The notes under the pieces: generated by a model
Database searches by the model: none
Seen by the model: the letters and a program-made list of their open reading frames with translations, nothing else
What the model was told of the DNA's origin: nothing
Made by a program: the position numbers and the translations under genes
NCBI RefSeq assembly: GCF_000196175.1
Contig: NC_005363.1
Location: 806,001 to 870,000 of the forward strand
Direction: 5' to 3'
Source of the DNA: Bdellovibrio bacteriovorus HD100
GTDB taxonomy: Bacteria > Bdellovibrionota > Bdellovibrionia > Bdellovibrionales > Bdellovibrionaceae
Length of the DNA: 64,000 nt
Shown: in pieces, positions 1-64,000 of the stretch
Layout of the letters: every line of letters starts with the position of its first letter
How positions within the stretch are numbered: position 1 is the stretch's first letter

Positions 1-1101
1 CCGATGATCTGCCGTCCAAGTTATGTTCTGGGCGGCCGCCGCATGGAAGTGATCGAAAACACTGAGGAGCTTCTGTCTTACTTCCAGCGCCACAAAGACT
101 ACATCTCTCCTGAAAAGCCGTGCCTGATGGATCAGTTCCTTGCCGGTGCTTTGGAAGTCGACGTCGATCTGGTGCGCGGGGAGGACTGGGTTGTGGTCGG
201 CGGAATTGTCGAGCATATCGAGGCCGCCGGGGTTCACTCGGGGGATTCCATGGGGGTGTTGCCTCCGCACCGTTTGAAACCGGAAACTTGCGAGCGCATC
301 GAAGACCTCAGTAAACAACTGGCCAACCGTATCGGTGTGATCGGCCACTTGAATCTGCAATTGGCCGTGAAGAACGATGTGGTGTACATGCTTGAAGCCA
401 ATCCGCGCAGTTCCCGCTCGGTGCCGTTCGTTGCCAAGGCTACGGGCATTCCGCTGATTGATCTGGGTGTGGCGGCGATGCTGGGTAAAAAGAAGAAAGA
501 CCTGAAGCTTGAAAACCTCAACTGGAGAAAAACCGAATCCGTGTCCGTAAAGGGTGTGGTATTCCCATTCAAGAAATTCCCGGAATCTGACTCCATTCTG
601 GGGCCGGAAATGAAATCCACCGGTGAAAGCATGGGCCGCGGAAAGAACTATTCCGAAGCTCTGGCGAAGGCCTTCCTTTCAAGTAACATAAGACTTCCAA
701 AAATCGGTCAGGTGTTCTTCTCTTTGCGTGATAAAGACAAAGAAGTCATGCTTCCTTTGGCGCGTGAACTTCAGCGCATGGGTTACGGGGTGTCGGCGAC
801 AACCGGAACAGCGAATTTCTTCAACGAAAAAGGTGTGAACTGCCTTTCGCTTAGAAAAGTCGATGAAGGCCGCCCTCACTGTGTGGACAAGATCCGGTCG
901 GGCGATGTGGCCTTTGTGATCAACACCACCTCGGGCCGCCGTGCGATCGAGGCCAGCTTCGACATTCGTCGAGCTTGTACTGACTATAATATTCCATGCC
1001 TCACCGAAAGTGACGCTGCTGAAGCCTTCATTCTTGCTTTGAAAAACGAAAGAAATGAGTCATCATCAGTCGAGGCCCTGGGGGCCATGGAGGAATTTTG
1101 A
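1..1101 (+). CDS. carB: Carbamoyl-phosphate synthase large subunit, C-terminal part (5' truncated by window)
   Basis: This is the last third or so of CarB, which makes carbamoyl phosphate from bicarbonate, ammonia and two ATP for pyrimidine and arginine synthesis in the cytoplasm. The reading frame is open from base 1, so the start lies upstream of the window. The visible part begins in the second ATP-grasp domain (RPSYVLGGR, then EANPRSSRSVPFVAKATG, both typical of CarB). It ends in the MGS-like effector-binding domain (roughly the last 140 residues, with the glycine-rich VKGVVFPF boundary and a TTSGRRAIEASFDIRR segment). E. coli CarB has about 1073 residues, so about 366 are seen here. Its stop overlaps the TTG start of the next gene by 4 bases. 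Confidence 0.97.
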   Translation, partial: PMICRPSYVLGGRRMEVIENTEELLSYFQRHKDYISPEKPCLMDQFLAGALEVDVDLVRGEDWVVVGGIVEHIEAAGVHSGDSMGVLPPHRLKPETCERIEDLSKQLANRIGVIGHLNLQLAVKNDVVYMLEANPRSSRSVPFVAKATGIPLIDLGVAAMLGKKKKDLKLENLNWRKTESVSVKGVVFPFKKFPESDSILGPEMKSTGESMGRGKNYSEALAKAFLSSNIRLPKIGQVFFSLRDKDKEVMLPLARELQRMGYGVSATTGTANFFNEKGVNCLSLRKVDEGRPHCVDKIRSGDVAFVINTTSGRRAIEASFDIRRACTDYNIPCLTESDAAEAFILALKNERNESSSVEALGAMEEF

Positions 1102-1988
1102 AACGACTTATTCTCGGACTGCTGACACTTCTTTCGATCTCCACAGCTTTTGCGGCGGAGGGCACCTCTGAAGCAGTCCCTCCCAGTATCACGATTGGCG
1201 TGATCCCTGGAGGCAATCCCGAGAATCTGCGTGAACAGGGCCTGGCTCTGGCAAAAGAGCTTCAGGCCAAACTCAACATTCCGGTCAATATCTACGTTTC
1301 CAAGAACTATGTCGGCTTGATCGAGGCCATGAAGACCAAGAAGGTGGATTTCGCCTTCTTCAGTTCTTCAACATATGTTTTTGCTGAACAGCAGGCTCAA
1401 GCCAAGGTCCTTCTAAAGAAGGTATGGCACGAGCCGTACTACTATTCCATGATCATCACGCCGCAAAGATCCGGGATCAAAAGTCTGAAAGCTTTGAAAG
1501 GCAAAAAAGTGGCCTTCGTTGATGACAAGTCCTCTTCCGGATATTTGTATCCTCAGGTGGCCCTGCGCAAAGAGGGTTTGAGTGATACGGACTTCAAAGA
1601 AGTTGTATTCACCGGCAATCACCAGGCATCCATTCAGTTCCTGGAAGCCAAGAAAGTCGATGCTGCCGCCGTCTTCAGTGACGATGAAAAAGGCACGCAA
1701 GGGGCTTGGGAAAAGTTCGGCACCGATAAAAAAGCGAAATACCGTATTTTGTGGAAAAGCGCTCCGATCCCGAATGATCCATTCTGCGTTCGTCAGGATT
1801 TCTATGATGCTTATCCCAAGACAACCCACACTTTGATGTTCGCGTTGATTGATGCTCTGGAACAGAACCGCAATAAAGACACATACTCTGAAATTTTGGG
1901 TTCTCGCGACTTGATGCCAGCCACCTCCAAACAGTATGATCCTGTCAGGGAGATGGTGAAAGCTTTGAATATCGAGCTGAAGCCATAG
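1098..1988 (+). CDS. PhnD-like periplasmic substrate-binding protein
   Basis: A 296-residue secreted protein with an N-terminal signal peptide (MKRLILGLLTLLSISTAFA) and a fold like the phosphate/phosphonate-binding PhnD family: ITIGVIPGGNPE, then KVDFAFFSSSTYVFA, then KKVAFVDDKSSSGYLYP. The TTG start at 1098 overlaps the carB stop (TTGA) and is preceded by a good AGGAGG-like site inside carB. No phosphonate-type permease follows. The next two genes are an export-type ABC pair, so an import role is not supported by context. It occupies the position of pilG in the myxobacterial pilGHI-pilD-pilMNOPQ order. Family membership is fairly clear from sequence. The ligand is unknown, and a pilus-related role is inference from position only. 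Confidence 0.85.
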   Translation: MKRLILGLLTLLSISTAFAAEGTSEAVPPSITIGVIPGGNPENLREQGLALAKELQAKLNIPVNIYVSKNYVGLIEAMKTKKVDFAFFSSSTYVFAEQQAQAKVLLKKVWHEPYYYSMIITPQRSGIKSLKALKGKKVAFVDDKSSSGYLYPQVALRKEGLSDTDFKEVVFTGNHQASIQFLEAKKVDAAAVFSDDEKGTQGAWEKFGTDKKAKYRILWKSAPIPNDPFCVRQDFYDAYPKTTHTLMFALIDALEQNRNKDTYSEILGSRDLMPATSKQYDPVREMVKALNIELKP

Positions 1989-1994
1989 TTTTTC

Positions 1995-2738
1995 ATGGCT
2001 GTATTATCAATTGAAAAGCTGAATAAGACATTTAAAGGCGGTCTTTTTGAAAAGGACCGTCATGTGTTGCGTGACGTGACCTTCTCTTTGCCCGAAGGCC
2101 AAACTTCCGGCTTTGTCGGCAGCAATGGGGCGGGTAAAACCACCACCATCAAATGTCTTTTTGATTTCATTCGCCCGGACAGTGGTCAGATCAACTTTTT
2201 TGGAGCCCCTCTGACCAGTGAAAGCAAAACCCGCATTGGGTACCTTCCAGAGCGCCCTTATCTCTATGAATTCCTGACGGGCATGGAATTCCTGCGTCTG
2301 CACTGGAATCTTTGCTATGGTTCCGCGATGAAGGACTTCCATGAAAGAGCTCACGAAGCGCTGAAAAAAGTCGACCTTTTCGAAGCCCGTGATCGCCGTC
2401 TTAGAACTTACTCCAAAGGTATGTTGCAAAGAATCGGGATTGCTCAGGCGATTTTGACCCGCCCGGATTTGTTGATTTTGGATGAACCGATGTCAGGACT
2501 TGATCCTGATGGGCGGGCCATGGTGAAAGACATCCTGCGCGAAGAACAAAAGCGCGGTGTCAGTCTGTTCTTCAGCAGCCATCTTTTGCAGGATATGGAA
2601 GAGCTTTGCACGCATCTGGTGGTGATCAATCGCGGTCAGATTCTGTACGACGGGGTATTAAGCTCCTTCATGGCTGAATTCCAAAGCCTGGAAAAAGCCT
2701 TCTCTGTTCTGAAAGGAAAGGAGGAGGGCCGTGTATAA
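1995..2738 (+). CDS. ABC transporter ATP-binding protein, PilH position
   Basis: A 247-residue cytoplasmic ATPase subunit of an ABC-2-type exporter. Walker A is GSNGAGKTT (around residue 45), the signature region is TYSKGMLQRIGIAQA (YSKGM instead of LSGGQ), and Walker B is LLILDEPMSGLDP. The overall form matches the CcmA/NatA group of export ATPases. It starts 6 bases after the binding protein and overlaps the permease gene by 8 bases, so the two are translated together. In Myxococcus the equivalent place, before pilI and pilD, is held by pilH, which is needed for type IV pilus assembly. That correspondence is inferred from gene order, not from an alignment. Confidence 0.92.
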   Translation: MAVLSIEKLNKTFKGGLFEKDRHVLRDVTFSLPEGQTSGFVGSNGAGKTTTIKCLFDFIRPDSGQINFFGAPLTSESKTRIGYLPERPYLYEFLTGMEFLRLHWNLCYGSAMKDFHERAHEALKKVDLFEARDRRLRTYSKGMLQRIGIAQAILTRPDLLILDEPMSGLDPDGRAMVKDILREEQKRGVSLFFSSHLLQDMEELCTHLVVINRGQILYDGVLSSFMAEFQSLEKAFSVLKGKEEGRV

Positions 2739-3501
2739 GGTTTTGACTTTGGCACGCACCACTTTGCGCGAAATGTTGCGTGAACGTGTTTTTATGGTGG
2801 CCGTGTTGATTGCCATCGCTTTGTTGGGTCTGAGCTTCTTGTTGGGGGCATTGTCCTTTGCTGAGCAACGCAAAATTCTGACGGACTTCGGTTTCCTGGC
2901 GATTCAGATTTCGGGTTTGGGAATTTCTCTGTTTTCCGGGGCGTACCTGTTGGCCAAGGAAATTGAAAAACAAACCTGTTTGTTGATTCTGTCCCGTCCG
3001 GTGTCCCGTGCTCAGTTTATCGTCGGAAAACTTTTGGGGGTTCTGGCGTTGAACAGTCTTTTGATGGGATCTTTGACCATTTTGCTGTGGATTCTGCTGG
3101 GTCTGTGGAAAGAACCTCAATTCCTGCTGTCGTTCCTGGAGATCGCTCTCAGTCTGTGGTGTGAAAGCGCCGTGATTCTGTGTCTGGTGATTTTCTTCAG
3201 TCTGGTGGTGCGCCCGGTGCTGGCTTTGGGCGCGGGCTTTATGGTGTTCCTGCTGGGGCATTGGTTGGGGGATCTGGCTTTCTTCGCGGAAAAAAGTCGG
3301 GAAGACCTGTTTGTGCAGGCAGTGAAAGTGCTGCACTGGTTGACCCCGAATTTCTATCGTATGAACTGGAAATCAGCGTACTTCCTTGAAAAGGGGATTC
3401 CGGCTGAAAATATTCTGTGGATGCTGGCGCACATGACGGGCTGGGCTTTGTTGGCGGTGCTGGCGACGAACTTCTTCTTCAGGAGAAAAGACATTGTTTG
3501 A
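2731..3501 (+). CDS. ABC-2 type permease, PilI position
   Basis: A 256-residue integral membrane protein with about six hydrophobic segments (for example VFMVAVLIAIALLGLSFLLG near the N-terminus and GWALLAVLATNFFF at the end). It matches the ABC-2 permease layout with a LSRPVSRAQFIVGKLLG loop, typical of this family. GTG start inside the ATPase gene, with an AAGGAGG site just ahead. It presumably forms an exporter with the preceding ATPase. The substrate is unknown. Its place directly before the prepilin peptidase gene equals that of pilI in myxobacteria. Confidence 0.88.
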   Translation: MYKVLTLARTTLREMLRERVFMVAVLIAIALLGLSFLLGALSFAEQRKILTDFGFLAIQISGLGISLFSGAYLLAKEIEKQTCLLILSRPVSRAQFIVGKLLGVLALNSLLMGSLTILLWILLGLWKEPQFLLSFLEIALSLWCESAVILCLVIFFSLVVRPVLALGAGFMVFLLGHWLGDLAFFAEKSREDLFVQAVKVLHWLTPNFYRMNWKSAYFLEKGIPAENILWMLAHMTGWALLAVLATNFFFRRKDIV

Positions 3502-4282
3502 TCTGGATACGGGCTTTTACGTCCTTTTCTTTGTTTTGGGTGCGATTTTTGGAAGTTTCGGCAATGTCGTGATCTATCGCCTGCCGCGCGAGGAAAGTGT
3601 CGTCAAGCCTCGCAGCTACTGTTACGGCTGCAAAACCCAGATCAAATGGTATGACAATATCCCTATCCTGAGCTGGTTCATTCTTCGTGGCAAATGCCGC
3701 AAGTGTCAGGCCAAGTTCTCTTTCCGCTACCCTCTGGTGGAAATCATCATGGCGGTGCTGTTTGCGCTTTCTTACCACTATGCGGGTCTGACTTGGACGC
3801 TGCTTGAATACTTGATCTTTATTTTTGGACTTGTTGTCTGCACGTTCATCGATCTGGATCACATGATCCTGCCGGACGAATTTACCCTGTCAGGGATTGT
3901 CATTGGACTTGTCGGTGCAGCCTTGAATCCCCAGCGTGAGTTCCTGGATGCGCTGTTTGGCGTGTTGATGGGCGGGGGCTTCCTTTGGGGGATGGCTTAC
4001 GTCTATTATATGTTCACCAAAAATGAAGGCATGGGTGGGGGCGATATCAAGCTTCTGGCCTGGATCGGTGCCATCGTCGGCTGGAAAGCCATTCCGTTTG
4101 TGATCATGACCTCGGCGATTGTGGGCAGTGTGATCGGTTTGATCGCTGCCAGAAAGCAGAAAGCTGGACTAAAGACGGTGATTCCGTTCGGTCCGTACCT
4201 GGCTTTGGGAGCTGTGGTTTATCTTTTTGGCGGTGAAGCCATCGCCCTTTGGTACCTCGGTTTGTTCCTTCCCGCTGTCTAA
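3494..4282 (+). CDS. pilD: Prepilin peptidase / N-methyltransferase
   Basis: A 262-residue polytopic membrane aspartyl protease that cleaves and N-methylates type IV prepilins. The N-terminal part carries the four-cysteine zinc site (CYGCK and CRKCQ) and the methylase-type GSFGNVVIYRLPR motif. The catalytic aspartates lie in FIDLDHMILPDE and GGGDIKLLAWIG, both intact. The TTG start at 3494 overlaps the upstream permease gene by 8 bases. A 170-base gap with a new promoter separates it from pilM. It would process the PilA-type pilins, which are not encoded in this window. Confidence 0.95.
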   Translation: MFDLDTGFYVLFFVLGAIFGSFGNVVIYRLPREESVVKPRSYCYGCKTQIKWYDNIPILSWFILRGKCRKCQAKFSFRYPLVEIIMAVLFALSYHYAGLTWTLLEYLIFIFGLVVCTFIDLDHMILPDEFTLSGIVIGLVGAALNPQREFLDALFGVLMGGGFLWGMAYVYYMFTKNEGMGGGDIKLLAWIGAIVGWKAIPFVIMTSAIVGSVIGLIAARKQKAGLKTVIPFGPYLALGAVVYLFGGEAIALWYLGLFLPAV

Positions 4283-4341
4283 TCTGAAGGCAAGACCTTC
4301 GCCCCGGGGCTGGACCTTTTGGTTTCAGCCTCGACCCTTGT

Positions 4342-4370
4342 TTGACATTCCCCACCCAAGCAGAAATAAT
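4342..4370 (+). promoter_or_regulatory. Predicted sigma70 promoter of pilMNOPQ with short hairpin leader
   Basis: TTGACA at 4342-4347 is followed after 17 bases by AATAAT at 4365-4370, near consensus. Transcription would start near 4377 and leave a leader of about 75 bases before pilM. The leader contains a perfect hairpin (AAAGAC, loop GTAA, GTCTTT at 4395-4410). It separates pilMNOPQ from the carB-pilD transcript. Confidence 0.6.
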
Positions 4371-4452
4371 TTTAGTATATCAGACTTGGGTCCTAAAGAC
4401 GTAAGTCTTTGAAAAGACATCTGAGTGGTACAACTGGGGAAGCAACGTAAGC

Positions 4453-5508
4453 ATGTTTTTTAAATCGAAAAAGGTCATAGGACTCGACATTGGATCGAGC
4501 TCCATCAAGCTTGCTGAAATGGACGTCAGTGGCAAGGGCGCCCAGCTTCTCTCTTTTGGTTTTGCACCAACGCCTCCCAATGCCGTGTCCGGTGGGGAGA
4601 TCGTGGATATCGCCTCTGTCGGTATCGCCATTCAACAGCTGATCAACGAAGTTAAGACCAAACGAAAAATAATAGCCACCGCCATGTGGGGAACCGCCGT
4701 GATCGTGAAAAAGATCACCATTCCCAAAATGGATCGCAAACTTATCAAGGATCAGATCCGCTTCGAGGCCGAGCAGTACATCCCGTTTGATATCAACAAT
4801 ATCAGCCTGGCCCACCATATTCTGAACTCCAGTGCATCTCCTGATGCCATGGACATTCTTCTGATTGCTGCGCAGAACGAGCTTGTGACCCAGTACACTC
4901 AAGTGATTGAGGTCAGTGGCCTGACTTGCGGCGTATTGGATGTTTCTGGCTTTGCATTGGCCAATGCGTTTGAGCTCAATTACGGAAAAATCCCGGGCGA
5001 AGTGATCGGTATCCTGAATTTTGGTGCCTCGATCACCAACTTCGTGGTTCTGCAAAATGGCGAAGTGATCTTCTGCCGTGACATCCCGGTGGGCGGAGCC
5101 AACTACACCAATGAAATCCACAAAGCGATGGGTGTGACCGTGGCGGAAGCTGAAGCCTTGAAGCTCAGCGCGATTTCCCGCCGTGAGGTTCCCGACGAAG
5201 TTCACAGCATCATCAGTGCCACCAACGAGGCGGTGACGGAAGAAATTCGCAGCAGTCTGGACTTCCTAAGCGCGACGACCAACGGTCTGGTGCTAAGCCG
5301 TTGTTTCTACACGGGTGGAAGTTCAGCGACTTCGGGGCTGGTTGAAACAGTTTCCCGTGTGACGGGTATCATGATGGAACCGTTTAATCCGTTCCTGCGT
5401 GTGAAGGCCAATCCGAAAAAGTTTTCTCCTGAATATCTTGATCAGATCAGCTCCTTTGCCGGGGTCGTGACGGGTCTTGCCCTGCGTGAACAGGGGGATG
5501 CGACATGA
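4453..5508 (+). CDS. pilM: Type IV pilus inner-membrane platform ATPase-fold protein PilM
   Basis: A 351-residue actin/FtsA-like cytoplasmic protein that binds the N-terminal tail of PilN and joins the pilus motor to the alignment complex. The nucleotide-binding phosphate-1 motif is GLDIGSSSIKLAEM near the N-terminus. A second motif, ILNFGASITNFVVLQNG, lies mid-protein, and the adenosine motif YTGGSSATSGL near residue 280. Length matches the family. The stop overlaps the pilN start by 4 bases (ATGA). First gene of the pilMNOPQ operon. Confidence 0.96.
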   Translation: MFFKSKKVIGLDIGSSSIKLAEMDVSGKGAQLLSFGFAPTPPNAVSGGEIVDIASVGIAIQQLINEVKTKRKIIATAMWGTAVIVKKITIPKMDRKLIKDQIRFEAEQYIPFDINNISLAHHILNSSASPDAMDILLIAAQNELVTQYTQVIEVSGLTCGVLDVSGFALANAFELNYGKIPGEVIGILNFGASITNFVVLQNGEVIFCRDIPVGGANYTNEIHKAMGVTVAEAEALKLSAISRREVPDEVHSIISATNEAVTEEIRSSLDFLSATTNGLVLSRCFYTGGSSATSGLVETVSRVTGIMMEPFNPFLRVKANPKKFSPEYLDQISSFAGVVTGLALREQGDAT

Positions 5509-6116
5509 TCAAGATCAATCTGGCATCACAAGCTTCTACCTCTGGCGGAGGCTCCATCGGGGCGTCACTGGGGATTTCATCAGACTCCTTTATGGGGGCC
5601 GATGAGATCCGCAAAGAGGCGTTGAAGCGTCTGGTGCTTTTGTTGATCGGACCTCTGGCATTGTACATTTATGAAAACCAGAACGTTCCGGGCAAAGTGG
5701 CCGAGCTGAACTCCAAAAACCAGATTCTGGTGGAGCTGCAGACTTACAATGCCAAAGCCGCGGATTCCGTGGCCGAGATCAAAAAGTTTAAAGAGGACGA
5801 GGCCCTGATGGAGGCTCGTATCTCGGCTTTGGAGAAAATTTCCAAAGACCGTCAGCGTGAGATCCGCGTATTGGATCTGCTGCAGACAGTGATTCCGGAA
5901 AAGGCCTGGTTGACTCGCGTGCAGGTGAATCCGACACGTGTGAACATCCAGGGGCTGGCTTTGAGTGACTTTGAGGTCTCTCAGTTCCTGGAAGCTCTGA
6001 CCAAGAGTGTGTTCCTGATGGACGTAAACCTTGTCAGTTCCAGCGAAACGGTGACCGACGGGGTCAGTTTGAAAAAGTTTGAAATCAGTTGTTTGTTGGA
6101 GAGAGCAAATGAATAA
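5505..6116 (+). CDS. pilN: Type IV pilus assembly protein PilN
   Basis: A 203-residue bitopic inner-membrane protein of the pilus alignment complex. It keeps the short N-terminal cytoplasmic PilM-binding motif (MIKINLAS, close to the family INLLP/INLA motif). A long insertion follows before the membrane segment (VLLLIGPLALYIYEN, residues 43-57). Then come a coiled coil (LNSKNQILVELQTYN and following) and the PilN periplasmic fold (WLTRVQVNPTRVNIQGLA). Overlaps pilO by 8 bases. Confidence 0.94.
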   Translation: MIKINLASQASTSGGGSIGASLGISSDSFMGADEIRKEALKRLVLLLIGPLALYIYENQNVPGKVAELNSKNQILVELQTYNAKAADSVAEIKKFKEDEALMEARISALEKISKDRQREIRVLDLLQTVIPEKAWLTRVQVNPTRVNIQGLALSDFEVSQFLEALTKSVFLMDVNLVSSSETVTDGVSLKKFEISCLLERANE

Positions 6117-6702
6117 GCTATTTGATCTGCTCGCAGTCCAGACAATTGGAAAAATTCTGGTGATCGGCCTGGGCCTGACCGCCATGTATTGGAACTTCAT
6201 GTACGATGACGGTTCCGCCGTTGACGCGCAAATCGTCACGGTGAACCAGCAGCTGCAGGAAGAAGAAAACAAAAAGAAAGACACCGATGCAACTCTGAAA
6301 CAGGTTCAGGAGATGCAGGAAAAAGTCGGTCAGCTCAGCCAGAAGTATCAGGAGATTTCCCGTCGTTTGCCGGCGGTGCTGTTCTCTATTGATATCAATA
6401 AGGCGATCGATGATTTCGCCCGTAATGCCGGCGTCAGCGTGAAGTCGAAAAAACCGGGTGAAAACATCAAAAAAGAGGTCGTGGAAGAGGTTCCTGTCGA
6501 GGTGTCCCTAGAGGGCACTTACGCGGAGCTGGCTCAGTTCACTTTCCTGGTGTCCACGGCCGAGCGTATGGCGCGCGTTCAGAATGTTGTGATTTCTGAA
6601 AGCGAACCGGGCTCCCGTAAATTGAAGTTTGAAGGTCAGGTGGTTGGTTACAAGCTGGCCCCTGAAGAGAAGAAGCCTGCTACAACGGAGAATCCGCAGT
6701 GA
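6109..6702 (+). CDS. pilO: Type IV pilus assembly protein PilO
   Basis: About 197 residues. One membrane segment near the N-terminus (ILVIGLGLTAMYWNFMY), a coiled coil with many E, K and Q (QLQEEENKKKDTDATLKQVQ and following), then the PilO ferredoxin-like periplasmic domain. The domain shows DDFARNAGVSVKSKKPGE and EVSLEGTYAELAQFTFLV. PilO pairs with PilN and contacts PilP. The ATG at 6109 is chosen over an upstream in-frame ATG at 6079 because the longer form would add a non-homologous stretch inside pilN. The stop overlaps the GTG of pilP (GTGA). Confidence 0.94.
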   Translation: MNKLFDLLAVQTIGKILVIGLGLTAMYWNFMYDDGSAVDAQIVTVNQQLQEEENKKKDTDATLKQVQEMQEKVGQLSQKYQEISRRLPAVLFSIDINKAIDDFARNAGVSVKSKKPGENIKKEVVEEVPVEVSLEGTYAELAQFTFLVSTAERMARVQNVVISESEPGSRKLKFEGQVVGYKLAPEEKKPATTENPQ

Positions 6703-7382
6703 AGTCTGTAAGATGGATTGTATCTTACATTTTAGTGGCCTCTCTGGGACTTTGGCTGGCCTTTGCGGTCAGTATGAAGTTCATGGCGCCGGCACATTCT
6801 CAGGATGCTCCGGCCAACGGCGATCTTCCCGCAGAATTTTTGAAAGAGGTTGAAAACACCCAGGTTCCACCTGCGGGCAGTCCACCTCCAGCCGGAACTC
6901 CGGCAGGAACGCCTCCAGCGGCACAAACTCCGCCGCCAGCAGATGTGCCTGCACAGATTCCCCCGCCTCCGGCCAATGAAATGCCGGTCGGGGACCAGGT
7001 GACGGCACCGGCTCCGCAGCAGATTTTGTCCAGTGATGGGTATATTTATGATCCGACCGGTAAAAGAGACCCGTTTAAGGTCTTTAAAACGATCCGCCCG
7101 AACACACCAGAATCCGCTCGTCCGAACGAGATTCTGGAGCCTCTGCAGCGTTGGGAAGTTGATCGTCTACAGGTTGTGGGTATTTTGTGGGATGTTAGAA
7201 CACCTCGTGCGATGATCAAAGATCCGGACGGGGCTGTATTTGTAGTGACTAAGAACTCCAAGATCGGCCGAAGCGAAGGATTCGTGGCGGCCATCCGTGA
7301 AGGGGAGGTTGTTGTCGTGGAAACGAAATACGACGACGGCAAAGCCTTCAAAGAGTCACGCATTATGGAGTTGAAAAAATAG
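6699..7382 (+). CDS. pilP: Type IV pilus alignment protein PilP
   Basis: A 227-residue periplasmic protein that links PilN/PilO to the secretin. An N-terminal hydrophobic segment (WIVSYILVASLGLWLAFAVS) is followed by a proline-rich linker of about 55 residues. The C-terminal PilP beta-fold shows YDPTGKRDPFKVFKT and LQVVGILWDVRTPRAMIKD, both typical. Many PilP proteins are lipoproteins, but no cysteine follows the hydrophobic segment here, so this one appears to be anchored by a membrane helix or simply secreted. GTG start overlapping the pilO stop. Confidence 0.92.
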   Translation: MKSVRWIVSYILVASLGLWLAFAVSMKFMAPAHSQDAPANGDLPAEFLKEVENTQVPPAGSPPPAGTPAGTPPAAQTPPPADVPAQIPPPPANEMPVGDQVTAPAPQQILSSDGYIYDPTGKRDPFKVFKTIRPNTPESARPNEILEPLQRWEVDRLQVVGILWDVRTPRAMIKDPDGAVFVVTKNSKIGRSEGFVAAIREGEVVVVETKYDDGKAFKESRIMELKK

Positions 7383-7405
7383 TTATCTTTTAAGAGGAGG
7401 AACTA

Positions 7406-9586
7406 ATGAACGGATTCATTAGATTAGTAATCCTGAGCGCAATGATTGCCTCTCTGACTTCCTGTGCAAGCCGTCCGGTTGAAGACGATCTGTCTTTGGA
7501 TGGCATGGATTCCTCTGCGGATGTGACATCTGCAGACGAAAGCGCTCCAGCGGCTGACTCAGCCTCTGATGATTTCGCAGAATTCGATGAAATCGACAAT
7601 CAACAACCCGCGCAAGCTGAATCTCAAGCAGCTCCTGCCGATGACCAGGACCTGGCCATCGAAGAGGAAGTGAACGAGGCCGGCGGACAGGAACAAGTGG
7701 CCGATGCGCCGGCTCCTGCTCCGGAAGAAACCAGCCCGACGGAAGATCCGTTTGCAGACAGTTCTGTAGCGGATGTTCCTGCTCAAACTCCAGAGCCGAC
7801 GGTGACCGAAACCACGCCAGATCCATTTGCGGATCAGCCGCCGGTTTCCGAGCCGGCACCGGCTCCGGTGACTGAAACGATTGCCGCTGTTCCATCCGGA
7901 GCTCCGGCAAATATTACGGACCTTAAATTCCGCGCCAATGAAACGGGTGGGACTGTGATCGTGCAGGGGGATCGTCCTTTGACGTACACCACCCGCACAA
8001 ATCCTGATCTGCGCCAGTTCATCATTGAAGTGGACAACGCCAACTTGCCAGACCGTTTGAAACGCTCTTTGAACACCAAAGACATCAAAGGCAGCGTGGG
8101 TGCTATTGATGCTTATCAAAATCCGGGTTCTGCAACAGCGCGCTTTGTGATCCAGATGCGCGAAGGTTTGGGCGAGCCGATGGTTCAGCAAGAAGGCAAC
8201 AGCCTTCTGATCGTGGCCAGCGGATCTGCTCCGGCAGAGGCGATGGAAGTGACAGATGTCAGCACGGCGATGGAAGACAACAACATCCTGCCAAGCCAGA
8301 ATCTGACAGAGTTCCTTGCCGGCAACACCAAATTCTACGGTAAAAAGATCTCTATCGAGACCAGCAACATGGACATCCGTGACGCTTTGAACTTCATCAC
8401 GGAAGAGTCCGGCGTGAACATGGTGATCTCTGAAGACGTTAAAGGTGCAGTCAGTCTGAAGCTGCGTCAGGTTCCTTGGGACCAGGCGCTGGTTGTGATC
8501 ATGAAAGCGAAAAAGCTGGGCTACACCCGTCAGGGCAACGTATTGCGTATCGCTCCACTTCAGGATCTGAAAGCGGAAGAAGATGATGCAACGAAACTGG
8601 CACAGGCCAGAAAGAATCTGGAACCTTTGAAGGTTCGCATGTTCCCAGTCAGCTACGCGAAAGTCGACGAGCTTGAAAAGAAGATCAAAGACTTCCTGGG
8701 CGACCGTGGCCGTGTGGTCGGTGACGTTCGTACAAATGCTTTGGTGGTGACTGATATCGAAGAAAACCTGGAAAGAGCAGCTCGTCTGATCGCCAGCCTA
8801 GATACACAGCCTGCGCAAGTGTCCATCGAGGGTAAAATCGTCGAGGCGAAAGAAAGCTTCACCCGCAATATCGGTGTAAACTGGAGTGCGACGGGTGCGC
8901 CAATCAAGCTGGGTTCCACGGCTCGTGGTCCGGTGAACATGAATCCGTCCTTCAACGTGAATCAGAGCGCGGCGGGTTCTTCCGGTGCTTTGAACTTCAA
9001 CCTGAATGTGGGGACTTTGGATATCTTTGGTACTTTGTCAGCGGCCCTAGCCCTGAACGAAAGCGAAGAGCAGGTTAAGATCATCTCCGCTCCGCGTATC
9101 ATGACTCTGTCCAATGAAAAAGCTGACATCAATCAGACGACGGAAGTTCCGGTTCGTCAGGTGACTCAGAACGGGACAGCCACTCAGGAAACGTTCCAGT
9201 TCAAGCCATTGACACTGAAACTTGAGGTGACTCCGCAGGTAACGGCGGATGGATCTGTTATCATGAAAGTACTGGTTAACAGACAATTCCGTGGTGCTGA
9301 CGTGTCCAGTGCCGGTCAGGGCGCCTTTGCGGTGAACAGCCGTGAAGCCAACACCCGTGTTCTGGTGAAAAACGGTCAGACTGCGGTTATTGGTGGTATC
9401 TATCAAAGTGATGCCACAGACGGTGAAGTGGGTGTTCCTTGGTTCCGCGAATTGCCATTCGTAAGTTATCTGTTTAAGACCAAGAACATCTCCAAGGAAA
9501 AGTCTGAGTTGTTGATCTTCCTGACCCCAAGAATTATGGGTCAGATCGACAACAACGCAGGCAATCCGACAACCACTGACTTCTAA
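7406..9586 (+). CDS. pilQ: Type IV pilus secretin PilQ (predicted lipoprotein)
   Basis: A 726-residue outer-membrane secretin that forms the pore for the pilus fibre. Order of parts: signal peptide ending in a lipobox (LTSC-AS, Cys at about residue 20), an acidic Pro/Ala-rich stretch to about 165, and one AMIN domain (ITDLKFRANETGG onward). Next come STN/N0 and N1 domains (NMDIRDALNFITEESGVNMVISEDV; MFPVSYAKVDELEKKIKDFL). The C-terminal secretin domain follows (RTNALVVTDIEENLERA, VSIEGKIVEAKESF, ISAPRIMTLSNEKADI, ending SELLIFLTPRIM). A lipidated PilQ is unusual, as most have a plain signal peptide. An AGAGGAGG ribosome site lies just before the ATG. Confidence 0.97.
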   Translation: MNGFIRLVILSAMIASLTSCASRPVEDDLSLDGMDSSADVTSADESAPAADSASDDFAEFDEIDNQQPAQAESQAAPADDQDLAIEEEVNEAGGQEQVADAPAPAPEETSPTEDPFADSSVADVPAQTPEPTVTETTPDPFADQPPVSEPAPAPVTETIAAVPSGAPANITDLKFRANETGGTVIVQGDRPLTYTTRTNPDLRQFIIEVDNANLPDRLKRSLNTKDIKGSVGAIDAYQNPGSATARFVIQMREGLGEPMVQQEGNSLLIVASGSAPAEAMEVTDVSTAMEDNNILPSQNLTEFLAGNTKFYGKKISIETSNMDIRDALNFITEESGVNMVISEDVKGAVSLKLRQVPWDQALVVIMKAKKLGYTRQGNVLRIAPLQDLKAEEDDATKLAQARKNLEPLKVRMFPVSYAKVDELEKKIKDFLGDRGRVVGDVRTNALVVTDIEENLERAARLIASLDTQPAQVSIEGKIVEAKESFTRNIGVNWSATGAPIKLGSTARGPVNMNPSFNVNQSAAGSSGALNFNLNVGTLDIFGTLSAALALNESEEQVKIISAPRIMTLSNEKADINQTTEVPVRQVTQNGTATQETFQFKPLTLKLEVTPQVTADGSVIMKVLVNRQFRGADVSSAGQGAFAVNSREANTRVLVKNGQTAVIGGIYQSDATDGEVGVPWFRELPFVSYLFKTKNISKEKSELLIFLTPRIMGQIDNNAGNPTTTDF

Positions 9587-9598
9587 CGAGGAGGACCC

Positions 9599-10204
9599 AT
9601 GCGACACTGGAAAGTTTTAATGTTGGCATTGGTGGCAGTGGCCCTGCCCAATTGTGCGCAGGAGGCCGGTCAGCTTTCAACATCAGGGTCGCCTTCTCGG
9701 ACGTATGTGATTAATGCTTCAGCAAAGAGCTGCATTACCAAACGCACAGAAGACTCCAGTAATCCATCGCCGAACGACGTCGGGGCTGCTTTCTTCCAAG
9801 TTCAGTATCTGAATGTCTCCTGGCCGAACACTCAAAAAACCCTGATTGTGGCTTCCATACGGTTGAAGTTCCAGGGCGGGCAGTTTTCCGGGGGCAATTA
9901 CGTCTGCGAGTTTGCAGGGGATAATTTACTGGCTTTGAATGATACCTGGTGGTCTAAAGGTGAAGCCGCAGTCGGTGGCCCAGAGATAGCAAGTTATAAG
10001 GCCCCAACCGACGCTGCCCAAAGATACACCCCAGCCCAAACTGTTCCTATAACTTGTCCTATTGTTTGCGGAGGTTTGAGTGCTTCCACTGCATTCCAGG
10101 CTTCTGGGGTCATTGATATTATCGGATTCTCCCGTGACACCAATGGCGAGCTGACTCCGGAAAGAACGACCGGCTTCATCTCCATCGAAAGTCTTGGCGA
10201 CTAA
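9599..10204 (+). CDS. Unknown lipoprotein in pilQ operon
   Basis: A 201-residue predicted lipoprotein (lipobox LPNC-A at about residue 19) starting 12 bases after pilQ with a GAGGAGG ribosome site, so almost certainly co-transcribed. No domain is recognised. The mature part is beta-rich with four cysteines (SAKSCITKR, GGNYVCEFAG, VPITCPIVCGG). Position right after a secretin gene makes a pilotin or secretin-accessory role possible, but it shows no TPR repeats like Tgl/PilF, so that remains a guess. A strong terminator follows. Confidence 0.8.
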   Translation: MRHWKVLMLALVAVALPNCAQEAGQLSTSGSPSRTYVINASAKSCITKRTEDSSNPSPNDVGAAFFQVQYLNVSWPNTQKTLIVASIRLKFQGGQFSGGNYVCEFAGDNLLALNDTWWSKGEAAVGGPEIASYKAPTDAAQRYTPAQTVPITCPIVCGGLSASTAFQASGVIDIIGFSRDTNGELTPERTTGFISIESLGD

Positions 10205-10230
10205 GTCATCTGACAAAATGGAATATGTAA

Positions 10231-10257
10231 AAAGGGCGGTCAAACCGCCCTTTTTTA
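10231..10257 (+). terminator. Rho-independent terminator of the pil operon
   Basis: GGGCGGT, loop CAA, ACCGCCC (10234-10250) followed by six T. It closes the pilM to lipoprotein transcript. Confidence 0.9.
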
Positions 10258-10309
10258 TTAAGGTTTGACCCATCTTCACAGTCCTCGCTTAACTTAAAGT
10301 GAGGTGAAT

Positions 10310-10549
10310 ATGAAAACCACTTTGCTTGTCGTATTGTCATTGGCGATAGGGATTGGAATTTCTTGGGCAGGTATGAAGCCCTTTGCCGTCAATCAATTCA
10401 CCGATGGAACTACGGTGGAAACAATCCTGGTAAGGCCAGAAGCCACTGAAACAGCGATCTATCAGATCAAACAATCCGACGGGGTTGTCTGCTACGCTAT
10501 TAGTGGTGCTCGTAACACAAATACACCCACGATCAGTTGCATTAAATAG
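10310..10549 (+). CDS. Small secreted protein of unknown function
   Basis: A 79-residue protein with a signal peptide (MKTTLLVVLSLAIGIGISWAG) and a short mature region with two cysteines (VVCYAISGA and TISCIK). The pattern VVCYA...SC is seen in other small exported proteins, but no function is known to me. The ATG at 10310 has a GAGGTGAA ribosome site and is preferred over the GTG at 10304. Its stop touches the earliest possible start of rarA. Confidence 0.7.
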   Translation: MKTTLLVVLSLAIGIGISWAGMKPFAVNQFTDGTTVETILVRPEATETAIYQIKQSDGVVCYAISGARNTNTPTISCIK

Positions 10550-10584
10550 TGGATTCTAGGGTTGGGATGGTTTATGACCCTCCT

Positions 10585-11898
10585 ATGGATCTTTTCTCTG
10601 CCTCTCAAGCCTCCCATGGAACTTCACCGCTGTCAGAAATCCTGCGTCCCAAGACGCTGGATGATATCTTTGGACAGCAAAAGACCCTGGGGCCTCAGTC
10701 CAAACTAGGGCAGATGCTTCGCAAGGGTTATTTGCCCAGTCTGATTATTTGGGGTCCTCCGGGCACCGGGAAGACGACCTTCGCTCTGGCCTTGTCCCAG
10801 CATTTCAATGCGCACTATGTGCATCTGAACGCCGTGGACTCTGGCGCCAAGGCACTTCGAGAAGTGGGTGAAGCGGGCAAAGACCGTCGCCTTCAGTACC
10901 AGCAAAAGACCATTCTCTTCGTGGATGAAATTCATCGCTTTAATAAAGCCCAGCAGGACGTACTTTTGCCTTTCGTGGAAAAAGGCGATCTGGTGCTGGT
11001 GGGTGCGACCACGGAAAATCCCAGCTATGAACTGAACCGCGCCCTGCTCAGCCGCTGTCGTGTGGTGATTTTTGAGCGTCTGTCTGAAGACGATCTGAAC
11101 AAGATCGTAAAACGTGCCGAAACCCACTACGCAAAACCCTTGGATAAAATCCTGACCGAGGATGCACACAAGAATCTGCTGGAATACTCCGACGGCGATG
11201 CCCGTCGTCTGATCAACAGTCTTGAGATTCTGTACACCTTCACCAAAGACGAAGTGGAAGGCCCGCTGCTGGATGTGAACGACATGCGCGAACTGCTGCA
11301 GCAGAATCCTTTGGGTTATGACAAGAACTCAGAAATGCACTATGACACCATTTCGGCGTTTATTAAGAGCATTCGTGGCAGTGATCCGGATGCAGCGATG
11401 TACTATCTGGCAAGAATGCTCGATGGCGGGGAAGACCCGGTCTTTATCGCGCGCCGTTTGATTATTCTGGCGTCTGAAGATATCGGAAACGCCGATCCAC
11501 GGGCTATTTCCGTGGCTATTGCCGGCCTGCAGGCGGTGGAGGCCATTGGCCTTCCCGAAGGAGCCATCACTCTTTCTCAAGTAACAACGTATCTGGCGTC
11601 TTGCCCAAAATCCAATGCCTCTTACATGGCTTTGCATAAAGCCCGTGAATTGGTGGAAAAAACCCGCACGCTGCCGGTGCCTCTGCATTTGCGATCCGCA
11701 AAGACAGCGCTGGCGAAGGATCTGGGGTACGGCCGCGACTATAAATATCCGCATAACTATCCCACGGGCTGGGTGGAGCAATCCTATCTGCCGGAAGAAG
11801 TTGAAAAGACCGCGATCTATGAACCAACCACCAGAGGCTTTGAAAAGAACATCCGCGATTACCTCAGTTGGATGAAGCTGAAAAAGGACAAGGAATAG
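10585..11898 (+). CDS. rarA: Replication-associated recombination protein A (AAA+ ATPase)
   Basis: A 437-residue clamp-loader-like AAA+ protein (RarA/MgsA) that acts at stalled replication forks. Walker A is WGPPGTGKTT (residues about 56-65), Walker B ILFVDEIHRFNKAQQD, sensor 1 GATTENPSYELNRALLSRC, and the C-terminal MgsA part shows ISAFIKSIRGSDPDAAMYYLARML and SEDIGNADPRA. The MDLF start at 10585 is chosen because many RarA proteins begin this way. The ATG at 10567 (with a TAGGG site) or the GTG at 10549 would also be possible. Confidence 0.95.
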   Translation: MDLFSASQASHGTSPLSEILRPKTLDDIFGQQKTLGPQSKLGQMLRKGYLPSLIIWGPPGTGKTTFALALSQHFNAHYVHLNAVDSGAKALREVGEAGKDRRLQYQQKTILFVDEIHRFNKAQQDVLLPFVEKGDLVLVGATTENPSYELNRALLSRCRVVIFERLSEDDLNKIVKRAETHYAKPLDKILTEDAHKNLLEYSDGDARRLINSLEILYTFTKDEVEGPLLDVNDMRELLQQNPLGYDKNSEMHYDTISAFIKSIRGSDPDAAMYYLARMLDGGEDPVFIARRLIILASEDIGNADPRAISVAIAGLQAVEAIGLPEGAITLSQVTTYLASCPKSNASYMALHKARELVEKTRTLPVPLHLRSAKTALAKDLGYGRDYKYPHNYPTGWVEQSYLPEEVEKTAIYEPTTRGFEKNIRDYLSWMKLKKDKE

Positions 11899-11968
11899 TT
11901 CTATATATAGAATGCGGCTTCCGTCTGGAGCTTCAGGCAAGCTTGATATGAAGACTGACAGTTAGAAA

Positions 11969-12006
11969 TAAAAAAGCCCCCGTCTGAGAAGAAGGGGGCT
12001 TTTTAG
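11969..12006. terminator. Bidirectional terminator between rarA and the cupin gene
   Basis: AGCCCCC (11975-11981) pairs with GGGGGCT (11994-12000), with A-tract on the left and T-tract on the right. It serves rarA on the plus strand and the cupin gene on the minus strand. Confidence 0.88.
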
Positions 12007-12026
12007 TTTTTAATCTCGGTGAAAAC

Positions 12027-12332
12027 TTAGATCGCTCTTTGTGCGCAAACAGTCACACAAGGCTCTCCGCCTTGAGCCACGTAAGAAAAGCGGGTGTTTC
12101 CTGGAATCTCAACGCGGTCTCCAGGGCGCAGGACAAATTGATTTCCGGATACGTTGAAAATCATTTCGCCACTGATGATAACTCGCACCTCAGCAAAGGG
12201 TTTGCGGTGATCGCCGACTTTCTTTGCGGGTTCCAGAATTTGTTCATAGGGCTCCATGCCCTCTGATTCCAGAATCATAAGAACTTGCTGTTTGCTTGGG
12301 ATGATCGGAGCTTGCCAACGTGTGATGATCAT
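12027..12332 (-). CDS. Small cupin-domain protein
   Basis: A 101-residue single-domain cupin. The second cupin motif is visible as FNVSGNQFVLRPGDRVEIPGNTRF (PGD and P turn residues). The first motif region (KPFAEVRVIISGEMIFNV) keeps E and G but lacks the usual two histidines, so metal binding is uncertain. Such proteins often act as small sensors or isomerases. No specific role can be assigned. The ribosome site GAGGCACAC precedes the ATG. Confidence 0.82.
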   Translation of the reverse strand: MIITRWQAPIIPSKQQVLMILESEGMEPYEQILEPAKKVGDHRKPFAEVRVIISGEMIFNVSGNQFVLRPGDRVEIPGNTRFSYVAQGGEPCVTVCAQRAI

Positions 12333-12512
12333 AGTGTGTGCCTCTTTCAGGCCAGTTTATCTCAAATCGGAACGCCCGGTACAAGGCGCGCCGCCGACGA
12401 ATCCCGGCTTGAAACAGTATCACGAAATTTTATTCAAATTGCGACAGGATAAGAGGCCGGATTCTCATCTTTTTTTGTTTTCTTGTTAAGTCCTTCAAGG
12501 GATTGTCGATAT

Positions 12513-12549
12513 CTCTAATGTAAGTTAGAGACGCCCTATAATATTAGGG
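12513..12549 (+). promoter_or_regulatory. Two palindromes around a TATAAT box upstream of the 12559 gene
   Basis: CTCTAA-N6-TTAGAG (12513-12530) lies directly upstream of CCCTA-TAATAT-TAGGG (12534-12549), which itself contains a perfect TATAAT (12537-12542). No good -35 box is at the usual distance. This looks like an activator or repressor site overlapping a core promoter. Transcripts would start near 12549, only about 10 bases before the TTG start. Confidence 0.5.
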
Positions 12550-12558
12550 GAGGGTAAT

Positions 12559-13074
12559 TTGAGCAGTTCTAAAACGAAATCGACGCACGCTGAGCTAGAT
12601 CACATCTTGAATTTTGTCGATGCCTCCAAGGGTCTTCGTGCGAAGATCAATGAGTCAGGTCGAGTGCAAATTCGTCAGGATCTAGACGGGAAATTATTCT
12701 CCTTCAACACTCAGGAAGTGAATGAAGTCCTTCACCGCGCAGACTCTGAAGGCAAACCCTTCATTCAGGTGAACTTCAAGAATGGCACAAAGGTGCTGTT
12801 GACTGAGACGCTGGTAGGATTCAAACCGCTGGAAACCCTGGGTTTGGATATGTCCCGCATCCCTAAAGTGGTGACGACACCAGATCTATTGAGTGTGTAT
12901 GAGGCCATCGAAGAGTCCATGGGAGCCGACAACGGCCTGGATCACGAGGTTGAAATCCTCAAAAAGGTCTATACAGCCATCGTATCCGGAGGCGAAAAGG
13001 TCGGGTTCGACCTTAGTTTTGAAAGAAAGTGGCTCAACAGACTGCTTGCGTCAAAATTCAAGGCTAGCGCCTAA
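12559..13074 (+). CDS. Unknown 171-residue cytoplasmic protein
   Basis: No signal peptide or membrane segment. No domain recognised. The N-terminal half is beta-rich (GRVQIRQDLDGKLFSFNTQEV; KPFIQVNFKNGTKVLLTETLVGF). The C-terminal half is helical (LLSVYEAIEESMG; EVEILKKVYTAIVSGGEKVGF; ERKWLNRLLASKF). TTG start with a strong GGGGAGGGT ribosome site seven bases ahead. It stands alone between a palindromic promoter and a terminator, just before the rRNA operon. A small regulatory or adaptor protein is possible, without evidence. Confidence 0.8.
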   Translation: MSSSKTKSTHAELDHILNFVDASKGLRAKINESGRVQIRQDLDGKLFSFNTQEVNEVLHRADSEGKPFIQVNFKNGTKVLLTETLVGFKPLETLGLDMSRIPKVVTTPDLLSVYEAIEESMGADNGLDHEVEILKKVYTAIVSGGEKVGFDLSFERKWLNRLLASKFKASA

Positions 13075-13114
13075 TCAATTGTATTTTCAAATACTTATCT
13101 AAGTTTTTTATTAT

Positions 13115-13141
13115 AACCGAGGCCCCTGCCTCGGTTATTTA
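13115..13141 (+). terminator. Terminator after the 12559 gene
   Basis: AACCGAGGC, loop CCCT, GCCTCGGTT (13115-13136), followed by a weak A/T-rich tail. Confidence 0.7.
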
Positions 13142-13229
13142 TTGAGCAACTTCGGGTGAGTTATTAAATTTTCGAAAAAAAGCTATTGACCTTTTTCGGC
13201 CCTTACGAGAAAACAGCTCCACTTCGTTC

Positions 13230-13305
<76 letters not shown>

Positions 13306-13364
13306 ACTTTTCTTCTTCAATAACTAAGACTTAGGTCGAAAGTTAAGAAAAAGAAAAAAGATAG

Positions 13365-13392
13365 TTGACGGGGACAAAATCTTTGATAAGAT
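13365..13392 (+). promoter_or_regulatory. Predicted rRNA operon promoter
   Basis: TTGACG (13365-13370), 16-base spacer, TAAGAT (13387-13392), located between tRNA-Ala and 16S. A GC-rich stretch (CCTCGCG) sits near the start site, like the discriminator of stringently controlled rRNA promoters. Confidence 0.6.
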
Positions 13393-13437
13393 TGGTTCCT
13401 CGCGATTCGGAATAAAACGAAGTCACGATAAAATGTT

Positions 13438-13450
13438 CGCTCTTTGAAAA
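13438..13450 (+). promoter_or_regulatory. boxA-like antitermination element in rRNA leader
   Basis: CGCTCTTTGAAAA resembles the boxA core (GCTCTTTAACA) bound by NusB/NusE. A second copy lies before 23S at 15362. Confidence 0.65.
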
Positions 13451-13456
13451 CTGAAT

Positions 13457-13483
13457 AGCTAGATAAAATAGATTTTTGGGCTC
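13457..13483 (+). other. 16S processing stem, left arm (pairs with 15181-15203)
   Basis: The stretch from AGCTAGAT to TTTTTGGGCTC is complementary to 15181-15203 just after 16S, with a small bulge (AAA). The pair would form the long stem cut by RNase III to release pre-16S. Confidence 0.75.
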
Positions 13484-13575
13484 TTTGAATACCGAGTAAT
13501 TGGTATTCACAATTTCAAAAAATATTCGAACAAACAATAGCGTAAAAGCTAGCTGTTTGCTTCTAAACAGAATTT

Positions 13576-15097
<1,522 letters not shown>

Positions 15098-15180
15098 TAT
15101 CCGGTCAATCTTCATCAAGACTTGTTCTTGATAAGTTAAAATGACCCAATCTTAGGTCAACTTACTCTTCCCGAGTAAGT

Positions 15181-15203
15181 GAGTCCCAAAAATCTATCTA
15201 GCT
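15181..15203 (+). other. 16S processing stem, right arm
   Basis: Complementary to 13457-13483 upstream of 16S; see that entry. Confidence 0.75.
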
Positions 15204-15231
15204 GTTTAGTTTTGAGAGAGTGAAGCCTAAT

Positions 15232-15308
<77 letters not shown>

Positions 15309-15361
15309 AGTTCTACTGTACTGGAATGCGGTGTAAGTTAGCGTTTTACTTTGAACGATTT

Positions 15362-15374
15362 TCGTTCTTTGACA
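15362..15374 (+). promoter_or_regulatory. boxA-like element before 23S
   Basis: TCGTTCTTTGACA resembles boxA and repeats the leader element at 13438. The following GAATAG also matches the leader copy. Confidence 0.6.
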
Positions 15375-15418
15375 ATTGAATAGATTGATTTAGTTGATTT
15401 TTAGCGAGGTTAGTTCCA
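15375..15418 (+). other. 23S processing stem, left arm (pairs with 18462-18511)
   Basis: ATTGATTTAGTTGATTTTTAG followed by GGTTAGTTCCA is complementary to the sequence at 18462-18511, downstream of 23S, with few mismatches. This is the expected RNase III stem of pre-23S. Confidence 0.75.
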
Positions 15419-15423
15419 TTTTT

Positions 15424-18361
<2,938 letters not shown>

Positions 18362-18461
18362 AAAAACATTCTTCTTAGATTTATCTAACGAAGATTTCGT
18401 CTCAGAGACTTCCTTAATTGGAACGAGAGACTAGCTCTCTGAATAAGTAAGAGAGTGAAAT

Positions 18462-18511
18462 GTGGAACTAACAGCGACTCGCTAAAAATCAATTAAATCA
18501 ATCATTCAGTT
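18462..18511 (+). other. 23S processing stem, right arm
   Basis: Complementary to 15375-15418; see that entry. The rest of the 255-base 23S-5S spacer holds no tRNA. Confidence 0.75.
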
Positions 18512-18616
18512 GTAATGATAAAAAAAGAAAGTAACTTCTCCATTTGTATTGGAAGTAAGTTGCAAAGAACGAAAAGGTTAGTGTAAGAAGCTAACCACTT
18601 TGATTAATAAACGCTT

Positions 18617-18734
18617 TGCTGGTGTTTATAGCAGAGGGGCCACACCTGATCCCATTCCGAACTCAGAAGTTAAGTCCTCTTGCGGCGATGGTATTGCATT
18701 GGTGACAATGTGGGAGAGTAGCACGACGCCAGCT
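18617..18734 (+). rRNA. rrf: 5S ribosomal RNA
   Basis: About 118 bases. The conserved loop A/B region CCACACCTGATCCCATTCCG and CCGAACTCAGAAGTTAAG are present. The terminal stem is formed by GCTGGTG with GCCAGC. Last gene of the rRNA operon. Confidence 0.96.
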
Positions 18735-18746
18735 CTATTTTACTTG

Positions 18747-18779
18747 AACCCGGGTTACGAAAGTAATCCGGGTTTTTTT
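18747..18779 (+). terminator. rRNA operon terminator
   Basis: AACCCGGGTTAC, loop GAAA, GTAATCCGGGTT (one G-T pair), then a run of seven T. Confidence 0.92.
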
Positions 18780-18803
18780 GTATCCAAAATCTGGTAGTAG
18801 ATA

Positions 18804-18836
18804 AAAGAAAAGCCCGGCAAGAACCGGGCTTTTTTC
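18804..18836. terminator. Bidirectional terminator facing the 18874 hydrolase
   Basis: AGCCCGG, loop CAAGAA, CCGGGCT (18811-18830) with T-run at right and A-rich left side. It serves the minus-strand hydrolase and backs up the rRNA terminator. Confidence 0.85.
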
Positions 18837-18873
18837 GTTTGTGGAGATGTCTTTTTAAAGTTTCTTAAAGCTA

Positions 18874-19887
18874 TTAAAGGTGCTTTTTCATCGCGGACCA
18901 GAATGCATTGTAGTCTTCGATGAAAGGCATATGTCCCAGGCCTTTAAGCTCTTCCAATTTTGATTTTGGAATCAGGCGGGCGGCTTGTCTTCCTAGCACT
19001 GGATAGTTGCCCATCTTCTTTTTGTTCTCTTCCGGGGCCCAGGCTTTACCGATGGCTGTTCGGTCTCTTTGTCCGATGATCAGGACAGTCGGTGCTTTGA
19101 TGTTTTTGAATTCATATATCACAGGCTGAGTGAACACCATATCGGATGTCAGAGCGGCATTCCAGGCAATCACTGGATAGTCAGGGCCCAGGATCCAGCC
19201 GGTTGGAATCTCCAGCCACTTGTCGTATTCCGGTTTCCATTTGCCATCATAGTAACTGTCCAATTGGTACTGTTTGATCTTTTCTGCAGAGCTTGCCAGT
19301 TCTCCGCGGAAACCATCTTCGACCGGACGGTAGGAAGTCATGGTTTTCCAGTCTTCAAGACCGATCGGATTCACCAGGAAAAGTTGAGTGATTGAATCCG
19401 GGAACATCAGACTCATGCGGCTGGCGACCATCCCGCCCATTGAATGCCCCAACAGCTTGTATTTTTCTACATTCAAAGACTTCAAAAGATTCTGGGTGTT
19501 TTGCCCTAAGGCGTGGAAGCTATATTGGTAGTAGGCGGGCTTCGTCGATTTGCCGAAACCAATCTGATCCGGAACAATCACTCGGAAGCCTTCGGCCGTC
19601 AGGGAATTAATCAGGGTTTCGAAGTAAGCGCCGGGAAAGTTCTTTCCGTGCAGCAGAACGATGGTGCCCTTGTTACTTTCCTTGGTGGGCGCGACATCCA
19701 TGTACGCCATCTTTAGGTCCTGGCCTTGGGATTTAAAATTATAGTAGTGCACAGGGAATGGATATTGATAGGTCGACAATACTGAATCGAAGCCTTTGGC
19801 TGAATTGATTTCGCTTGCTGGCTTTGTGCTGGTGCTTGCACAGGCGGTGGTCATTAGCAGGGTCGAGAGGATCAGGGCGTTTTTCAT
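18874..19887 (-). CDS. Lipoprotein alpha/beta hydrolase
   Basis: A 337-residue alpha/beta-hydrolase fold protein anchored as a lipoprotein (lipobox TTAC-AS after MKNALILSTLLM). The oxyanion region is LLHGKNFPGAYFE, the nucleophile elbow GHSMGGMVAS (Ser), the acid is probably in IIGQRDRTAIGKA, and the histidine in GLGHMPFIED. It resembles haloalkane dehalogenase/epoxide-hydrolase-type esterases. The substrate is unknown. Good GGAGATCACC ribosome site. It is alone on the minus strand, between a shared terminator and a spaced upstream gene. Confidence 0.9.
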   Translation of the reverse strand: MKNALILSTLLMTTACASTSTKPASEINSAKGFDSVLSTYQYPFPVHYYNFKSQGQDLKMAYMDVAPTKESNKGTIVLLHGKNFPGAYFETLINSLTAEGFRVIVPDQIGFGKSTKPAYYQYSFHALGQNTQNLLKSLNVEKYKLLGHSMGGMVASRMSLMFPDSITQLFLVNPIGLEDWKTMTSYRPVEDGFRGELASSAEKIKQYQLDSYYDGKWKPEYDKWLEIPTGWILGPDYPVIAWNAALTSDMVFTQPVIYEFKNIKAPTVLIIGQRDRTAIGKAWAPEENKKKMGNYPVLGRQAARLIPKSKLEELKGLGHMPFIEDYNAFWSAMKKHL

Positions 19888-19988
19888 GGTGATCTCCTTT
19901 GCTGTGGGTCTCGAAGTTGCGACGACAAGCTGGGAGTTGCTTTTTTATTCGAGGCCGAAGTTAAAAAAATTAGATCAGTGGTTCTAAT

Positions 19989-20019
19989 ACTGCCTGAGTT
20001 CTTTAGACGGTCAGGCAGT
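19989..20019. other. Perfect hairpin downstream of the 20055 gene
   Basis: ACTGCCTGA and TCAGGCAGT form a 9-base perfect stem with a 13-base loop. It has no T-run on either strand, so it is either a Rho-type 3' end structure for the minus-strand gene at 20055 or a protein-binding site. Confidence 0.5.
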
Positions 20020-20054
20020 AATTCGGTTCATTTGTCGGAAAACTATTTTGATAC

Positions 20055-20609
20055 TTATTTTGTGCCTTCAGCTGGGGCATTTGGCGCTGGTGGAGCAGTC
20101 GGTTTTGCGGAAGCATCCGCTTTCGCGGGCTCTTCAGTTTGCGGTGGTGTCACACGATTCAGATCATTCATCGTGTAGGTACGGCCGATTTCGAAGATTT
20201 TGTTTTTGGATTTAATATCGAACAAACTTGCTTGAATGATGATGCCTGGGTTTTCGTCGTCGGGCAGATCCACGATCTCCAGCTCCAGATAGTTGGCGCC
20301 TTCTTTGACTCTTTGGATGTTCGGGCGTTCTTTACCCAGGATTGTTTTTGCCAATACCGAGTTCATGCGCAGCTCAACTGTTGCGATGTTGGACCATTCT
20401 TCAGGCAGTTCGCCGTTCGCCGCCAGGTTCTGGAAATCATCATTGATCATTTTGGACAGCTGTTGAGCCGGAGTTAGCTGAACACAGGTGTCGGCTTGTT
20501 TGTCGTTGGGCTTCTTTGTGGTGCTTAGTCCCAGGTCGTCCTTCAGGACAATGTAACCAATCGTAAAAGCGGCCAGGATGATGAAGGTGCCCAGTAGTTT
20601 TGTGATCAT
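20055..20609 (-). CDS. Unknown membrane-anchored protein
   Basis: 184 residues. One N-terminal membrane helix (LLGTFIILAAFTIGYIVLK) is followed by a soluble domain with one cysteine. It ends in a Pro/Ala-rich low-complexity tail (PAKADASAKPTAPPAPNAP). No domain recognised. The ATG at 20609 has a GGGAG site and places the helix at the N-terminus. The frame stays open upstream to 20798, but that extension is not protein-like. Confidence 0.75.
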   Translation of the reverse strand: MITKLLGTFIILAAFTIGYIVLKDDLGLSTTKKPNDKQADTCVQLTPAQQLSKMINDDFQNLAANGELPEEWSNIATVELRMNSVLAKTILGKERPNIQRVKEGANYLELEIVDLPDDENPGIIIQASLFDIKSKNKIFEIGRTYTMNDLNRVTPPQTEEPAKADASAKPTAPPAPNAPAEGTK

Positions 20610-20929
20610 GCAGATGCTCCCAATGATGTGCAGCTTTGGCCCGGCAAGAGCCAGCCCCTTTATTATTGGAAAGAATGACCCTAGCCTCAAAGGCTTTCGC
20701 CCCCGGGACCAAAATCGCTCCTTCGGCCTAGGTGACCGGAAGTTTATAAACCTCTGAAATTGCAGACAAAAAAGTGTCTTTCGGGGGCTCCTGTCCAAGA
20801 GATCGACAGGGGCGAGGGTGCCAGAGGGGCAGAATGAAACAGTGAAAGCTCTGTAAAATCATATATTTGTAAAAAACACCCGGCATTGGCACTGACCTTG
20901 GATGTATGGAGGTTGAGAGAGGTGTGTCT
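20610..20929. other. 320-base intergenic region between divergent genes
   Basis: No gene seen. It must hold promoters for the minus-strand 20055 gene and the plus-strand vWA gene. One imperfect hairpin (CCTGTC at 20790, GACAGG at 20805) was noted. No clear promoter match was found. Confidence 0.5.
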
Positions 20930-22060
20930 ATGAAAACACTTACCAGAATGGCTGCCATTTCCTTCTTTGTAGGGCTTTACGTGGGATGTTCCCCGGTGAA
21001 GTTCTCTTTGGACGACAGCAAATGTAAAGACTCAGGCTGTGTGGTCGAGAATGGCAAATACGCATTCAATTATTCCCAGACTGCGGGCCGCGGTAAGGTC
21101 GACATCCTTATAGTAAATGACAACTCTGCATCCATGTCATTTGAACAGGCAAGGCTGGCACCTCGATTCCAAAACTTTATTGCGGATCTGGACAATCAGA
21201 AAATCGACTATCGTATCGCAATGACCACGACCGATGTGGCAAGATCCGATGCCGGCAGTTTGGTTTCTTTCGGTGGCAATCCTTATATTACCCCGAGCCA
21301 CAGCAACCGCATGAGTTTGTTCAACAGCACCATTCAAAGACCTGAAACCCTGGCTTGTGAGAAGTTTATTGCCAACTGGATCCGCAACAACGGCGGCAAC
21401 CTGGCTTCTATCGAGTCCTCAGCTTACTCCCAGGCTTATGCTCAGAACTGTCCATCAGGCGATGAGCGTGGTGTTTACGCCGCAAATCTGGTTGTTAAGA
21501 ACAATCCTTCCAGCTTTATCCGTAGTGATGCTCACCTGGCGGTGATCTTCCTGGCGGACGAAGATGAAAGATCTGGTCTTTATGGCAACGGTGGTTATGT
21601 TCTGGATCAGATGGATCAGCCAAATTACCTGATCAATAACGTAAAAAGCAGCTTGGGTGCCGACAAGTTCAACTCCTTAAGTGTGCACGCGATCGTGGTG
21701 AAGGATAACAACTGTCTTGCTCAGCAAAACAGCCAGACTCTGGATAACTATTCTCCAACCAACGGTCTGGTGACGGGCAGTATCGGGAATGTGTATCTGT
21801 CCTTCACAAACAACGGTTGGGGTATGGCTGCAGACATCTGTTCCAACGACTATACCTCCCAGTTGGGTCAGATCCGCTCCAAGATCACAGATCGTATCAA
21901 AGACATCATGTTGAACTGTTCCAATCCTCAGGATCTGATTGTGACTGTGTCCGGTTCGCCGGTGGGTTACAATCTGGTGGGTAAAACTTTGAAGTTCAAT
22001 CAGTACTTGTCCCCAGGCACAAGCGTAAGCCTTTCGTACAAGTGTGAATCTTTAGACTAA
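20930..22060 (+). CDS. vWA-like lipoprotein
   Basis: A 376-residue predicted lipoprotein (lipobox YVGC-S after MKTLTRMAAISFFVGL). The first part of the mature protein has a von Willebrand A-type core: VDILIVNDNSASM gives the DxSxS metal-ion (MIDAS) motif, and HLAVIFLADEDERSG a later strand. The last 45 residues (LIVTVSGSPVGYNLVGKTLKF) look like a separate beta domain. vWA proteins bind ligands or partner proteins through Mg2+. An adhesive or surface role is likely but unproven. Start at 20930 chosen for the signal peptide; an in-frame ATG at 20906 would put eight extra charged residues before it. Confidence 0.82.
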   Translation: MKTLTRMAAISFFVGLYVGCSPVKFSLDDSKCKDSGCVVENGKYAFNYSQTAGRGKVDILIVNDNSASMSFEQARLAPRFQNFIADLDNQKIDYRIAMTTTDVARSDAGSLVSFGGNPYITPSHSNRMSLFNSTIQRPETLACEKFIANWIRNNGGNLASIESSAYSQAYAQNCPSGDERGVYAANLVVKNNPSSFIRSDAHLAVIFLADEDERSGLYGNGGYVLDQMDQPNYLINNVKSSLGADKFNSLSVHAIVVKDNNCLAQQNSQTLDNYSPTNGLVTGSIGNVYLSFTNNGWGMAADICSNDYTSQLGQIRSKITDRIKDIMLNCSNPQDLIVTVSGSPVGYNLVGKTLKFNQYLSPGTSVSLSYKCESLD

Positions 22061-22085
22061 CAATTTATTTTAGAGCGTTCTGGTA

Positions 22086-22120
22086 AAGGCAAAGCTTTAA
22101 GGCTTTGCCTTTTTTATTTT
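22086..22120 (+). terminator. Terminator of the vWA gene
   Basis: AAGGCAAAGC, loop TTTAAG, GCTTTGCCTT, then a T-rich tail. Confidence 0.92.
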
Positions 22121-22311
22121 GGGCAGGTGCCGTGACGAGCTTGGCGGCAGGAACCCTCTCAATTACAAAGGATTCCTTCTCAAAGCGGGACGGGAAGTTT
22201 CATTTTTTGACTAACTTTTTGTCACTACGAATGGGTGATGTTCCATCGTGGAATAAAACTTTTTTGATATTAAAAATAGCCTCCAGATGTCCTTTAGTCC
22301 TGCATTACACA

Positions 22312-22319
22312 TCCGATAA
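22312..22319 (+). promoter_or_regulatory. sigma28-like -10 element before the FliG-C-like gene
   Basis: TCCGATAA matches 7 of 8 bases of the FliA -10 (GCCGATAA). The -35 region (TTTA near 22293) is a poor match. Transcription would begin at about the ATG itself. Confidence 0.35.
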
Positions 22320-22326
22320 TTTACCC

Positions 22327-23010
22327 ATGGGCATGTTAGACAGATACAAAAAAAAGGGCGGCTTCTTTCAACTTCTACAGCTGTTGGAGACATCACCAGC
22401 AGCAAAGCGTGAACAGTTCCTGGGCCTGATCGGCGGTGAAAGCCCGGCTTGGGAAGAGGCACTTCGTAAACGCATTCTGACCATCACACGGGTGTACAGC
22501 TGGGACGGGCAGTATCTGGTGGAGATCTTCTCTCGCGTGCAGCCGTTGACGCTGGCCAATGCCCTGCATGGCAATCCGCAAGAACAGGTGGATCAGCTGC
22601 TGGCTTGCTTGCCGCCGATTTCAAAACGTAAAATCACAGACATGATGGCTGAGTCCGCGCCGACAGCGGCAGAGAAATCAACCTGTATTTCAAAAATGCT
22701 TTCGGAGGTTCGGGGGTTTGTTTCCCAGGGTATCATCCGTCTGGAAAAAGTGGATCCTGAGCTGCACATCCCAGAGAACATCGAAGAGATGCTCAGCGTG
22801 AATGCCTTTGCAACACCGACGTTCGACGCTGAGCCCGCGGCTAAAAAAGACTCCAAGCCCAATATCGTGGGTGATTCTGATCCGGCGTCTCAGCAGGAAA
22901 ATGAGTTCTTGAAGCGCAAGGTGAATCAGCTGGCTTCCGAAGTGAATGCACTGAAGCATGAGAACTCGGTTCTTAAGGACAAGTTGTCGCAGATTAAAAA
23001 GATCGCTTAG
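22327..23010 (+). CDS. FliG C-domain-like protein with C-terminal coiled coil
   Basis: About 227 residues. The segment RVQPLTLANALHGNPQEQVDQLLACLPPISKRKITDMM and the following EVRGFVSQGIIRLEK resemble the FliG C-terminal torque-domain pattern (LALALKG...SKRAAEML, then a helix ending in G-x-I). A heptad-rich coiled coil of about 45 residues ends the protein (ENEFLKRKVNQLASEVNALK onward). The usual FliG N-terminal and middle domains are absent. It is thus either a motor-related accessory or a divergent paralogue. The start is uncertain: ATG at 22327 or 22333, both without a ribosome site. The frame is open back to 22105, but that stretch overlaps the upstream terminator. Confidence 0.65.
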   Translation: MGMLDRYKKKGGFFQLLQLLETSPAAKREQFLGLIGGESPAWEEALRKRILTITRVYSWDGQYLVEIFSRVQPLTLANALHGNPQEQVDQLLACLPPISKRKITDMMAESAPTAAEKSTCISKMLSEVRGFVSQGIIRLEKVDPELHIPENIEEMLSVNAFATPTFDAEPAAKKDSKPNIVGDSDPASQQENEFLKRKVNQLASEVNALKHENSVLKDKLSQIKKIA

Positions 23011-23059
23011 CCGAAATCAGAAGATCAAATTCTGACTTCTAAAACAAAGAGCTTTTTGG

Positions 23060-23092
23060 AACCCCATCATTTTAGGTGGGGTTTTTCTTTTT
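23060..23092 (+). terminator. Terminator after the FliG-C-like gene
   Basis: AACCCCAT/C with GGTGGGGTT across a short loop, followed by a T-rich stretch. Confidence 0.75.
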
Positions 23093-23126
23093 TGGATTAG
23101 ACAAAGAGGTTCTATCTCTTTCAAAC

Positions 23127-23189
<63 letters not shown>

Positions 23190-23307
23190 CCGGTCCATCC
23201 GATGCATTTCAAATTGAAACAGTCATCGGGTGCTTTCTGATTTTCAAGGGGGATGTTTTGTGGAAACACGTGGTCGTCTTTGGTCGGGACTTTCCGTTAT
23301 TTTGTCT

Positions 23308-23341
23308 AGGGTTTAGACAATCTGAGTTTTCTCTAAACCCT
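23308..23341. promoter_or_regulatory. Overlapping inverted repeats upstream of the 23389 hydrolase
   Basis: AGGGTTTAGA (23308-23317) is perfectly repeated in inverse at 23332-23341 (TCTAAACCCT). A second palindrome GTCTA-N5-TAGAC (23304-23318) overlaps the first arm. The right arm covers the -35 of the predicted sigma28 promoter, as a repressor site would. Confidence 0.55.
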
Positions 23342-23361
23342 CTAAAAACCGCCCCCGATAA
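23334..23361 (+). promoter_or_regulatory. Predicted sigma28 (FliA)-type promoter
   Basis: TAAA (23334-23337), 16 bases, CCCGATAA (23354-23361). The -10 matches 7 of 8 bases of the enterobacterial FliA consensus. Spacing equals that of the promoter at 28454. Confidence 0.55.
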
Positions 23362-23388
23362 GCCTTTCGAAGTACGTGAGGTAGTAAA

Positions 23389-25125
23389 ATGTCGCTGCAG
23401 ATTTTCAGCATGTTTGTTGGGATTGGTATTGCATCATCTTTGACTTTTTCAGCTCAGGCCCAGTCTTTGGCCGATGCGCCGAAAGTCGATCTGGAAACAC
23501 AGTTCTATCAGGAACTGGCGAAAGAAGCTGGTCAGGATGTTCCGACAGCAAAAGGAATTTTTGAGGAAGTTCCGGATGGATTGAGTACCAAAGAAATCAC
23601 TCCTTCCTGTGATCCGCGCCGCTTCGAAGACAGCATTATTGGCAAGAAGTTGAGCACGGCCCAGTACTATAATGTGGCGCGCGCTTACTTTGCTAAATGT
23701 TCAGGCGAGCTGACGCAGAAATCATGGACAGGCCTGCTGGGTCTTTTGAAATTCTCCAAATTCCAGTATCCATTCTTCTCGCACCCTCAGGTGAAAGAGT
23801 TCATGGTTAAACTTCCTGATGGCACCCGTGTCCCAGGGGTTTTGGCCTTGAAGCAGGATGCGCGTCCGCGTCCGTTGGTCATTGTGAAGTGCGGGGTGTT
23901 CTGCTCGGCTTCCCAGTCGGCTTCGATGAAAAGCTATCTGATGCACTTGTTTGACCAGTCTCCGTTCAACGTTTTGCTTTTGGCGAATCAGACGGGCATG
24001 GATTACATCTATTACAATAAGCGCGTGACTCTGGGCGGTTGGTCGGAAGGTTATGAAGCCATTGAAGTTGGCAAATGGATGATGGAAAAGTGGGAGCACA
24101 AAGACCGCATTTCCAGTCTGCACCTGATGGGTATCAGTCTTGGAGGTAATGCCGCCGTTATGGGGGCCGCATTCAATGACAAGTATCTTTTGCCGAATGG
24201 TCGTAAGGTTTATAACTCTGTAACAGCAATTTGCCCGGTGATCAGTCTTCGCCCGACGCTGGATCATTTGTATGGCACGCAAGTGGTGGGCCGTGCGTTT
24301 GCGAAAATGACGAAAGAGCACTTCAAAGAGGCTCGTAACTATGTCACCGATGTGCCGGATCTGATCACGGACAATCACATTCCTTCAAGTCGCAAGGACA
24401 TGGCGGACTATATTGGTTCATTGGCCTCCACATCCCTGCAGCGTCGTGGGATTGCCAGCACCACGCCAGCCTTCTTTAAAAGTAACAACTTCTGGAACTG
24501 GAAAGAGGAAGTCAAAACACCTTTGATGGTATGGGCTTCAAAGGACGACTCGGTGGTGAACAACCGTGTCAATGCGGAAGTGATGGAGCATGATGATCTG
24601 TATGAAAAGTCAGCGAACGTGGGTGTGTTGAATCTGAAATACGGCAACCATTGTGGATTCTCTTCATCCTATGGGGCCCAGGCCTCGGCAGCAGTTTTGC
24701 GCACGTTTGTTCTGACTCACAGTCCGGAGTTTGTGGACACTTACAACACCAAGCAAGAGATGCCTTGGACCTTTGGATTCAAAAAATTGGGCTCGCAGTA
24801 TGAGCACATTGGCCAGAGCTGGCACTTTTACTCCAATTCCAATCAGGCGAAGGTTGTCTTCCGTCTTTTCAACTGGAATGGGGGACGTGATTGTGCAGAT
24901 AAGGGCCCTTGGTCCGGCAGTGGCCTATGCACCAGCACGCGTGAGTACTGGGTGCCAATTTCATCTTTGAGTAAGATGGGCGCACGTGTACCTCGTACCG
25001 ATGCTGAAGCGCAGGCCTTGACCCGTGAATTCAACACGAAAGTGGAATTCCGTATCAAAGGCCATCCGCTGAATGGTACATATAGCAGTGACTTCTATAT
25101 GACATGGCGAAGCCACTTCGAATAG
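23389..25125 (+). CDS. Large secreted alpha/beta hydrolase
   Basis: 578 residues with a signal peptide cut near SAQAQS. The nucleophile elbow is LMGISLGGNAAVMG (Ser), the acid is in VWASKDDSVVNN (Asp), and the base in YGNHCGFSSSYG (His), so a full catalytic triad is visible in the right order. The last 120 or so residues (after FKKLGSQYEHIGQSWHFYS) form an extra C-terminal beta-rich domain. The gene has its own predicted sigma28-type promoter and inverted repeats upstream. The protein is probably an exported lipase or esterase of the attack phase; the substrate is unknown. Confidence 0.85.
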   Translation: MSLQIFSMFVGIGIASSLTFSAQAQSLADAPKVDLETQFYQELAKEAGQDVPTAKGIFEEVPDGLSTKEITPSCDPRRFEDSIIGKKLSTAQYYNVARAYFAKCSGELTQKSWTGLLGLLKFSKFQYPFFSHPQVKEFMVKLPDGTRVPGVLALKQDARPRPLVIVKCGVFCSASQSASMKSYLMHLFDQSPFNVLLLANQTGMDYIYYNKRVTLGGWSEGYEAIEVGKWMMEKWEHKDRISSLHLMGISLGGNAAVMGAAFNDKYLLPNGRKVYNSVTAICPVISLRPTLDHLYGTQVVGRAFAKMTKEHFKEARNYVTDVPDLITDNHIPSSRKDMADYIGSLASTSLQRRGIASTTPAFFKSNNFWNWKEEVKTPLMVWASKDDSVVNNRVNAEVMEHDDLYEKSANVGVLNLKYGNHCGFSSSYGAQASAAVLRTFVLTHSPEFVDTYNTKQEMPWTFGFKKLGSQYEHIGQSWHFYSNSNQAKVVFRLFNWNGGRDCADKGPWSGSGLCTSTREYWVPISSLSKMGARVPRTDAEAQALTREFNTKVEFRIKGHPLNGTYSSDFYMTWRSHFE

Positions 25126-25143
25126 GGGTAGCCACTTCGAATA
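25111..25143. repeat. 19-base tandem duplication at the hydrolase stop codon
   Basis: A 14-base unit, AGCCACTTCGAATA, occurs at 25111 and again at 25130. The first copy encodes the last residues and stop of the hydrolase. The second lies just before the pcp start and ends in the A of its ATG. Confidence 0.9.
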
Positions 25144-25764
25144 ATGAACAATAAAAAGATTCTTCTTACGGGGTTTGAACCATTTCTGGGCGAACCCATC
25201 AATCCCAGCCAAATCCTTCTTGAAAACATCAAGAGGGATTTGACGTTTAATGATCAGGTGCACACGCTGCTGCTGCCAGTGTCTTTTGCAAAAGCCCCAA
25301 GGCTTGTGGCAGCGGCAATGGCGATGCAAACTTACGATGTGGTTTTGATGTTGGGACAAGCCGGTGGTCGCAAGAATATCTGCCTTGAGCGTGTGGGTTT
25401 GAACTGGAATGAAACGGAAAGACCCGACGAAGATGGCAGCACCCCGGTGCGGGGGAGTATTTCCCCGGAAGCACCCGCCGCGCTTTTCACTGCGGCCCCC
25501 GTTGAACAGTGGATGCAGCTTCTGAAAGAGCATCAGATCCCGGTGGAAATTTCTCTGAGCGCGGGCGGCTATGTCTGCAACAATGTTTACTTTAGAACTT
25601 TGCAGGTGCTGGGCTCTTCACCCGGGACTGTGGCCTGCTTTATACATGTCCCTTACCTTCCGGAGCAAGCTGAGGGTAAAGCGGAACGTCCAGCTTCAAT
25701 GGAGCTGGAGACCATGCTAAAGGCCGTTAAAACGATTCTCAGATCGATTTTAGAGGGACCCTGA
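25144..25764 (+). CDS. pcp: Pyroglutamyl-peptidase I
   Basis: A 206-residue cytoplasmic cysteine peptidase (family C15) that removes N-terminal pyroglutamate from peptides. The catalytic triad is complete: Glu82 in LERVGLN, Cys145 in SAGGYVCNNVYF, His168 in CFIHVPYLPEQ. The N-terminal signature is LLTGFEPFLGEPINPS. Length is normal (about 210). It starts 18 bases after the secreted hydrolase and may share its transcript. A peptide-recycling role fits a predator that digests prey protein. Confidence 0.95.
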   Translation: MNNKKILLTGFEPFLGEPINPSQILLENIKRDLTFNDQVHTLLLPVSFAKAPRLVAAAMAMQTYDVVLMLGQAGGRKNICLERVGLNWNETERPDEDGSTPVRGSISPEAPAALFTAAPVEQWMQLLKEHQIPVEISLSAGGYVCNNVYFRTLQVLGSSPGTVACFIHVPYLPEQAEGKAERPASMELETMLKAVKTILRSILEGP

Positions 25765-25776
25765 TCATTAGGGTCC
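25756..25776 (+). terminator. Hairpin over the pcp stop codon
   Basis: GGACCCT, loop GATCATT, AGGGTCC. It is followed by an A/T-rich stretch with TTTTT only after a gap, so termination strength is uncertain. Confidence 0.5.
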
Positions 25777-25790
25777 TAGACAATAATTTT

Positions 25791-25819
25791 TGAACCTGGT
25801 GGCAGATGCTGTCGTCTAA
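25791..25819 (+). promoter_or_regulatory. Predicted ECF-type promoter of the Spy-like/sigma/anti-sigma operon
   Basis: TGAACCT (25791-25797) with the AAC core typical of ECF -35 elements and CGTCTAA (25813-25819), a typical ECF -10, with 16 bases between AACC and CGTC. It drives the operon that encodes the sigma factor, so autoregulation is implied. Confidence 0.6.
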
Positions 25820-25841
25820 ATATTCAAAACAGGAGGAAACC

Positions 25842-26276
25842 ATGAAGTTTAATCTGGTTTTGGCAGGAGCCCTCGTCGCGACAATGATGTCTACAAATGC
25901 CTGGGCTCGATCGGGGGGGCGTGATCATCACAAGAATGATGAGATTGCTTTGGAAAATCATTTCAGCCCTAAAAAGATGAAAGAGCTGAATCTGACCGAG
26001 GAGCAAAAAGAAAAGCTCAAAGCCATCCGTGAAGCGGCGAAGGCGGAGAAACAAAAATGTCGCGAGGATATGAGGACGGCCCGCAAGGCCTTCAAGGAAG
26101 CTTTGCGCAGCAATGCCTCCAAAGAAGCGGTGACTGCCGCTTATCAAAGCATGCTGGAAAAAAAGCAGCAGTTGTCTAAGGCTCGCCTGGACACGTTGCT
26201 GTCGGCCCGCGATGTTTTGACGGAGGAGCAGAGAGCCAAGTTATTCAGCCATGGGTCCCAAGGATCTGAGGAGTAG
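25842..26276 (+). CDS. Spy/CnrX-like periplasmic LTxxQ protein
   Basis: 144 residues with a signal peptide (MKFNLVLAGALVATMMSTNAWA). The mature part is nearly all helical with two LTxxQ-type repeats (LNLTEEQKEKLKAI and DVLTEEQRAKLF), the mark of the CpxP/Spy/ZraP/CnrX group of periplasmic chaperones and metal sensors. A DHHKND stretch near the mature N-terminus could bind metal. The ATG has an AGGAGGAAACC site. It heads a three-gene operon with an ECF sigma factor and a one-helix membrane protein, the composition of cobalt/nickel-type CnrYXH systems. Confidence 0.85.
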   Translation: MKFNLVLAGALVATMMSTNAWARSGGRDHHKNDEIALENHFSPKKMKELNLTEEQKEKLKAIREAAKAEKQKCREDMRTARKAFKEALRSNASKEAVTAAYQSMLEKKQQLSKARLDTLLSARDVLTEEQRAKLFSHGSQGSEE

Positions 26277-26284
26277 GCGCTTTT

Positions 26285-26773
26285 GTGAGTTTTTCTGATG
26301 CCGCTGACTTTGCGAAGTTCTATGAGGCCCATGCACCCAAAGTGCGGGGCCTGTTGTTTCGTTTGGTTGGTGAGTCCGCCTTGAGTGACCTGACTCAGGA
26401 GGCATTTATGAAAGCCTGGGAACATCGAAACAAGTTCCGTGCGGAAAGTGAGGCCTCAACCTGGCTTTATCGTATTGCCTATAACTGCGCTGTGGATCAT
26501 CTGCGCAAGGCGGGGCGCAAGGAAGAAGTCAGTCCCGAGCAAGTGGAAGAAAGTCTGGAAAAGAATCTTTCCAACCGAGAACTGGTTGATCTGGCCTTGG
26601 GCACATTGGAGATGGATATGCGTGCGGTGGTGGTTCTTTTTTATCTGGAGGATCAATCCTTGAAGGATATTGCGCTGGCACTGGAGATCCCCGAGGGAAC
26701 AGTGAAATCCCGTTTAAGCCTGGCTCGTCAGAAGATGAGCGATTTACTGGGTAAGAAAGGAGTGAGTCTATGA
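26285..26773 (+). CDS. ECF-type RNA polymerase sigma factor
   Basis: 162 residues with region 2 (LFRLVGESALSDLTQEAFMKAWEHRNKF, EASTWLYRIAYNCAVDHLRK) and region 4 (VVLFYLEDQSLKDIALALEIPEGTVKSRLSLARQKM). Regions 1 and 3 are absent, as in extracytoplasmic-function sigma factors. GTG start 8 bases after the Spy-like gene. Overlaps the next gene by 4 bases (ATGA). Likely held by the product of that gene and released in response to the periplasmic signal. Confidence 0.95.
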   Translation: MSFSDAADFAKFYEAHAPKVRGLLFRLVGESALSDLTQEAFMKAWEHRNKFRAESEASTWLYRIAYNCAVDHLRKAGRKEEVSPEQVEESLEKNLSNRELVDLALGTLEMDMRAVVVLFYLEDQSLKDIALALEIPEGTVKSRLSLARQKMSDLLGKKGVSL

Positions 26774-27078
26774 GTGATGATTCATTCAAAAATTTTCTTA
26801 AAGAAAATGCGGCCCCGGTGCCGGACGCCCCTTTGGGAGAGTCCTCGCGGATCTGGCGCCACATCGAAGATCGCAAGCACCGTCGTCAGCGGGCGTGGTG
26901 GGTGCTGGTGCCTGCGATGGCGGCGACTCTGGCCCTGGTGATTGCGGTGAAAACCCAGAAGCCTGCGGTGGTGGCAGGGGCGGAAGAGGATTATCTGTAT
27001 CAGGAATGGAGTGAGTTTTCCAAGGAAGTCGATTCCGACTTTGATCAGGACATGGCTATCATGTTCAACGGCGAATAA
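26770..27078 (+). CDS. Probable anti-sigma factor, single membrane helix
   Basis: 102 residues. The N-terminal 45 are cytoplasmic (DSFKNFLKENAAP; SSRIWRHIEDRKHRRQR). One helix follows (AWWVLVPAMAATLALVIAV), then a short acidic periplasmic tail (EEDYLYQEWSEFSKEVDSDFDQD). There is no zinc-binding HxxxCxxC motif. Size and topology match CnrY-type anti-sigma factors better than the ZAS family. Translationally coupled to the sigma factor. The role is inferred from context and topology. Confidence 0.75.
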   Translation: MSDDSFKNFLKENAAPVPDAPLGESSRIWRHIEDRKHRRQRAWWVLVPAMAATLALVIAVKTQKPAVVAGAEEDYLYQEWSEFSKEVDSDFDQDMAIMFNGE

Positions 27079-27112
27079 AAAAACGCGAACCCCGTGAGGG
27101 CTCGCGTTTTTG
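27075..27112. terminator. Bidirectional terminator between the sigma operon and ompA-like gene
   Basis: AAACGCGA (27081) pairs with TCGCGTTT, with an inner CCC-GTGA-GGG stem. A-run left, T-run right. Confidence 0.88.
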
Positions 27113-27135
27113 GATACTATTGTTTCTGGTAGTTT

Positions 27136-28242
27136 CTAGCGGATGGTAGAAAGAGCGCGTTTCAAAGCCTCTTCATCCTTCACACCGACAAAGACCAGTT
27201 CTGCACGGCGGTCTTGGGATCGGATGCCTGTAGAGTCAGTTGCTCCTTTACCCACAGCTTCAACATTCGTGAAGCCATTTCTTTCCAGGATATTTTTCAC
27301 GGAGTCCGCGCGGGCTTGAGAGATTCGTTGATTGATCTCATCAGTTCCTGTGGCGTCGGCATAGCCGTGAATTTCGACTCTTTCAACCAGGTCTGGATTT
27401 TCATTCAGAACCTTGGCCACCTGCTGCAGTTTGCGATTGTCAGCTCCGGAGATTGCATATTGAGATGATCGGAACTGAATCGCGCTGCCGGCTCCGGCAA
27501 TCATATTCATGTTCACATCTTTCAATGCGGATCCGGCCTCAACAGCAGCCACTGGACGAGCTGGTTCCACACGTTCCTGATAGGTGATGTCCTCTTGGAC
27601 CTCTTCCATCACAGTCGGTTCAGCTGCGGCTGTGGATCTGACGGATGGTTTATAAGCGCTTGGGTTCCATCCGATCTGCAGATCGATCATGTACATGCCG
27701 ACTTGCTGTTCGGTATTGTTCGTCAGGGCTTGGGCGCGAACACCCAGGCGGGCCAACCAGCTTGGAGTCATGTTAAACTCTTTCAACAGTTGCAAACCTA
27801 CAAAGTGGGCATCAGCCTGATCTGCGGTGTAGTTTTCACCTTGGTTGTACAATTGATTGCCCACGACACCGAACTGCCAGCGATTTTCAGAGATATAGCG
27901 GGCCGCAAATTCCAATGCACCATCGGTGATCGCGGTGTCATTGGTCGTGCCGGTGGACTGACTGAATTGCTGGTTGCTTACACCGTAACCGAGGTCCATG
28001 ACCCAAGGGCTTTCCATATACAGGGAACCCAGCAGTTTGATTGTGGAAGGTGTCCCTTCAGTTGCGCCATTGGTTTCATAGCCAGTGTAACCACCACCCA
28101 ATCCCAGGAAGGGAAGAACTCCTCGGGGAGTCGTTTGCGCCTCCTCTTTGGAAAATTCCAATGCACTCGTCGTCGCTGAGTCTTGGTTGGCCTGTGCCGT
28201 CAGACCGACACTAAGCAAAGCTGTTAGAATGATTGTTTTCAT
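27136..28242 (-). CDS. OmpA-family outer-membrane protein
   Basis: 368 residues. Signal peptide (MKTIILTALLSVGLTAQA). The N-terminal part of about 180 residues is an eight-strand-like barrel (FLGLGGGYTGYETN, SPWVMDLGYGVSNQQFS, LARLGVRAQAL). Then come a linker and a C-terminal OmpA peptidoglycan-binding domain with VERVEIHGYADATGTDEINQRISQARADSVKNIL, holding the expected Asp and Arg that grip diaminopimelate. It anchors the outer membrane to the wall. It is divergent from the fibre gene. A probable promoter lies on the minus strand near 28290 (TTGACC, 17 bases, ATACTG). Confidence 0.92.
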   Translation of the reverse strand: MKTIILTALLSVGLTAQANQDSATTSALEFSKEEAQTTPRGVLPFLGLGGGYTGYETNGATEGTPSTIKLLGSLYMESPWVMDLGYGVSNQQFSQSTGTTNDTAITDGALEFAARYISENRWQFGVVGNQLYNQGENYTADQADAHFVGLQLLKEFNMTPSWLARLGVRAQALTNNTEQQVGMYMIDLQIGWNPSAYKPSVRSTAAAEPTVMEEVQEDITYQERVEPARPVAAVEAGSALKDVNMNMIAGAGSAIQFRSSQYAISGADNRKLQQVAKVLNENPDLVERVEIHGYADATGTDEINQRISQARADSVKNILERNGFTNVEAVGKGATDSTGIRSQDRRAELVFVGVKDEEALKRALSTIR

Positions 28243-28453
28243 AGTCTTCTCCTTTTTTGTAGAACGTCTTCAGTATTCTCCTTGTGGGGAAGGGGTCAAT
28301 TTTTAGGAGGTCTGAGTGGGGGGTCTTTGTTGAGATAAATAGAAGTCACTCTACTAAAAGTCCTGAGCTGCCTTACGAACGTGTCATGTTCTGTCATCTA
28401 CGCAGGTATGAGCGGTAATTGGACAGAGGTGAGGAGTATTTCTTTTATTCAGT

Positions 28454-28481
28454 TAAATATCGACTAAAAGGGCGCCGATAA
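28454..28481 (+). promoter_or_regulatory. Predicted sigma28 (FliA)-type promoter of the fibre gene
   Basis: TAAA (28454-28457), 16 bases, GCCGATAA (28474-28481). The -10 is identical to the FliA consensus. Transcription would start at about 28488, so the mRNA would be nearly leaderless, and no ribosome site is present before the ATG at 28489. In B. bacteriovorus a FliA-like motif has been linked to attack-phase genes (recalled literature). Confidence 0.65.
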
Positions 28482-28488
28482 GTATTTC

Positions 28489-31400
28489 ATGAAGAACCAC
28501 GGAACGTACTTTTTCTTCGCTTTCTTCTTTCTGTCTCAATTTGTGACAGCGGCCCCTAATTCTCTGACTTACCAGGGGCGGATTCTGAAAGTGGATGGAA
28601 CTCCACTGGAATACAATAACGTCAGCTTCAGTTTTGAAATCACCAGTCCTGACGGTTTGTGTGTGATTTATCGTGAACAGGTTAACGGGATCAATCTTGC
28701 CAACTCTGGGGGCGTATTTGACGTGCCTATTGGCAACGGAACCAAAGGGTATCCGGCGGCACCGACATTTAAACTTTTGGATGCCTTTCAGAACTCCGGA
28801 ACCAGCTTCACCTGTGATGGCGGAGCCATATACACTCCGGCCTTTGATGAGATTCGTCGTCTGCGTGTGCAGTTTCATGATGGCTCTGGTTGGAAGCTGA
28901 TCTCTCCTGATTCTGAAGTCCGTTCTGTGCCCTATGCGGGCTTTGCTTACTCGGCAGCGAAGCTGGGCGGCAACACCGCCGCAGACTTTGTGTTGCGGTC
29001 GGTGATTCCGACGTGCGGGGCAGGGACATTCCTTAGCTATAACGGAACTAATTTTTCCTGTGCGGCAGTGGCGGGTGCCAGCGGGGGGACTGTTACAGAT
29101 GTGACTTCCTCCAATGCCTATCTGACTGTTGTGAATGGAACTTCAACTCCCACGCTGACATTGAATGTGGGGACGGCGGCGAATACGGTGGCGGCGGGGA
29201 ATGATGCCCGTCTTTCCGATGCCCGTGTTCCAACGGGCAGTGCGACCGGTGACTTGAGTGGAAATTATCCCAACCCGACGGTCGCAAAGATCCAGGGTGT
29301 GGATGTGTCGTCAGCGGCTCCGACCAGCGGGAACTTCCTGAAGTACAATGGGGCTCAGTGGGTTTCATCGGCCATCGCCACCGGGGATGTTACTGGCTTG
29401 GCCGCCACACTCAGTGGCTACGTCACGCAAAGTTCTTTTAATACTGCGGTGGGTGATGCAGGTTGTTCGACGGGACAGACTATGTACTGGTCTGCGGGCC
29501 TGGGTAAATTCCTCTGTCAGAACGTGGACGTCGGGGTAGGCTCCCTGACGGTCAACGCGCCACTGACTCAAGGGGGGACGGCAAGTGCTCCGCTGCTGGG
29601 GATTCAGACGGCAAGTGGGTCACAGGCAGGGGCTTTGAGTGCTGCCGACTGGACAACCTTTAATGGCAAGCTGGGCACAACATTAAACTCTGCCAACATC
29701 TTTGTGGGGAATGGCTCTAATGTTGCCACAGGTGTGGCAATGAGCGGAGACGCTAGTTTAAGCAATACAGGAGCTGCAACGGTGGTCGGGCTTCGTGGAA
29801 AGACCATCAGTGCCACGGCACCAACTTCCGCTGGGCAGATTCTAAGGTATGATGGCGTCTCGTCCTATGTTCCGGCCTTCCTGTCTCTCGCAGATATTCG
29901 TTCAGCGGTGACGGCCACCAACACCATGTTCCCGACAACCAGTTGTACGTCTTCGCAGACACTGACCTGGTCCTCTTTGACGGATACGATGGTGTGTTCC
30001 AATATTGTGGTTTCAGCCTCGAACTTTGGATCACAGACAGCAAAAACATTCCTGGCGGCACCCAGCGGAGGGAACGGGACCCCGTCTTTCCGAACCATCG
30101 CCGCCGCGGATCTGCCGGATGTGTTTTTAAAGAATGGCAACACCTTTGCTTCGGACGTCAGCCTTGGAACCGATGACTGGTATGGATTGAATATTGAAAC
30201 CAACAATCAAACCCGCATTGCAGTTCATCGTGACGGGAATGTGGGGATCGGCGCGACAAGTCCTTCTGCCAAACTGCAGGTGCACGGAACTGCCGGAGTG
30301 AACGGTGACTACGGTGTGGCAGCCTTTCAGGATGCATCCGCCAACGGACTGAGTCTGGGCTATGACAGCGGTAACAGTTGGTCGTGGTTGTATTCCCGTA
30401 CAGTCGGGACAGCTCCGCGCGGAATGGCTTTTTTCACCCATAACAGCAATCAAACGCCGGACATGCTGATCACAAGTGGCGGTCTTGTCGGGATTGGCAC
30501 GGCCACTCCGGCAGCACCGTTGCATGTGACGGGGAATGTGAACGGTACCATTCTTGCCGGGCGGGCGGTGGATTCAAACATCGGGGCCGAGATCGCGTTT
30601 TACAAATCGCGTGGTACGGATGCGGCCCGCACAGCGGTGCAGGCCGGAGACCGCTTGATGGGCCTTTATGGTTTGGGGGCGTATAATGCAACCAACTTCT
30701 CGTCAAATTCCGGTGCGGTTCAGATTCTGGCGGCCGAGAATTTCACAGCAACCGCCCACGGGACCAGTATTGATTTTGGCACGACGGCTTTGGGGACGAC
30801 GGCTCGTCAAACGCGCATGACGATTTCTTCTGAAGGCGCGGTGGGTATTGGAACCACCAACCCGTCAGGCATTCTGCACGTGACGGGTTCTTCCACGGCG
30901 GATGTCATACAGTATCTTTTGAATACGGATGACACAGGAGCCGCGTCGCGAGCACTCTTCCTGTTTGGAACAGCTCCGTCGGGGGCTCGTTATGGTTATC
31001 TGTCCCATCAAGGGGCGGGGTACACGGGGCCGGGCTCCTTGACAGCGCAAAAACCACGGGCAACTGTGGTGGCGGGTACGGACACGGGTGGATTGAATCT
31101 CTATTCGACCTCGCAAATTGGAATGTGGATCGGTTCCACTGAAGCGCTGCGGGCCAGTACCAACGGCTACATCGGTATTCAGGCCGACACCCCAAGACAG
31201 CCGTTGGAAATCAAAAAAGGCCATTTCTTCCATACGGGCGGTGACTTGGTTCACTTCTTCAACAGCTATCACAATGGCACTCTCAGATATGGGGGATATT
31301 CTGGAGCTTCGGGTTACGCTGGTGGAGTGGGCTTTTCGCCGGTGAATGGGTCTTTGTACTTTACGACTTCCGCAGATGCGGGGGCGGCCGATGCCGCGGT

Positions 31401-31935
31401 CACAAACTCGGTGACTCATATGTTGATTGATAAGAACGGAAATGTCGGGATCGGAGCCACGATCCCATCTTATAAGCTTCATGTCGTGGGAACCGCGGGA
31501 TTGAGCACGGGAACGGCTTGGACCAACGCTTCGGACCGTCGTCTGAAAGACATCCATGGCAACTATGAATACGGACTGAATGAGATTCTGAAGCTGCGCA
31601 CGATTCGTTATAACTATAAAGAGGGCAATCCCCTGAAGCTGCCATCGGATGTTCCAATGACGGGATTTGTCGCCCAGGAAGTCCAAGCGGTGATTCCTGA
31701 TGCAGTAAAAAAACGGGAAGACGGCTATCTTGAATTGAATGTGGATCCGATTCATTGGGCGACGGTGAATGCTGTCCAGGATCTGCATGGTATCTGCCAA
31801 GACCATGATCGTCGCATTGCTTCCGTTGAAGAGGATAATAAGATTCTGCGTCGGGAAAATGCCGAACTTAAAAAACAGTTGCAGCAGCAGGCTGCGGATT
31901 TGGAACTGATCAAAACCCGTTTGGGTATCAAATAG
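28489..31935 (+). CDS. Phage-tail-fibre-like protein with S74 intramolecular chaperone
   Basis: 1148 residues. Signal peptide, then a conserved N-terminal domain (SLTYQGRILKVDGTPL). A long Gly/Ser/Thr-rich shaft follows. From residue about 580 come five spaced GIG-type repeats of form G-x-[VI]-G-I-x4-P-x3-L-x-[VI] (near residues 580, 665, 783, 892, 983). The C-terminus is a peptidase S74 endosialidase-type chaperone: ASDRRLKDIHGNYEYGLNEIL with the Ser1015/Lys1020 self-cleavage dyad, then FVAQEVQAVIPDAV and a final coiled coil. S74 domains trimerise fibres and then cleave themselves off. Similar chimeric fibre proteins in B. bacteriovorus (mosaic adhesive trimers) have been reported to recognise prey. 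The family assignment is from visible motifs; the prey role is inference. Confidence 0.9.
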   Translation: MKNHGTYFFFAFFFLSQFVTAAPNSLTYQGRILKVDGTPLEYNNVSFSFEITSPDGLCVIYREQVNGINLANSGGVFDVPIGNGTKGYPAAPTFKLLDAFQNSGTSFTCDGGAIYTPAFDEIRRLRVQFHDGSGWKLISPDSEVRSVPYAGFAYSAAKLGGNTAADFVLRSVIPTCGAGTFLSYNGTNFSCAAVAGASGGTVTDVTSSNAYLTVVNGTSTPTLTLNVGTAANTVAAGNDARLSDARVPTGSATGDLSGNYPNPTVAKIQGVDVSSAAPTSGNFLKYNGAQWVSSAIATGDVTGLAATLSGYVTQSSFNTAVGDAGCSTGQTMYWSAGLGKFLCQNVDVGVGSLTVNAPLTQGGTASAPLLGIQTASGSQAGALSAADWTTFNGKLGTTLNSANIFVGNGSNVATGVAMSGDASLSNTGAATVVGLRGKTISATAPTSAGQILRYDGVSSYVPAFLSLADIRSAVTATNTMFPTTSCTSSQTLTWSSLTDTMVCSNIVVSASNFGSQTAKTFLAAPSGGNGTPSFRTIAAADLPDVFLKNGNTFASDVSLGTDDWYGLNIETNNQTRIAVHRDGNVGIGATSPSAKLQVHGTAGVNGDYGVAAFQDASANGLSLGYDSGNSWSWLYSRTVGTAPRGMAFFTHNSNQTPDMLITSGGLVGIGTATPAAPLHVTGNVNGTILAGRAVDSNIGAEIAFYKSRGTDAARTAVQAGDRLMGLYGLGAYNATNFSSNSGAVQILAAENFTATAHGTSIDFGTTALGTTARQTRMTISSEGAVGIGTTNPSGILHVTGSSTADVIQYLLNTDDTGAASRALFLFGTAPSGARYGYLSHQGAGYTGPGSLTAQKPRATVVAGTDTGGLNLYSTSQIGMWIGSTEALRASTNGYIGIQADTPRQPLEIKKGHFFHTGGDLVHFFNSYHNGTLRYGGYSGASGYAGGVGFSPVNGSLYFTTSADAGAADAAVTNSVTHMLIDKNGNVGIGATIPSYKLHVVGTAGLSTGTAWTNASDRRLKDIHGNYEYGLNEILKLRTIRYNYKEGNPLKLPSDVPMTGFVAQEVQAVIPDAVKKREDGYLELNVDPIHWATVNAVQDLHGICQDHDRRIASVEEDNKILRRENAELKKQLQQQAADLELIKTRLGIK

Positions 31936-31956
31936 TCCTGTGGTATGCTTCCCCAC

Positions 31957-32286
31957 ATGCCACACATCAGAATGCGCGCCGTAAAAAAAGAACATGTTCA
32001 GCTGCTCAGTGACAGCCTTGCCAAAGAACTGGCTCCGGCGATGAAAACTCCGGTCGATAACTTCACTTTTGAACTGGTCCAGACACAGTTTTTCTCTGGC
32101 GGGCAGCAAACCGATTCTTATCCCTTCATTGAAGTCCTTTGGTTTGCCCGTTCTCAGGAAGTTCAGGATGAATGTGCGTCGATTATCACCCGGCAGATCA
32201 AGTCCATCGCCGATTATGAGGATGTGGTGATTGTCTTCCAGGTTCTTGCAAAAGAAGCCTATTATGAAAATGGGATCCATTTTTAA
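31957..32286 (+). CDS. DUF1904 family protein
   Basis: 109 residues. It begins MPHIRMRAVKKEHVQLLSDSL and contains FELVQTQFF and YPFIEVLWFARSQEVQD, matching the small DUF1904 family, which has a tautomerase-like fold (known of the family). ATG at 31957 chosen by family start; an in-frame ATG at 31945 lies upstream. Function unknown. It follows the fibre gene by about 20 bases, and co-transcription is possible. Confidence 0.82.
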   Translation: MPHIRMRAVKKEHVQLLSDSLAKELAPAMKTPVDNFTFELVQTQFFSGGQQTDSYPFIEVLWFARSQEVQDECASIITRQIKSIADYEDVVIVFQVLAKEAYYENGIHF

Positions 32287-32463
32287 ACTCTTCCTGTCAA
32301 AGTTTTAGACACCTTTTGGGCCTGCATTGCAGGGCCCTCATTGAGCTTCGCAGGGTATTTCTTTCATAGCACCATTTCTCAAACCCGGTTCTATTTGAAT
32401 AGAGGGTGCCAGCGTCCATTCACGCTTCTTGCTTTATGGCTGGTTGCAATGAATGGAGATTAT

Positions 32464-33909
32464 ATGAAAGCTTCTTTAGTCGGAGTCGCAGCAGCGGTTC
32501 TTATGAGTGTTTTGGCTGGTTCCCCTGTCTCTGCCCAGGTCGCGGATGCTTCCGCCCAGGTTGTGAGTAAGAGCCAGTTGATCGTAGGTAAGCGTTACTA
32601 TATTTCAGTCGATACGCTGAACGTTCGCTCCAGCAACTCCACCACCGCTAACAATGTGATTGGCAAGCTGTCCAAGAATGATGTGGTGGAAGTGTACGAC
32701 GTGTTGAACGAGGCGACGCCGCTGGTTCAGGTGAAGATCATCAAGTCCACCACTGTCTCTCCATATATATCTTCTGATTTCTTTGTGTCCAAAGATTATC
32801 TGAGTGAGCGTGAGCTGACCTTGCCAACGTCCCGTTATTTTGTGGTTCAGAATATTGCCACAGAAAAAACCCGTATTTATGAGCGTTGCACGGCGACTCC
32901 GGGATGTGCTCATAAAATGGTGATGGAAACCGACATGGTTGTGGGCCGCCCTGAAGAGGGTGATGGTCAGGATGACAACGCCTATAAAACATGGGTGGGT
33001 CATTCCCGTATTTCTGAATGGGTGAAGTTCTATCAGGACGGCAAGGCCTTCTATCCTCGCTGGTACACTCCAGGTCAGAACATCAAAGACATTCCAGATC
33101 CAGTGACAGACAGCATGAGCCTCTACATGGGTGCAAGAAAATGGCTTCGTAAAAATGAACAGGGTAAGACTTCCAACTATGGCGCCTTTGGTTGGTATGC
33201 AGCCAAGTTGACTCCAGCCGGTGAAAACGGCGGTGTGAACTATCAATGGATCCACGGCACGATGGGCTGGGGCAAAGATGGTTCCAAACCAATTGAAATC
33301 ACACGCATGAAGATGATCAACTTCTTCAGCAACCCGGGTTCTCATGGCTGCACGCGCTTGGAAAATCAGGCGGTGGCCTACATGAGACACCTCTTGGGTC
33401 CGGGCACTGACATCTATCGCGTGTATGCTCGAGAGGCTTCTCGTGAGGCAGCTCCGTTCTCCAGATACCGTGATTCCCAGCGCCCTCTTCCTTGGGAATG
33501 GATGTTGTTGACCAACGGCGCGGCGCAGTCCAACGGTTTGACGGCGGATGCAGCGACGATCCGTGCTCAGGGCATCAGTGCTGTTCCTGGGGTGAATCTG
33601 ATTGAACGTGGTGTTTATCAGGTGGACCGCTATCCGACGGTGATGCCTTTGAACTACAGTAAATCTGCGGCTTCCGGCTTGTCCGGGGATCGTTATGAGA
33701 TCGACAAGAATCTGAAAAAGGGCCAAGGCTCAAACTTCCGTGGCTATTTCCTGGTTGATGAAGGTCGCTTCGTAAGTTACTCCCACCCGAACTACAATGC
33801 AACGGGCGGTGCGATTCGTGTAGGTGGTATGGCTGACTTCATGGACTCTGTTCCTGCGCTCCTGCAGGCGGGTGCTGGTAACTACTATCCACCAGCTATT
33901 ATCAAATAA
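32464..33909 (+). CDS. Secreted L,D-transpeptidase (YkuD)
   Basis: 481 residues. Signal peptide (ASLVGVAAAVLMSVLAGSPVSAQ), then a bacterial SH3-like domain (YYISVDTLNVRSSNSTTANNVIGKL). The YkuD catalytic domain has YFVVQNIATEKTRIYE, YQWIHGTMGWG and the active-site SHGCTRL with Cys296. About 130 residues follow the catalytic site. It cross-links peptidoglycan peptides or replaces terminal D-amino acids in the periplasm. L,D-transpeptidases of B. bacteriovorus have been reported to modify and strengthen the prey wall during invasion, and this gene is a candidate. The ATG at 32464 has a TGGAGAT ribosome site and starts the signal peptide. Confidence 0.93.
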   Translation: MKASLVGVAAAVLMSVLAGSPVSAQVADASAQVVSKSQLIVGKRYYISVDTLNVRSSNSTTANNVIGKLSKNDVVEVYDVLNEATPLVQVKIIKSTTVSPYISSDFFVSKDYLSERELTLPTSRYFVVQNIATEKTRIYERCTATPGCAHKMVMETDMVVGRPEEGDGQDDNAYKTWVGHSRISEWVKFYQDGKAFYPRWYTPGQNIKDIPDPVTDSMSLYMGARKWLRKNEQGKTSNYGAFGWYAAKLTPAGENGGVNYQWIHGTMGWGKDGSKPIEITRMKMINFFSNPGSHGCTRLENQAVAYMRHLLGPGTDIYRVYAREASREAAPFSRYRDSQRPLPWEWMLLTNGAAQSNGLTADAATIRAQGISAVPGVNLIERGVYQVDRYPTVMPLNYSKSAASGLSGDRYEIDKNLKKGQGSNFRGYFLVDEGRFVSYSHPNYNATGGAIRVGGMADFMDSVPALLQAGAGNYYPPAIIK

Positions 33910-33934
33910 TTTTCACCAAACGTGGAAGATGGAA

Positions 33935-33963
33935 AGGCCGAAGGAAACTTCGGCCTTTTTTTA
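33935..33963 (+). terminator. Terminator of the L,D-transpeptidase gene
   Basis: AAGGCCGAAG, loop GAAA, CTTCGGCCTT, then a T-run. Confidence 0.93.
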
Positions 33964-34029
33964 TCTGGCCCAACGCGCCTTTAAAATAATCTGTCTTGAA
34001 AATTGCGAGGCCTCAGTAAGAATAATGGG

Positions 34030-35307
34030 ATGCTACGAAAAACATCTCTTTCAATTGTGTGTCTTTCCGCAGTTCTTTCTTCAGGTGCTTATTCTGCGAC
34101 TTTGCAGGAGGCCTATCAGTCCGCTTTGCAGAAAAATGAGACTGTCGGAATCCAGAACGAACAAGTTCAACAAATTCGTGAGCGAGTAAAGCAGGTCCGG
34201 GGAGGAATGTTCCCGCAGATTAATGCCAACGCCACTTATTTCATGCAGCCGGCGCCCTCTGATCCGGTGGCAAAGCAGTTCTTCCCAGAGCGGCAGACCA
34301 CAGTCGCCTTGACGGCGAATCAGGTTTTGTTCCGGGGATTGCGTGAATTCGCAGCCGTCCGTCAGCAAAAAGATCTGGTGCAGTCCCAGGCAGAGATCCG
34401 CAATCAGGCGCTGATTCAGCTTTATCAGGATGTCACCAGTTCGTATTTGAACATCCTGACGCTGGAGCAGGATTTGGACAACATCTCTGTTCAGCTGAAA
34501 ATCTATGATGAACGGGTGAAAGAGCTGTCTTCGCGAGTGCGCCGGGGGGAATCCAGTTCATCTGATGCGCTGACCGCACAAAGCAGCCAGGCTGCTTTAA
34601 ACGCTGAATTTGAAATCATCACCGGAAATCTGAAAATGGCGCGTGAAGCTTTTGCCTTCCTGACGGGCCTTCCCACAACAGAGCCTCTGACTGATCCGGA
34701 GCTGGCAAAATCAGTGAAAGTCGCGCCCTTGCAGTCCTATCTGGACAGGATTGAAAGCCGGCATGATGTGAAGGCGGCCCGCAGCCAGCATCAGGCTATG
34801 GAAGAGGAAGTCAGTATTGCCAAAGGGGCGCACTGGCCTTCGTTGGATCTGACCGGCAACTATTATTTCAAAAGACCGGATGGTTTCAGCGAGGATCTGA
34901 ACTGGGACGTGCAGTTGAAGCTGACGGTGCCACTGTTTGAGGGCGGCACGACTCAGTCCCGCGTGCGAGAGGCCGCGTCCAAGCGCATTGAAGCGGACTT
35001 GCTGCTGTCCCGCTTGCGTCGGCAGGCTGATCAGGAAATCCGTGCGTATTATGAAAACTTTAAAACACGCTTGAAGCAGGTCGAGGCTTTGGAAAAAGCC
35101 GGGGAGCTGTCCGAGCGCAACTACAAGGTTTTACAGAAAGACTATCGCCGTGGACTGGCTCGCAATATCGATGTGCAGATGGCTTTGACTGATTTCAGGA
35201 TCGCGGCCCGCGCCCTGGATCAGGCCCGTTTTGCGGCCCAGATGGAACTGGTGAAGCTGAAAGTGGCTTCGGCAGAAATTGAAGTTCCGAAAGTGAAGGA
35301 AGACTAA
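34030..35307 (+). CDS. TolC-family outer-membrane efflux protein
   Basis: 425 residues with signal peptide (LRKTSLSIVCLSAVLSSGAYSA) and two OEP repeats: ATLQEAYQSALQKNETVGIQNEQVQQIRERV and, in the second half, DVKAARSQHQAMEEEVSIAKGAHWPSLDLTGNYYF, ending with NYKVLQKDYRRGLARNIDVQMALTDF. It forms the outer-membrane duct of a tripartite pump. Next to an RND gene with one base between. The start at 34030 is preferred over a TTG at 34003, which would add nine polar residues before the signal peptide. Confidence 0.93.
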   Translation: MLRKTSLSIVCLSAVLSSGAYSATLQEAYQSALQKNETVGIQNEQVQQIRERVKQVRGGMFPQINANATYFMQPAPSDPVAKQFFPERQTTVALTANQVLFRGLREFAAVRQQKDLVQSQAEIRNQALIQLYQDVTSSYLNILTLEQDLDNISVQLKIYDERVKELSSRVRRGESSSSDALTAQSSQAALNAEFEIITGNLKMAREAFAFLTGLPTTEPLTDPELAKSVKVAPLQSYLDRIESRHDVKAARSQHQAMEEEVSIAKGAHWPSLDLTGNYYFKRPDGFSEDLNWDVQLKLTVPLFEGGTTQSRVREAASKRIEADLLLSRLRRQADQEIRAYYENFKTRLKQVEALEKAGELSERNYKVLQKDYRRGLARNIDVQMALTDFRIAARALDQARFAAQMELVKLKVASAEIEVPKVKED

Positions 35308-35308
35308 G

Positions 35309-38300
35309 ATGACATTGTCTGATTTATCTATTCGCAGACCCGTCTTTGCCTGGATGTTGATGTTCGGTCTGATCGTCTTTGGGGCGATCAGCTTTATGCG
35401 CATGGGCGTCAGTGAACTTCCGGATGTGGACTTCCCGGTGATTTCCATCTCCGTGCGCTACGAGGGCGCGGCTCCGGAAGTGATGGAAGCCGATGTTATT
35501 GACCCGATCGAAGATGCCCTGATCAGTATCCAGGGTGTGAAGAATATTTCTTCGGTGGCCCGTAACAGCACCTCGGACATCACAGTGGAGTTCGATCTGG
35601 AGCGCGATATTGATGTCGCCTTCCAGGATGTGCAGGCCAAGATGTCCCAGATTCAGGATGCTTTGCCGCAAAACATGGATTCACCGACGGTGATGAAAAT
35701 TAATCCTGAGGACTTCCCGATCATGTGGCTGTCTCTTTCCAGTAACAAGATGCCACTGGAAGAAATGATGGTCTTTGTAAAGGACTATGTCCGGGACCGT
35801 TTGACGACAGTCCCAGGGGTGGGGAACCTGTGGATGCCGGGTTATCTGGAGCCGAACATGCGGGTCTGGGTCCGCAATGAAGACCTGAATCGTTATGCTC
35901 TGTCAGTGATTGATGTGACCAACACTCTGCGCACGGAGCATGCGGAACCTCCCGCCGGACGTGCGGAGTACAACAAAACCGAATACAGCCTGCGCACGTT
36001 GGGTGAAGCCAAAACCATCGAACAGTTCAACAAGATCCTGGTGAACTCCCGTGGCGGTGGACCGAACTATATGCCGATTCCTCTGGAAAAAGTGGTGGAG
36101 TTTAAAGAGGGCATGGTCGATGTCGTGCAGTTTGCGCGTGCCAACGGCAAAGCAGCCGTGGGCCTGGGCGTGGTCAAACAACGCGGCTCGAATGCGGTGA
36201 CAGTGGCTCACGCAGTGAAGGGCCGCATTGCCGAGATTCAAAAGACCCTGCCGGAAGGAATGCAGATCGTTGTGAATTATGACGGCACCAAGTTCGTGGA
36301 AGAGTCCGTGCACGAGCTGGTGTTGACCCTGATTCTGGCGGCCATTCTGACTTCTTTGGTGTGCTGGCTTTTCCTGGGATCCTGGTCATCAACCTTCAAC
36401 GTTTTGCTGGCGATCCCGACATCCGTGCTGGGAAGTTTCATCATTCTTTACTTTGCCGGCTTCACCCTGAATATCTTTACATTGATGGGTTTAAGTTTGG
36501 CGATTGGTATCGTCGTCGATGATGCCATCATGGTTCTGGAAAATATCATCAGGCACCTGGAAATGGGGAAAACCAAACGCGAAGCCGCTCTGGTTGGAGC
36601 CAGAGAAATCACCTTCGCCGCCATGGCGGCTTCTGTGTCTCTGGTGGCCATCTTCTTGCCGATCGCGTTTATGGAAGGTCTGATCGGTCGGTTCCTGTTC
36701 CAGTTCGGTGTGACCATGAGTGCTGCGGTCATGATTTCCCTTCTGGAAGCCCTGACGCTGACACCGATGCGTGCTTCTCAGTTTGTGGATACCGGAGAGC
36801 GCACCACCCGTATCGGCCGCGGATTTGAGCATCTGTTCGACCGTCTTAAGAATGCCTACACACGCAGTCTGGAGATCTCGTTGAACCATCGCTGGAAGGT
36901 GATTCTCGCCTCATTGTTTTTCTTTGTCTTGAGCTTTGGATCAGTGGTCTTCCTGAAAGGGGAGTTCCAGCCGGCGCAGGATCAAAGTTCCCTGATGATT
37001 CAAATCAGCAATCCACCCAAATCAGCTATTTCATTCACCGACGAAAAGGTGAAGATCATTGAAGACTTCCTGCTTAAACGTTCCGAAGTCAGTTCGACCT
37101 TCGTGGCGGCCGGCGGCTTCACCGGTGGTGAAGCCAACAATGCCATCATCTTTGTCGACATGAAGCCCAAAGGCCAGCGTGGCAAGTCTGCGGAAAAGAA
37201 CAAAGAACTGAGCCAGCAGGAATTCATCGAAGTTGTGCGTGAGTACCTGAATAAAACCATCCCGGATTCGAAACCCCAGGTGCAGGATCCGTCAACCCAG
37301 GGCTTCGGGGGCGGCGGAGGCAAGGGCTTCCCGGTGGAGTTCAGTATTCAGGGGCCGGATTGGAATGAGCTGGGTAAATTCTCAGAACAGATTGTGGAGG
37401 AGCTTAAAACCAGCAAGATCATGACGGACGTCAGTTCGGACTATCAGGCCGGGGCTCCGGAAGTACAGATCATCCCGAATCGTCAAAAGGCGGCGGATCG
37501 CGGTGTCAGTGTGATTGCCATCGGCGAAGTTCTTAATGCGATGATGGGTGGCGTGGTGGTTGGAAGCTATGAAAAGGGCGGGCATCGTTATGATATTCGC
37601 GTGAAGATGCTTGAAAACGGCCGCAATCCGCAGGAGCGCATCAAAGATCTGAAAGTGCGCAACAACCGCGGGGAGCTTGTTCCAATTGCTTCGGTGGTTG
37701 ATATCAAAGAGGCATCCGTTGCTTCCAGCATTTCGCGCAAGAACCGTCAGCGGTCGATTATCATTTATGGAAATATCGGCCCCGGTCTGAGTCAGCAGCA
37801 GTCCGTGGACAAGGCCCAGGAAGTTGCTCGCAAGGTTCTGCCGGCGGAATACAAAGTTTTACTGAGTGGATCTGCTGAAGAATTCCAGCAAAGCTTCATG
37901 AGTCTGATCTTTGCCCTCGTGCTTGGATTTATCGTGGCTTACATGATTCTGGCTTCCCAGTTTAACAGCTTTATCGATCCGGTGACGGTCTTCATGGCCT
38001 TGCCATTCAGCTTCTCAGGGGCTTTCCTGGCGCTGTTGATTGGGGGTCAGTCTTTGAATATCTTCAGCATGATCGGTTTGATCTTGTTGATGGGTATCGT
38101 GAAAAAGAACTCCATCCTGCTGGTGGATTTCACCAATCAAAGAAGGGATGCTGAAAAGATTCACGTGCATCAGGCACTGATCGAAGCGTGTCCGACACGT
38201 CTTCGTCCGATCCTGATGACATCCTTTGCGACCATTGCCGGGGCTGTGCCGGCGGCCATGAGTCTGGGCCCGGGAGCAGAGGCCCGGCAGCCGATGGCTA

Positions 38301-38407
38301 TCGCGGTCATCGGCGGGGTGTTTGTTTCCACCTTCCTGACTCTTTACGTGGTTCCTTGTGTCTATAGTCTGTTTGCTCGATTCGACAGACGGGAAACTTC
38401 TATGTAA
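35309..38407 (+). CDS. RND efflux pump, HAE1/AcrB type
   Basis: 1032 residues of inner-membrane proton-driven exporter: 12 membrane segments and two large periplasmic loops. The proton relay is intact: IGIVVDDAIMVLENI (paired Asp in TM4) and MGIVKKNSILLVDF (Lys in TM10). Starts MTLSDLSIRRPVFAWMLM, typical of hydrophobe/amphiphile pumps. A glycine-rich patch (FGGGGGKGF) lies in the second periplasmic loop. No membrane-fusion protein gene is adjacent, so the adaptor must be elsewhere. Substrate unknown. Confidence 0.96.
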   Translation: MTLSDLSIRRPVFAWMLMFGLIVFGAISFMRMGVSELPDVDFPVISISVRYEGAAPEVMEADVIDPIEDALISIQGVKNISSVARNSTSDITVEFDLERDIDVAFQDVQAKMSQIQDALPQNMDSPTVMKINPEDFPIMWLSLSSNKMPLEEMMVFVKDYVRDRLTTVPGVGNLWMPGYLEPNMRVWVRNEDLNRYALSVIDVTNTLRTEHAEPPAGRAEYNKTEYSLRTLGEAKTIEQFNKILVNSRGGGPNYMPIPLEKVVEFKEGMVDVVQFARANGKAAVGLGVVKQRGSNAVTVAHAVKGRIAEIQKTLPEGMQIVVNYDGTKFVEESVHELVLTLILAAILTSLVCWLFLGSWSSTFNVLLAIPTSVLGSFIILYFAGFTLNIFTLMGLSLAIGIVVDDAIMVLENIIRHLEMGKTKREAALVGAREITFAAMAASVSLVAIFLPIAFMEGLIGRFLFQFGVTMSAAVMISLLEALTLTPMRASQFVDTGERTTRIGRGFEHLFDRLKNAYTRSLEISLNHRWKVILASLFFFVLSFGSVVFLKGEFQPAQDQSSLMIQISNPPKSAISFTDEKVKIIEDFLLKRSEVSSTFVAAGGFTGGEANNAIIFVDMKPKGQRGKSAEKNKELSQQEFIEVVREYLNKTIPDSKPQVQDPSTQGFGGGGGKGFPVEFSIQGPDWNELGKFSEQIVEELKTSKIMTDVSSDYQAGAPEVQIIPNRQKAADRGVSVIAIGEVLNAMMGGVVVGSYEKGGHRYDIRVKMLENGRNPQERIKDLKVRNNRGELVPIASVVDIKEASVASSISRKNRQRSIIIYGNIGPGLSQQQSVDKAQEVARKVLPAEYKVLLSGSAEEFQQSFMSLIFALVLGFIVAYMILASQFNSFIDPVTVFMALPFSFSGAFLALLIGGQSLNIFSMIGLILLMGIVKKNSILLVDFTNQRRDAEKIHVHQALIEACPTRLRPILMTSFATIAGAVPAAMSLGPGAEARQPMAIAVIGGVFVSTFLTLYVVPCVYSLFARFDRRETSM

Positions 38408-38469
38408 ACTGTCAGATTGAGGCCTTCGTGAGCTTAAGCGACAATGGAGTTTAAGCAAACGGAGGCCCT

Positions 38470-38832
38470 ATGATGAGTCAGACGGAACTCTTAAGAAAGA
38501 AAAGTCACCCGGTCGATCAGGCGCTCACCCCGGAAGAAATCCAACAATATCTCACCGTCCTGGATGGCTGGAGCCTGCAGGGCCTTCATATCGCCAAGTC
38601 ATTTGAATTTAAGAACTACTATCAGACCATCGCCTTTGTGAATGCTATTGCCTTTATCGTTCACACGGAAGATCACCATCCGGAGCTGGAGGTAGGCTAC
38701 AATCGCTGTGTGGTCAAGTTTTACACCCATTCTGTGAATGAGGGGCTGGGTGGTATTTCTGAAAATGACTTTATTTGTGCGGCGAAGATCGACGCCTTGG
38801 CAGGCAACCAGTTTGCTCCGATGTCCCACTGA
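38470..38832 (+). CDS. Pterin-4a-carbinolamine dehydratase
   Basis: 120 residues. The signature is EDHHPELEVGYNRCVVKFYTHSVNEGLGGISENDF with the catalytic His-His-Pro-Glu, plus LTPEEIQQYLTVLDGWSLQG. It recycles the tetrahydrobiopterin cofactor of aromatic amino acid hydroxylases. ATG at 38470 with a GGAGG site; the next codon is also ATG. Stop is only 3 bases from the convergent DUF72 gene. Not functionally related to the preceding pump. Confidence 0.95.
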   Translation: MMSQTELLRKKSHPVDQALTPEEIQQYLTVLDGWSLQGLHIAKSFEFKNYYQTIAFVNAIAFIVHTEDHHPELEVGYNRCVVKFYTHSVNEGLGGISENDFICAAKIDALAGNQFAPMSH

Positions 38833-38835
38833 TTT

Positions 38836-39708
38836 TCAGCTTTTGTTCAGAAGCAACATCAGCCCTTCAGCATCCTGAGGGGCTTTGATTTTTAAGTCAT
38901 TGTCAAAGAAGACAAAAATGTCACGGGTGCTGCTGTTCGCCGGAGGCAGCAAAGTCAGACTGTCTTTGGGGCTTTTCCCTTGAGCCCATATCTTGAGTCG
39001 CTGAGCCCACCAGCGAAGCTGTTCCGGCTGGTAGCCTTTCTTATAGAAACTGTCGTCGCCATGCAGACGCAGGTACAGAAAGTCACTGGTGACATCTTCC
39101 ATATAGGGCCACTTGCCAGCGGTCTCAGCAAAGACCAGCGCTACATTATTGCGACGAAGAAGTTTTATAAATTCAGGGTTTTCAAAACTGTGATGGCGAA
39201 CCTCGATGGCATGGCGGATCTGCTTTTTTATTCCGGCCAAATCGGGAGGATAACCATCGTGAAAGCGTTCTGATTTTTCAGCAAATTTTATGGCTTCGGC
39301 AAAGGTGCGGGGAAGCAGGCGAAAGAAAGTTTCAAGGCGATCTTCTTTCTCTGGATTGAACACAAAGTTTGGAGGCAGTTGCCACAGAAAGACCCCCAGC
39401 TTTTCGCGCAGATGCAAAACTCCAGATGCAAAAAAGTTCGCCAGGGGCATTTCAACGTCTTTCAGCCGGCGGATGTGAGTGATGTACTGCGGTCCTTTTA
39501 CGGAGAAAACAAAATCTTCCGGGGTTTCCGAATACCAATGAAGATAAGTGGAGGGCTTTTGATATGAATAGAATGATCCATTGATTTCAATCGATGACAG
39601 ATGTCGGCTGGCAAAGAAAAGCTCTTTCTTCTGGGGAAGATCCTGGGGATAAAAGGTGTTTCGCCAGGGTGGATAGACCCAACCTGACGTGCCGACTCTG
39701 TATTCCAT
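38836..39708 (-). CDS. DUF72 (YecE-like) TIM-barrel protein
   Basis: 290 residues. Begins MEYRVGTSGWVYPPWRNTFYP, typical of DUF72, with FSVKGPQYITHIRRL, LGVFLWQLPPNFVFN, AIEVRHHSFENPEF and YLRLHGDDSFY motifs. The family has a TIM-barrel fold like endonuclease IV/xylose isomerase. Activity unknown. Full length (usual 240-300). Confidence 0.94.
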   Translation of the reverse strand: MEYRVGTSGWVYPPWRNTFYPQDLPQKKELFFASRHLSSIEINGSFYSYQKPSTYLHWYSETPEDFVFSVKGPQYITHIRRLKDVEMPLANFFASGVLHLREKLGVFLWQLPPNFVFNPEKEDRLETFFRLLPRTFAEAIKFAEKSERFHDGYPPDLAGIKKQIRHAIEVRHHSFENPEFIKLLRRNNVALVFAETAGKWPYMEDVTSDFLYLRLHGDDSFYKKGYQPEQLRWWAQRLKIWAQGKSPKDSLTLLPPANSSTRDIFVFFDNDLKIKAPQDAEGLMLLLNKS

Positions 39709-39886
39709 GCTTCTATTTTAGTTTGTACGAAATTGTTTTTCATTCGGAAGTCCGTCGGTTCTTTAAGATACAAAAATACCTAACCAGATTTCTTTGGATA
39801 TTTTGATGGACGCTTCTTAATTGTATCGTCGTTGACGGTTGCCACTGGACTTTATCAGACTGACTTCACAAAAAAAGGAGTTCTGC

Positions 39887-40192
39887 ATGAAAACGATTTT
39901 GATGTTTTTGATCACGGCATCCTCTTTGACTGCGGGTGCGAAGTTTTTGGAAAGCCACTATGGGAAATTGAGAACCAGTGGACATGTGCACAGCTGTTCA
40001 TTCCACAACAGTACTGGAGGCACACTGGACATGAAGTATGTTGTCTTTACGTTTGCACCTCCATCGGGTGACAGCGCTGATTATGATGTCCAGGAGCGCA
40101 TTGATCAGGTTGTTGAGGCGGGGGACACCGCCAGCGCTTCGGTTCGTGAAGTGCGTGGGCGTCCGTTGTGGTGTCGATTCCTTGCTAGGTAA
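39887..40192 (+). CDS. Small secreted protein of unknown function
   Basis: 101 residues with signal peptide (MKTILMFLITASSLTAGA). Two cysteines in the mature part (VHSCSFHN and LWCRF) may form a disulfide. No family recognised. The ATG at 39887 has an AAGGAG site; the frame is open earlier but without a good start. A weak hairpin with GGGCGGA/TCCGCCC arms follows at 40198-40229. Confidence 0.7.
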   Translation: MKTILMFLITASSLTAGAKFLESHYGKLRTSGHVHSCSFHNSTGGTLDMKYVVFTFAPPSGDSADYDVQERIDQVVEAGDTASASVREVRGRPLWCRFLAR

Positions 40193-40197
40193 TGTCC

Positions 40198-40229
40198 AGG
40201 GCGGATCCGGTATCAAGGTCCGCCCTTTA
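40198..40229 (+). terminator. Probable terminator
   Basis: AGGGCGGA (40198) and TCCGCCCT (40219) form an 8-base stem with a 13-base loop and a short TTTA tail. Confidence 0.55.
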
Positions 40230-40359
40230 TGTTAAAGTTTTGTGTTGCTTGTGGATCTCCACCGGTTTCTATGGCTTCTTGGCATATTTTGGATGCAATG
40301 GTTCCCAAGGTTCGGGATCCATAGTTACATGTGGCGGGATTAACCAATGGAGGTCCATC

Positions 40360-40707
40360 ATGAACTTCAGACATCTGTTTGTCGGTTTACTTATCAGTGC
40401 AGTAGCCTGCACGTCGCTTGCAAAAGGCGATGACTCCTATTCCACCACGAAAAAAGACACCACCACGACAGCCACTGACCAGGGGATGAAAGAAACGGAT
40501 ACGATTCTGACCCGCGCTATTCGCGAAAAGATCAACAGCGATGGTTCGGTGTCGATGATGGGAAAAAACATCACCATCGTCAGTCAGAACGGCATGGTGA
40601 CATTGAAAGGGGCTGTGGCCTCGCAGAATGAAAAGAACAAGATCAGCAAGATTGCCAATGAAATTTCCGGTAACAAAGTCACAGACCAGATGACGGTCAA
40701 AAAATAG
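40360..40707 (+). CDS. Periplasmic BON-domain protein
   Basis: 115 residues. Signal peptide (NFRHLFVGLLISAVACTSLAK), a Thr-rich linker, and one BON domain (DTILTRAIREKINSDGS, NITIVSQNGMVTLKGAVASQNEKNKISKIANEISG). BON domains bind phospholipid or the cell envelope, as in OsmY. GGAGG site before the ATG at 40360. The next gene starts 10 bases later, so the pair likely forms an envelope stress operon. Confidence 0.88.
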   Translation: MNFRHLFVGLLISAVACTSLAKGDDSYSTTKKDTTTTATDQGMKETDTILTRAIREKINSDGSVSMMGKNITIVSQNGMVTLKGAVASQNEKNKISKIANEISGNKVTDQMTVKK

Positions 40708-40717
40708 GAGTTCCAAG

Positions 40718-41281
40718 ATGGAAAAAGGTCACAAGTCGGTTTTTGGTATTTTTAGAAATCGGGGTCAGCTAGAAAACTGTGTGGACCGCCTTAAGGCGGA
40801 AAGCTTTCGTAACAGCGACATTTCAGTCTTGATGCCGCAAAAATCCGAAACACGGGATTTCGCGCATGAAAAAGGAACCAAGGCGCCCGAGGGGGCCACA
40901 GTCGGAGCTGGTGCCGGAGCGATTATCGGCGGAAGCCTGGGCTGGCTGGTGGGGGCTGGTGTGATCGCCACGATTCCTGCGTTGGGCCCGTTGGTTGCTG
41001 CAGGTCCGATCATGAGCGCCTTGGCAGGGCTTGGAGTCGGTGGCGCGATCGGCGGACTTGGGGGAGCACTGGTGGGTATCGGTATCCCAGAGTACGAAGC
41101 CAAACGCTATGAAGGTTATGTGAAAGACGGGGGTATTCTTATCTCTGTTCACGTTGATGATGGTGAATGGGCGGACAAGGCCGAGCGCATCCTCAAGGAA
41201 TCCGGTGGGGAGGACATCTCCAAAGCAGGAGAAGTTCGCGGGGATAAATCTTCCCAGCGCGATCTGCGCTCTCATCCTTAA
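40718..41281 (+). CDS. Glycine-rich stress-type protein (YflT/GSP-17M-like)
   Basis: 187 residues. The N-terminal segment KSVFGIFRNRGQLENCVDRLKAESFRNSDISVLMP resembles the general-stress 17M domain. The middle is a glycine-zipper double hydrophobic hairpin (VGAGAGAIIGGSLGWLVGAG; GGAIGGLGGALVGIG). The end (GGILISVHVDDGEWADKAERILKESGGEDI) repeats the GSP-17M strand pattern. Likely membrane-associated. Follows the BON gene. Confidence 0.8.
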   Translation: MEKGHKSVFGIFRNRGQLENCVDRLKAESFRNSDISVLMPQKSETRDFAHEKGTKAPEGATVGAGAGAIIGGSLGWLVGAGVIATIPALGPLVAAGPIMSALAGLGVGGAIGGLGGALVGIGIPEYEAKRYEGYVKDGGILISVHVDDGEWADKAERILKESGGEDISKAGEVRGDKSSQRDLRSHP

Positions 41282-41336
41282 GGTTCTTTAGCTGCGGGCC
41301 CCGTTTCACGCGGGGCTTGTGAAACCTAAGCAAAGT

Positions 41337-43253
41337 CTAGTAGTGGTAAAGCAGGCGGGCCTCAGCGCGCTGTACGGAGTTTGTATCTTCACCGGACAAA
41401 CGTAGACTTAGGGATTTATTCAGACTGAAGTTCGCACCCAGTGTGTTCTGACGATATTCATGCTCCATCCCTTTGTAGTCATAGCGATAGTAGCTTTCAG
41501 CGAATAACGCAAACCAGTCACGATTCCAGCGCGCACTTACGGCAGGTCCGGCACCGATTTTCCAGGTGTCACCGTTAAAGTCCGGGCTGGTTTGGCCAGT
41601 GGCTCGCAACCACAGACTGAGATCAAGATCATTCCAATAAGACTTCGTGATGCCGGAGCCTCCGCTCAACTCCGTCCAACGGCACAAAGAAGAGCAACCG
41701 TTTTCGTAGCCCCGTTCGACCGAAACTTTCAAGCGCCAGGAGAAGCCCTTGTTGAAAGCATCAACTGGTGACAGCGAAATGACTTCGTAAAGGGTGGCCT
41801 TATCCAGCGCCACTTCCTCGGAGTCCGGATTGAAGCTGAAGCTGAAAGACCCCATGGTGATTTCAGCGGTGGGTGGATAGCCTTTTTTAGGGTCCAGCAG
41901 GTCATGCAGAGACAGCTTGGCGTCGAGCAGATAGAAACGCTCAGAATTCCACTCGCGGTATCCCGCGCCCCAACGACGGGACCCTTGGGCATCGTGTGGG
42001 GCTTCGTTCCAGGGCGCAGGGACAGTCAAAGGTTCCGAGGCGCCACCCAGTTCAGCGCGGGCCAGCAGGATGTCTTTTTTAAACAGGTAAGCACCTTGTT
42101 TGCGCAGAATCTCTTTTGGATACCTGAAATCCAGATAGTCCATGGCGGCATCCAGTGTGTCGCGCTTTTGCTGGGTTTGCAGGCCCTCGACAAGCTGAGG
42201 CAAAGACTCGTTCCTGGCGAACTGGCGGATGCGTTCTTGTTCGACAGACCCCAGCTTTTTATAACGGGTGTCGAATGTGGCGCGGATGGAAGGACGATAG
42301 TGGATGTTCTTTACCAGACCGTTTTGTTCATACAAGGTTCCTACGGTGTCAGCAGGCATCACCTGGGATTTTAAATCCTTGGTGAGGTTCAATGAGGGCC
42401 GGGCGGCTTCCAGCAGAGCCAGAATGCGGTAAGAGCAGTTTTCTTTAAAGTAGTGATAGTTGAATTCAGCACTGATCAATTCCCAGATGTTGGCGACGAT
42501 CAGTTGTACTTCGTCAGGGGTGAAGTTCAGGTCATATTCCCACAAGTCCCGGGATTCAAAGTCGTTGTATTCGCGAACCTTGTAGTAATACGGATTGATG
42601 TCAAAGGTTCCGGGCATCAGGCCGGACACGCCGAGGAATGAATAGATAAACGGATTGTCAGAAACTTTCACCGCAGCATAACCGACGCCATAATCAGAAA
42701 GCTCGTAGCGTTCGCCGTCACGGGATGAGGCGCTTTTATTGATGCGCAAGAAGGTGTGCCCAAACGCCGAAGCGGGATTGTTGAGATAGTAGGATGAAAA
42801 CACATAGGTCAAAGACTGCGGCTGCAGGATTTCCAGGAATCTTTCATAGCGTTCACAGGAAGGTGAAGGCAGTTTTTGGCCGCTGATTTTTTCCAGCCAC
42901 AGTTTGCGTGCGGGAAAAACGCAGGCCGCGGATTCATTGAACTGTCCATCTTTGGATTTGATTTTCTTTTCCGGGTCCAGAAGAGCCGAGATGGTGGCTT
43001 GCAATTCCAGAGCGGGATTTTCTTTTCCATCGGGGTGCAGGAAGAAAGCGGGATTTTCGGCTGGGCTGGTATAGCCGCCAAAGAGGTTCTTATCATATTG
43101 CAGAAGTCGCAACCACTGGATGTTGTCGGCCCAGTTTTCCGTGGAGGCACGGGAGGGCAGATCGTTGGTTGCCAGAGCCATCGAGGACACAGTCAGAAAA
43201 AAAAGCAAAAGCCCCATTTTCATGAGGCTTTTGTTGCAGAAACTCAAAGTCAT
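41337..43253 (-). CDS. DUF4105 (Lnb-like) periplasmic/outer-membrane protein
   Basis: About 638 residues. Signal peptide (MKMGLLLFFLTVSSMALA). A DUF4105 domain is shown by TYVFSSYYLNNPASAFGHTFLRIN and, later, FNYHYFKENCSYRILALLEAARP. The conserved His and Cys are typical of this NlpC/P60-like papain-fold family, so peptidase or amidase activity on the envelope is possible. The C-terminal 230 residues alternate like beta-barrel strands and end RLLYHY, a terminal aromatic residue as in outer-membrane barrels. ATG at 43253 overlaps the stop of the DUF3015 gene (TAATG); later in-frame ATGs at 43223 and 43217 are possible. Confidence 0.85.
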   Translation of the reverse strand: MTLSFCNKSLMKMGLLLFFLTVSSMALATNDLPSRASTENWADNIQWLRLLQYDKNLFGGYTSPAENPAFFLHPDGKENPALELQATISALLDPEKKIKSKDGQFNESAACVFPARKLWLEKISGQKLPSPSCERYERFLEILQPQSLTYVFSSYYLNNPASAFGHTFLRINKSASSRDGERYELSDYGVGYAAVKVSDNPFIYSFLGVSGLMPGTFDINPYYYKVREYNDFESRDLWEYDLNFTPDEVQLIVANIWELISAEFNYHYFKENCSYRILALLEAARPSLNLTKDLKSQVMPADTVGTLYEQNGLVKNIHYRPSIRATFDTRYKKLGSVEQERIRQFARNESLPQLVEGLQTQQKRDTLDAAMDYLDFRYPKEILRKQGAYLFKKDILLARAELGGASEPLTVPAPWNEAPHDAQGSRRWGAGYREWNSERFYLLDAKLSLHDLLDPKKGYPPTAEITMGSFSFSFNPDSEEVALDKATLYEVISLSPVDAFNKGFSWRLKVSVERGYENGCSSLCRWTELSGGSGITKSYWNDLDLSLWLRATGQTSPDFNGDTWKIGAGPAVSARWNRDWFALFAESYYRYDYKGMEHEYRQNTLGANFSLNKSLSLRLSGEDTNSVQRAEARLLYHY

Positions 43254-43702
43254 TAGCCTTGGCAAGATTGAGCCAAAGTAACGATTTTTTCAGAAGAGTT
43301 TACACCTGGAGCGTAGATCTCTTTGTAGTTCTGTTGAAGAGTGCTGTTGAATTTGGAATCACAGCCCAGCATGTTGTTCAAAGTGGACAGAGTCTCACCT
43401 TGGCCACGAGCGATGTCGTTTTCCAAAGCCACAGAGTTGGATTCGATGAAGGAGTTTACTTCAGCTTTGGCAAAAAGACCTTTACCGCAGTTGGAAGTAC
43501 CGGAAGTGATACCGAAAGTTTGAACACCAGTACCGTTCAAAGTTGCAGCGATAACTTGCATCGCGCCTTCTTCGTTACCGAAAACCAAGGAACCCAAACC
43601 GCAACCTGCTACGCCATAAACGCCAGTGCCTTTAAGGCCGGAAGCAGCTTGCACAGATACAGCAGAACCCAAAACAGCCAATGCTACGATGAATGATTTC
43701 AC
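43253..43702 (-). CDS. Secreted DUF3015 protein
   Basis: 149 residues with signal peptide (MKSFIVALAVLGSAVSVQA). DUF3015 signature: GVAGCGLGSLVFG, then TFGITSGTSNCG, and LGCD near the end. Four cysteines are conserved in form. Function unknown. Directly coupled to the DUF4105 gene, and the two families are expected to work together. A TTGCCA/CATAAT promoter with 17-base spacing lies upstream. Confidence 0.9.
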   Translation of the reverse strand: MKSFIVALAVLGSAVSVQAASGLKGTGVYGVAGCGLGSLVFGNEEGAMQVIAATLNGTGVQTFGITSGTSNCGKGLFAKAEVNSFIESNSVALENDIARGQGETLSTLNNMLGCDSKFNSTLQQNYKEIYAPGVNSSEKIVTLAQSCQG

Positions 43703-43748
43703 GTAATCCCCTTTTTAAACGCTCGACTTAATTGTCGAAGACCTAAAA

Positions 43749-43777
43749 ATTATGAAAAACGAAGTGGAACTTGGCAA
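43749..43777 (-). promoter_or_regulatory. Promoter of the DUF3015-DUF4105 operon
   Basis: On the minus strand TTGCCA (43772-43777), 17 bases, CATAAT (43749-43754). The leader holds a hairpin with TCGAC/GTCGA arms. Confidence 0.6.
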
Positions 43778-43848
43778 GGACTCATCGGGTGCAGCCAGAT
43801 AAACTTGCCTTTATTGACACGGAAGTCTGGATTTGCTCAAAAAACAGG

Positions 43849-44748
43849 CTAAAAGAGGACGTCCGCATAGTCATCTGACAGGTGCTTTTTAACTTCTTGA
43901 ATAAAGATCTTCACATTGATGTTTTGTTTGTGACGAATCGGGGTGACGGCCCAGATGTCTTTGCGGCCTTCGCTGAAATTTTCAAGCAGAGAAATCAGGC
44001 GGCCCTTTTTTATGTCTTCAAAGGCATACGAGCCGGGAAGTCTTGCGATACCCAGACCGGTCAGCGCCGCTTTTTGTAATACTCGTGGGTTGTTGCATTT
44101 GAAATTGCCCTTCACTGGTATGTGGAAAGATTTTCCCCGTTTACGGAAGCTCCAGGAGGATCTTTCCCCGATGCAGTTGTGGTTCGCCAAGTCTTCGGGC
44201 TCTTTGAGGCTTGGCGCTGCACTCAGATAAGCTTTGGAGGCCACAACGTATTCGACCCGCGAGGCAATTTTAGTGGCCAGCAATGAAGAGTTCTCCAAGT
44301 GTCCTATGCGAATGGCCACGTCGAATTTTTCCTCGATCAAATCCACAACCCGGCTGGAAAAATCCAGTTCGATCTTCAGATCGGGATAGCGCTTGGCCAT
44401 GTCAATCACCACGGGGGCGATGTACTCTTCCCCAAAGATTCCCGCCAGCGTAACACGCAGAACTCCGCGGGGTGTGTTCGACAGATCCAGGATTTCTTTT
44501 TTTGCGGAATCCAGGTTTTGCAATGACTGACGGCAGGTTTCCAGAAAGCGTTCGCCGACGCTGGTCAGTTGCACCTTGCGGGTGGAGCGGACAAACAGGG
44601 CCACTCCCAGGTCGGACTCCAGCAGACTGATGGTTTTACTGATATGGGACTTGGAAACACCCAGGGCTTGAGCGGCTGCCGAAAAGCTTCCGGAGTCGGC
44701 AATTTTGACGAAAGCGATGATTCCCTGCAAAGATCTTATTGTTTCCAT
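43849..44748 (-). CDS. LysR-type regulator divergent from frmA
   Basis: About 299 residues. N-terminal helix-turn-helix (IAFVKIADSGSFSAAAQALGVSKSHISKTISLLE) and a LysR effector domain (GVLRVTLAGIFGEEYIAPVV onward). Divergent from the formaldehyde dehydrogenase gene with 85 bases between, the classic layout for a LysR regulator and its target. The start at 44748 is chosen because the helix-turn-helix then lies at its usual distance. The frame is open to 44784. Confidence 0.93.
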   Translation of the reverse strand: METIRSLQGIIAFVKIADSGSFSAAAQALGVSKSHISKTISLLESDLGVALFVRSTRKVQLTSVGERFLETCRQSLQNLDSAKKEILDLSNTPRGVLRVTLAGIFGEEYIAPVVIDMAKRYPDLKIELDFSSRVVDLIEEKFDVAIRIGHLENSSLLATKIASRVEYVVASKAYLSAAPSLKEPEDLANHNCIGERSSWSFRKRGKSFHIPVKGNFKCNNPRVLQKAALTGLGIARLPGSYAFEDIKKGRLISLLENFSEGRKDIWAVTPIRHKQNINVKIFIQEVKKHLSDDYADVLF

Positions 44749-44752
44749 ATAG

Positions 44753-45943
<1,191 letters not shown>

Positions 45944-45959
45944 AGCGGGCGGGGGATCC

Positions 45960-46790
45960 ATGAATCTGACACCTTTAAAAACGCATAAAACATTCCAGGG
46001 ACTGACGCAGTTCTGGGAGCACGATTCTGCTGTGACTAAAACCAAGATGAAGTTTTCAACCTTCATCCCCGAGGGCAAAGCCAAAGGCTGTGTGATCTGG
46101 CTTTCAGGTCTGACCTGCACCGATGAAAACTTCATCACCAAAGCAGGAGCACAAAAATATCTGGCAGAGCATCAGCTGATGGTGATCTGTCCGGACACTT
46201 CGCCGCGGGGCTTACAGCTTCCCGGGGAACATGACACCTATGACTTCGGCTCTGGCGCGGGCTTTTACGTGGATGCGACAGTGGATGGTTATAAAGACCA
46301 CTACAGGATGTACAGCTATGTGAATGATGAGCTTTATTCTCTGATACAGAAACAGTTTGAAGTGTCTGCTGAGCACATCTCCATCATGGGGCATTCGATG
46401 GGGGGGCATGGTGCTTTGGTTCTGGGGTTGCGCAATCCCGGGAAGTATCGTTCAGTTTCGGCGTTTTCACCGATTGTGAATCCGGCGCAGTGTCCTTGGG
46501 GGCAAAAAGCCTTCACTGGATATCTGGGGAGTGATGCCAGTGTGTGGTCCCAGTACGACGCCACAGAATTGGTAAGTAGTGGTGCCCGCCATCCGGCCAA
46601 AATCCTGATTGATCAGGGAACGCAGGATGAATTCCTGCAAAAAGGCCAACTGCTGACTCAGAACTTTGAAGGTGCCTGCAAAACGGCGGGGCAACCTTAC
46701 GAAGTCAACTACCGAGAACAGTACGATCACAGCTATTACTTCATTGCGACTTTCATCGAAAGTCACATCAAGTTTCACGCAAGTGTGTAA
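45960..46790 (+). CDS. fghA: S-formylglutathione hydrolase
   Basis: 276 residues, esterase-D family. Nucleophile elbow GHSMGGHGALVLGLRNPGKYRSVSAFSPI; other marks are LSGLTCTDENFITKAGAQ, DTSPRGLQLPGE and the late YDHSYYFIATFIESHI carrying the histidine. It hydrolyses S-formylglutathione to formate and glutathione. It starts 16 bases after frmA. Confidence 0.96.
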   Translation: MNLTPLKTHKTFQGLTQFWEHDSAVTKTKMKFSTFIPEGKAKGCVIWLSGLTCTDENFITKAGAQKYLAEHQLMVICPDTSPRGLQLPGEHDTYDFGSGAGFYVDATVDGYKDHYRMYSYVNDELYSLIQKQFEVSAEHISIMGHSMGGHGALVLGLRNPGKYRSVSAFSPIVNPAQCPWGQKAFTGYLGSDASVWSQYDATELVSSGARHPAKILIDQGTQDEFLQKGQLLTQNFEGACKTAGQPYEVNYREQYDHSYYFIATFIESHIKFHASV

Positions 46791-46793
46791 AGC

Positions 46794-46823
46794 AAAGAGG
46801 CCGGTTTCCCGGCCTCTTTTTTA
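46794..46823. terminator. Bidirectional terminator after fghA
   Basis: GAGGCCGG, short loop, CCGGCCTC (46797-46816), with AAA at left and a T-run at right. Confidence 0.92.
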
Positions 46824-46830
46824 ACTGTTT

Positions 46831-47877
46831 TTAGATTTTCCCCATGTCCAGAACGAATCGATAGCGCACGTCGCTTTTTAGAACGCGTTCGTAAGCCACG
46901 TTCACCTGATCAGGTGTGATCAGTTCGATTTCCGGAGTGATATTGTGTTTCGCGCAGAAGTCGAGCATCTCCTGGGTTTCTTTCAAGCCGCCGATCGCAG
47001 ATCCTGCAAAATTTCGACGCATCAAAATCAGCGGGAAGACGTTTACAGACAGAGGCTTGTCGGGAGCTCCCACAGACACCAGCGTCCCATCCAGTTTCAG
47101 TAAACTGAAATAGCGCGCCATTTCAAGATCCGCCGATGAAACCGTGTTGATGATCAGATCAAAGTACATTGCATTGTCCTTGAACGCGTCGGCGTTTTTG
47201 GTCAGCACAAAGCGATCCGCACCCAGCTTTAAAGCGTCATCACGTTTGCTTTCGGAGTGGCTCAGCACGGTGACTTCGGCACCCATGGCCTTGGCCAGTT
47301 TCACACCCATGTGTCCCAGGCCACCCAGTCCCATGATAGCCACTTTTTTGCCGGGACCGGCTTTCCAGTGCGCCAGTGGGGAATACAGCGTGATTCCTGC
47401 GCACAGAAGGGGAGCCGCCTTATCCAAAGGCAAAGAGTCTGGAATGCGCACGACGAAGCTTTCTTTGACAACAATCACGTTCGAATAGCCACCTTGAGTG
47501 ATGCCGGAACCATCACGCTCCATAGATCCGTAAGTCAGGGTCTGACCTTCCATGCAGTACTGTTCCAGATCCTGTTTGCAGTGCGCGCATTCGGCACAGG
47601 AATCCACCAGGCAACCGACGCCGACATGGTCGCCGACCTTGTATTTGGTGACCTTCGGGCCTACCGCGCGGACAACGCCGGCAATTTCGTGACCTGGCAC
47701 CATCGGGAAATGGCCCGGTCCCCATTCATCACGCACCATGTGAATGTCCGAGTGGCAGATGCCGCAGTATTTGATGTCGATAACAACGTCATGATCTTTC
47801 GGGTCGCGACGCTCAAAAGTGTAGGGTTTAAGAGGTGCTTTGGAGGTAGGGGCCGCCATGCCTTTAGCCTGGATCAT
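46831..47877 (-). CDS. Zinc-dependent NAD(P)H alcohol dehydrogenase (YahK/AdhA-like)
   Basis: 348 residues of the cinnamyl-alcohol/aldehyde reductase branch. Catalytic zinc: [17 protein letters not shown] and [12 protein letters not shown]; structural zinc: [20 protein letters not shown]. The cofactor motif [22 protein letters not shown] is followed by [11 protein letters not shown], suggesting NADPH use. Probably an aldehyde reductase. Divergent from the MBL-fold gene; two TTAAG-N5-CTTAA boxes lie in the shared spacer. AAGGAAC ribosome site. Confidence 0.95.
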
Positions 47878-47965
47878 AGGAGTTCCTTTGTTGAATGTTT
47901 CATGATCAGAACCAATAGTACGGCACCGGCCGTCATTGAAAAACCATCTTCGTCTTTATGTGCTT

Positions 47966-47980
47966 TTAAGAATTACTTAA
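47966..47980. promoter_or_regulatory. TTAAG-N5-CTTAA operator, copy 1
   Basis: A perfect inverted repeat with spacer AATTA. Its inner part fits the LysR box T-N11-A. About 90 bases upstream of the alcohol dehydrogenase start. Confidence 0.6.
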
Positions 47981-48001
47981 CAATTTCTGGCATTTGTATT
48001 G

Positions 48002-48016
48002 TTAAGCAATGCTTAA
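48002..48016. promoter_or_regulatory. TTAAG-N5-CTTAA operator, copy 2
   Basis: Same half-sites as copy 1 with spacer CAATG, centred 36 bases away. Arms CTTAACAAT (47976) and ATTGTTAAG (47998) also pair across the two copies. About 80 bases upstream of the MBL-fold gene. Confidence 0.6.
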
Positions 48017-48097
48017 TAACGCATGAAGAAAGGGTTCATTCTCCTTTATAGTTAAATAGGGCTATGATTTAGTAGATTCAAGACAAGCTGGAGATTT

Positions 48098-49240
48098 ATG
48101 CGTCTTTTAAAAACGGTCCTGATTGTACTGCTGGTTGGTTGTCTGTTGGGTGTGGGAGGAGTTGCGATGGTGGGTTGTTCTTCATTTGGTTCTTTGCCTT
48201 CCGACGAGCAAGTGGCGGCTTACCAAAACTCTCTGAACTATGACAAAGAAAGAAAGGTGTTTGTTAATCGTCGTCCACGTCTGGTGGAAGAAATGCGCAA
48301 GCGCACAATGAATTTTGCCACCACCAAAGAATTCCTGTTCGGTGGGGATGCGGAAAGAATTCCGAGTGAGGCTTTGCCAGAGGTCAGAACTGATTTTGCC
48401 AGATTCAGTCAGGCCGGTGATGACCTGAAGGTCGTCTGGTTTGGTCATTCCAGCGTGCTGATGAAGCTTGATGGCAAGAATGTTTTGATCGATCCGGTGC
48501 TTTCAACATCCACGGGACCCTTCGGTTTTATGATGAAGAGATTCCAAAAGCCGGTGATTGAGCTTTCTGAATTGCCTGAAATTGATGTGATCATCGTTTC
48601 CCATGACCATTGGGATCACTTGGATATGGATTCGATCAAATTCTTTAAGAACAAGTCCACTCGGTTTGTGGTGCCCCTGGGGGTGGCGGCGCATTTGACC
48701 GGATGGGGTATTGAAGCCAGTCGCATTCAGGAATTGGACTGGTGGCAGGGGGTGGAAATTGCCGGCATTAAGTTCACGGCAACTCCTGCCCAGCATTTCT
48801 CCGGGCGGGGCTTTACGAATCAGAACAAATCCCTGTGGGCTTCGTGGGTGATCAAAAGTTCCAAGCACAATGTCTATTTCTGTGCGGACTCTGGCTATGA
48901 CACGCACTTTAAGGACATAGGTGAAAAGATGGGGCCCTTTGATTTGGCCTTTATTGAAAACGGCCAGTACAACGAAAAATGGCGTGAGGTGCACCTGTTG
49001 CCGGATGAATCCATCCAGGCCTTTAAGGATCTGAATGCGAAAAGGTATTTTCCGATTCATTGGGGCATGTTCTCGCTGGCGCTGCATTCCTGGTCTGAAC
49101 CGATTGAGAAGATTTCTGCAGCCACGGCCCGTGAGGGAATTTCGTTGGTAGCGCCGCAGATCGGTGAGGTGGTGACCATCAATGATCAATATGTGACTCA
49201 GACCTGGTGGAAGAAGAACAACAGCGCCAAGGCGGATTAA
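48098..49240 (+). CDS. MBL-fold metallohydrolase (NAPE-PLD/UlaG-like), membrane anchored
   Basis: 380 residues. An N-terminal hydrophobic segment ends at a possible lipobox (MVGC-SS, Cys27). The core has WFGHSSVLMKLDGKNVLIDPVLS and the metal-binding SHDHWDHLDMDSI (HxHxDH), then PAQHFSGRG, FCADSGYDTHF and FPIHWGMFSLALHSW. These match the NAPE-phospholipase-D-like group. It probably hydrolyses phospholipid or another ester in the periplasm. LysR gene follows by 15 bases. Confidence 0.9.
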   Translation: MRLLKTVLIVLLVGCLLGVGGVAMVGCSSFGSLPSDEQVAAYQNSLNYDKERKVFVNRRPRLVEEMRKRTMNFATTKEFLFGGDAERIPSEALPEVRTDFARFSQAGDDLKVVWFGHSSVLMKLDGKNVLIDPVLSTSTGPFGFMMKRFQKPVIELSELPEIDVIIVSHDHWDHLDMDSIKFFKNKSTRFVVPLGVAAHLTGWGIEASRIQELDWWQGVEIAGIKFTATPAQHFSGRGFTNQNKSLWASWVIKSSKHNVYFCADSGYDTHFKDIGEKMGPFDLAFIENGQYNEKWREVHLLPDESIQAFKDLNAKRYFPIHWGMFSLALHSWSEPIEKISAATAREGISLVAPQIGEVVTINDQYVTQTWWKKNNSAKAD

Positions 49241-49255
49241 CCAAAGGAGTCTTCT

Positions 49256-50155
49256 GTGCAAAGTGATCAGCTGGATGGTTTGATAGCGCTTAAACTCGTG
49301 GCCGAAAGAAGAAACTTCACTGCGGCGGCAACAGAGCTGGGTGTTTCCGCTTCGGCGGTCAGTCAGGCAATAAAGCAGCTTGAAGGCCGTTTGGGGGTGG
49401 CGTTGCTCAGTCGCACCACCCGCAGCACCAGTCTGACCGAAGCTGGCGAGCAGTTTTTGGCGCAGGCAGGACCGGCGCTGGATCAGATTCTTTCTGCTCT
49501 GGCCAATGTGGGAACTTATGCGCAAAAGCCTTCGGGGCTTTTGCGCTTGAATATGCCTCGGATGATATATCCTTGGTTCTTGGCGCCCATCATTGCCAGC
49601 TTTCGTAAAAAGTTTCCCGAAGTGGCTGTGGAGTTGTTCTTTGAAGACGCCACTTCAGATGTAATCGGGCAGGGGTTTGATGCGGGTATCAGATTGTCCG
49701 ATGTTTTGGCCAAAGACATGGTGGCGATGAAGTTGGTCGGACCCGTTCGTTTTGTGCCGGTGGCCTCACCGAAGTACTTGAACAAGGCTGGGCGTCCCAA
49801 GCATCCCAAGGACTTGTTGGGTCATGAGTGCATTGTCAGTCGAATTACGCCTGAACGAATTTATGATCGTTGGGAGTTTGAAAACAAAGGAACCGAATTT
49901 CAGGTTCAGGTGAAGCCTGCACTGATATTCAATGACTCAGTTCTGGCTTTGCGTGCCGCCCTTGATGGTTTGGGAATTATGTATGCGGCAGAAGAAGCGG
50001 TCAGTGACCAGCTGTCGTCTGGAAAGCTGGAGCTGGTGTTGAATCAGTACTCAACCACCAGCGCCGGGTTCTATCTTTATTATTCCAAGCGCTCTCAAGT
50101 TCTGCCAAAACTAAGAGCTTTCATCGATCACCTGAAGGCCGAAGGCGTGGTATAG
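49256..50155 (+). CDS. LysR-type regulator
   Basis: 299 residues. Helix-turn-helix LVAERRNFTAAATELGVSASAVSQAIKQLE and an effector-binding domain of the CrgA/AaeR type (PSGLLRLNMPRMIYPWFLAPIIASFRKKFP). GTG start with an AAGGAGT site, co-transcribed with the MBL-fold gene. A likely binder of the paired TTAAG boxes upstream; this link is inference. Confidence 0.93.
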   Translation: MQSDQLDGLIALKLVAERRNFTAAATELGVSASAVSQAIKQLEGRLGVALLSRTTRSTSLTEAGEQFLAQAGPALDQILSALANVGTYAQKPSGLLRLNMPRMIYPWFLAPIIASFRKKFPEVAVELFFEDATSDVIGQGFDAGIRLSDVLAKDMVAMKLVGPVRFVPVASPKYLNKAGRPKHPKDLLGHECIVSRITPERIYDRWEFENKGTEFQVQVKPALIFNDSVLALRAALDGLGIMYAAEEAVSDQLSSGKLELVLNQYSTTSAGFYLYYSKRSQVLPKLRAFIDHLKAEGVV

Positions 50156-50159
50156 CTGC

Positions 50160-50447
50160 TTACCAGCATCGGTGGTGGCAAGTGGACGGAGCGCCTCCTG
50201 CGCTAACACATTCTTCAATGCACTCTTTGATGAAGTCTCTGACCTTGAGGCTTCGCGGAATGTATTTTAAGCTGACATCCTCTGGAGAACAGAAAATGTA
50301 GTCTCCGGCCCATCCGTCACCGGTAGAGCAGATATAGTGATTGCCGTGTTCGTCGCACGCGCCTTCTGTGTAACTACATACATATTTTGCGGCCTGGGCT
50401 GGCAGGGCTGACATTAATAACAGTCCAAATACTAAGACATATTTCAT
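50160..50447 (-). CDS. Small secreted cysteine-rich protein
   Basis: 95 residues with signal peptide (MKYVLVFGLLLMSALPAQA). Eight cysteines in 75 mature residues, ordered VCSYTEGACDEHGNHYICSTG, FCSPED, then CIEECVS and CHHRCW, suggest four disulfides. Function unknown. Stop lies 4 bases from the convergent LysR gene. It is divergent from another LysR gene with an AT-rich spacer. Confidence 0.78.
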   Translation of the reverse strand: MKYVLVFGLLLMSALPAQAAKYVCSYTEGACDEHGNHYICSTGDGWAGDYIFCSPEDVSLKYIPRSLKVRDFIKECIEECVSAGGAPSTCHHRCW

Positions 50448-50536
50448 CGTTATTTCCTTTCCTGGCGGGTTCTGCCGCTAAAGTAGTCATATTTATTATT
50501 GAATAAAAGTTCATTAAAGTTATATATAGTTAACCT

Positions 50537-51406
50537 ATGGATATAGGACGAGTTCGATACTTTCAGGTGTTTGCAGAAACGGGGTCGTTAGTCAGGGCGT
50601 CGGAGGTGTTGCACGTGTCGCAGCCGGCCTTGTCCAAGGCGTTGCGCTTGCTGGAGCAAGAGGTGGGCACAAAGCTGCTGGAGCCCGAAGGGCGGGGATT
50701 GCGCCTGACCCCGGCGGGCCAGCGTTTCAAAGATGAAACAGCGGGCTTATTGGACCAGTGGTTGAAAGTGCCCGAAAATCTGCTTCGTTCCGATTCGGAG
50801 AAAGTTCCCTATCGCCTGGGTTCTTTTGAGGTGTTCACCACTTATTTTCTGAGTCACTTGCTGAAATCGGTCGATCTTGGTCCGCTGGAGCTGCATGAGT
50901 ACCGTCCTGGTCGTCTGGAGCAGGCCATCGCAGAGGGAGTCGTGGATATCGGTATCACCTATGCGCCCATCCCGAAATCCGGGGTGGACTTTACTGAAGT
51001 CACAAAAATTAAAATGGGAATCTTTGGTCTGAAGAAGTTCAAAGGCCTGAATTGGAGTGAGCTTCCGTTTGTTGTGCCGCTGCTTCCGACACAAGGCACG
51101 CCATCCAAAGTACAGGGCTTGGATGGCTGGCCGGATCATGAATTCAATCGCCAGATCCTTTACCGCGTCACCATGATGGAGTCGGCCATGGAGCTATGCC
51201 GGCAGGGGCTGTGTGTGGCCTATCTGCCGGAGTTCGTGGTCAGCTTGCACAACAAAGCACTGCTGCCGGATTACCGTTTGATCGAGCTGGAATCACCGCT
51301 TTCCCAAAAAGAGCGAAAGCAGAGTGTGTTTTTAATTCAGCGAAAAAACAATCCTGAAAGCACACTGTACCGACAGATTGCCAAGAGCCTGCGTAACTTG
51401 GGTTAA
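50537..51406 (+). CDS. LysR-type regulator
   Basis: 289 residues. Helix-turn-helix YFQVFAETGSLVRASEVLHVSQPALSKALRLLEQEVG, then an effector domain (PYRLGSFEVFTTYFLSHLLK; VVDIGITYAPIPKSGVDFTEV). No obvious ribosome site; the TATATATAG-rich spacer likely holds the promoter. Target unknown: candidates are the divergent cysteine-rich protein gene or the convergent peroxidase. Confidence 0.93.
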   Translation: MDIGRVRYFQVFAETGSLVRASEVLHVSQPALSKALRLLEQEVGTKLLEPEGRGLRLTPAGQRFKDETAGLLDQWLKVPENLLRSDSEKVPYRLGSFEVFTTYFLSHLLKSVDLGPLELHEYRPGRLEQAIAEGVVDIGITYAPIPKSGVDFTEVTKIKMGIFGLKKFKGLNWSELPFVVPLLPTQGTPSKVQGLDGWPDHEFNRQILYRVTMMESAMELCRQGLCVAYLPEFVVSLHNKALLPDYRLIELESPLSQKERKQSVFLIQRKNNPESTLYRQIAKSLRNLG

Positions 51407-51410
51407 GGGA

Positions 51411-52499
51411 TCACAGTGGCTCTGGTCCTGCGTAGGGCTGTGGCGAAAGCGTCGGAGCAATCCGGAAATCTTTTGGAAGTTCTCCGGTCAGACTCTGCAG
51501 GAAGGCTTTGATCAGGCTGACCTGATCGTCAGTCAGATCCTTATTGAGCTGAAGTTTGCCCATCCAACGAATTGCCGTTTCCAGATCCTTAGCCGAAGCA
51601 TCGTGGAAGTAAGGTGCTGTCTCATTGATATTGCGAAGTGAGGGCACTTTGAAGACATAGAGATCTTCATCCTTCTTGCTGATCTCCTGGCGTCCCTTGT
51701 CCGGAGTTTTGGATTTGGTCACATTCCAGTAGTTCTGAAAGACTCCGAACTTTTGCATGGTTCGGCCACCTATGGCTGTGCCATTGTGGCAGGAGGCGCA
51801 CCCTACAGTTATAAACTCCCTTAGGCCTTTTTTGGCCTGAGCGGAGATGGCCTTGATGTCGCCCTCCAGAAACTGATCAAAAGGCGCCCGGGTGGTCAGT
51901 GACCGCTGATAGATTCCCAGCGCCGCGGCGGCATTCTCAAGCGTCAACGGGGACTTGGAATCCGGGAAGGCCTCTTTAAACAGAGGTTGGTAGCCGGCCA
52001 GCTCGAATCTTTTTAAAGCCTCCTCGACAGAGGAGTTTCCATAGCTTAAGTGGGTGGTGAAAGAACGCAGGGCCTGATCCTCGATGCTTGTTCTGTCATT
52101 GCGCCAATGAACTATCTCCTGGTACTTAAGGTTCAGGATGGATTGAGCGTTGCGTGCGCCTTTGTTGTTATTGAAACCCGCAGACTGCGGCAGTCGGTCC
52201 GTGCTGTAGTACTGAGGTTGATGGCAGCGAACGCAGGTGGTGCTGCCGTCCTTGGAAAGTCTGTAGTCAAAAAAGATCTTTCTGCCCAGTTCGATCTGGG
52301 CACTGGAGACTTTGTCAGGCGCTGCCGTTTTTGCCGGAATGATTCCAAACAGTGCTTTTGCTGTCTTTGCGAGGTCTTTGTCGCTATCAGAAGTCGCTTT
52401 TGAAGCGGTATTTTCCGACATCGCTTGGGTTCCTGAAAAGAGGAGGATCCCGCAAGTCACCACAGACAAAGCCCAGAACCGTTTAAGAGTTGTTTTCAA
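51411..52499 (-). CDS. Di-haem cytochrome c peroxidase (CcpA/MauG family)
   Basis: 362 residues, exported (signal MKTTLKRFWALSVVTCGILLFSGTQA). Two haem-binding motifs, CVRCH and CASCH, at the expected spacing; KIFFDYRLSKDGSTTC and VPSLRNINETAPYFHDA are typical of bacterial cytochrome c peroxidases. It reduces hydrogen peroxide in the periplasm with electrons from a c-type cytochrome. TTG start with a GGGGGTC site. Confidence 0.95.
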   Translation of the reverse strand: MKTTLKRFWALSVVTCGILLFSGTQAMSENTASKATSDSDKDLAKTAKALFGIIPAKTAAPDKVSSAQIELGRKIFFDYRLSKDGSTTCVRCHQPQYYSTDRLPQSAGFNNNKGARNAQSILNLKYQEIVHWRNDRTSIEDQALRSFTTHLSYGNSSVEEALKRFELAGYQPLFKEAFPDSKSPLTLENAAAALGIYQRSLTTRAPFDQFLEGDIKAISAQAKKGLREFITVGCASCHNGTAIGGRTMQKFGVFQNYWNVTKSKTPDKGRQEISKKDEDLYVFKVPSLRNINETAPYFHDASAKDLETAIRWMGKLQLNKDLTDDQVSLIKAFLQSLTGELPKDFRIAPTLSPQPYAGPEPL

Positions 52500-52510
52500 G
52501 AGACCCCCTT

Positions 52511-53812
52511 TTATGCATTGATATTAGCTGTTTCAATCTGTTCCCAGTATTCACGCAGATCCAACTCGACTTCAAGTTTTCTCAGTGCAGCGAAGACACC
52601 CCCAAGCTTGCGATGCAAAAAGATCAGCTTATGAGGTGGGGGAGAATACTTGAGACTTTGCACCAGCTGCCGGGAGAGCCGGGCATTTTCCTTAACAAAC
52701 TTGTCGTTCTTAAAGTCGAACTTTCTGCCATTGGCATTTTGAAAGAACGGGCTCATGCCAAGTTTCAAAAGTTCGACGAACACCATTTTGGCATCTTCAG
52801 ACTCGCGTGAGTCCAGCAGTCCAAATTCGATGGCTGTCGTCACGATCTTTTCCGGCGAGGTGCTGCGGATAGAGCGAAGAAGCTCAATATAGTTCTTTCT
52901 AAACTCTGGAGGATAGTGCCGGGAGGCGCCGAAGTCCAGAGCGACAATTTCCAGCTCGGGAGCCTCGCGGATCAGGAAATTTCCAGGATTGGGGTCGGTT
53001 TGTACGAAGCCCCACACAAAAAACTCCATGACATAAAGTTCTAACATGGACTTGGCGATGAGCTCGCGTTTTTCCACGGGGGGACGGGTGTCGATCCATT
53101 CCTTGAGTGTCAATCCATGTTCGTAGGTCAGACACAAAACTTTGTTGGTGCTGAGGCGATTCAGTGGCTTTGGTGTCTTGATTCGGGCGTGTTTCCAGTC
53201 GTGAGAGTCAAAGAGCTCTGTAAAATTTGAAAGGGCCTTGGCTTCGTTAAGATAGTTTACTTCCTGTCGCAAGACCTCTTCAATTTCCGCAAACAGAGAG
53301 TCCAGATTCATGCTTCTGCCAGTCAGCAGGCACAGCGTGGACATAAGTCGTTTTAAGGCTTTGATGTCATTTTCGATGGATTGTTCCAAATGAGGATACT
53401 GCGCTTTGATGACGATGGGCTTGTTTGCCACTGTGGCTTTATAGACCTGTCCCATGCTGGCGGCTGCAAAAGGTTTATAATTTATGTTTTGCAGTTCTAG
53501 AAGCTGATCGTGATTCAGTTCGGCTTTAAGCACCTGGGCAAGGTCAAGTTCAGGACTGTCAAAGGCCTGATTTTGCAGTTGCGACAGGATTTGGATAGCT
53601 TCCGGAGGGAAGTAGTCGTCCAGATCCAAGCTTAAAAGCTGACCGGCCTTCATGGCAGCTCCACGCAGGTTCCCCAGGCTTTCGGTAAGAATTTTGGCCT
53701 GCTCGATTCTGGATTGAATGTCGCCGGAGGTGAGCTCTTTAAAGCCGATCTTTGTTGCCATTTTTGTAAGCTCAAGCGTTCGTTTCAACCGACTGCTAAA
53801 GATAGATCCCAT
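52511..53812 (-). CDS. ABC1/UbiB-family atypical protein kinase
   Basis: 433 residues. ABC1 marks: the KxGQ motif in GAAMKAGQLLSLDLDDYFPPE, the alanine-rich nucleotide loop AAASMGQVYKA, the Lys in KPIVIKAQYP, the Glu in EVNYLNEAKAL, and the catalytic region QTDPNPGNFLI with VALDFGASRHYP. UbiB-like proteins support quinone synthesis or lipid homeostasis through ATPase activity. The ATG at 53812 with AGGAG 8 bases ahead is chosen; the frame continues to 53914 across the promoter/operator. It is divergent from the DCC gene, with an operator between. Confidence 0.9.
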   Translation of the reverse strand: MGSIFSSRLKRTLELTKMATKIGFKELTSGDIQSRIEQAKILTESLGNLRGAAMKAGQLLSLDLDDYFPPEAIQILSQLQNQAFDSPELDLAQVLKAELNHDQLLELQNINYKPFAAASMGQVYKATVANKPIVIKAQYPHLEQSIENDIKALKRLMSTLCLLTGRSMNLDSLFAEIEEVLRQEVNYLNEAKALSNFTELFDSHDWKHARIKTPKPLNRLSTNKVLCLTYEHGLTLKEWIDTRPPVEKRELIAKSMLELYVMEFFVWGFVQTDPNPGNFLIREAPELEIVALDFGASRHYPPEFRKNYIELLRSIRSTSPEKIVTTAIEFGLLDSRESEDAKMVFVELLKLGMSPFFQNANGRKFDFKNDKFVKENARLSRQLVQSLKYSPPPHKLIFLHRKLGGVFAALRKLEVELDLREYWEQIETANINA

Positions 53813-53845
53813 TGCAAGCTCTCCTGGGGTGAAGGCTGGAGGATA

Positions 53846-53874
53846 TTGACATTTAATATAGTTCATACTACTAT
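53846..53874 (+). promoter_or_regulatory. Strong sigma70 promoter of the DCC operon, overlapped by operator
   Basis: Perfect TTGACA (53846-53851), 17 bases, TACTAT (53869-53874). The -10 lies inside the palindrome at 53861-53878. Confidence 0.7.
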
Positions 53875-53878
53875 GAAC
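53861..53878. promoter_or_regulatory. Palindromic operator, copy 1 (ABC1 kinase / DCC spacer)
   Basis: GTTCATA-CTAC-TATGAAC, a perfect inverted repeat. It matches the site at 55191-55216 (core GTTCATR-CTAC-YATGAAC, same central CTAC) in front of the GbsR-like regulator gene. A bound repressor would block the -10 of the DCC promoter and probably the divergent kinase promoter (minus-strand TATATT near 53855). Confidence 0.75.
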
Positions 53879-53894
53879 CAAAATGGAGTTCAAG

Positions 53895-54299
53895 ATGGAA
53901 AAGCCAAAAAGCACGTCTCATTCTGGAATCACCGTTTATTATGATGGGCTCTGCCAGCTGTGTTCACGCGAGATAGCTCATTACAGGAAACTGGAGGGGG
54001 CTGAGAATATCGCGTTTGTCGACATCACCTCTTCGGGTTTTGACGCAAATACAGAAGGCCTGGATCCACATAAAATTCATAAGAGTCTTCATGTTCGAGA
54101 TTCTGAAGGTCAGATCTTTACAGGGGTTGAGGCCTTTATTGTGATATGGACTCAGTTAAGAAGTTTGAAAAAGATTGTGCCTTTTGTTTCGTTTGCTCCG
54201 GTAAAAAAGACGCTGGAGGCAGGTTACTTCCTGTTTGCCAAAATCCGGCCTTTGCTGCCAAGGAAGAAATGTTCCGACAGCCCTTATTGCAAGACATAG
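53895..54299 (+). CDS. DCC-family thiol-disulfide oxidoreductase (DUF393)
   Basis: 134 residues. The DxxCxxC signature is YYDGLCQLCSREIAHYR near the N-terminus, followed by the thioredoxin-like pattern IAFVDITSSGFD and EGQIFTGVEAFIVIW. A membrane-near basic tail ends in PRKKCSDSPYCKT. ATG at 53895 chosen for its GGAG site; the ATG at 53883 would be almost leaderless from the predicted promoter. Confidence 0.9.
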   Translation: MEKPKSTSHSGITVYYDGLCQLCSREIAHYRKLEGAENIAFVDITSSGFDANTEGLDPHKIHKSLHVRDSEGQIFTGVEAFIVIWTQLRSLKKIVPFVSFAPVKKTLEAGYFLFAKIRPLLPRKKCSDSPYCKT

Positions 54300-54328
54300 C
54301 CGGTATTAAATAAGTAAGAAAGGGCTGT

Positions 54329-54634
54329 ATGGGAATTTCAAAAGTGCTAAGACAGAAGTTTGCCGGTTTTTCGGAAGAAGATCGCGCCAGACTTGTGCGC
54401 ATGGGCTGGGAGGATCGGACGACTTTTGATGCGATCGCGGTGCAGTTCGGGCTTTCACCAAACGAGTTCGTTCACTTTATGCGAACCGTCCTGTCGGCGA
54501 ATGCTTTTAGTCGCTGGCGACGTCGTGTGTTTGAGCAGGGGCAACTGAAGAACGAAAAAAGACGGGGATTTAAGGTCACCCGTTTTAAGTGCTCAAGGCA
54601 GTCAGTGGACGGAATTACGAAAGGCTGGAAATAG
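54329..54634 (+). CDS. DUF2805/TIGR03643 family small protein
   Basis: 101 residues. FSEEDRARLVRMGWEDRTTFDAIAVQFGLSPNEFVHFMRTVLSANAFSRWRRRV is the family pattern. The fold looks like a small helix-turn-helix DNA-binding domain with a basic tail. AAAGGG site upstream. Same operon as the DCC gene, and its 3' end faces the GbsR-like regulator gene. Confidence 0.85.
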   Translation: MGISKVLRQKFAGFSEEDRARLVRMGWEDRTTFDAIAVQFGLSPNEFVHFMRTVLSANAFSRWRRRVFEQGQLKNEKRRGFKVTRFKCSRQSVDGITKGWK

Positions 54635-54636
54635 TC

Positions 54637-55191
54637 CTATTTTTCAGCTTTCAGCGCCTCTTCAGTCCAGCAGGCCAGGGATTCTTCATCACTTTGTCCA
54701 ATGATAAAATTCAGGGCAAATTGCGCTAAGGTGATCATCTGTCCAAGCTCTTCGACACGGTCGTGTTGAAGCAGGGATTCCTGCTCGCCTCTTTTTTCGT
54801 GGATCTTGTGAAGTGTCCCGAATTTTTCTTGAGTGGCCGCAATGATCTTGGCTTCCCGCTCTTTAAGAATGTCTTTGATCACAGGGATGACATTTGGGGC
54901 CGCCGAGTATCGTTTTGTTTTCTTTCCATCTTCCGTCATCAGGATAAGGCCATAGGCTTCCAACTCGGAAAGAGCAGGGCTGATCAGGGCTTTAGAGACG
55001 CCCAGTCTTTGAGTCAATTCGGCGCCGCTAAGGCTGGTCTTTGACAAAAAGACCTGAGTCCAAATTTGGCCGTGAATTCTGCGAAACCCCCAGTAACGAA
55101 TAAAGTCCCCCACGGACTCTGACAGGTCACGGAGTTTATTGATTTCAGCTGTGGCGGTTGACGCGGTTGTTTTTTGGTCTGCTTTTCTCAT
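54637..55191 (-). CDS. GbsR/MarR-family transcriptional regulator
   Basis: 184 residues. Winged helix-turn-helix (IWTQVFLSKTSLSGAELTQRLGVSKALISPALSELEAYGLILM, wing EDGKKTKRYSAAP) followed by a helical dimerisation region. N-terminal RDLSESVGDFIRYWGFRRIHGQIW is typical of GbsR-type proteins. Its start codon touches the palindrome at 55191-55216, so it very likely represses itself. A minus-strand promoter (TTGATG, 17 bases, TAGCAT) overlaps that palindrome, giving a nearly leaderless mRNA. Confidence 0.9.
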   Translation of the reverse strand: MRKADQKTTASTATAEINKLRDLSESVGDFIRYWGFRRIHGQIWTQVFLSKTSLSGAELTQRLGVSKALISPALSELEAYGLILMTEDGKKTKRYSAAPNVIPVIKDILKEREAKIIAATQEKFGTLHKIHEKRGEQESLLQHDRVEELGQMITLAQFALNFIIGQSDEESLACWTEEALKAEK

Positions 55192-55216
55192 TTAGTTCAT
55201 GCTACCATGAACTAAA
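55191..55216. promoter_or_regulatory. Palindromic operator, copy 2 (GbsR-like regulator / OsmC spacer)
   Basis: TTTAGTTCATG, central CTAC, then its exact reverse complement: an 11-base perfect inverted repeat sharing core and centre with copy 1 at 53861. It sits between the divergent regulator and OsmC genes. Confidence 0.8.
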
Positions 55217-55247
55217 GTCACCATCAAGGTGCGGAGGAGAATTTGTC

Positions 55248-55682
55248 ATGAACAAGTATCCAATGTTTTTCAAGGCGCGGGCAGAAAGCTCCGCCGGAAT
55301 TCAGAGCCTTTGGGACTCTCAATCAATGTCTGTCGACTCTGGCGTTCGCATGGCGATTCCCGCCGAATTTGAGGGCCCAGGGGGAGGTTTCAGCCCTGAA
55401 GATCTTTACGTCATGGCATTGCAGAATTGTTTTGTGGCCACCTTTAAAGTGTTCGCAGAAAAATCGAGACTGGCTTATGAAAAGCTTCGCATTGAGTCCG
55501 AGCTGACTGTGGACCGCGATGAACATGGCCGGCCGTGGATGGCACGTTGTTTCTTTAATGTGCATCTTGAGGGCGCAGAGCAGATAGAGAACGCAAAAAG
55601 AATTTTGGCCCGCGCCTCAGAAAGTTGTATGATTCTGAATTCGGTCAAAACGGAGAAGGTGTTTGAATTTCATGTGTCTTAA
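55248..55682 (+). CDS. OsmC/Ohr-family peroxide or thiol-reactive protein
   Basis: 144 residues. OsmC fold with SPEDLYVMALQNCFVATFKVFAEK and ILARASESCMILNSVKTEK holding the two conserved cysteines used to reduce organic peroxides. GGAGGAG site and ATG at 55248. First gene of an operon with a hydrolase and a dehydrogenase-like protein, under the palindromic operator. Confidence 0.9.
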   Translation: MNKYPMFFKARAESSAGIQSLWDSQSMSVDSGVRMAIPAEFEGPGGGFSPEDLYVMALQNCFVATFKVFAEKSRLAYEKLRIESELTVDRDEHGRPWMARCFFNVHLEGAEQIENAKRILARASESCMILNSVKTEKVFEFHVS

Positions 55683-55694
55683 AAGGATCGGGGC

Positions 55695-56396
55695 ATGATG
55701 CCACTTGAAACAATCGTATTGCTGCCGGGATTTTTGTGTGATGAGCGCCTGTGGGCCCCTCTGGTGCCGGTTTTTTCCGAACGCTACAATGTTCGCGTGG
55801 TGGATTTGAAGCATCCTCAGAATCTGGATGCCATGATTGAAGAAGTGGGAAAGACTTCCGACCAAGCTTTTCATCTGGTGGGCTTTTCCATGGGCGGGTA
55901 TATCGCCGAAACTTTTGCCACCCGTTTTCCTGAACGAGTGCTGTCTTTGTCTTTGGTGGCGGCCAGCGTTGGGGCCTTGTCTGAAAAAACGCGGGCGGCA
56001 CGCCTGAAGATGGTGGGACTTTTAAGACGTGGAAAGTACAACGGCATTTCGGAAAAAGAGATGGATCGTTATATCCACCCCGATTTTCTGAAGGACCCGC
56101 AAGTGGTCGGCCCCATCATGCAGATGAGTGCCGACTTTTCCTCTGAACAGTATATCAACCAAACCTTGGCCACTGTGGACCGAATCGACAAAGGCGCAGC
56201 CTTGCAAGAACTGTCGTTCCCGGTTCTGATCGTGGCGGCGGCCAATGATCGGGTGGTTCCGTTGGAGTCCTTGAAGAATCGTCATGCCCAGATATCACGC
56301 TCTAAGTTCCGGGTGATTGATCATTGCGGGCATTATGTGCCGTTGGAACAGCCAGCCGAACTGGGTCAAGCCGTTCTTGATTTTGTCGGGCGGTGA
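55695..56396 (+). CDS. Alpha/beta hydrolase
   Basis: 233 residues, no signal peptide. Oxyanion motif LLPGFLCDERLW, nucleophile elbow LVGFSMGGYIAETFA, acid in VAAANDRVVPLES, and His in VIDHCGHYVPLEQP: complete triad. Similar to small cytoplasmic esterases of the MhpC/BioH type. It begins 12 bases after the osmC stop; the next gene starts directly at its stop. Confidence 0.92.
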   Translation: MMPLETIVLLPGFLCDERLWAPLVPVFSERYNVRVVDLKHPQNLDAMIEEVGKTSDQAFHLVGFSMGGYIAETFATRFPERVLSLSLVAASVGALSEKTRAARLKMVGLLRRGKYNGISEKEMDRYIHPDFLKDPQVVGPIMQMSADFSSEQYINQTLATVDRIDKGAALQELSFPVLIVAAANDRVVPLESLKNRHAQISRSKFRVIDHCGHYVPLEQPAELGQAVLDFVGR

Positions 56397-57116
56397 GTGG
56401 TGAAACAAACGTGGGGCATCATTGGCTTGGGTTGGTTGGGGCAGAAGCTTTCTGAACACTTAAGTCAAAAAGGCATCGAAAACTGGGGCACCCGCAGTCA
56501 GGATTTTGACTGGGGTTGTGATGATTTTCCGACCAAACCCTGTGATGTGCTTTTTCTGAATACACCGCCGCTGTTGCAAATCAATCCTGAAAACTTTGTT
56601 GCCAAAATTCCGACAGGTGGTTATCGCCGGATTATTTTTATCAGTTCGATTTCCGTGTATGGCAATCAAGCCGGCAGCATCACTGAACAAACAACGACTG
56701 AGCCCATGACAGACAGTGCGCGTTGGTTGGTGGCTGTGGAAAATCTTTTAAGTGAGAAGTTCACCGGTAAACTGACGGTGATTCGTCCCGGGGGTTTGGT
56801 TGGTGGCGACCGGCACCCTGCCAAAAGTTTGTCGCAGAGTCAGCGGCCTTGCGCTGGGAATTCAGCCGTGAATCTGATTCACCGTGACGATCTGGTGCAG
56901 ATCATCTGGGCGGCGGCTCAGGCAGAATCAGCCTGGCCTGTCATTAATGCTGTGACGCCATTTCATCCTGCAAAAAAAGAATACTACGGCGAGTGGACGG
57001 CCGCGCGGGGAATGGCTCCTGTTTTATTTACTGATACACAAGAGCCTTCCAAGATTGTGCGCTCGGATGTTCTTCCCAAGATTTATTCAAGCTGGCTTCG
57101 TCCGCGTTTGGACTGA
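56397..57116 (+). CDS. NAD(P)-binding SDR/epimerase-like protein (YeeZ-like)
   Basis: 239 residues. Nucleotide-binding GIIGLGWLGQKLSEHL at the N-terminus, then IIFISSISVYGNQAGSITEQ, typical of extended short-chain dehydrogenases, and TVIRPGGLVGGDRHPAK. The usual YxxxK catalytic pair is not evident, so it may be a non-catalytic or atypical member. GTG start abuts the hydrolase stop. Confidence 0.85.
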   Translation: MVKQTWGIIGLGWLGQKLSEHLSQKGIENWGTRSQDFDWGCDDFPTKPCDVLFLNTPPLLQINPENFVAKIPTGGYRRIIFISSISVYGNQAGSITEQTTTEPMTDSARWLVAVENLLSEKFTGKLTVIRPGGLVGGDRHPAKSLSQSQRPCAGNSAVNLIHRDDLVQIIWAAAQAESAWPVINAVTPFHPAKKEYYGEWTAARGMAPVLFTDTQEPSKIVRSDVLPKIYSSWLRPRLD

Positions 57117-57206
57117 TTGGTTTTTCAGCAGCACTGCCGATAGATTTGGCAGTTCCGTGTTTTTATTAGCGATGACATCGGAGGCGTGGTAAAGGGATTG
57201 CCTCTT

Positions 57207-58424
57207 ATGCATCATGATGTTTCTCTGACGGATGACCAAAATATACGCAAAGATCTGTTCTTTGCCTCGTCGAACCTGCTTAAGAAAATCCGTCAGCTTG
57301 AAAAAGACCACACGGACTTTCTGCTCTGGGATCAAATCCTGTATCAAGACTGGTACAATCTGACGTTCCGAGACGAGCTTCAAGCCGGTGAACTGCTTGA
57401 AAAACGTCATAAGGTGCTGACCACCTTCCAAGTGCATTTGAAATACGTCGCCAACACCTCGAACGTTCCTTTGGAGCGTGCCTACTGCATGTTGAAAGAG
57501 GAAGAAAGCCAGTACCAGGCGGGTGATGATGTGTGGAAGTTTGTTATCGACAAACTGAGAAAGAATCGCTTCGACACCGCGACCAGAAGTTCCGCTGTCG
57601 CCGGGGAGCCACTGCCGATCCCTGAAGATGGACCGGCCATCAACTTTGCTGAAATTTTCTTTAAGGACGATTCTGCGCTGAGCGGTCTTAGACGTCGTGC
57701 GCGCTCAGTGTATCACTATCTGAATGATATTGACGATGGCATGATGGCCCGTCACTTGTCCGTTCCGATGGCGGGATATCAGTTGTTTAAAGAGACGTTC
57801 CAGATTGCCATGAAGTGCGGGGATTGGAAGCTATTGGGTCGTTTGTGGAAAGCAGCCGATCCCGCCTATCAGCAAAGATACCTGCGCAATATGCCGGTGC
57901 ATTTAAAAGACTTCCTTCAGCAGATCATTGCCGAAAATGCCAGTGAAGAAGCCCTGGAAAAAGAGCAGGCCGAGGCTGAAAGTCTGCTTCGCACCACCTA
58001 TCGTAAACTGGCGCGCCTGCTTCATCCGGATAAGCAGATCGGTGTTTCGAAAGAACATCAGGATTGGGCTTCCATCAAATGGCAGCGTGTGCAGGCGGCA
58101 TACAAAGCCCAGGACCACGATGCGTTGAAACGCATCGAGCTGTTATGCATGGCCGAGCTGGGCCAGCTTAATGATTTGACCACCGATGAAATCTATCAAA
58201 GCTCGCTGGTGTTGAATGAAGAGTACGAAGCGCTCAAGAGGAATCTGAAGGCCTGTCGCAAGCACCCGGCGTGGAAGTTTTCCAGCCGTCGCAGCTATGA
58301 GACACTTAAAAAACAAGCCCGTCTGGAGCTGGAAAAGCGCTTTGGCCCTTTGGAGGCCGAAGTGCACATGCTGGAAAGCCTGCTGAAAATGCTTTCGGCG
58401 GCAGAGAAGCAGGCCGTTCATTAG
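57207..58424 (+). CDS. Protein with internal J-like domain
   Basis: 405 residues, soluble, helical. A J-domain core lies around residues 255-310: LLRTTYRKLARLLHPDKQIGV with the HPD motif and the flanking helices (SIKWQRVQAAYKAQDHDALKRI). The region before it (LLKKIRQLEKDHTDFLLWDQ, VYHYLNDIDDGMMARHL) and after is not recognised. It probably recruits DnaK to a specific client. The ATG at 57207 has AAAGGGA 9 bases upstream; a GTG at 57186 is less likely. Confidence 0.8.
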   Translation: MHHDVSLTDDQNIRKDLFFASSNLLKKIRQLEKDHTDFLLWDQILYQDWYNLTFRDELQAGELLEKRHKVLTTFQVHLKYVANTSNVPLERAYCMLKEEESQYQAGDDVWKFVIDKLRKNRFDTATRSSAVAGEPLPIPEDGPAINFAEIFFKDDSALSGLRRRARSVYHYLNDIDDGMMARHLSVPMAGYQLFKETFQIAMKCGDWKLLGRLWKAADPAYQQRYLRNMPVHLKDFLQQIIAENASEEALEKEQAEAESLLRTTYRKLARLLHPDKQIGVSKEHQDWASIKWQRVQAAYKAQDHDALKRIELLCMAELGQLNDLTTDEIYQSSLVLNEEYEALKRNLKACRKHPAWKFSSRRSYETLKKQARLELEKRFGPLEAEVHMLESLLKMLSAAEKQAVH

Positions 58425-58439
58425 TCCGCTGTGGCGGGC

Positions 58440-60944
58440 CTACTTCGTTTTACCCAAAGTCATGAATAAAACCATATTTCTGCGGTTGAAGTCGCGGAAG
58501 GCGCAGATGCGGCTGGAGCGATTCAATGAAACCTGCATTTGCTTGCTGACTTCGGCAGCGTTCAGGTTGCGATGAAGCTCTTTGGCATACGAGACATTGT
58601 ACTTTTCAACGTCGGCTCCAGGAATCGGACTTTTTAAAACCGCGTCCTGGCAGAGGTTTTGCAAACCTGTTTGGTTCACAAAGGCCAGGCCCTGAATGCA
58701 CATCTGCGAGCGAATATAGCGGGCGTCATCGAACTCGCTTTGTGGGCCGCTGGTGCTGCCGATCGCTGCGTAGCGATCTGAGTTCTTAAACCAGTAGTAC
58801 AGGGACTTCGGAAGCACCGAGAAAATATTGTGGGCCGGAGAGACCTCTTTGTCGTCGACCATGTCCTGCAGAATTCTGCCGTAGCGGCTGAAGAAACCAT
58901 CAGGTTTTCCGTTTTCAACCTGTTTAAGATCCGCGACGGCAGAAATGACACTGTTTTTTAGAAGGGCTTCCAACGCCTCGATATTCCCCAAATTGATCCG
59001 CAGGCCCATGTTCAGGTCATTCTGAATCTGCGCCGGATTGCCATTGTAGGTCTGAAGCATTTTATCAAAGGCCGCCATGCCCGAAGAGACAAACAGCTCT
59101 TGTTGGTACTCGGTGAAGTTCACCTTGTTTTTCACCAGCAGAATATAGTCCTGATAGACGAAGTTCACCATGCGGTTGGCAAGGAACCCGGAACGGGACA
59201 GCATGACGTTGAACTCGGCATAAACCGTATTCACCAGGGCCTCGTAATTCGCAGACATCGCATCAATTTGTTCCGGAGTCATGTGGGACAGATCCTGCTT
59301 TTGTGCCAAGAGGCGACCTTGATTTTCAACCCGCTGATAGGCATCCAGAATCTTTTTGATACGCACTTGGGTGTCGACCACCGCAGGCAGAATGGAGGCA
59401 TCGCCATCGTATTTGGCGGAGCGTTCTTTGAAGTGTTCCAAATACTGATTGATCGCTGTCAGGCTGTCTTTCACCGTGTAGTTGATATCGATCATGGATT
59501 CATTCACCAGGGCTGATTTGTCCACGATGTACCATTTGTTGAAGTATTCAATGGCCGAGATGTTGGCCTCCTGAACAATTTGCTTCATGTTGTTGCCAAT
59601 GGTTTCGGCCAAAACCACAGGGTCTTGAAACATCGGTAAAGAAGTCATATTCGCTTGCAGCCATTCATCATAGGCCAGTTTGGGGAATGTCTTTCCCAGA
59701 ACCTGGTCAGGGGTGGGCATGCCGATCAGATCAAAAGGGATCGTGATGGGTGTTCGGCTCATGGTAAAGAAGTTGGTTTTTGATTCACCAAAGCGGGACC
59801 CGCCGTTCATGCTGGATTCGATCTGACCAATCAGCTTCAGCACGGCATTTTGCTTTGCCAGCAAAGTGGGCATGGATTTGATTGTGATGACGGCGGTGTT
59901 ATAGTCACCCAGCAGGACTTTCACGCCTTTATAAAATTCGGTCACCTCTTGCAGAATCTTGTTTTGAAACTCGGCATCGGTCGGCAGTTTTGGATCCACC
60001 CCGATTTGAATTTTCTGAAGCCACTTGGTCACGTTGGGAACATGCGTGTTCAGGACATAATATCCTGCAAACGGATTTGACGGGGTCACTTTGTTGTTGT
60101 CTTCACTGCGAACACGAACATCCTCCATGCCTTTTTGAAACAGCGACATGCCATCGCGGTTGTGGCAATAGGATTCGGTGGTGACTTCCATCAGGCAGGC
60201 CATGGAAGCGGTGAACTCCTGTTGATTTAGTTTTTTAAGAACGGAAGCATACTTTCCATTTCTCATAACGCCCGTGATTTTAGAGATCGTCGTTGCCAGA
60301 TTGCTGCCCGAACCACCTTCGCCGGAGGAGGCAAAAGAAGAAACCACCTTCACCGCGGCCGCGATGTAATTGCCGAAGGCCGTGGAAGAGGAGTCTGTCA
60401 GACATTCTTCCAGCAACGGGATGCTGTCGATCACCTGATTGGTCAGTTGCAGGCCGGTATTGGCCCCGCGCTGCAGGCGTGTGTTGAAGTCTGTCATGCC
60501 GGAGGCCATGGAGGTGGCGTCCTGCTGGACTTGCGCACCCAGCGTGGCGCTTTCGATTGACCGGTTCATCATCAATTGCAGAACCTGGCCCTTCATGTCC
60601 GGAGAGCTGATCAGGAAGTTTCTTAGGGCGCTGATTTCATTAGGCAGTTGAGACAGGCGGCTGGCGCGCTGAGGTGTATCTGAGATCATTTTTACCTGGT
60701 CTTCAAGGCTTGCCACGGCACTTTGCACGGAAGCACCCAAAGCCTTGCAGCTCGGATCGTCCCGCAACTGAAGGGTGATTCGGCGCAGTTCCTGAGTGTT
60801 GGCCAAAGCAGTCTGAGTCCACACACCTTGAGAGGCGCAAGCTCCGCCAAAGGAGTAGGCTGACGACATGCCGGATTCGCCAGCATAACTGTTTAAAGTT
60901 ATCAACAGTACCGATGTTGCCATCAGAATTTTGTTTCGCGCCAT
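58440..60944 (-). CDS. Large secreted protein of unknown function
   Basis: 834 residues. Signal peptide (RNKILMATSVLLITLNSYAG), then a mostly helical protein with no known domain. Few cysteines: FGGACASQG, PSCKAL, ECLTD, ASMACLM, SYCHN, QMCIQG, NLCQDA and RICAFRD; several could pair. Phe/Tyr-Asn-rich segments suggest a stable periplasmic or surface scaffold. ATG at 60944 with a GAGGT site, overlapped by CACTG-A-CAGTG (60953-60963). Function unknown. Confidence 0.82.
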   Translation of the reverse strand: MARNKILMATSVLLITLNSYAGESGMSSAYSFGGACASQGVWTQTALANTQELRRITLQLRDDPSCKALGASVQSAVASLEDQVKMISDTPQRASRLSQLPNEISALRNFLISSPDMKGQVLQLMMNRSIESATLGAQVQQDATSMASGMTDFNTRLQRGANTGLQLTNQVIDSIPLLEECLTDSSSTAFGNYIAAAVKVVSSFASSGEGGSGSNLATTISKITGVMRNGKYASVLKKLNQQEFTASMACLMEVTTESYCHNRDGMSLFQKGMEDVRVRSEDNNKVTPSNPFAGYYVLNTHVPNVTKWLQKIQIGVDPKLPTDAEFQNKILQEVTEFYKGVKVLLGDYNTAVITIKSMPTLLAKQNAVLKLIGQIESSMNGGSRFGESKTNFFTMSRTPITIPFDLIGMPTPDQVLGKTFPKLAYDEWLQANMTSLPMFQDPVVLAETIGNNMKQIVQEANISAIEYFNKWYIVDKSALVNESMIDINYTVKDSLTAINQYLEHFKERSAKYDGDASILPAVVDTQVRIKKILDAYQRVENQGRLLAQKQDLSHMTPEQIDAMSANYEALVNTVYAEFNVMLSRSGFLANRMVNFVYQDYILLVKNKVNFTEYQQELFVSSGMAAFDKMLQTYNGNPAQIQNDLNMGLRINLGNIEALEALLKNSVISAVADLKQVENGKPDGFFSRYGRILQDMVDDKEVSPAHNIFSVLPKSLYYWFKNSDRYAAIGSTSGPQSEFDDARYIRSQMCIQGLAFVNQTGLQNLCQDAVLKSPIPGADVEKYNVSYAKELHRNLNAAEVSKQMQVSLNRSSRICAFRDFNRRNMVLFMTLGKTK

Positions 60945-61145
60945 TTTTACCTCACTGACAGTGATACAAAGCAAGAGGCGGGCCAAGCGGCGGCGGGTGC
61001 AGTCTATTCAAGGTAAAATCCAAACTGCAGATTTGTGTATCACACTGAGTTGTGGCTCGATTGGGTGCCACATTTGAAAAATTGCGAACGTTAGACAGGC
61101 CGGACAATTTTGGCTTCACCAGGCTGTGGCAGTCAGACTGAATAC
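60945..61145. other. Spacer between minus-strand genes
   Basis: No gene seen. GTGATAC (60961) and GTATCAC (61036) form a 7-base inverted repeat spaced by about 68 bases. No convincing promoter was recognised. Confidence 0.4.
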
Positions 61146-61703
61146 TTAGACTATCAGGATGTCCCAGCACGAGGTTTCCAGTTGCAGCCATTGCACCGGG
61201 TGGTCACGCCAGGTGGCAGGAATCGCAGGCTCTGACAACTTGGGAAGTTCCGCAGGGCCCGAGGAGCGTACGAGCAGGGCCCAATAGGGTGACAGCTTTT
61301 TGTAGCCCAACTGTCGCAGCAAAGGTGTTTCACGATTCTCAAAGAAGACTGGCGCTGGGAGAGTTGAGCTCAATGAAGCTTTATTCGGAAAAGCAGGATC
61401 TTCCATTAAAAATCCTTCAAGGGCAAAGCGTGGGGAAAGTCCAGGGGGGAGGCTGGGGCGACTCTGTGCAAAGCCCGGTCTTAGAGGAAATTCATTGTCG
61501 GGCCTTTCGGCTGACAAACTTCTTTCGTCGATTATTTCGATAAAGCGAGCGCAGAAGGGACCGTGCGCAGAACTGAGCCAGAGGTCATAGATCAGGGCTC
61601 CGTCTTCGTCAGGCGCACGGACCAAGTCCAAGCCCCATTCCGTCAGTAAATGGGGGACCCGGGGCGTAAAAATATAGCTGTAGGTCAGGTGACACTTTTC
61701 CAC
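61146..61703 (-). CDS. Unknown 185-residue protein
   Basis: Cytoplasmic by lack of a signal. No domain recognised. It is rich in Pro/Leu/Glu (RPSLPPGLSPRFALEGFL; YWALLVRSSGPAELPKL) and has scattered Trp residues. GTG start with an AGGAGAGAA site. Divergent from the MlaF-like ATPase with 43 bases between. Codon use looks normal. Confidence 0.65.
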   Translation of the reverse strand: MEKCHLTYSYIFTPRVPHLLTEWGLDLVRAPDEDGALIYDLWLSSAHGPFCARFIEIIDERSLSAERPDNEFPLRPGFAQSRPSLPPGLSPRFALEGFLMEDPAFPNKASLSSTLPAPVFFENRETPLLRQLGYKKLSPYWALLVRSSGPAELPKLSEPAIPATWRDHPVQWLQLETSCWDILIV

Positions 61704-61746
61704 TTCTCTCCTTTATGTCGTCATAAAGAAAAAATAGAATGGTCCT

Positions 61747-62505
61747 ATGGATCATCCGGCGATCAAGCTTGATCATGTCACAATAGAGTTGGGCGGAGAA
61801 GTTGTATTAAGCGACGTCTCGCTGGAGGTTCAGCACGGCGAAACTCTGGTGATTGTGGGCCCCAGTGGTGCGGGCAAAACGGTTTTGCTGAAAACCATGG
61901 CGGGCATCTATAAACCCCTGAAGGGGCATGTCTATTGTGAGGGTGAGGACTGGCAGGATCTGCAGTCGGAAGAGAAAATACGCCTGGCGCGCAAAATAGG
62001 AATGCAATTTCAGAAAAGTGCGCTTTTTGATTCCATGAGTTCCTTTGAAAATGTGGCCTTTCCTTTGCGTGAACACACAACAATGAATGAGCAGGAAATT
62101 GAATCCCGGGTTCGAGAGTGTCTGGCAGAGGTCGGTCTGTCGCAGGCGCAGAATATGATGCCCCATGAGCTGTCGGGGGGCATGAAGCAACGCCTGGGGA
62201 TTGCCCGGTCTCTGGCGCTTCATCCCGAAATTATTTTCTATGATGATCCCACCGCGGGGCTGGATCCGATTAACACCGATATTCTTCTCGACTTGATTTT
62301 GAATCTTAAAAAAGAACATGCTTCAACCATCATCATGGTCACCCACAGCCTTTTGTGCGCCTATAAGATGGCGGATCGGATTGTACTTGTGGGGAACAAA
62401 CAGGTGATAGTGGCCGGGACGGCGGAAGAGGCTCAGCACTCTTCTCATCCCCTGGTGCGTCAGTTTGTCGAGGGGATCATGGAAGGACCCTTGAAATGGG
62501 ATTAG
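61747..62505 (+). CDS. MlaF-like ABC ATPase
   Basis: 252 residues. Walker A GPSGAGKTVLLKTMAG, signature LSGGMKQRLGIARSLALHP, Walker B IIFYDDPTAGLDPIN, switch His in IMVTHSLLCAYKMADRI. Best fit is the MlaF/Ttg2A phospholipid-trafficking group (short spacing, GLDPINTDILLDLI). No MlaE permease or MlaD is adjacent; a P-type ATPase gene follows by 10 bases. Confidence 0.88.
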   Translation: MDHPAIKLDHVTIELGGEVVLSDVSLEVQHGETLVIVGPSGAGKTVLLKTMAGIYKPLKGHVYCEGEDWQDLQSEEKIRLARKIGMQFQKSALFDSMSSFENVAFPLREHTTMNEQEIESRVRECLAEVGLSQAQNMMPHELSGGMKQRLGIARSLALHPEIIFYDDPTAGLDPINTDILLDLILNLKKEHASTIIMVTHSLLCAYKMADRIVLVGNKQVIVAGTAEEAQHSSHPLVRQFVEGIMEGPLKWD

Positions 62506-62515
62506 AGGGGCAGGC

Positions 62516-64000
62516 ATGAAAACCACTTCTTTTGGAAATCTTAAAGGGCTGGTCTATCGAAGTGGCGGGTTGATAGATTCTGAGCTGGCAGAGCAGCGGT
62601 CCCGCTTCCCCGCAAATGACATCGTTGAAGTTACAGGAAATCCCTGGATAGAGATCTTCGCGGACACGATCAAGGATCCAATGATTTGGTTTCTGGTGGG
62701 AGTCGGGCTGGCATTCTTTCTGACAGGCGAGGTTGCAGACGGAATCACTTTGTTCGTGGCAGTTCTTCCGCTTCTGTTTATGGATGCATTTTTACACTGG
62801 AGAACCCAGGCCTCAACGGCAGCCCTTAGAGGGGACCTGTCTTCGTCCGTTAAGGTTTATCGAAATGCTGTCGAGGTTGAGGTGGATTCCCGGGATCTGG
62901 TGCCGGGGGATCTGGTTCTGCTGAGGCAAGGGGATGTGGTTCCGGCCGATGGAGTTTTTGAAAGCTTGCAAGGTCTGCAAGTGGATGAGTCGGTGCTGAC
63001 CGGAGAGTCATTTCCAATAGTCAAAAAGGCGACGCCTCTGGAGCCGTTTTTCCGGTCTTGCGCTGATGAGGTGCGGGTGCCATCAGAGATCCTTGGAGCT
63101 GCGGGCACGAGAGTTCTGACGGGGCATGGAACCCTCAGAGTCATTTTCACGGGTGCCAGCACATCCTACGGGGAAATTGTCCGCTCCGTTTCCCGTGTGC
63201 CGCACGAGCGCACCCCTTTGCAACAAGCGATTGGGCGGCTGGTTCAGATTCTGATATTTCTTTCCGTCGCTTTATGTCTGATTCTGGCGATGGTTCGATT
63301 CAACCAGGGATATGGGTGGCTGGACGCTCTTTTGAGTGCCGCCACTTTGGCGGTGGCAGCCATCCCGGAAGAATTTCCGGTCGTGTTCACATTCTTTCTT
63401 GGAGTTGGCGTTTATCGATTGGCTAAAAAACGGGCGCTTGTCCGGCGCGCTGTCAGCGTGGAAAACATCGGAAGAGTCACACACATTTGCACGGATAAAA
63501 CCGGCACGATCACCGCGGGGCAGTTGAAGCTGGCGCATTTTGAACCGAGCAAAGGTGATGTTCAGACATTGCTGGGAACGGCATTGGCATCCTCGAGTTC
63601 TGAATCGGACCCCCTTGACGCTGCAATCAAAGAGGTTGCGCAAGAACGGGGATTGACAAGCAAAGCCAGCCTCCTGGTGTTTCCATTTACTGAAGACCGG
63701 AAACGCGAAACTGTGATTTCGCAGGAAGTTGGTGGTCCCTTTGTGGCAAACATCAAGGGTTCGCCAGAAACAATTATCGGAATGTCTCGCCTTCTGTCAG
63801 ATGAAAAATCAAGATGGGAGGGACAAGTTTCCCAGTGGGCCCGAACGGGCCATAAGGTCATTGCCGTTGCCAGAAAGAGTTCTTTGGCACCCTTTGAACA
63901 AGAGCCGGGTGCCGAACTGGAGTTCTGTGGCTTACTGGCCTTCGAAGATCCTGCCCGACCCGAAGTGGCCGGAGCGATGGAATACTGTCGCAGGAATGGC
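62516..64000 (+). CDS. P-type cation-transporting ATPase (3' truncated by window)
   Basis: 495 codons are open from the ATG at 62516 to the window end, so the C-terminal half is missing. The actuator domain has the VDESVLTGESFPIVKK motif (TGES); membrane helices include IWFLVGVGLAFFLTG and LIFLSVALCLILAMV. The phosphorylation site is ICTDKTGTIT with Asp327. The preceding helix reads VAAIPEEFPVVFTFFLG, the PEEFP form typical of type II (Ca2+-like) pumps. Cation specificity cannot be set from this part. AGGGGCAGGC site before the ATG. Confidence 0.93.
   Translation, partial: MKTTSFGNLKGLVYRSGGLIDSELAEQRSRFPANDIVEVTGNPWIEIFADTIKDPMIWFLVGVGLAFFLTGEVADGITLFVAVLPLLFMDAFLHWRTQASTAALRGDLSSSVKVYRNAVEVEVDSRDLVPGDLVLLRQGDVVPADGVFESLQGLQVDESVLTGESFPIVKKATPLEPFFRSCADEVRVPSEILGAAGTRVLTGHGTLRVIFTGASTSYGEIVRSVSRVPHERTPLQQAIGRLVQILIFLSVALCLILAMVRFNQGYGWLDALLSAATLAVAAIPEEFPVVFTFFLGVGVYRLAKKRALVRRAVSVENIGRVTHICTDKTGTITAGQLKLAHFEPSKGDVQTLLGTALASSSSESDPLDAAIKEVAQERGLTSKASLLVFPFTEDRKRETVISQEVGGPFVANIKGSPETIIGMSRLLSDEKSRWEGQVSQWARTGHKVIAVARKSSLAPFEQEPGAELEFCGLLAFEDPARPEVAGAMEYCRRNG

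Follow-up and report, generated by a model that had tools for sequence, protein, structure and literature searches.

The prey range of Bdellovibrio is believed to depend on its numerous and redundant fibres, the regulation of which has received little study, and a long fibre gene in Bdellovibrio bacteriovorus HD100 raises the question of what such a gene encodes and how its expression is begun. Within the 64,000-nucleotide stretch of chromosome that we analysed (the window; NC_005363.1, positions 806,001 to 870,000), the open reading frame of this gene opens with the signal peptide that an earlier note on this DNA had recognized (MKNHGTYFFFAFFFLSQFVTAAPNS), and its domain matches make the product almost certainly an S74-type fibre of the mosaic adhesive trimer (MAT) family (Table 1). 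The fibre family indicated in that note stands: the conserved N-terminal domain of the family, about 130 aa long, is matched at E 4.9e-72, and the gene is one of 13 S74 genes that we count in the HD100 genome, the same number of S74-type MAT fibres as has been reported for the strain (Caulton 2024, PMC10769870). Matches to tail-fibre PHROGs raised the candidate of a phage origin, which we rejected on the grounds that the chromosomal context and the MAT N-domain mark a host gene; the gene is ordinary for B. bacteriovorus, its family having been published in 2024.

Table 1. Features of the fibre gene and its start, in window coordinates.
Feature	Position	Strand	Basis or remark
S74-type MAT fibre gene, 1148 aa	28489..31935	+	ORF; inferred locus tag bd0884
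-35-like element TTAAA, spacer 17 to CCGATA	28453..28457	+	HD100 consensus TTAAG-N16-CCGATA (PMC3627812)
-10 element GCCGATAA, exact	28474..28481	+	
7-nt gap GTATTTC between -10 and ATG, without Shine-Dalgarno	28482..28488	+	transcript predicted to begin at the ATG or a few nt from it
ACGT box CGGAACGT, consensus YKGHACGT	28500..28507	+	ACGT begins 15 nt past the A of ATG
Signal peptide, about residues 1-21	28489..28551	+	sequence
MAT N-terminal domain, residues 12-170	28522..28998	+	NF053851 Bdello_MAT_N, E 4.9e-72 (NCBIfam)
Shaft of the fibre with its beta-helix tip, residues 171-1014	28999..31530	+	solved MAT structures 8ond, 8oml, 8ojn; tail-fibre PHROGs
C-terminal S74 chaperone/protease, residues 1015-1148	31531..31932	+	predicted cut directly before Ser1015
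Ser1015	31531-31533	+	
Lys1020	31546-31548	+	

The locus tag follows from the neighbourhood. An RT-PCR primer for HD100 bd0881 maps at window positions 26516-26535, and an open reading frame at 32341-33909 is compatible with the L,D-transpeptidase Bd0886; counting from bd0881 and bd0882 and using the match to Bd0886, we infer the tag bd0884, of which we found no mention in the main text of the literature searched. Upstream of the fibre gene, at a distance of about 1.4-2.2 kb, are bd0881 and bd0882 (window 26285-27078); bd0881 encodes an ECF sigma factor associated with predation efficiency.

The C-terminal domain matches Peptidase_S74 (PF13884) over residues 1015-1074 with a score of 43.2 bits (cut-off 22), and the protein contains a single SDxxxK, the SDRRLK at 1015-1020, so that the Ser/Lys dyad described as intact in the earlier note is indeed present; Ser1015 and Lys1020 are invariant across 17 aligned sequences. 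The “GIG-repeat shaft” of the same note fares less well: GIG motifs exist, as part of a VGIGxxxPxxxLxV beta-helix repeat that aligns with solved MAT structures, but there are just four of them (at 586, 668, 786 and 987), and the term overstates their part. Sequence comparison links the protein to the solved MATs 8ond (E 6.5e-12), 8ojn, 8oml, 8on4 and 8ol4; in its shaft and tip region it matches the tips solved for Bd2133, Bd3182, Bd1334 and Bd2439, as well as phage tail-fibre families. The MyRF ICA domain is matched both by sequence and by fold (Foldseek, E 5e-5), and Foldseek also finds MAT tips. In an AlphaFold monomer model built with 17 related sequences, the S74 half is confident (pLDDT mostly 80-93) and the monomeric tip poor (below 60 in much of its length), for which reason we used the S74 part alone.

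The closest guide to the processing of the fibre is Bd3182, which is cleaved at S782 and whose processing is lost in an S782A mutant (Caulton 2024, PMC10769870). The last 135 or so residues of our protein align closely with Bd3182 across the cleavage serine, and the residues flanking the cut are nearly identical (GTAGLSTGTAWTNA/SDRRLKD in the fibre protein, GTAGLSTGSAWTVA/SDARLKD in Bd3182); by this homology, the fibre very probably cleaves itself directly before Ser1015. The two proteins match at 46% over a 274-residue stretch, with the differences mostly in the tip. Bd0884 thus resembles the published S74 subgroup of MATs in its signal peptide, long fibre, S74 domain with SDxxxK and a C-terminus that is nearly that of Bd3182, but its tip, ahead of the S74 domain, is dissimilar, and Bd0884 carries the main-group MAT N-domain, which Bd3182 lacks by the model applied, a sign of mosaicism. 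With the Peptidase_S74 chaperones of phage K1F endosialidase, the T5 L-shaped tail fibre and MyRF it shares a self-cleaving Ser/Lys C-terminal chaperone fold, the difference being that the fold is borne here by an exported bacterial fibre and in those cases by virions or by a membrane transcription factor. Among genus orthologues, the N-terminal 350 or so residues match at 70-90% and the tip and S74 half at 50-77%, so that, as judged from these alignments, the tip has diverged moderately; none of the orthologues compared showed a tip swap. By analogy with its family, the protein would assemble as a trimer and take part in prey binding and recognition; display on the predator surface is known for other, mCherry-tagged MATs.

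How, then, is the gene started? The sigma28 -10 element to which the earlier note had drawn attention is an exact match (GCCGATAA), and the -35-like TTAAA at N17 departs from the published TTAAG at N16 by one base and one additional nucleotide of spacer. In Karunker 2013 (PMC3627812), TTAAG-N16-CCGATA is reported in 92 of 140 attack-phase promoters, global FliA control is inferred, and cell-surface anchors are noted among FliA targets; with its exact -10 and its deviating -35, the promoter of the fibre gene resembles the type described there for the attack-phase regulon. FliA is active on other HD100 promoters in E. coli, and fliA is reported to be essential. The promoter match makes transcription of the fibre gene by sigma28 very likely, and it predicts expression of bd0884 in the attack phase from a start adjoining the gene.

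The ATG lies exactly 7 nt past CCGATAA, and codon inspection between the upstream in-frame stop and this ATG revealed neither another start codon nor a Shine-Dalgarno sequence, in agreement with the earlier reading that the gene has no ribosome site. It follows that a transcript from the sigma28 promoter would have a leader of at most 7 nt, and we consider it quite probable, at a little less than the confidence given to the promoter, that the mRNA is leaderless. No Rfam element was found, and the 5' mRNA structure is unremarkable (z -1.4). In its predicted start codon at or near the 5' end and its want of a Shine-Dalgarno sequence the gene resembles leaderless bacterial mRNAs at large, from which the Bdellovibrio case differs in its association with a single alternative sigma factor and with a further motif downstream.

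The spacing is a property of the genus. Three instances of CCGATAA-N4-12-ATG occur in the window, against 0.55 in shuffles; across the HD100 genome, CCGATAA-N7-ATG occurs 35 times against 3 at the control spacing N13, and the distance from CCGATAA to ATG peaks at 7 (29 of 100 among the sites listed). Nine other Bdellovibrio genomes contain 26-35 instances at N7 against 4-13 at N13: CCGATAA-N7-ATG is a genus-wide architecture. Of the 33 MAT starts in which just one in-frame ATG is present, 24 have exactly N7. An SD-like sequence precedes 67 of 169 other genes but just one of the 46 MAT starts compared with them. Within those 46 promoters, TTAA stands before CCGATAA at spacing 17 in 6 genes and at 18 in 9 (15 in total), the two commonest canonical -35 positions, so that the TTAAA-N17 of our gene is normal for the family. 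A strict genome-wide search for a TTAA -35 returned 27 matches against 20 in a reversed control; as so poor a detector, it was set aside for the spacing between -10 and ATG.

Three further observations concern the breadth of these elements. In 11 of the 46 MAT promoters (loci L096, L097, L125 and L140 among them), GTTAA lies just 4 nt before CCGATAA, either replacing the -35 or occurring alongside it, and such promoters possibly form a second class. A weaker excess of CCGATAA-N7-ATG appears in another family of the phylum (f14; genomes G040, G077 and G109), with 17-24 instances against 5-11, which suggests that leaderless sigma28 starts may predate Bdellovibrio. The MAT N-domain itself reaches well outside the genus: 81 of the 240 phylum genomes searched contain it, in up to at least 17 copies per genome.

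Downstream of the start codon, the MAT genes share an oriented ACGT box, found at +12 to +27 in 52 of 56 non-redundant starts, a proportion that does not count independent events because the genes are paralogues. A named subset of these starts, from strain kdesi and metagenome-assembled genomes, has the box in every resolved start except one doubtful case. Matches to the full pattern, CCGATAA-N7-ATG-N6-24-ACGT, number 95 across 12 Bdellovibrio genomes, where a TCGA control gives about 20; in the other families tested there are few. If anything, HD100 is poor in ACGT (0.22% of positions), and the box motif shows no excess across the window as a whole (19 occurrences, 17 expected); its position alone is unusual. 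Reading the box as a palindromic operator was considered and rejected, as the YKGH flank is constrained mainly on its 5' side. Promoters are not mentioned in the main text of Caulton 2024 (PMC10769870), nor are leaderless starts or an ACGT box in the accessible portion of Karunker 2013 (PMC3627812) or the other literature searched; as far as that literature goes, the family-wide combination of leaderless sigma28 start and box looks new.

The box is not confined to MAT fibres. In an evenly spread 1.19-Mb sample of HD100 stretches, where a simple codon model served to call genes and a hydrophobicity threshold to judge export, a sigma28-like -10 lies 5-10 nt before the ATG of 34 called genes. Exported proteins of at least 600 aa are encoded by 8 of the 10 that carry the box and by none of the 24 that lack it (p 2.5e-6), and with MATs left out by 6 of 8 against 0 of 24 (p 3e-5); both p values are descriptive and not those of a pre-set test, as the box criterion (any ACGT in the first 30 or so nucleotides) was set once MAT genes had been inspected, and the classes for size and export once the first lipoprotein matches were known. 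Most carriers other than MATs are lipoproteins, their domains being RCC1, NHL, Kelch/DUF5122 or bacterial Ig; they belong to several unrelated families with largely unrelated N-termini. Several N7 genes have no ACGT box. From this distribution, the box appears to mark a surface-adhesin regulon.

Might the shared start simply have been inherited, the 5' ends of MAT genes having been duplicated or converted along with the N-domain and the box being without function? The genes are paralogues with a conserved N-domain and most boxes fall in frame 0, as this history would have it. We nonetheless consider it unlikely: ACGT is invariant in redundancy-filtered starts whose box surroundings and sequence upstream of the -10 diverge, the box differs between genes in position and frame, and it recurs in unrelated lipoprotein families and in the 5' UTR of a MAT gene with a leader. 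That gene, a Bd2740-like NS74 fibre, has its ATG 57 nt past the -10, a leader of about 50 nt and an SD-like sequence, and its box, conserved in two further species, lies inside the untranslated leader; this speaks for an element linked with the 5' end of the transcript, and is hard to reconcile with a constraint on coding. Such a constraint, a Gly/Cys-Thr-Tyr/Leu step in the signal-peptide n-region required for export or sorting, we regard as less probable again than inheritance. The box carriers are exported proteins and 41 of the 52 MAT boxes read as xT[Y/L/S/F] in frame 0, so that Gly-Thr or Cys-Thr in the signal peptide could make some contribution at the protein level; all three frames are used, however (41/5/6), 11 boxes lying in the other two, and threonine is encoded as ACG followed by T in just 2.4% of instances in HD100 yet in every frame-0 box.

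The least probable of the alternatives, and a very improbable one, is that the -10 match is incidental and that another promoter yields a longer leader devoid of a Shine-Dalgarno sequence. The weakness of the -35 in many of the 46 MAT promoters would be expected on this account, but the -10 is exact, a T in the -35 region is kept in 37 of the 46, the N7 peak recurs in ten Bdellovibrio genomes, and the + strand upstream of the gene yielded no sigma70-like promoter.

We therefore prefer a reading in which FliA (sigma28) would transcribe the fibre gene in the attack phase from a -10 abutting the start codon, giving an mRNA that is leaderless or nearly so. The signal peptide would export the protein, which would trimerize along its shaft with the aid of the C-terminal S74 domain; that domain would then cut itself off directly before Ser1015, exposing the fibre tip for contact with the prey surface. 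Across the family, the proposed start would consist of a sigma28 -10, the ATG 7 nt beyond it, and an oriented YKGHACGT lying no more than about 30 nt from the 5' end of the transcript; this box is most likely a cis element in the early-transcribed region, acting as RNA or as direction-dependent DNA and read by a putative trans factor that would co-ordinate the production of large surface adhesins. Grounded in the domains, the dyad, the promoter match, the N7 spacing and the box with its distribution, all read from the DNA, this account as a whole (MAT fibre, leaderless sigma28 start, self-cleavage and co-ordinating box) is probably correct, and we hold with similar confidence that the box is a real functional element. 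We find action of the box at the RNA level and at the DNA level evenly balanced.

Taken further, these features may amount to a dedicated adhesin start code, an idea that we favour slightly: the abutting sigma28 -10 would yield a leaderless attack-phase mRNA, and the oriented box would be read by a putative regulator (an RNA-binding protein, an sRNA or a DNA-binding factor) setting the amount or timing of each fibre or adhesin, so that adhesin genes could be predicted from DNA alone. By our sequence comparisons, the start design is common to almost the whole MAT family and to some unrelated surface lipoproteins; neither this sharing nor the ACGT box figures in the earlier note. If the idea is right, the shared start and motif would tie the entire adhesin set to the prey-seeking stage; they would provide a DNA signature for further adhesins, of which RCC1, Kelch and Ig-like lipoproteins are already emerging; and they would make a Gram-negative predator a tractable system in which to study leaderless translation under a single alternative sigma factor. 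It is this start and box design, more than the already known fibre, that merits a test at the bench.

Two minor observations concern the lipoproteins. One that bears the box (L197:1774-5106, - strand), with bacterial Ig domains, weakly matches the phage tail-fibre adhesin Gp38 (E 0.006). A recurring motif, C-[S/T/N]-[L/I/M]-x-A-[N/S/K]-[I/L], follows the lipobox of large lipoproteins (L170, L182, L197 and L203), in forms such as CSMEANI, CSMEASI, CSIDASI and CTLSASL, and may be a surface-sorting signal; it is found also in short lipoproteins directly upstream of fibre-like genes, namely L190 (a small lipoprotein upstream of L113), L195 (upstream of L111) and the upstream region of L112.

Follow-up and report, generated by a model that had tools for sequence, protein, structure and literature searches.

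A probable autorepressed regulon of a GbsR/MarR-type protein under bidirectional operator-promoters in Bdellovibrio bacteriovorus HD100, with a proposed role in photo-oxidative stress

The gene cluster and its two palindromes

The window analysed in this study is a stretch of 64,000 nucleotides of the Bdellovibrio bacteriovorus HD100 genome, and it contains a cluster of genes arranged around two palindromes (Table 1). The first palindrome separates the genes of an ABC1/UbiB-like kinase and a di-haem cytochrome-c peroxidase/MauG protein from the genes of a DCC1-like thiol-disulfide oxidoreductase and a DUF2805 protein. The second separates a GbsR/MarR-type regulator from osmC, which is followed by an alpha/beta hydrolase and an NAD-epimerase-like (dehydrogenase-like) protein. 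The DCC start at 53895 was chosen for the second ATG, which is conserved among relatives.

Table 1. Genes, predicted operators and predicted promoter elements of the cluster (window positions).
Feature	Position	Strand	Basis and remarks
Di-haem cytochrome-c peroxidase/MauG protein	51411-52499	-	PF03150, E 1.4e-39; TTG start, ribosome site AGGGGG
ABC1/UbiB-like kinase	52511-53812	-	PF03109, E 1.7e-51; ATG at 53812, ribosome site GGAGAG; start read from sequence
DCC promoter, predicted	53846-53874	+	TTGACA 53846-53851, 17 bp, TACTAT 53869-53874 inside operator 1
Operator 1, predicted	53861-53878		GTTCATACTACTATGAAC; exact match; between ABC1 kinase and DCC gene
Divergent ABC1 promoter, predicted	53865-53893	-	TTGAAC 53893-53888, 17 bp, TAGTAT 53870-53865 inside operator 1
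DCC1-like thiol-disulfide oxidoreductase	53895-54299	+	PF04134, E 3.1e-25; alternative ATG at 53883
DUF2805/TIGR03643 protein	54329-54634	+	PF10985, E 9.6e-26; TIGR03643 above cut-off
GbsR/MarR-type regulator, 184 aa	54637-55191	-	1KU9 profile match; MarR fold; predicted leaderless
Operator 2, predicted	55195-55212		GTTCATGCTACCATGAAC; exact match; between regulator and osmC
Regulator promoter, predicted	55199-55227	-	TTGATG 55227-55222, 17 bp, TAGCAT 55204-55199 inside operator 2
Possible osmC -10	55203-55208	+	TACCAT inside operator 2; its -35 poor
OsmC-like protein	55248-55682	+	PF02566, E 1.1e-17
Alpha/beta hydrolase	55695-56396	+	PF00561, E 2.5e-17
NAD-epimerase-like protein	56397-57116	+	weak PF01370/PF13460

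The first-pass annotation had proposed a set of seven genes, of which the ABC1, DCC, DUF2805, regulator and OsmC genes are retained. The MauG gene had been omitted; its TTG start lies 11 nt past the ABC1 stop, a MauG gene is found near ABC1 in further genomes too, and it probably belongs to the ABC1 operon and to the set. The hydrolase and dehydrogenase-like genes accompany the cluster only in HD100 and its closest relative, G023, where they are set apart from osmC by LysR and DJ-1/PfpI genes, and we regard them as probable read-through genes at the periphery of the conserved set. In HD100, the regulon thereby comes down to about eight genes and two sites. The cluster is directly followed, at 57186-58424, by the gene of a 412-aa protein whose C-terminal part weakly matches the J-domain.

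Both palindromes, reported at first pass as near-identical, are real: each matches the pattern GTTCATRCTACYATGAAC exactly, and they lie 1,334 bp apart, whereas, with up to 3 mismatches allowed, dinucleotide shuffles of the window yield an expected 0.07 matches. The proposed genome scan, performed with GTTCATNSTASNATGAAC at up to 2 mismatches over the 3,782,950 bases, returned the two window palindromes and a third site with 2 mismatches, which was rejected as an operator on account of its control-level count and its location inside an open reading frame. The two palindromes are the only copies in the 3.78-Mb genome beyond the control level. The position of operator 1 is kept in six Bdellovibrio genomes. 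The asymmetric CTAC centre shared by the two copies, which had been taken for a feature of the motif, is not conserved, with relatives carrying CTAG, GTAC, CTAC or GTAG; because the symmetric centres CTAG and GTAC exist, CTAC was rejected as a recognition feature. What is conserved among relatives is the centre STAS, which gives a -10 hexamer to each strand. The extended operator consensus reads TTGA-N-TTTTCATATT-GTTCATACTAGTATGAAC-AATATGAAAA-N-TCAA and, when symmetrised over 42 sites, TTGA..TTTtcATATtGTTCATACTAGTATGAACaATATgaAAA..TCAA.

The palindrome, the regulator and the promoters

We searched one set of 141 genomes from the order twice, independently, with the motif pattern and with the regulator protein. 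The motif search was built from the window's motif only, with at most 1 mismatch and the reversed motif as a control, and a protein match at E <= 1e-31 defined a close regulator homologue. The motif was present in 29 genomes (3 for the reversed control) and the close homologue in 30; the latter occurred in 28 of the 29 motif genomes, compared with 2 of the 112 others (Fisher p 4e-26). Moreover, in G139, one of the two regulator-only genomes, the regulator start bears a palindrome whose centre differs (L125).

In every homologue that scores 121 bits or more, and also in a weaker one (L029), a palindrome is found no further than about 100 nt from the aligned start of the regulator, and the site is kept in homologues down to about 40% identity. 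The 17 nearest other homologues lack it at the regulator start, their best candidates showing between 2 and 5 mismatches, and a search for a palindrome common to these 17 found none. When 47 regulators were placed in a tree, those with the site (30 rows) formed one side of a branch with support 98/96, and the presence of the site requires 1 change compared with 14.2 in shuffles, a clustering to which near-copies also contribute. Outside the order, the only exact match in the sampled genomes of the phylum precedes a regulator homologue (55%) and then an ABC1 gene. Within the genus, DCC and the site-bearing regulator have one and the same distribution, both being present in seven genomes besides HD100 and absent from the other 16; therefore, the cassette is gained or lost as a unit.

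Because the palindrome tracks the regulator so closely, much the likeliest reading is that the palindromes are operators bound by the regulator encoded between them and that the regulator controls its own gene. Of the initial proposal, that the regulator represses itself and both flanking operons, the operator and the autoregulation are well supported as predictions by the comparison of genomes. The part concerning osmC has to be held more loosely: because the -35 on its side is poor, osmC in HD100 is a less secure target than the regulator, DCC and ABC1 genes.

The promoter elements lie in and around the same sites. The claim that one palindrome copy overlaps the -10 of a strong promoter in the gap between ABC1 and DCC proved correct. 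Over the 42 sites, the -35 score has its maximum exactly at the offset of a 17-bp spacer (3.13 vs 1.64, s.d. 0.50), and an ATG follows exactly 3 nt beyond the site at 48 of the 84 site ends. Overlapping -10 elements on opposite strands are present at the sites as sequence geometry, with predicted start sites that would be 23-25 bp apart, and the site is most simply read as an operator combined with a bidirectional core promoter. The regulator ATG stands only 3 nt from operator 2, so that a leaderless message is predicted; in most relatives, too, a start codon is found at this distance from the site.

These features might also be expected if the palindrome were a symmetric bidirectional core promoter only and not the binding site of the regulator, for both -10 elements lie inside it, the -35 elements stand at 17 bp, and the whole resembles the bidirectional promoters of E. 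coli (PMC12825309). However, the GTTCAT arms hardly vary at all, a conservation well in excess of what -10 and -35 elements need, and the motif is limited to genomes that have a site-clade regulator. We consider this explanation very improbable.

A regulator that activates the flanking promoters, or both activates and represses them, would be compatible with the poor -35 of osmC in HD100, and activation is known for some MarR-type proteins. However, on both strands the -10 falls inside the site, so that RNA polymerase would be kept out by a bound dimer, and the DCC promoter is near-ideal, with no need of an activator; activation thus seems unlikely. Repression, like binding and the operon boundaries, is a prediction. 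A -10 lies inside the site on each strand, and therefore a bound dimer should silence both divergent genes at once.

Neighbouring genes and the proposed role

The best solved relative of the regulator by profile is MJ223 (1KU9), the GbsR prototype (E 3.3e-12), and its AlphaFold model, with a pLDDT of only 75, has a MarR-type fold whose best matches are 5JBR and then 1KU9. The GbsR/MarR type given to it at first pass therefore stands. The choline-type GbsR models are only distantly related to the clade, and the CudC equivalog model scores the regulator at 15.8 bits against a cut-off of 218 bits. The protein has no chromophore-binding feature that would explain sensing. Sensing through a thiol was rejected, as the site clade has no conserved cysteine and no cysteine column is common to more than 9 of its 30 rows.

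Comparison between genomes, which supports the site, its tie to the regulator clade and the promoter geometry, also brings out a recurring set of genes. The families found repeatedly near the sites of relatives are the regulator, DCC, DUF2805, OsmC and ABC1, together with proteins resembling FAD amine oxidoreductases, others resembling 2-oxoacid-dehydrogenase acyltransferases, and proteins of the TIGR01777/SDR type. In about a dozen loci, we also observed a predicted membrane protein of 138-148 aa with no Pfam family, which is not in the window's cassette (examples are L069:10135-10581, L070:2726-3154 and L116:6475-6891). The divergent arrangement of osmC and the regulator occurs in HD100, G023, G022 and G043.

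Photolyase-type genes adjoin the site in ten site-bearing genomes. PF04244 genes are found by the site in L036, L073, L077, L118, L119, L122 and G058, the last with the site 77 bp ahead of the match, and genes of the classical family (PF00875/PF03441-type) in L112, scanned against Pfam, and in L114 and L121, grouped by BLAST. Since a genome of roughly 3 Mb holds one or two such genes, we estimate the adjacencies expected by chance at far below one; many site-bearing loci have no photolyase nearby. In addition, GTP cyclohydrolase I is encoded near the site in L114 and a lipocalin in L113, with a member of the same BLAST family in L112, and SnoaL, SDR, DUF3833 and DUF2878 genes lie under two sites in L070. 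This last locus forms a larger island of the light type (L070:7334-11100, in G007), in which SnoaL and SDR diverge around the palindrome at 8533 and DUF3833-DUF2878 follow the palindrome at 10484.

Three further arrangements were observed. In G022, a gene with MerR and B12-binding domains (CarH/LitR-like; L068:12567-13499) lies between the regulator and DCC-DUF2805, in this one species. In G019, whose sole regulator homologue belongs to the non-site clade, DUF2805 directly adjoins a PF04244 photolyase-like gene (C4:310754-312569). Weaker regulator homologues stand near PF04244 genes in G034 (C147), G054 (C36) and G117 (C307), and the palindrome is absent in G034 and G054; therefore, a sister clade may serve the same function through a different operator.

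The whole model that we consider probable is an autorepressed photo-oxidative-stress regulon under bidirectional operator-promoters. The regulator would bind the 18-bp palindrome as a dimer, and each palindrome would be the centre of a bidirectional sigma70-type promoter, with a -10 inside it on each strand and the -35 elements 17 bp away. One bound dimer would then block both divergent transcripts, that is, ABC1-MauG and DCC-DUF2805 at operator 1 and the regulator and osmC at operator 2. When the signal appears, the regulator would let go and the set, including the regulator itself, would be expressed. The most likely physiological role would be protection from light-driven damage by singlet oxygen and lipid peroxides.

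The part played by light is suggested by analogy, because the genes at the sites of relatives resemble the light-gene sets of LitR and ChrR. The redox or membrane-stress flavour noted earlier can be sharpened, with moderate confidence, to photo-oxidative stress, as the operator of relatives adjoins photolyases, GTP cyclohydrolase I, lipocalin, DUF3833/DUF2878 and SDR genes. Targets of the photolyase/cryptochrome, folE, SDR, lipocalin and DUF3833 families are found across relatives and not in the two-site regulon of HD100. Because the photolyase gene of HD100 (at 2.10 Mb) has no site and PF04244 is absent from its genome, the eight genes of its regulon do not have to respond to light. In the library searched, no paper linked Bdellovibrio OsmC with MarR, and none of the papers listed for light stress in Bdellovibrio was directly relevant.

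With the same operator and autorepressor, the signal could instead be an organic-peroxide, thiol or quinone stress unrelated to light, as in OhrR/Ohr. The HD100 set itself would fit such a signal, comprising OsmC, a DCC thiol oxidoreductase, an ABC1/UbiB kinase and a di-haem peroxidase, as would the AhpC/TSA-type protein encoded after the site in L123. However, photolyases, GTP cyclohydrolase I and lipocalin recur by the sites of relatives, and the regulator lacks a conserved cysteine. We hold this signal to be somewhat unlikely and keep photo-oxidative stress as the preferred reading.

A broader form of the photo-oxidative model is put forward tentatively, as slightly less probable than not. 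An undescribed GbsR/MarR clade might replace LitR/CarH or RpoE-ChrR in the photo-oxidative response of Bdellovibrio-like bacteria, with a symmetric operator-promoter that fires two leaderless messages and a new ligand derived from light or lipid oxidation. The photo-oxidative model would assign a concrete function to some of the unassigned members of the GbsR family and would link DCC, DUF2805 and ABC1 proteins to light damage. Furthermore, it provides an exact predicted operator for testing in a genetically tractable predatory bacterium.

Comparison with known systems

Members of the GbsR family repress adjacent genes, and CioR represses its own operon (PMC11837568). The known groups adjoin osmoprotectant, glycine-betaine or cytochrome-bd genes, and 73 of 179 have no assignable role (PMC6207618). 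The regulator shares with this family (GbsR, OpcR, OpuAR, CydE/CioR and MJ223) the MarR-type winged helix and, by profile, its closest solved structure, 1KU9. However, its clade adjoins DCC, DUF2805, OsmC, ABC1 and photolyase genes, and none of the neighbours of the assigned groups, which are not required for membership, lies beside the regulator. OhrR-Ohr likewise pairs a MarR-type gene with a divergent gene of the OsmC family; unlike OhrR, the regulator described here has no conserved sensing cysteine, its gene set is larger, and its operator differs.

CrtR of Corynebacterium glutamicum is a MarR-type repressor of light-induced protective genes and of itself, the inducer of which is unsettled (PMC6739363). 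It acts in a divergent promoter region and provides a precedent for a light-linked repressor of this type, but it controls carotenoid genes in actinobacteria and its motif (TTAA) differs. In Pseudomonas, the LitR-dependent light-induced set includes phrB, SDR, FAD oxidoreductase, ufaM, cryB and folE (PMC9758184), whilst blue-light genes of Vibrio cholerae, photolyases among them, are under the control of ChrR and a MerR regulator (PMC5241685). The target families photolyase/cryptochrome, SDR, FAD oxidoreductase and folE overlap with those found here. However, those systems use a B12- or LOV-linked MerR regulator and an ECF sigma/anti-sigma pair, whereas the present regulator is of the MarR type, with no MerR DNA-binding or B12-binding domain by Pfam, and the HD100 genome has no match to the ChrR-type zinc/cupin anti-sigma factor (PF12973).

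In the bidirectional promoters of E. coli, the most frequent distance between divergent starts is 18 bp, and a distance of 23 bp is also common (Warman et al., PMC12825309). The sites described here share, as sequence geometry, the overlapping -10 elements on opposite strands, and their predicted start-site distance falls near the 23-bp class. Unlike those promoters, the symmetric promoter is here itself the predicted operator, and in most relatives it feeds two predicted leaderless genes. The site would thus represent a very compact natural case, in which the operator, both -10 elements and the predicted starts of two leaderless genes fall within about 25 bp.
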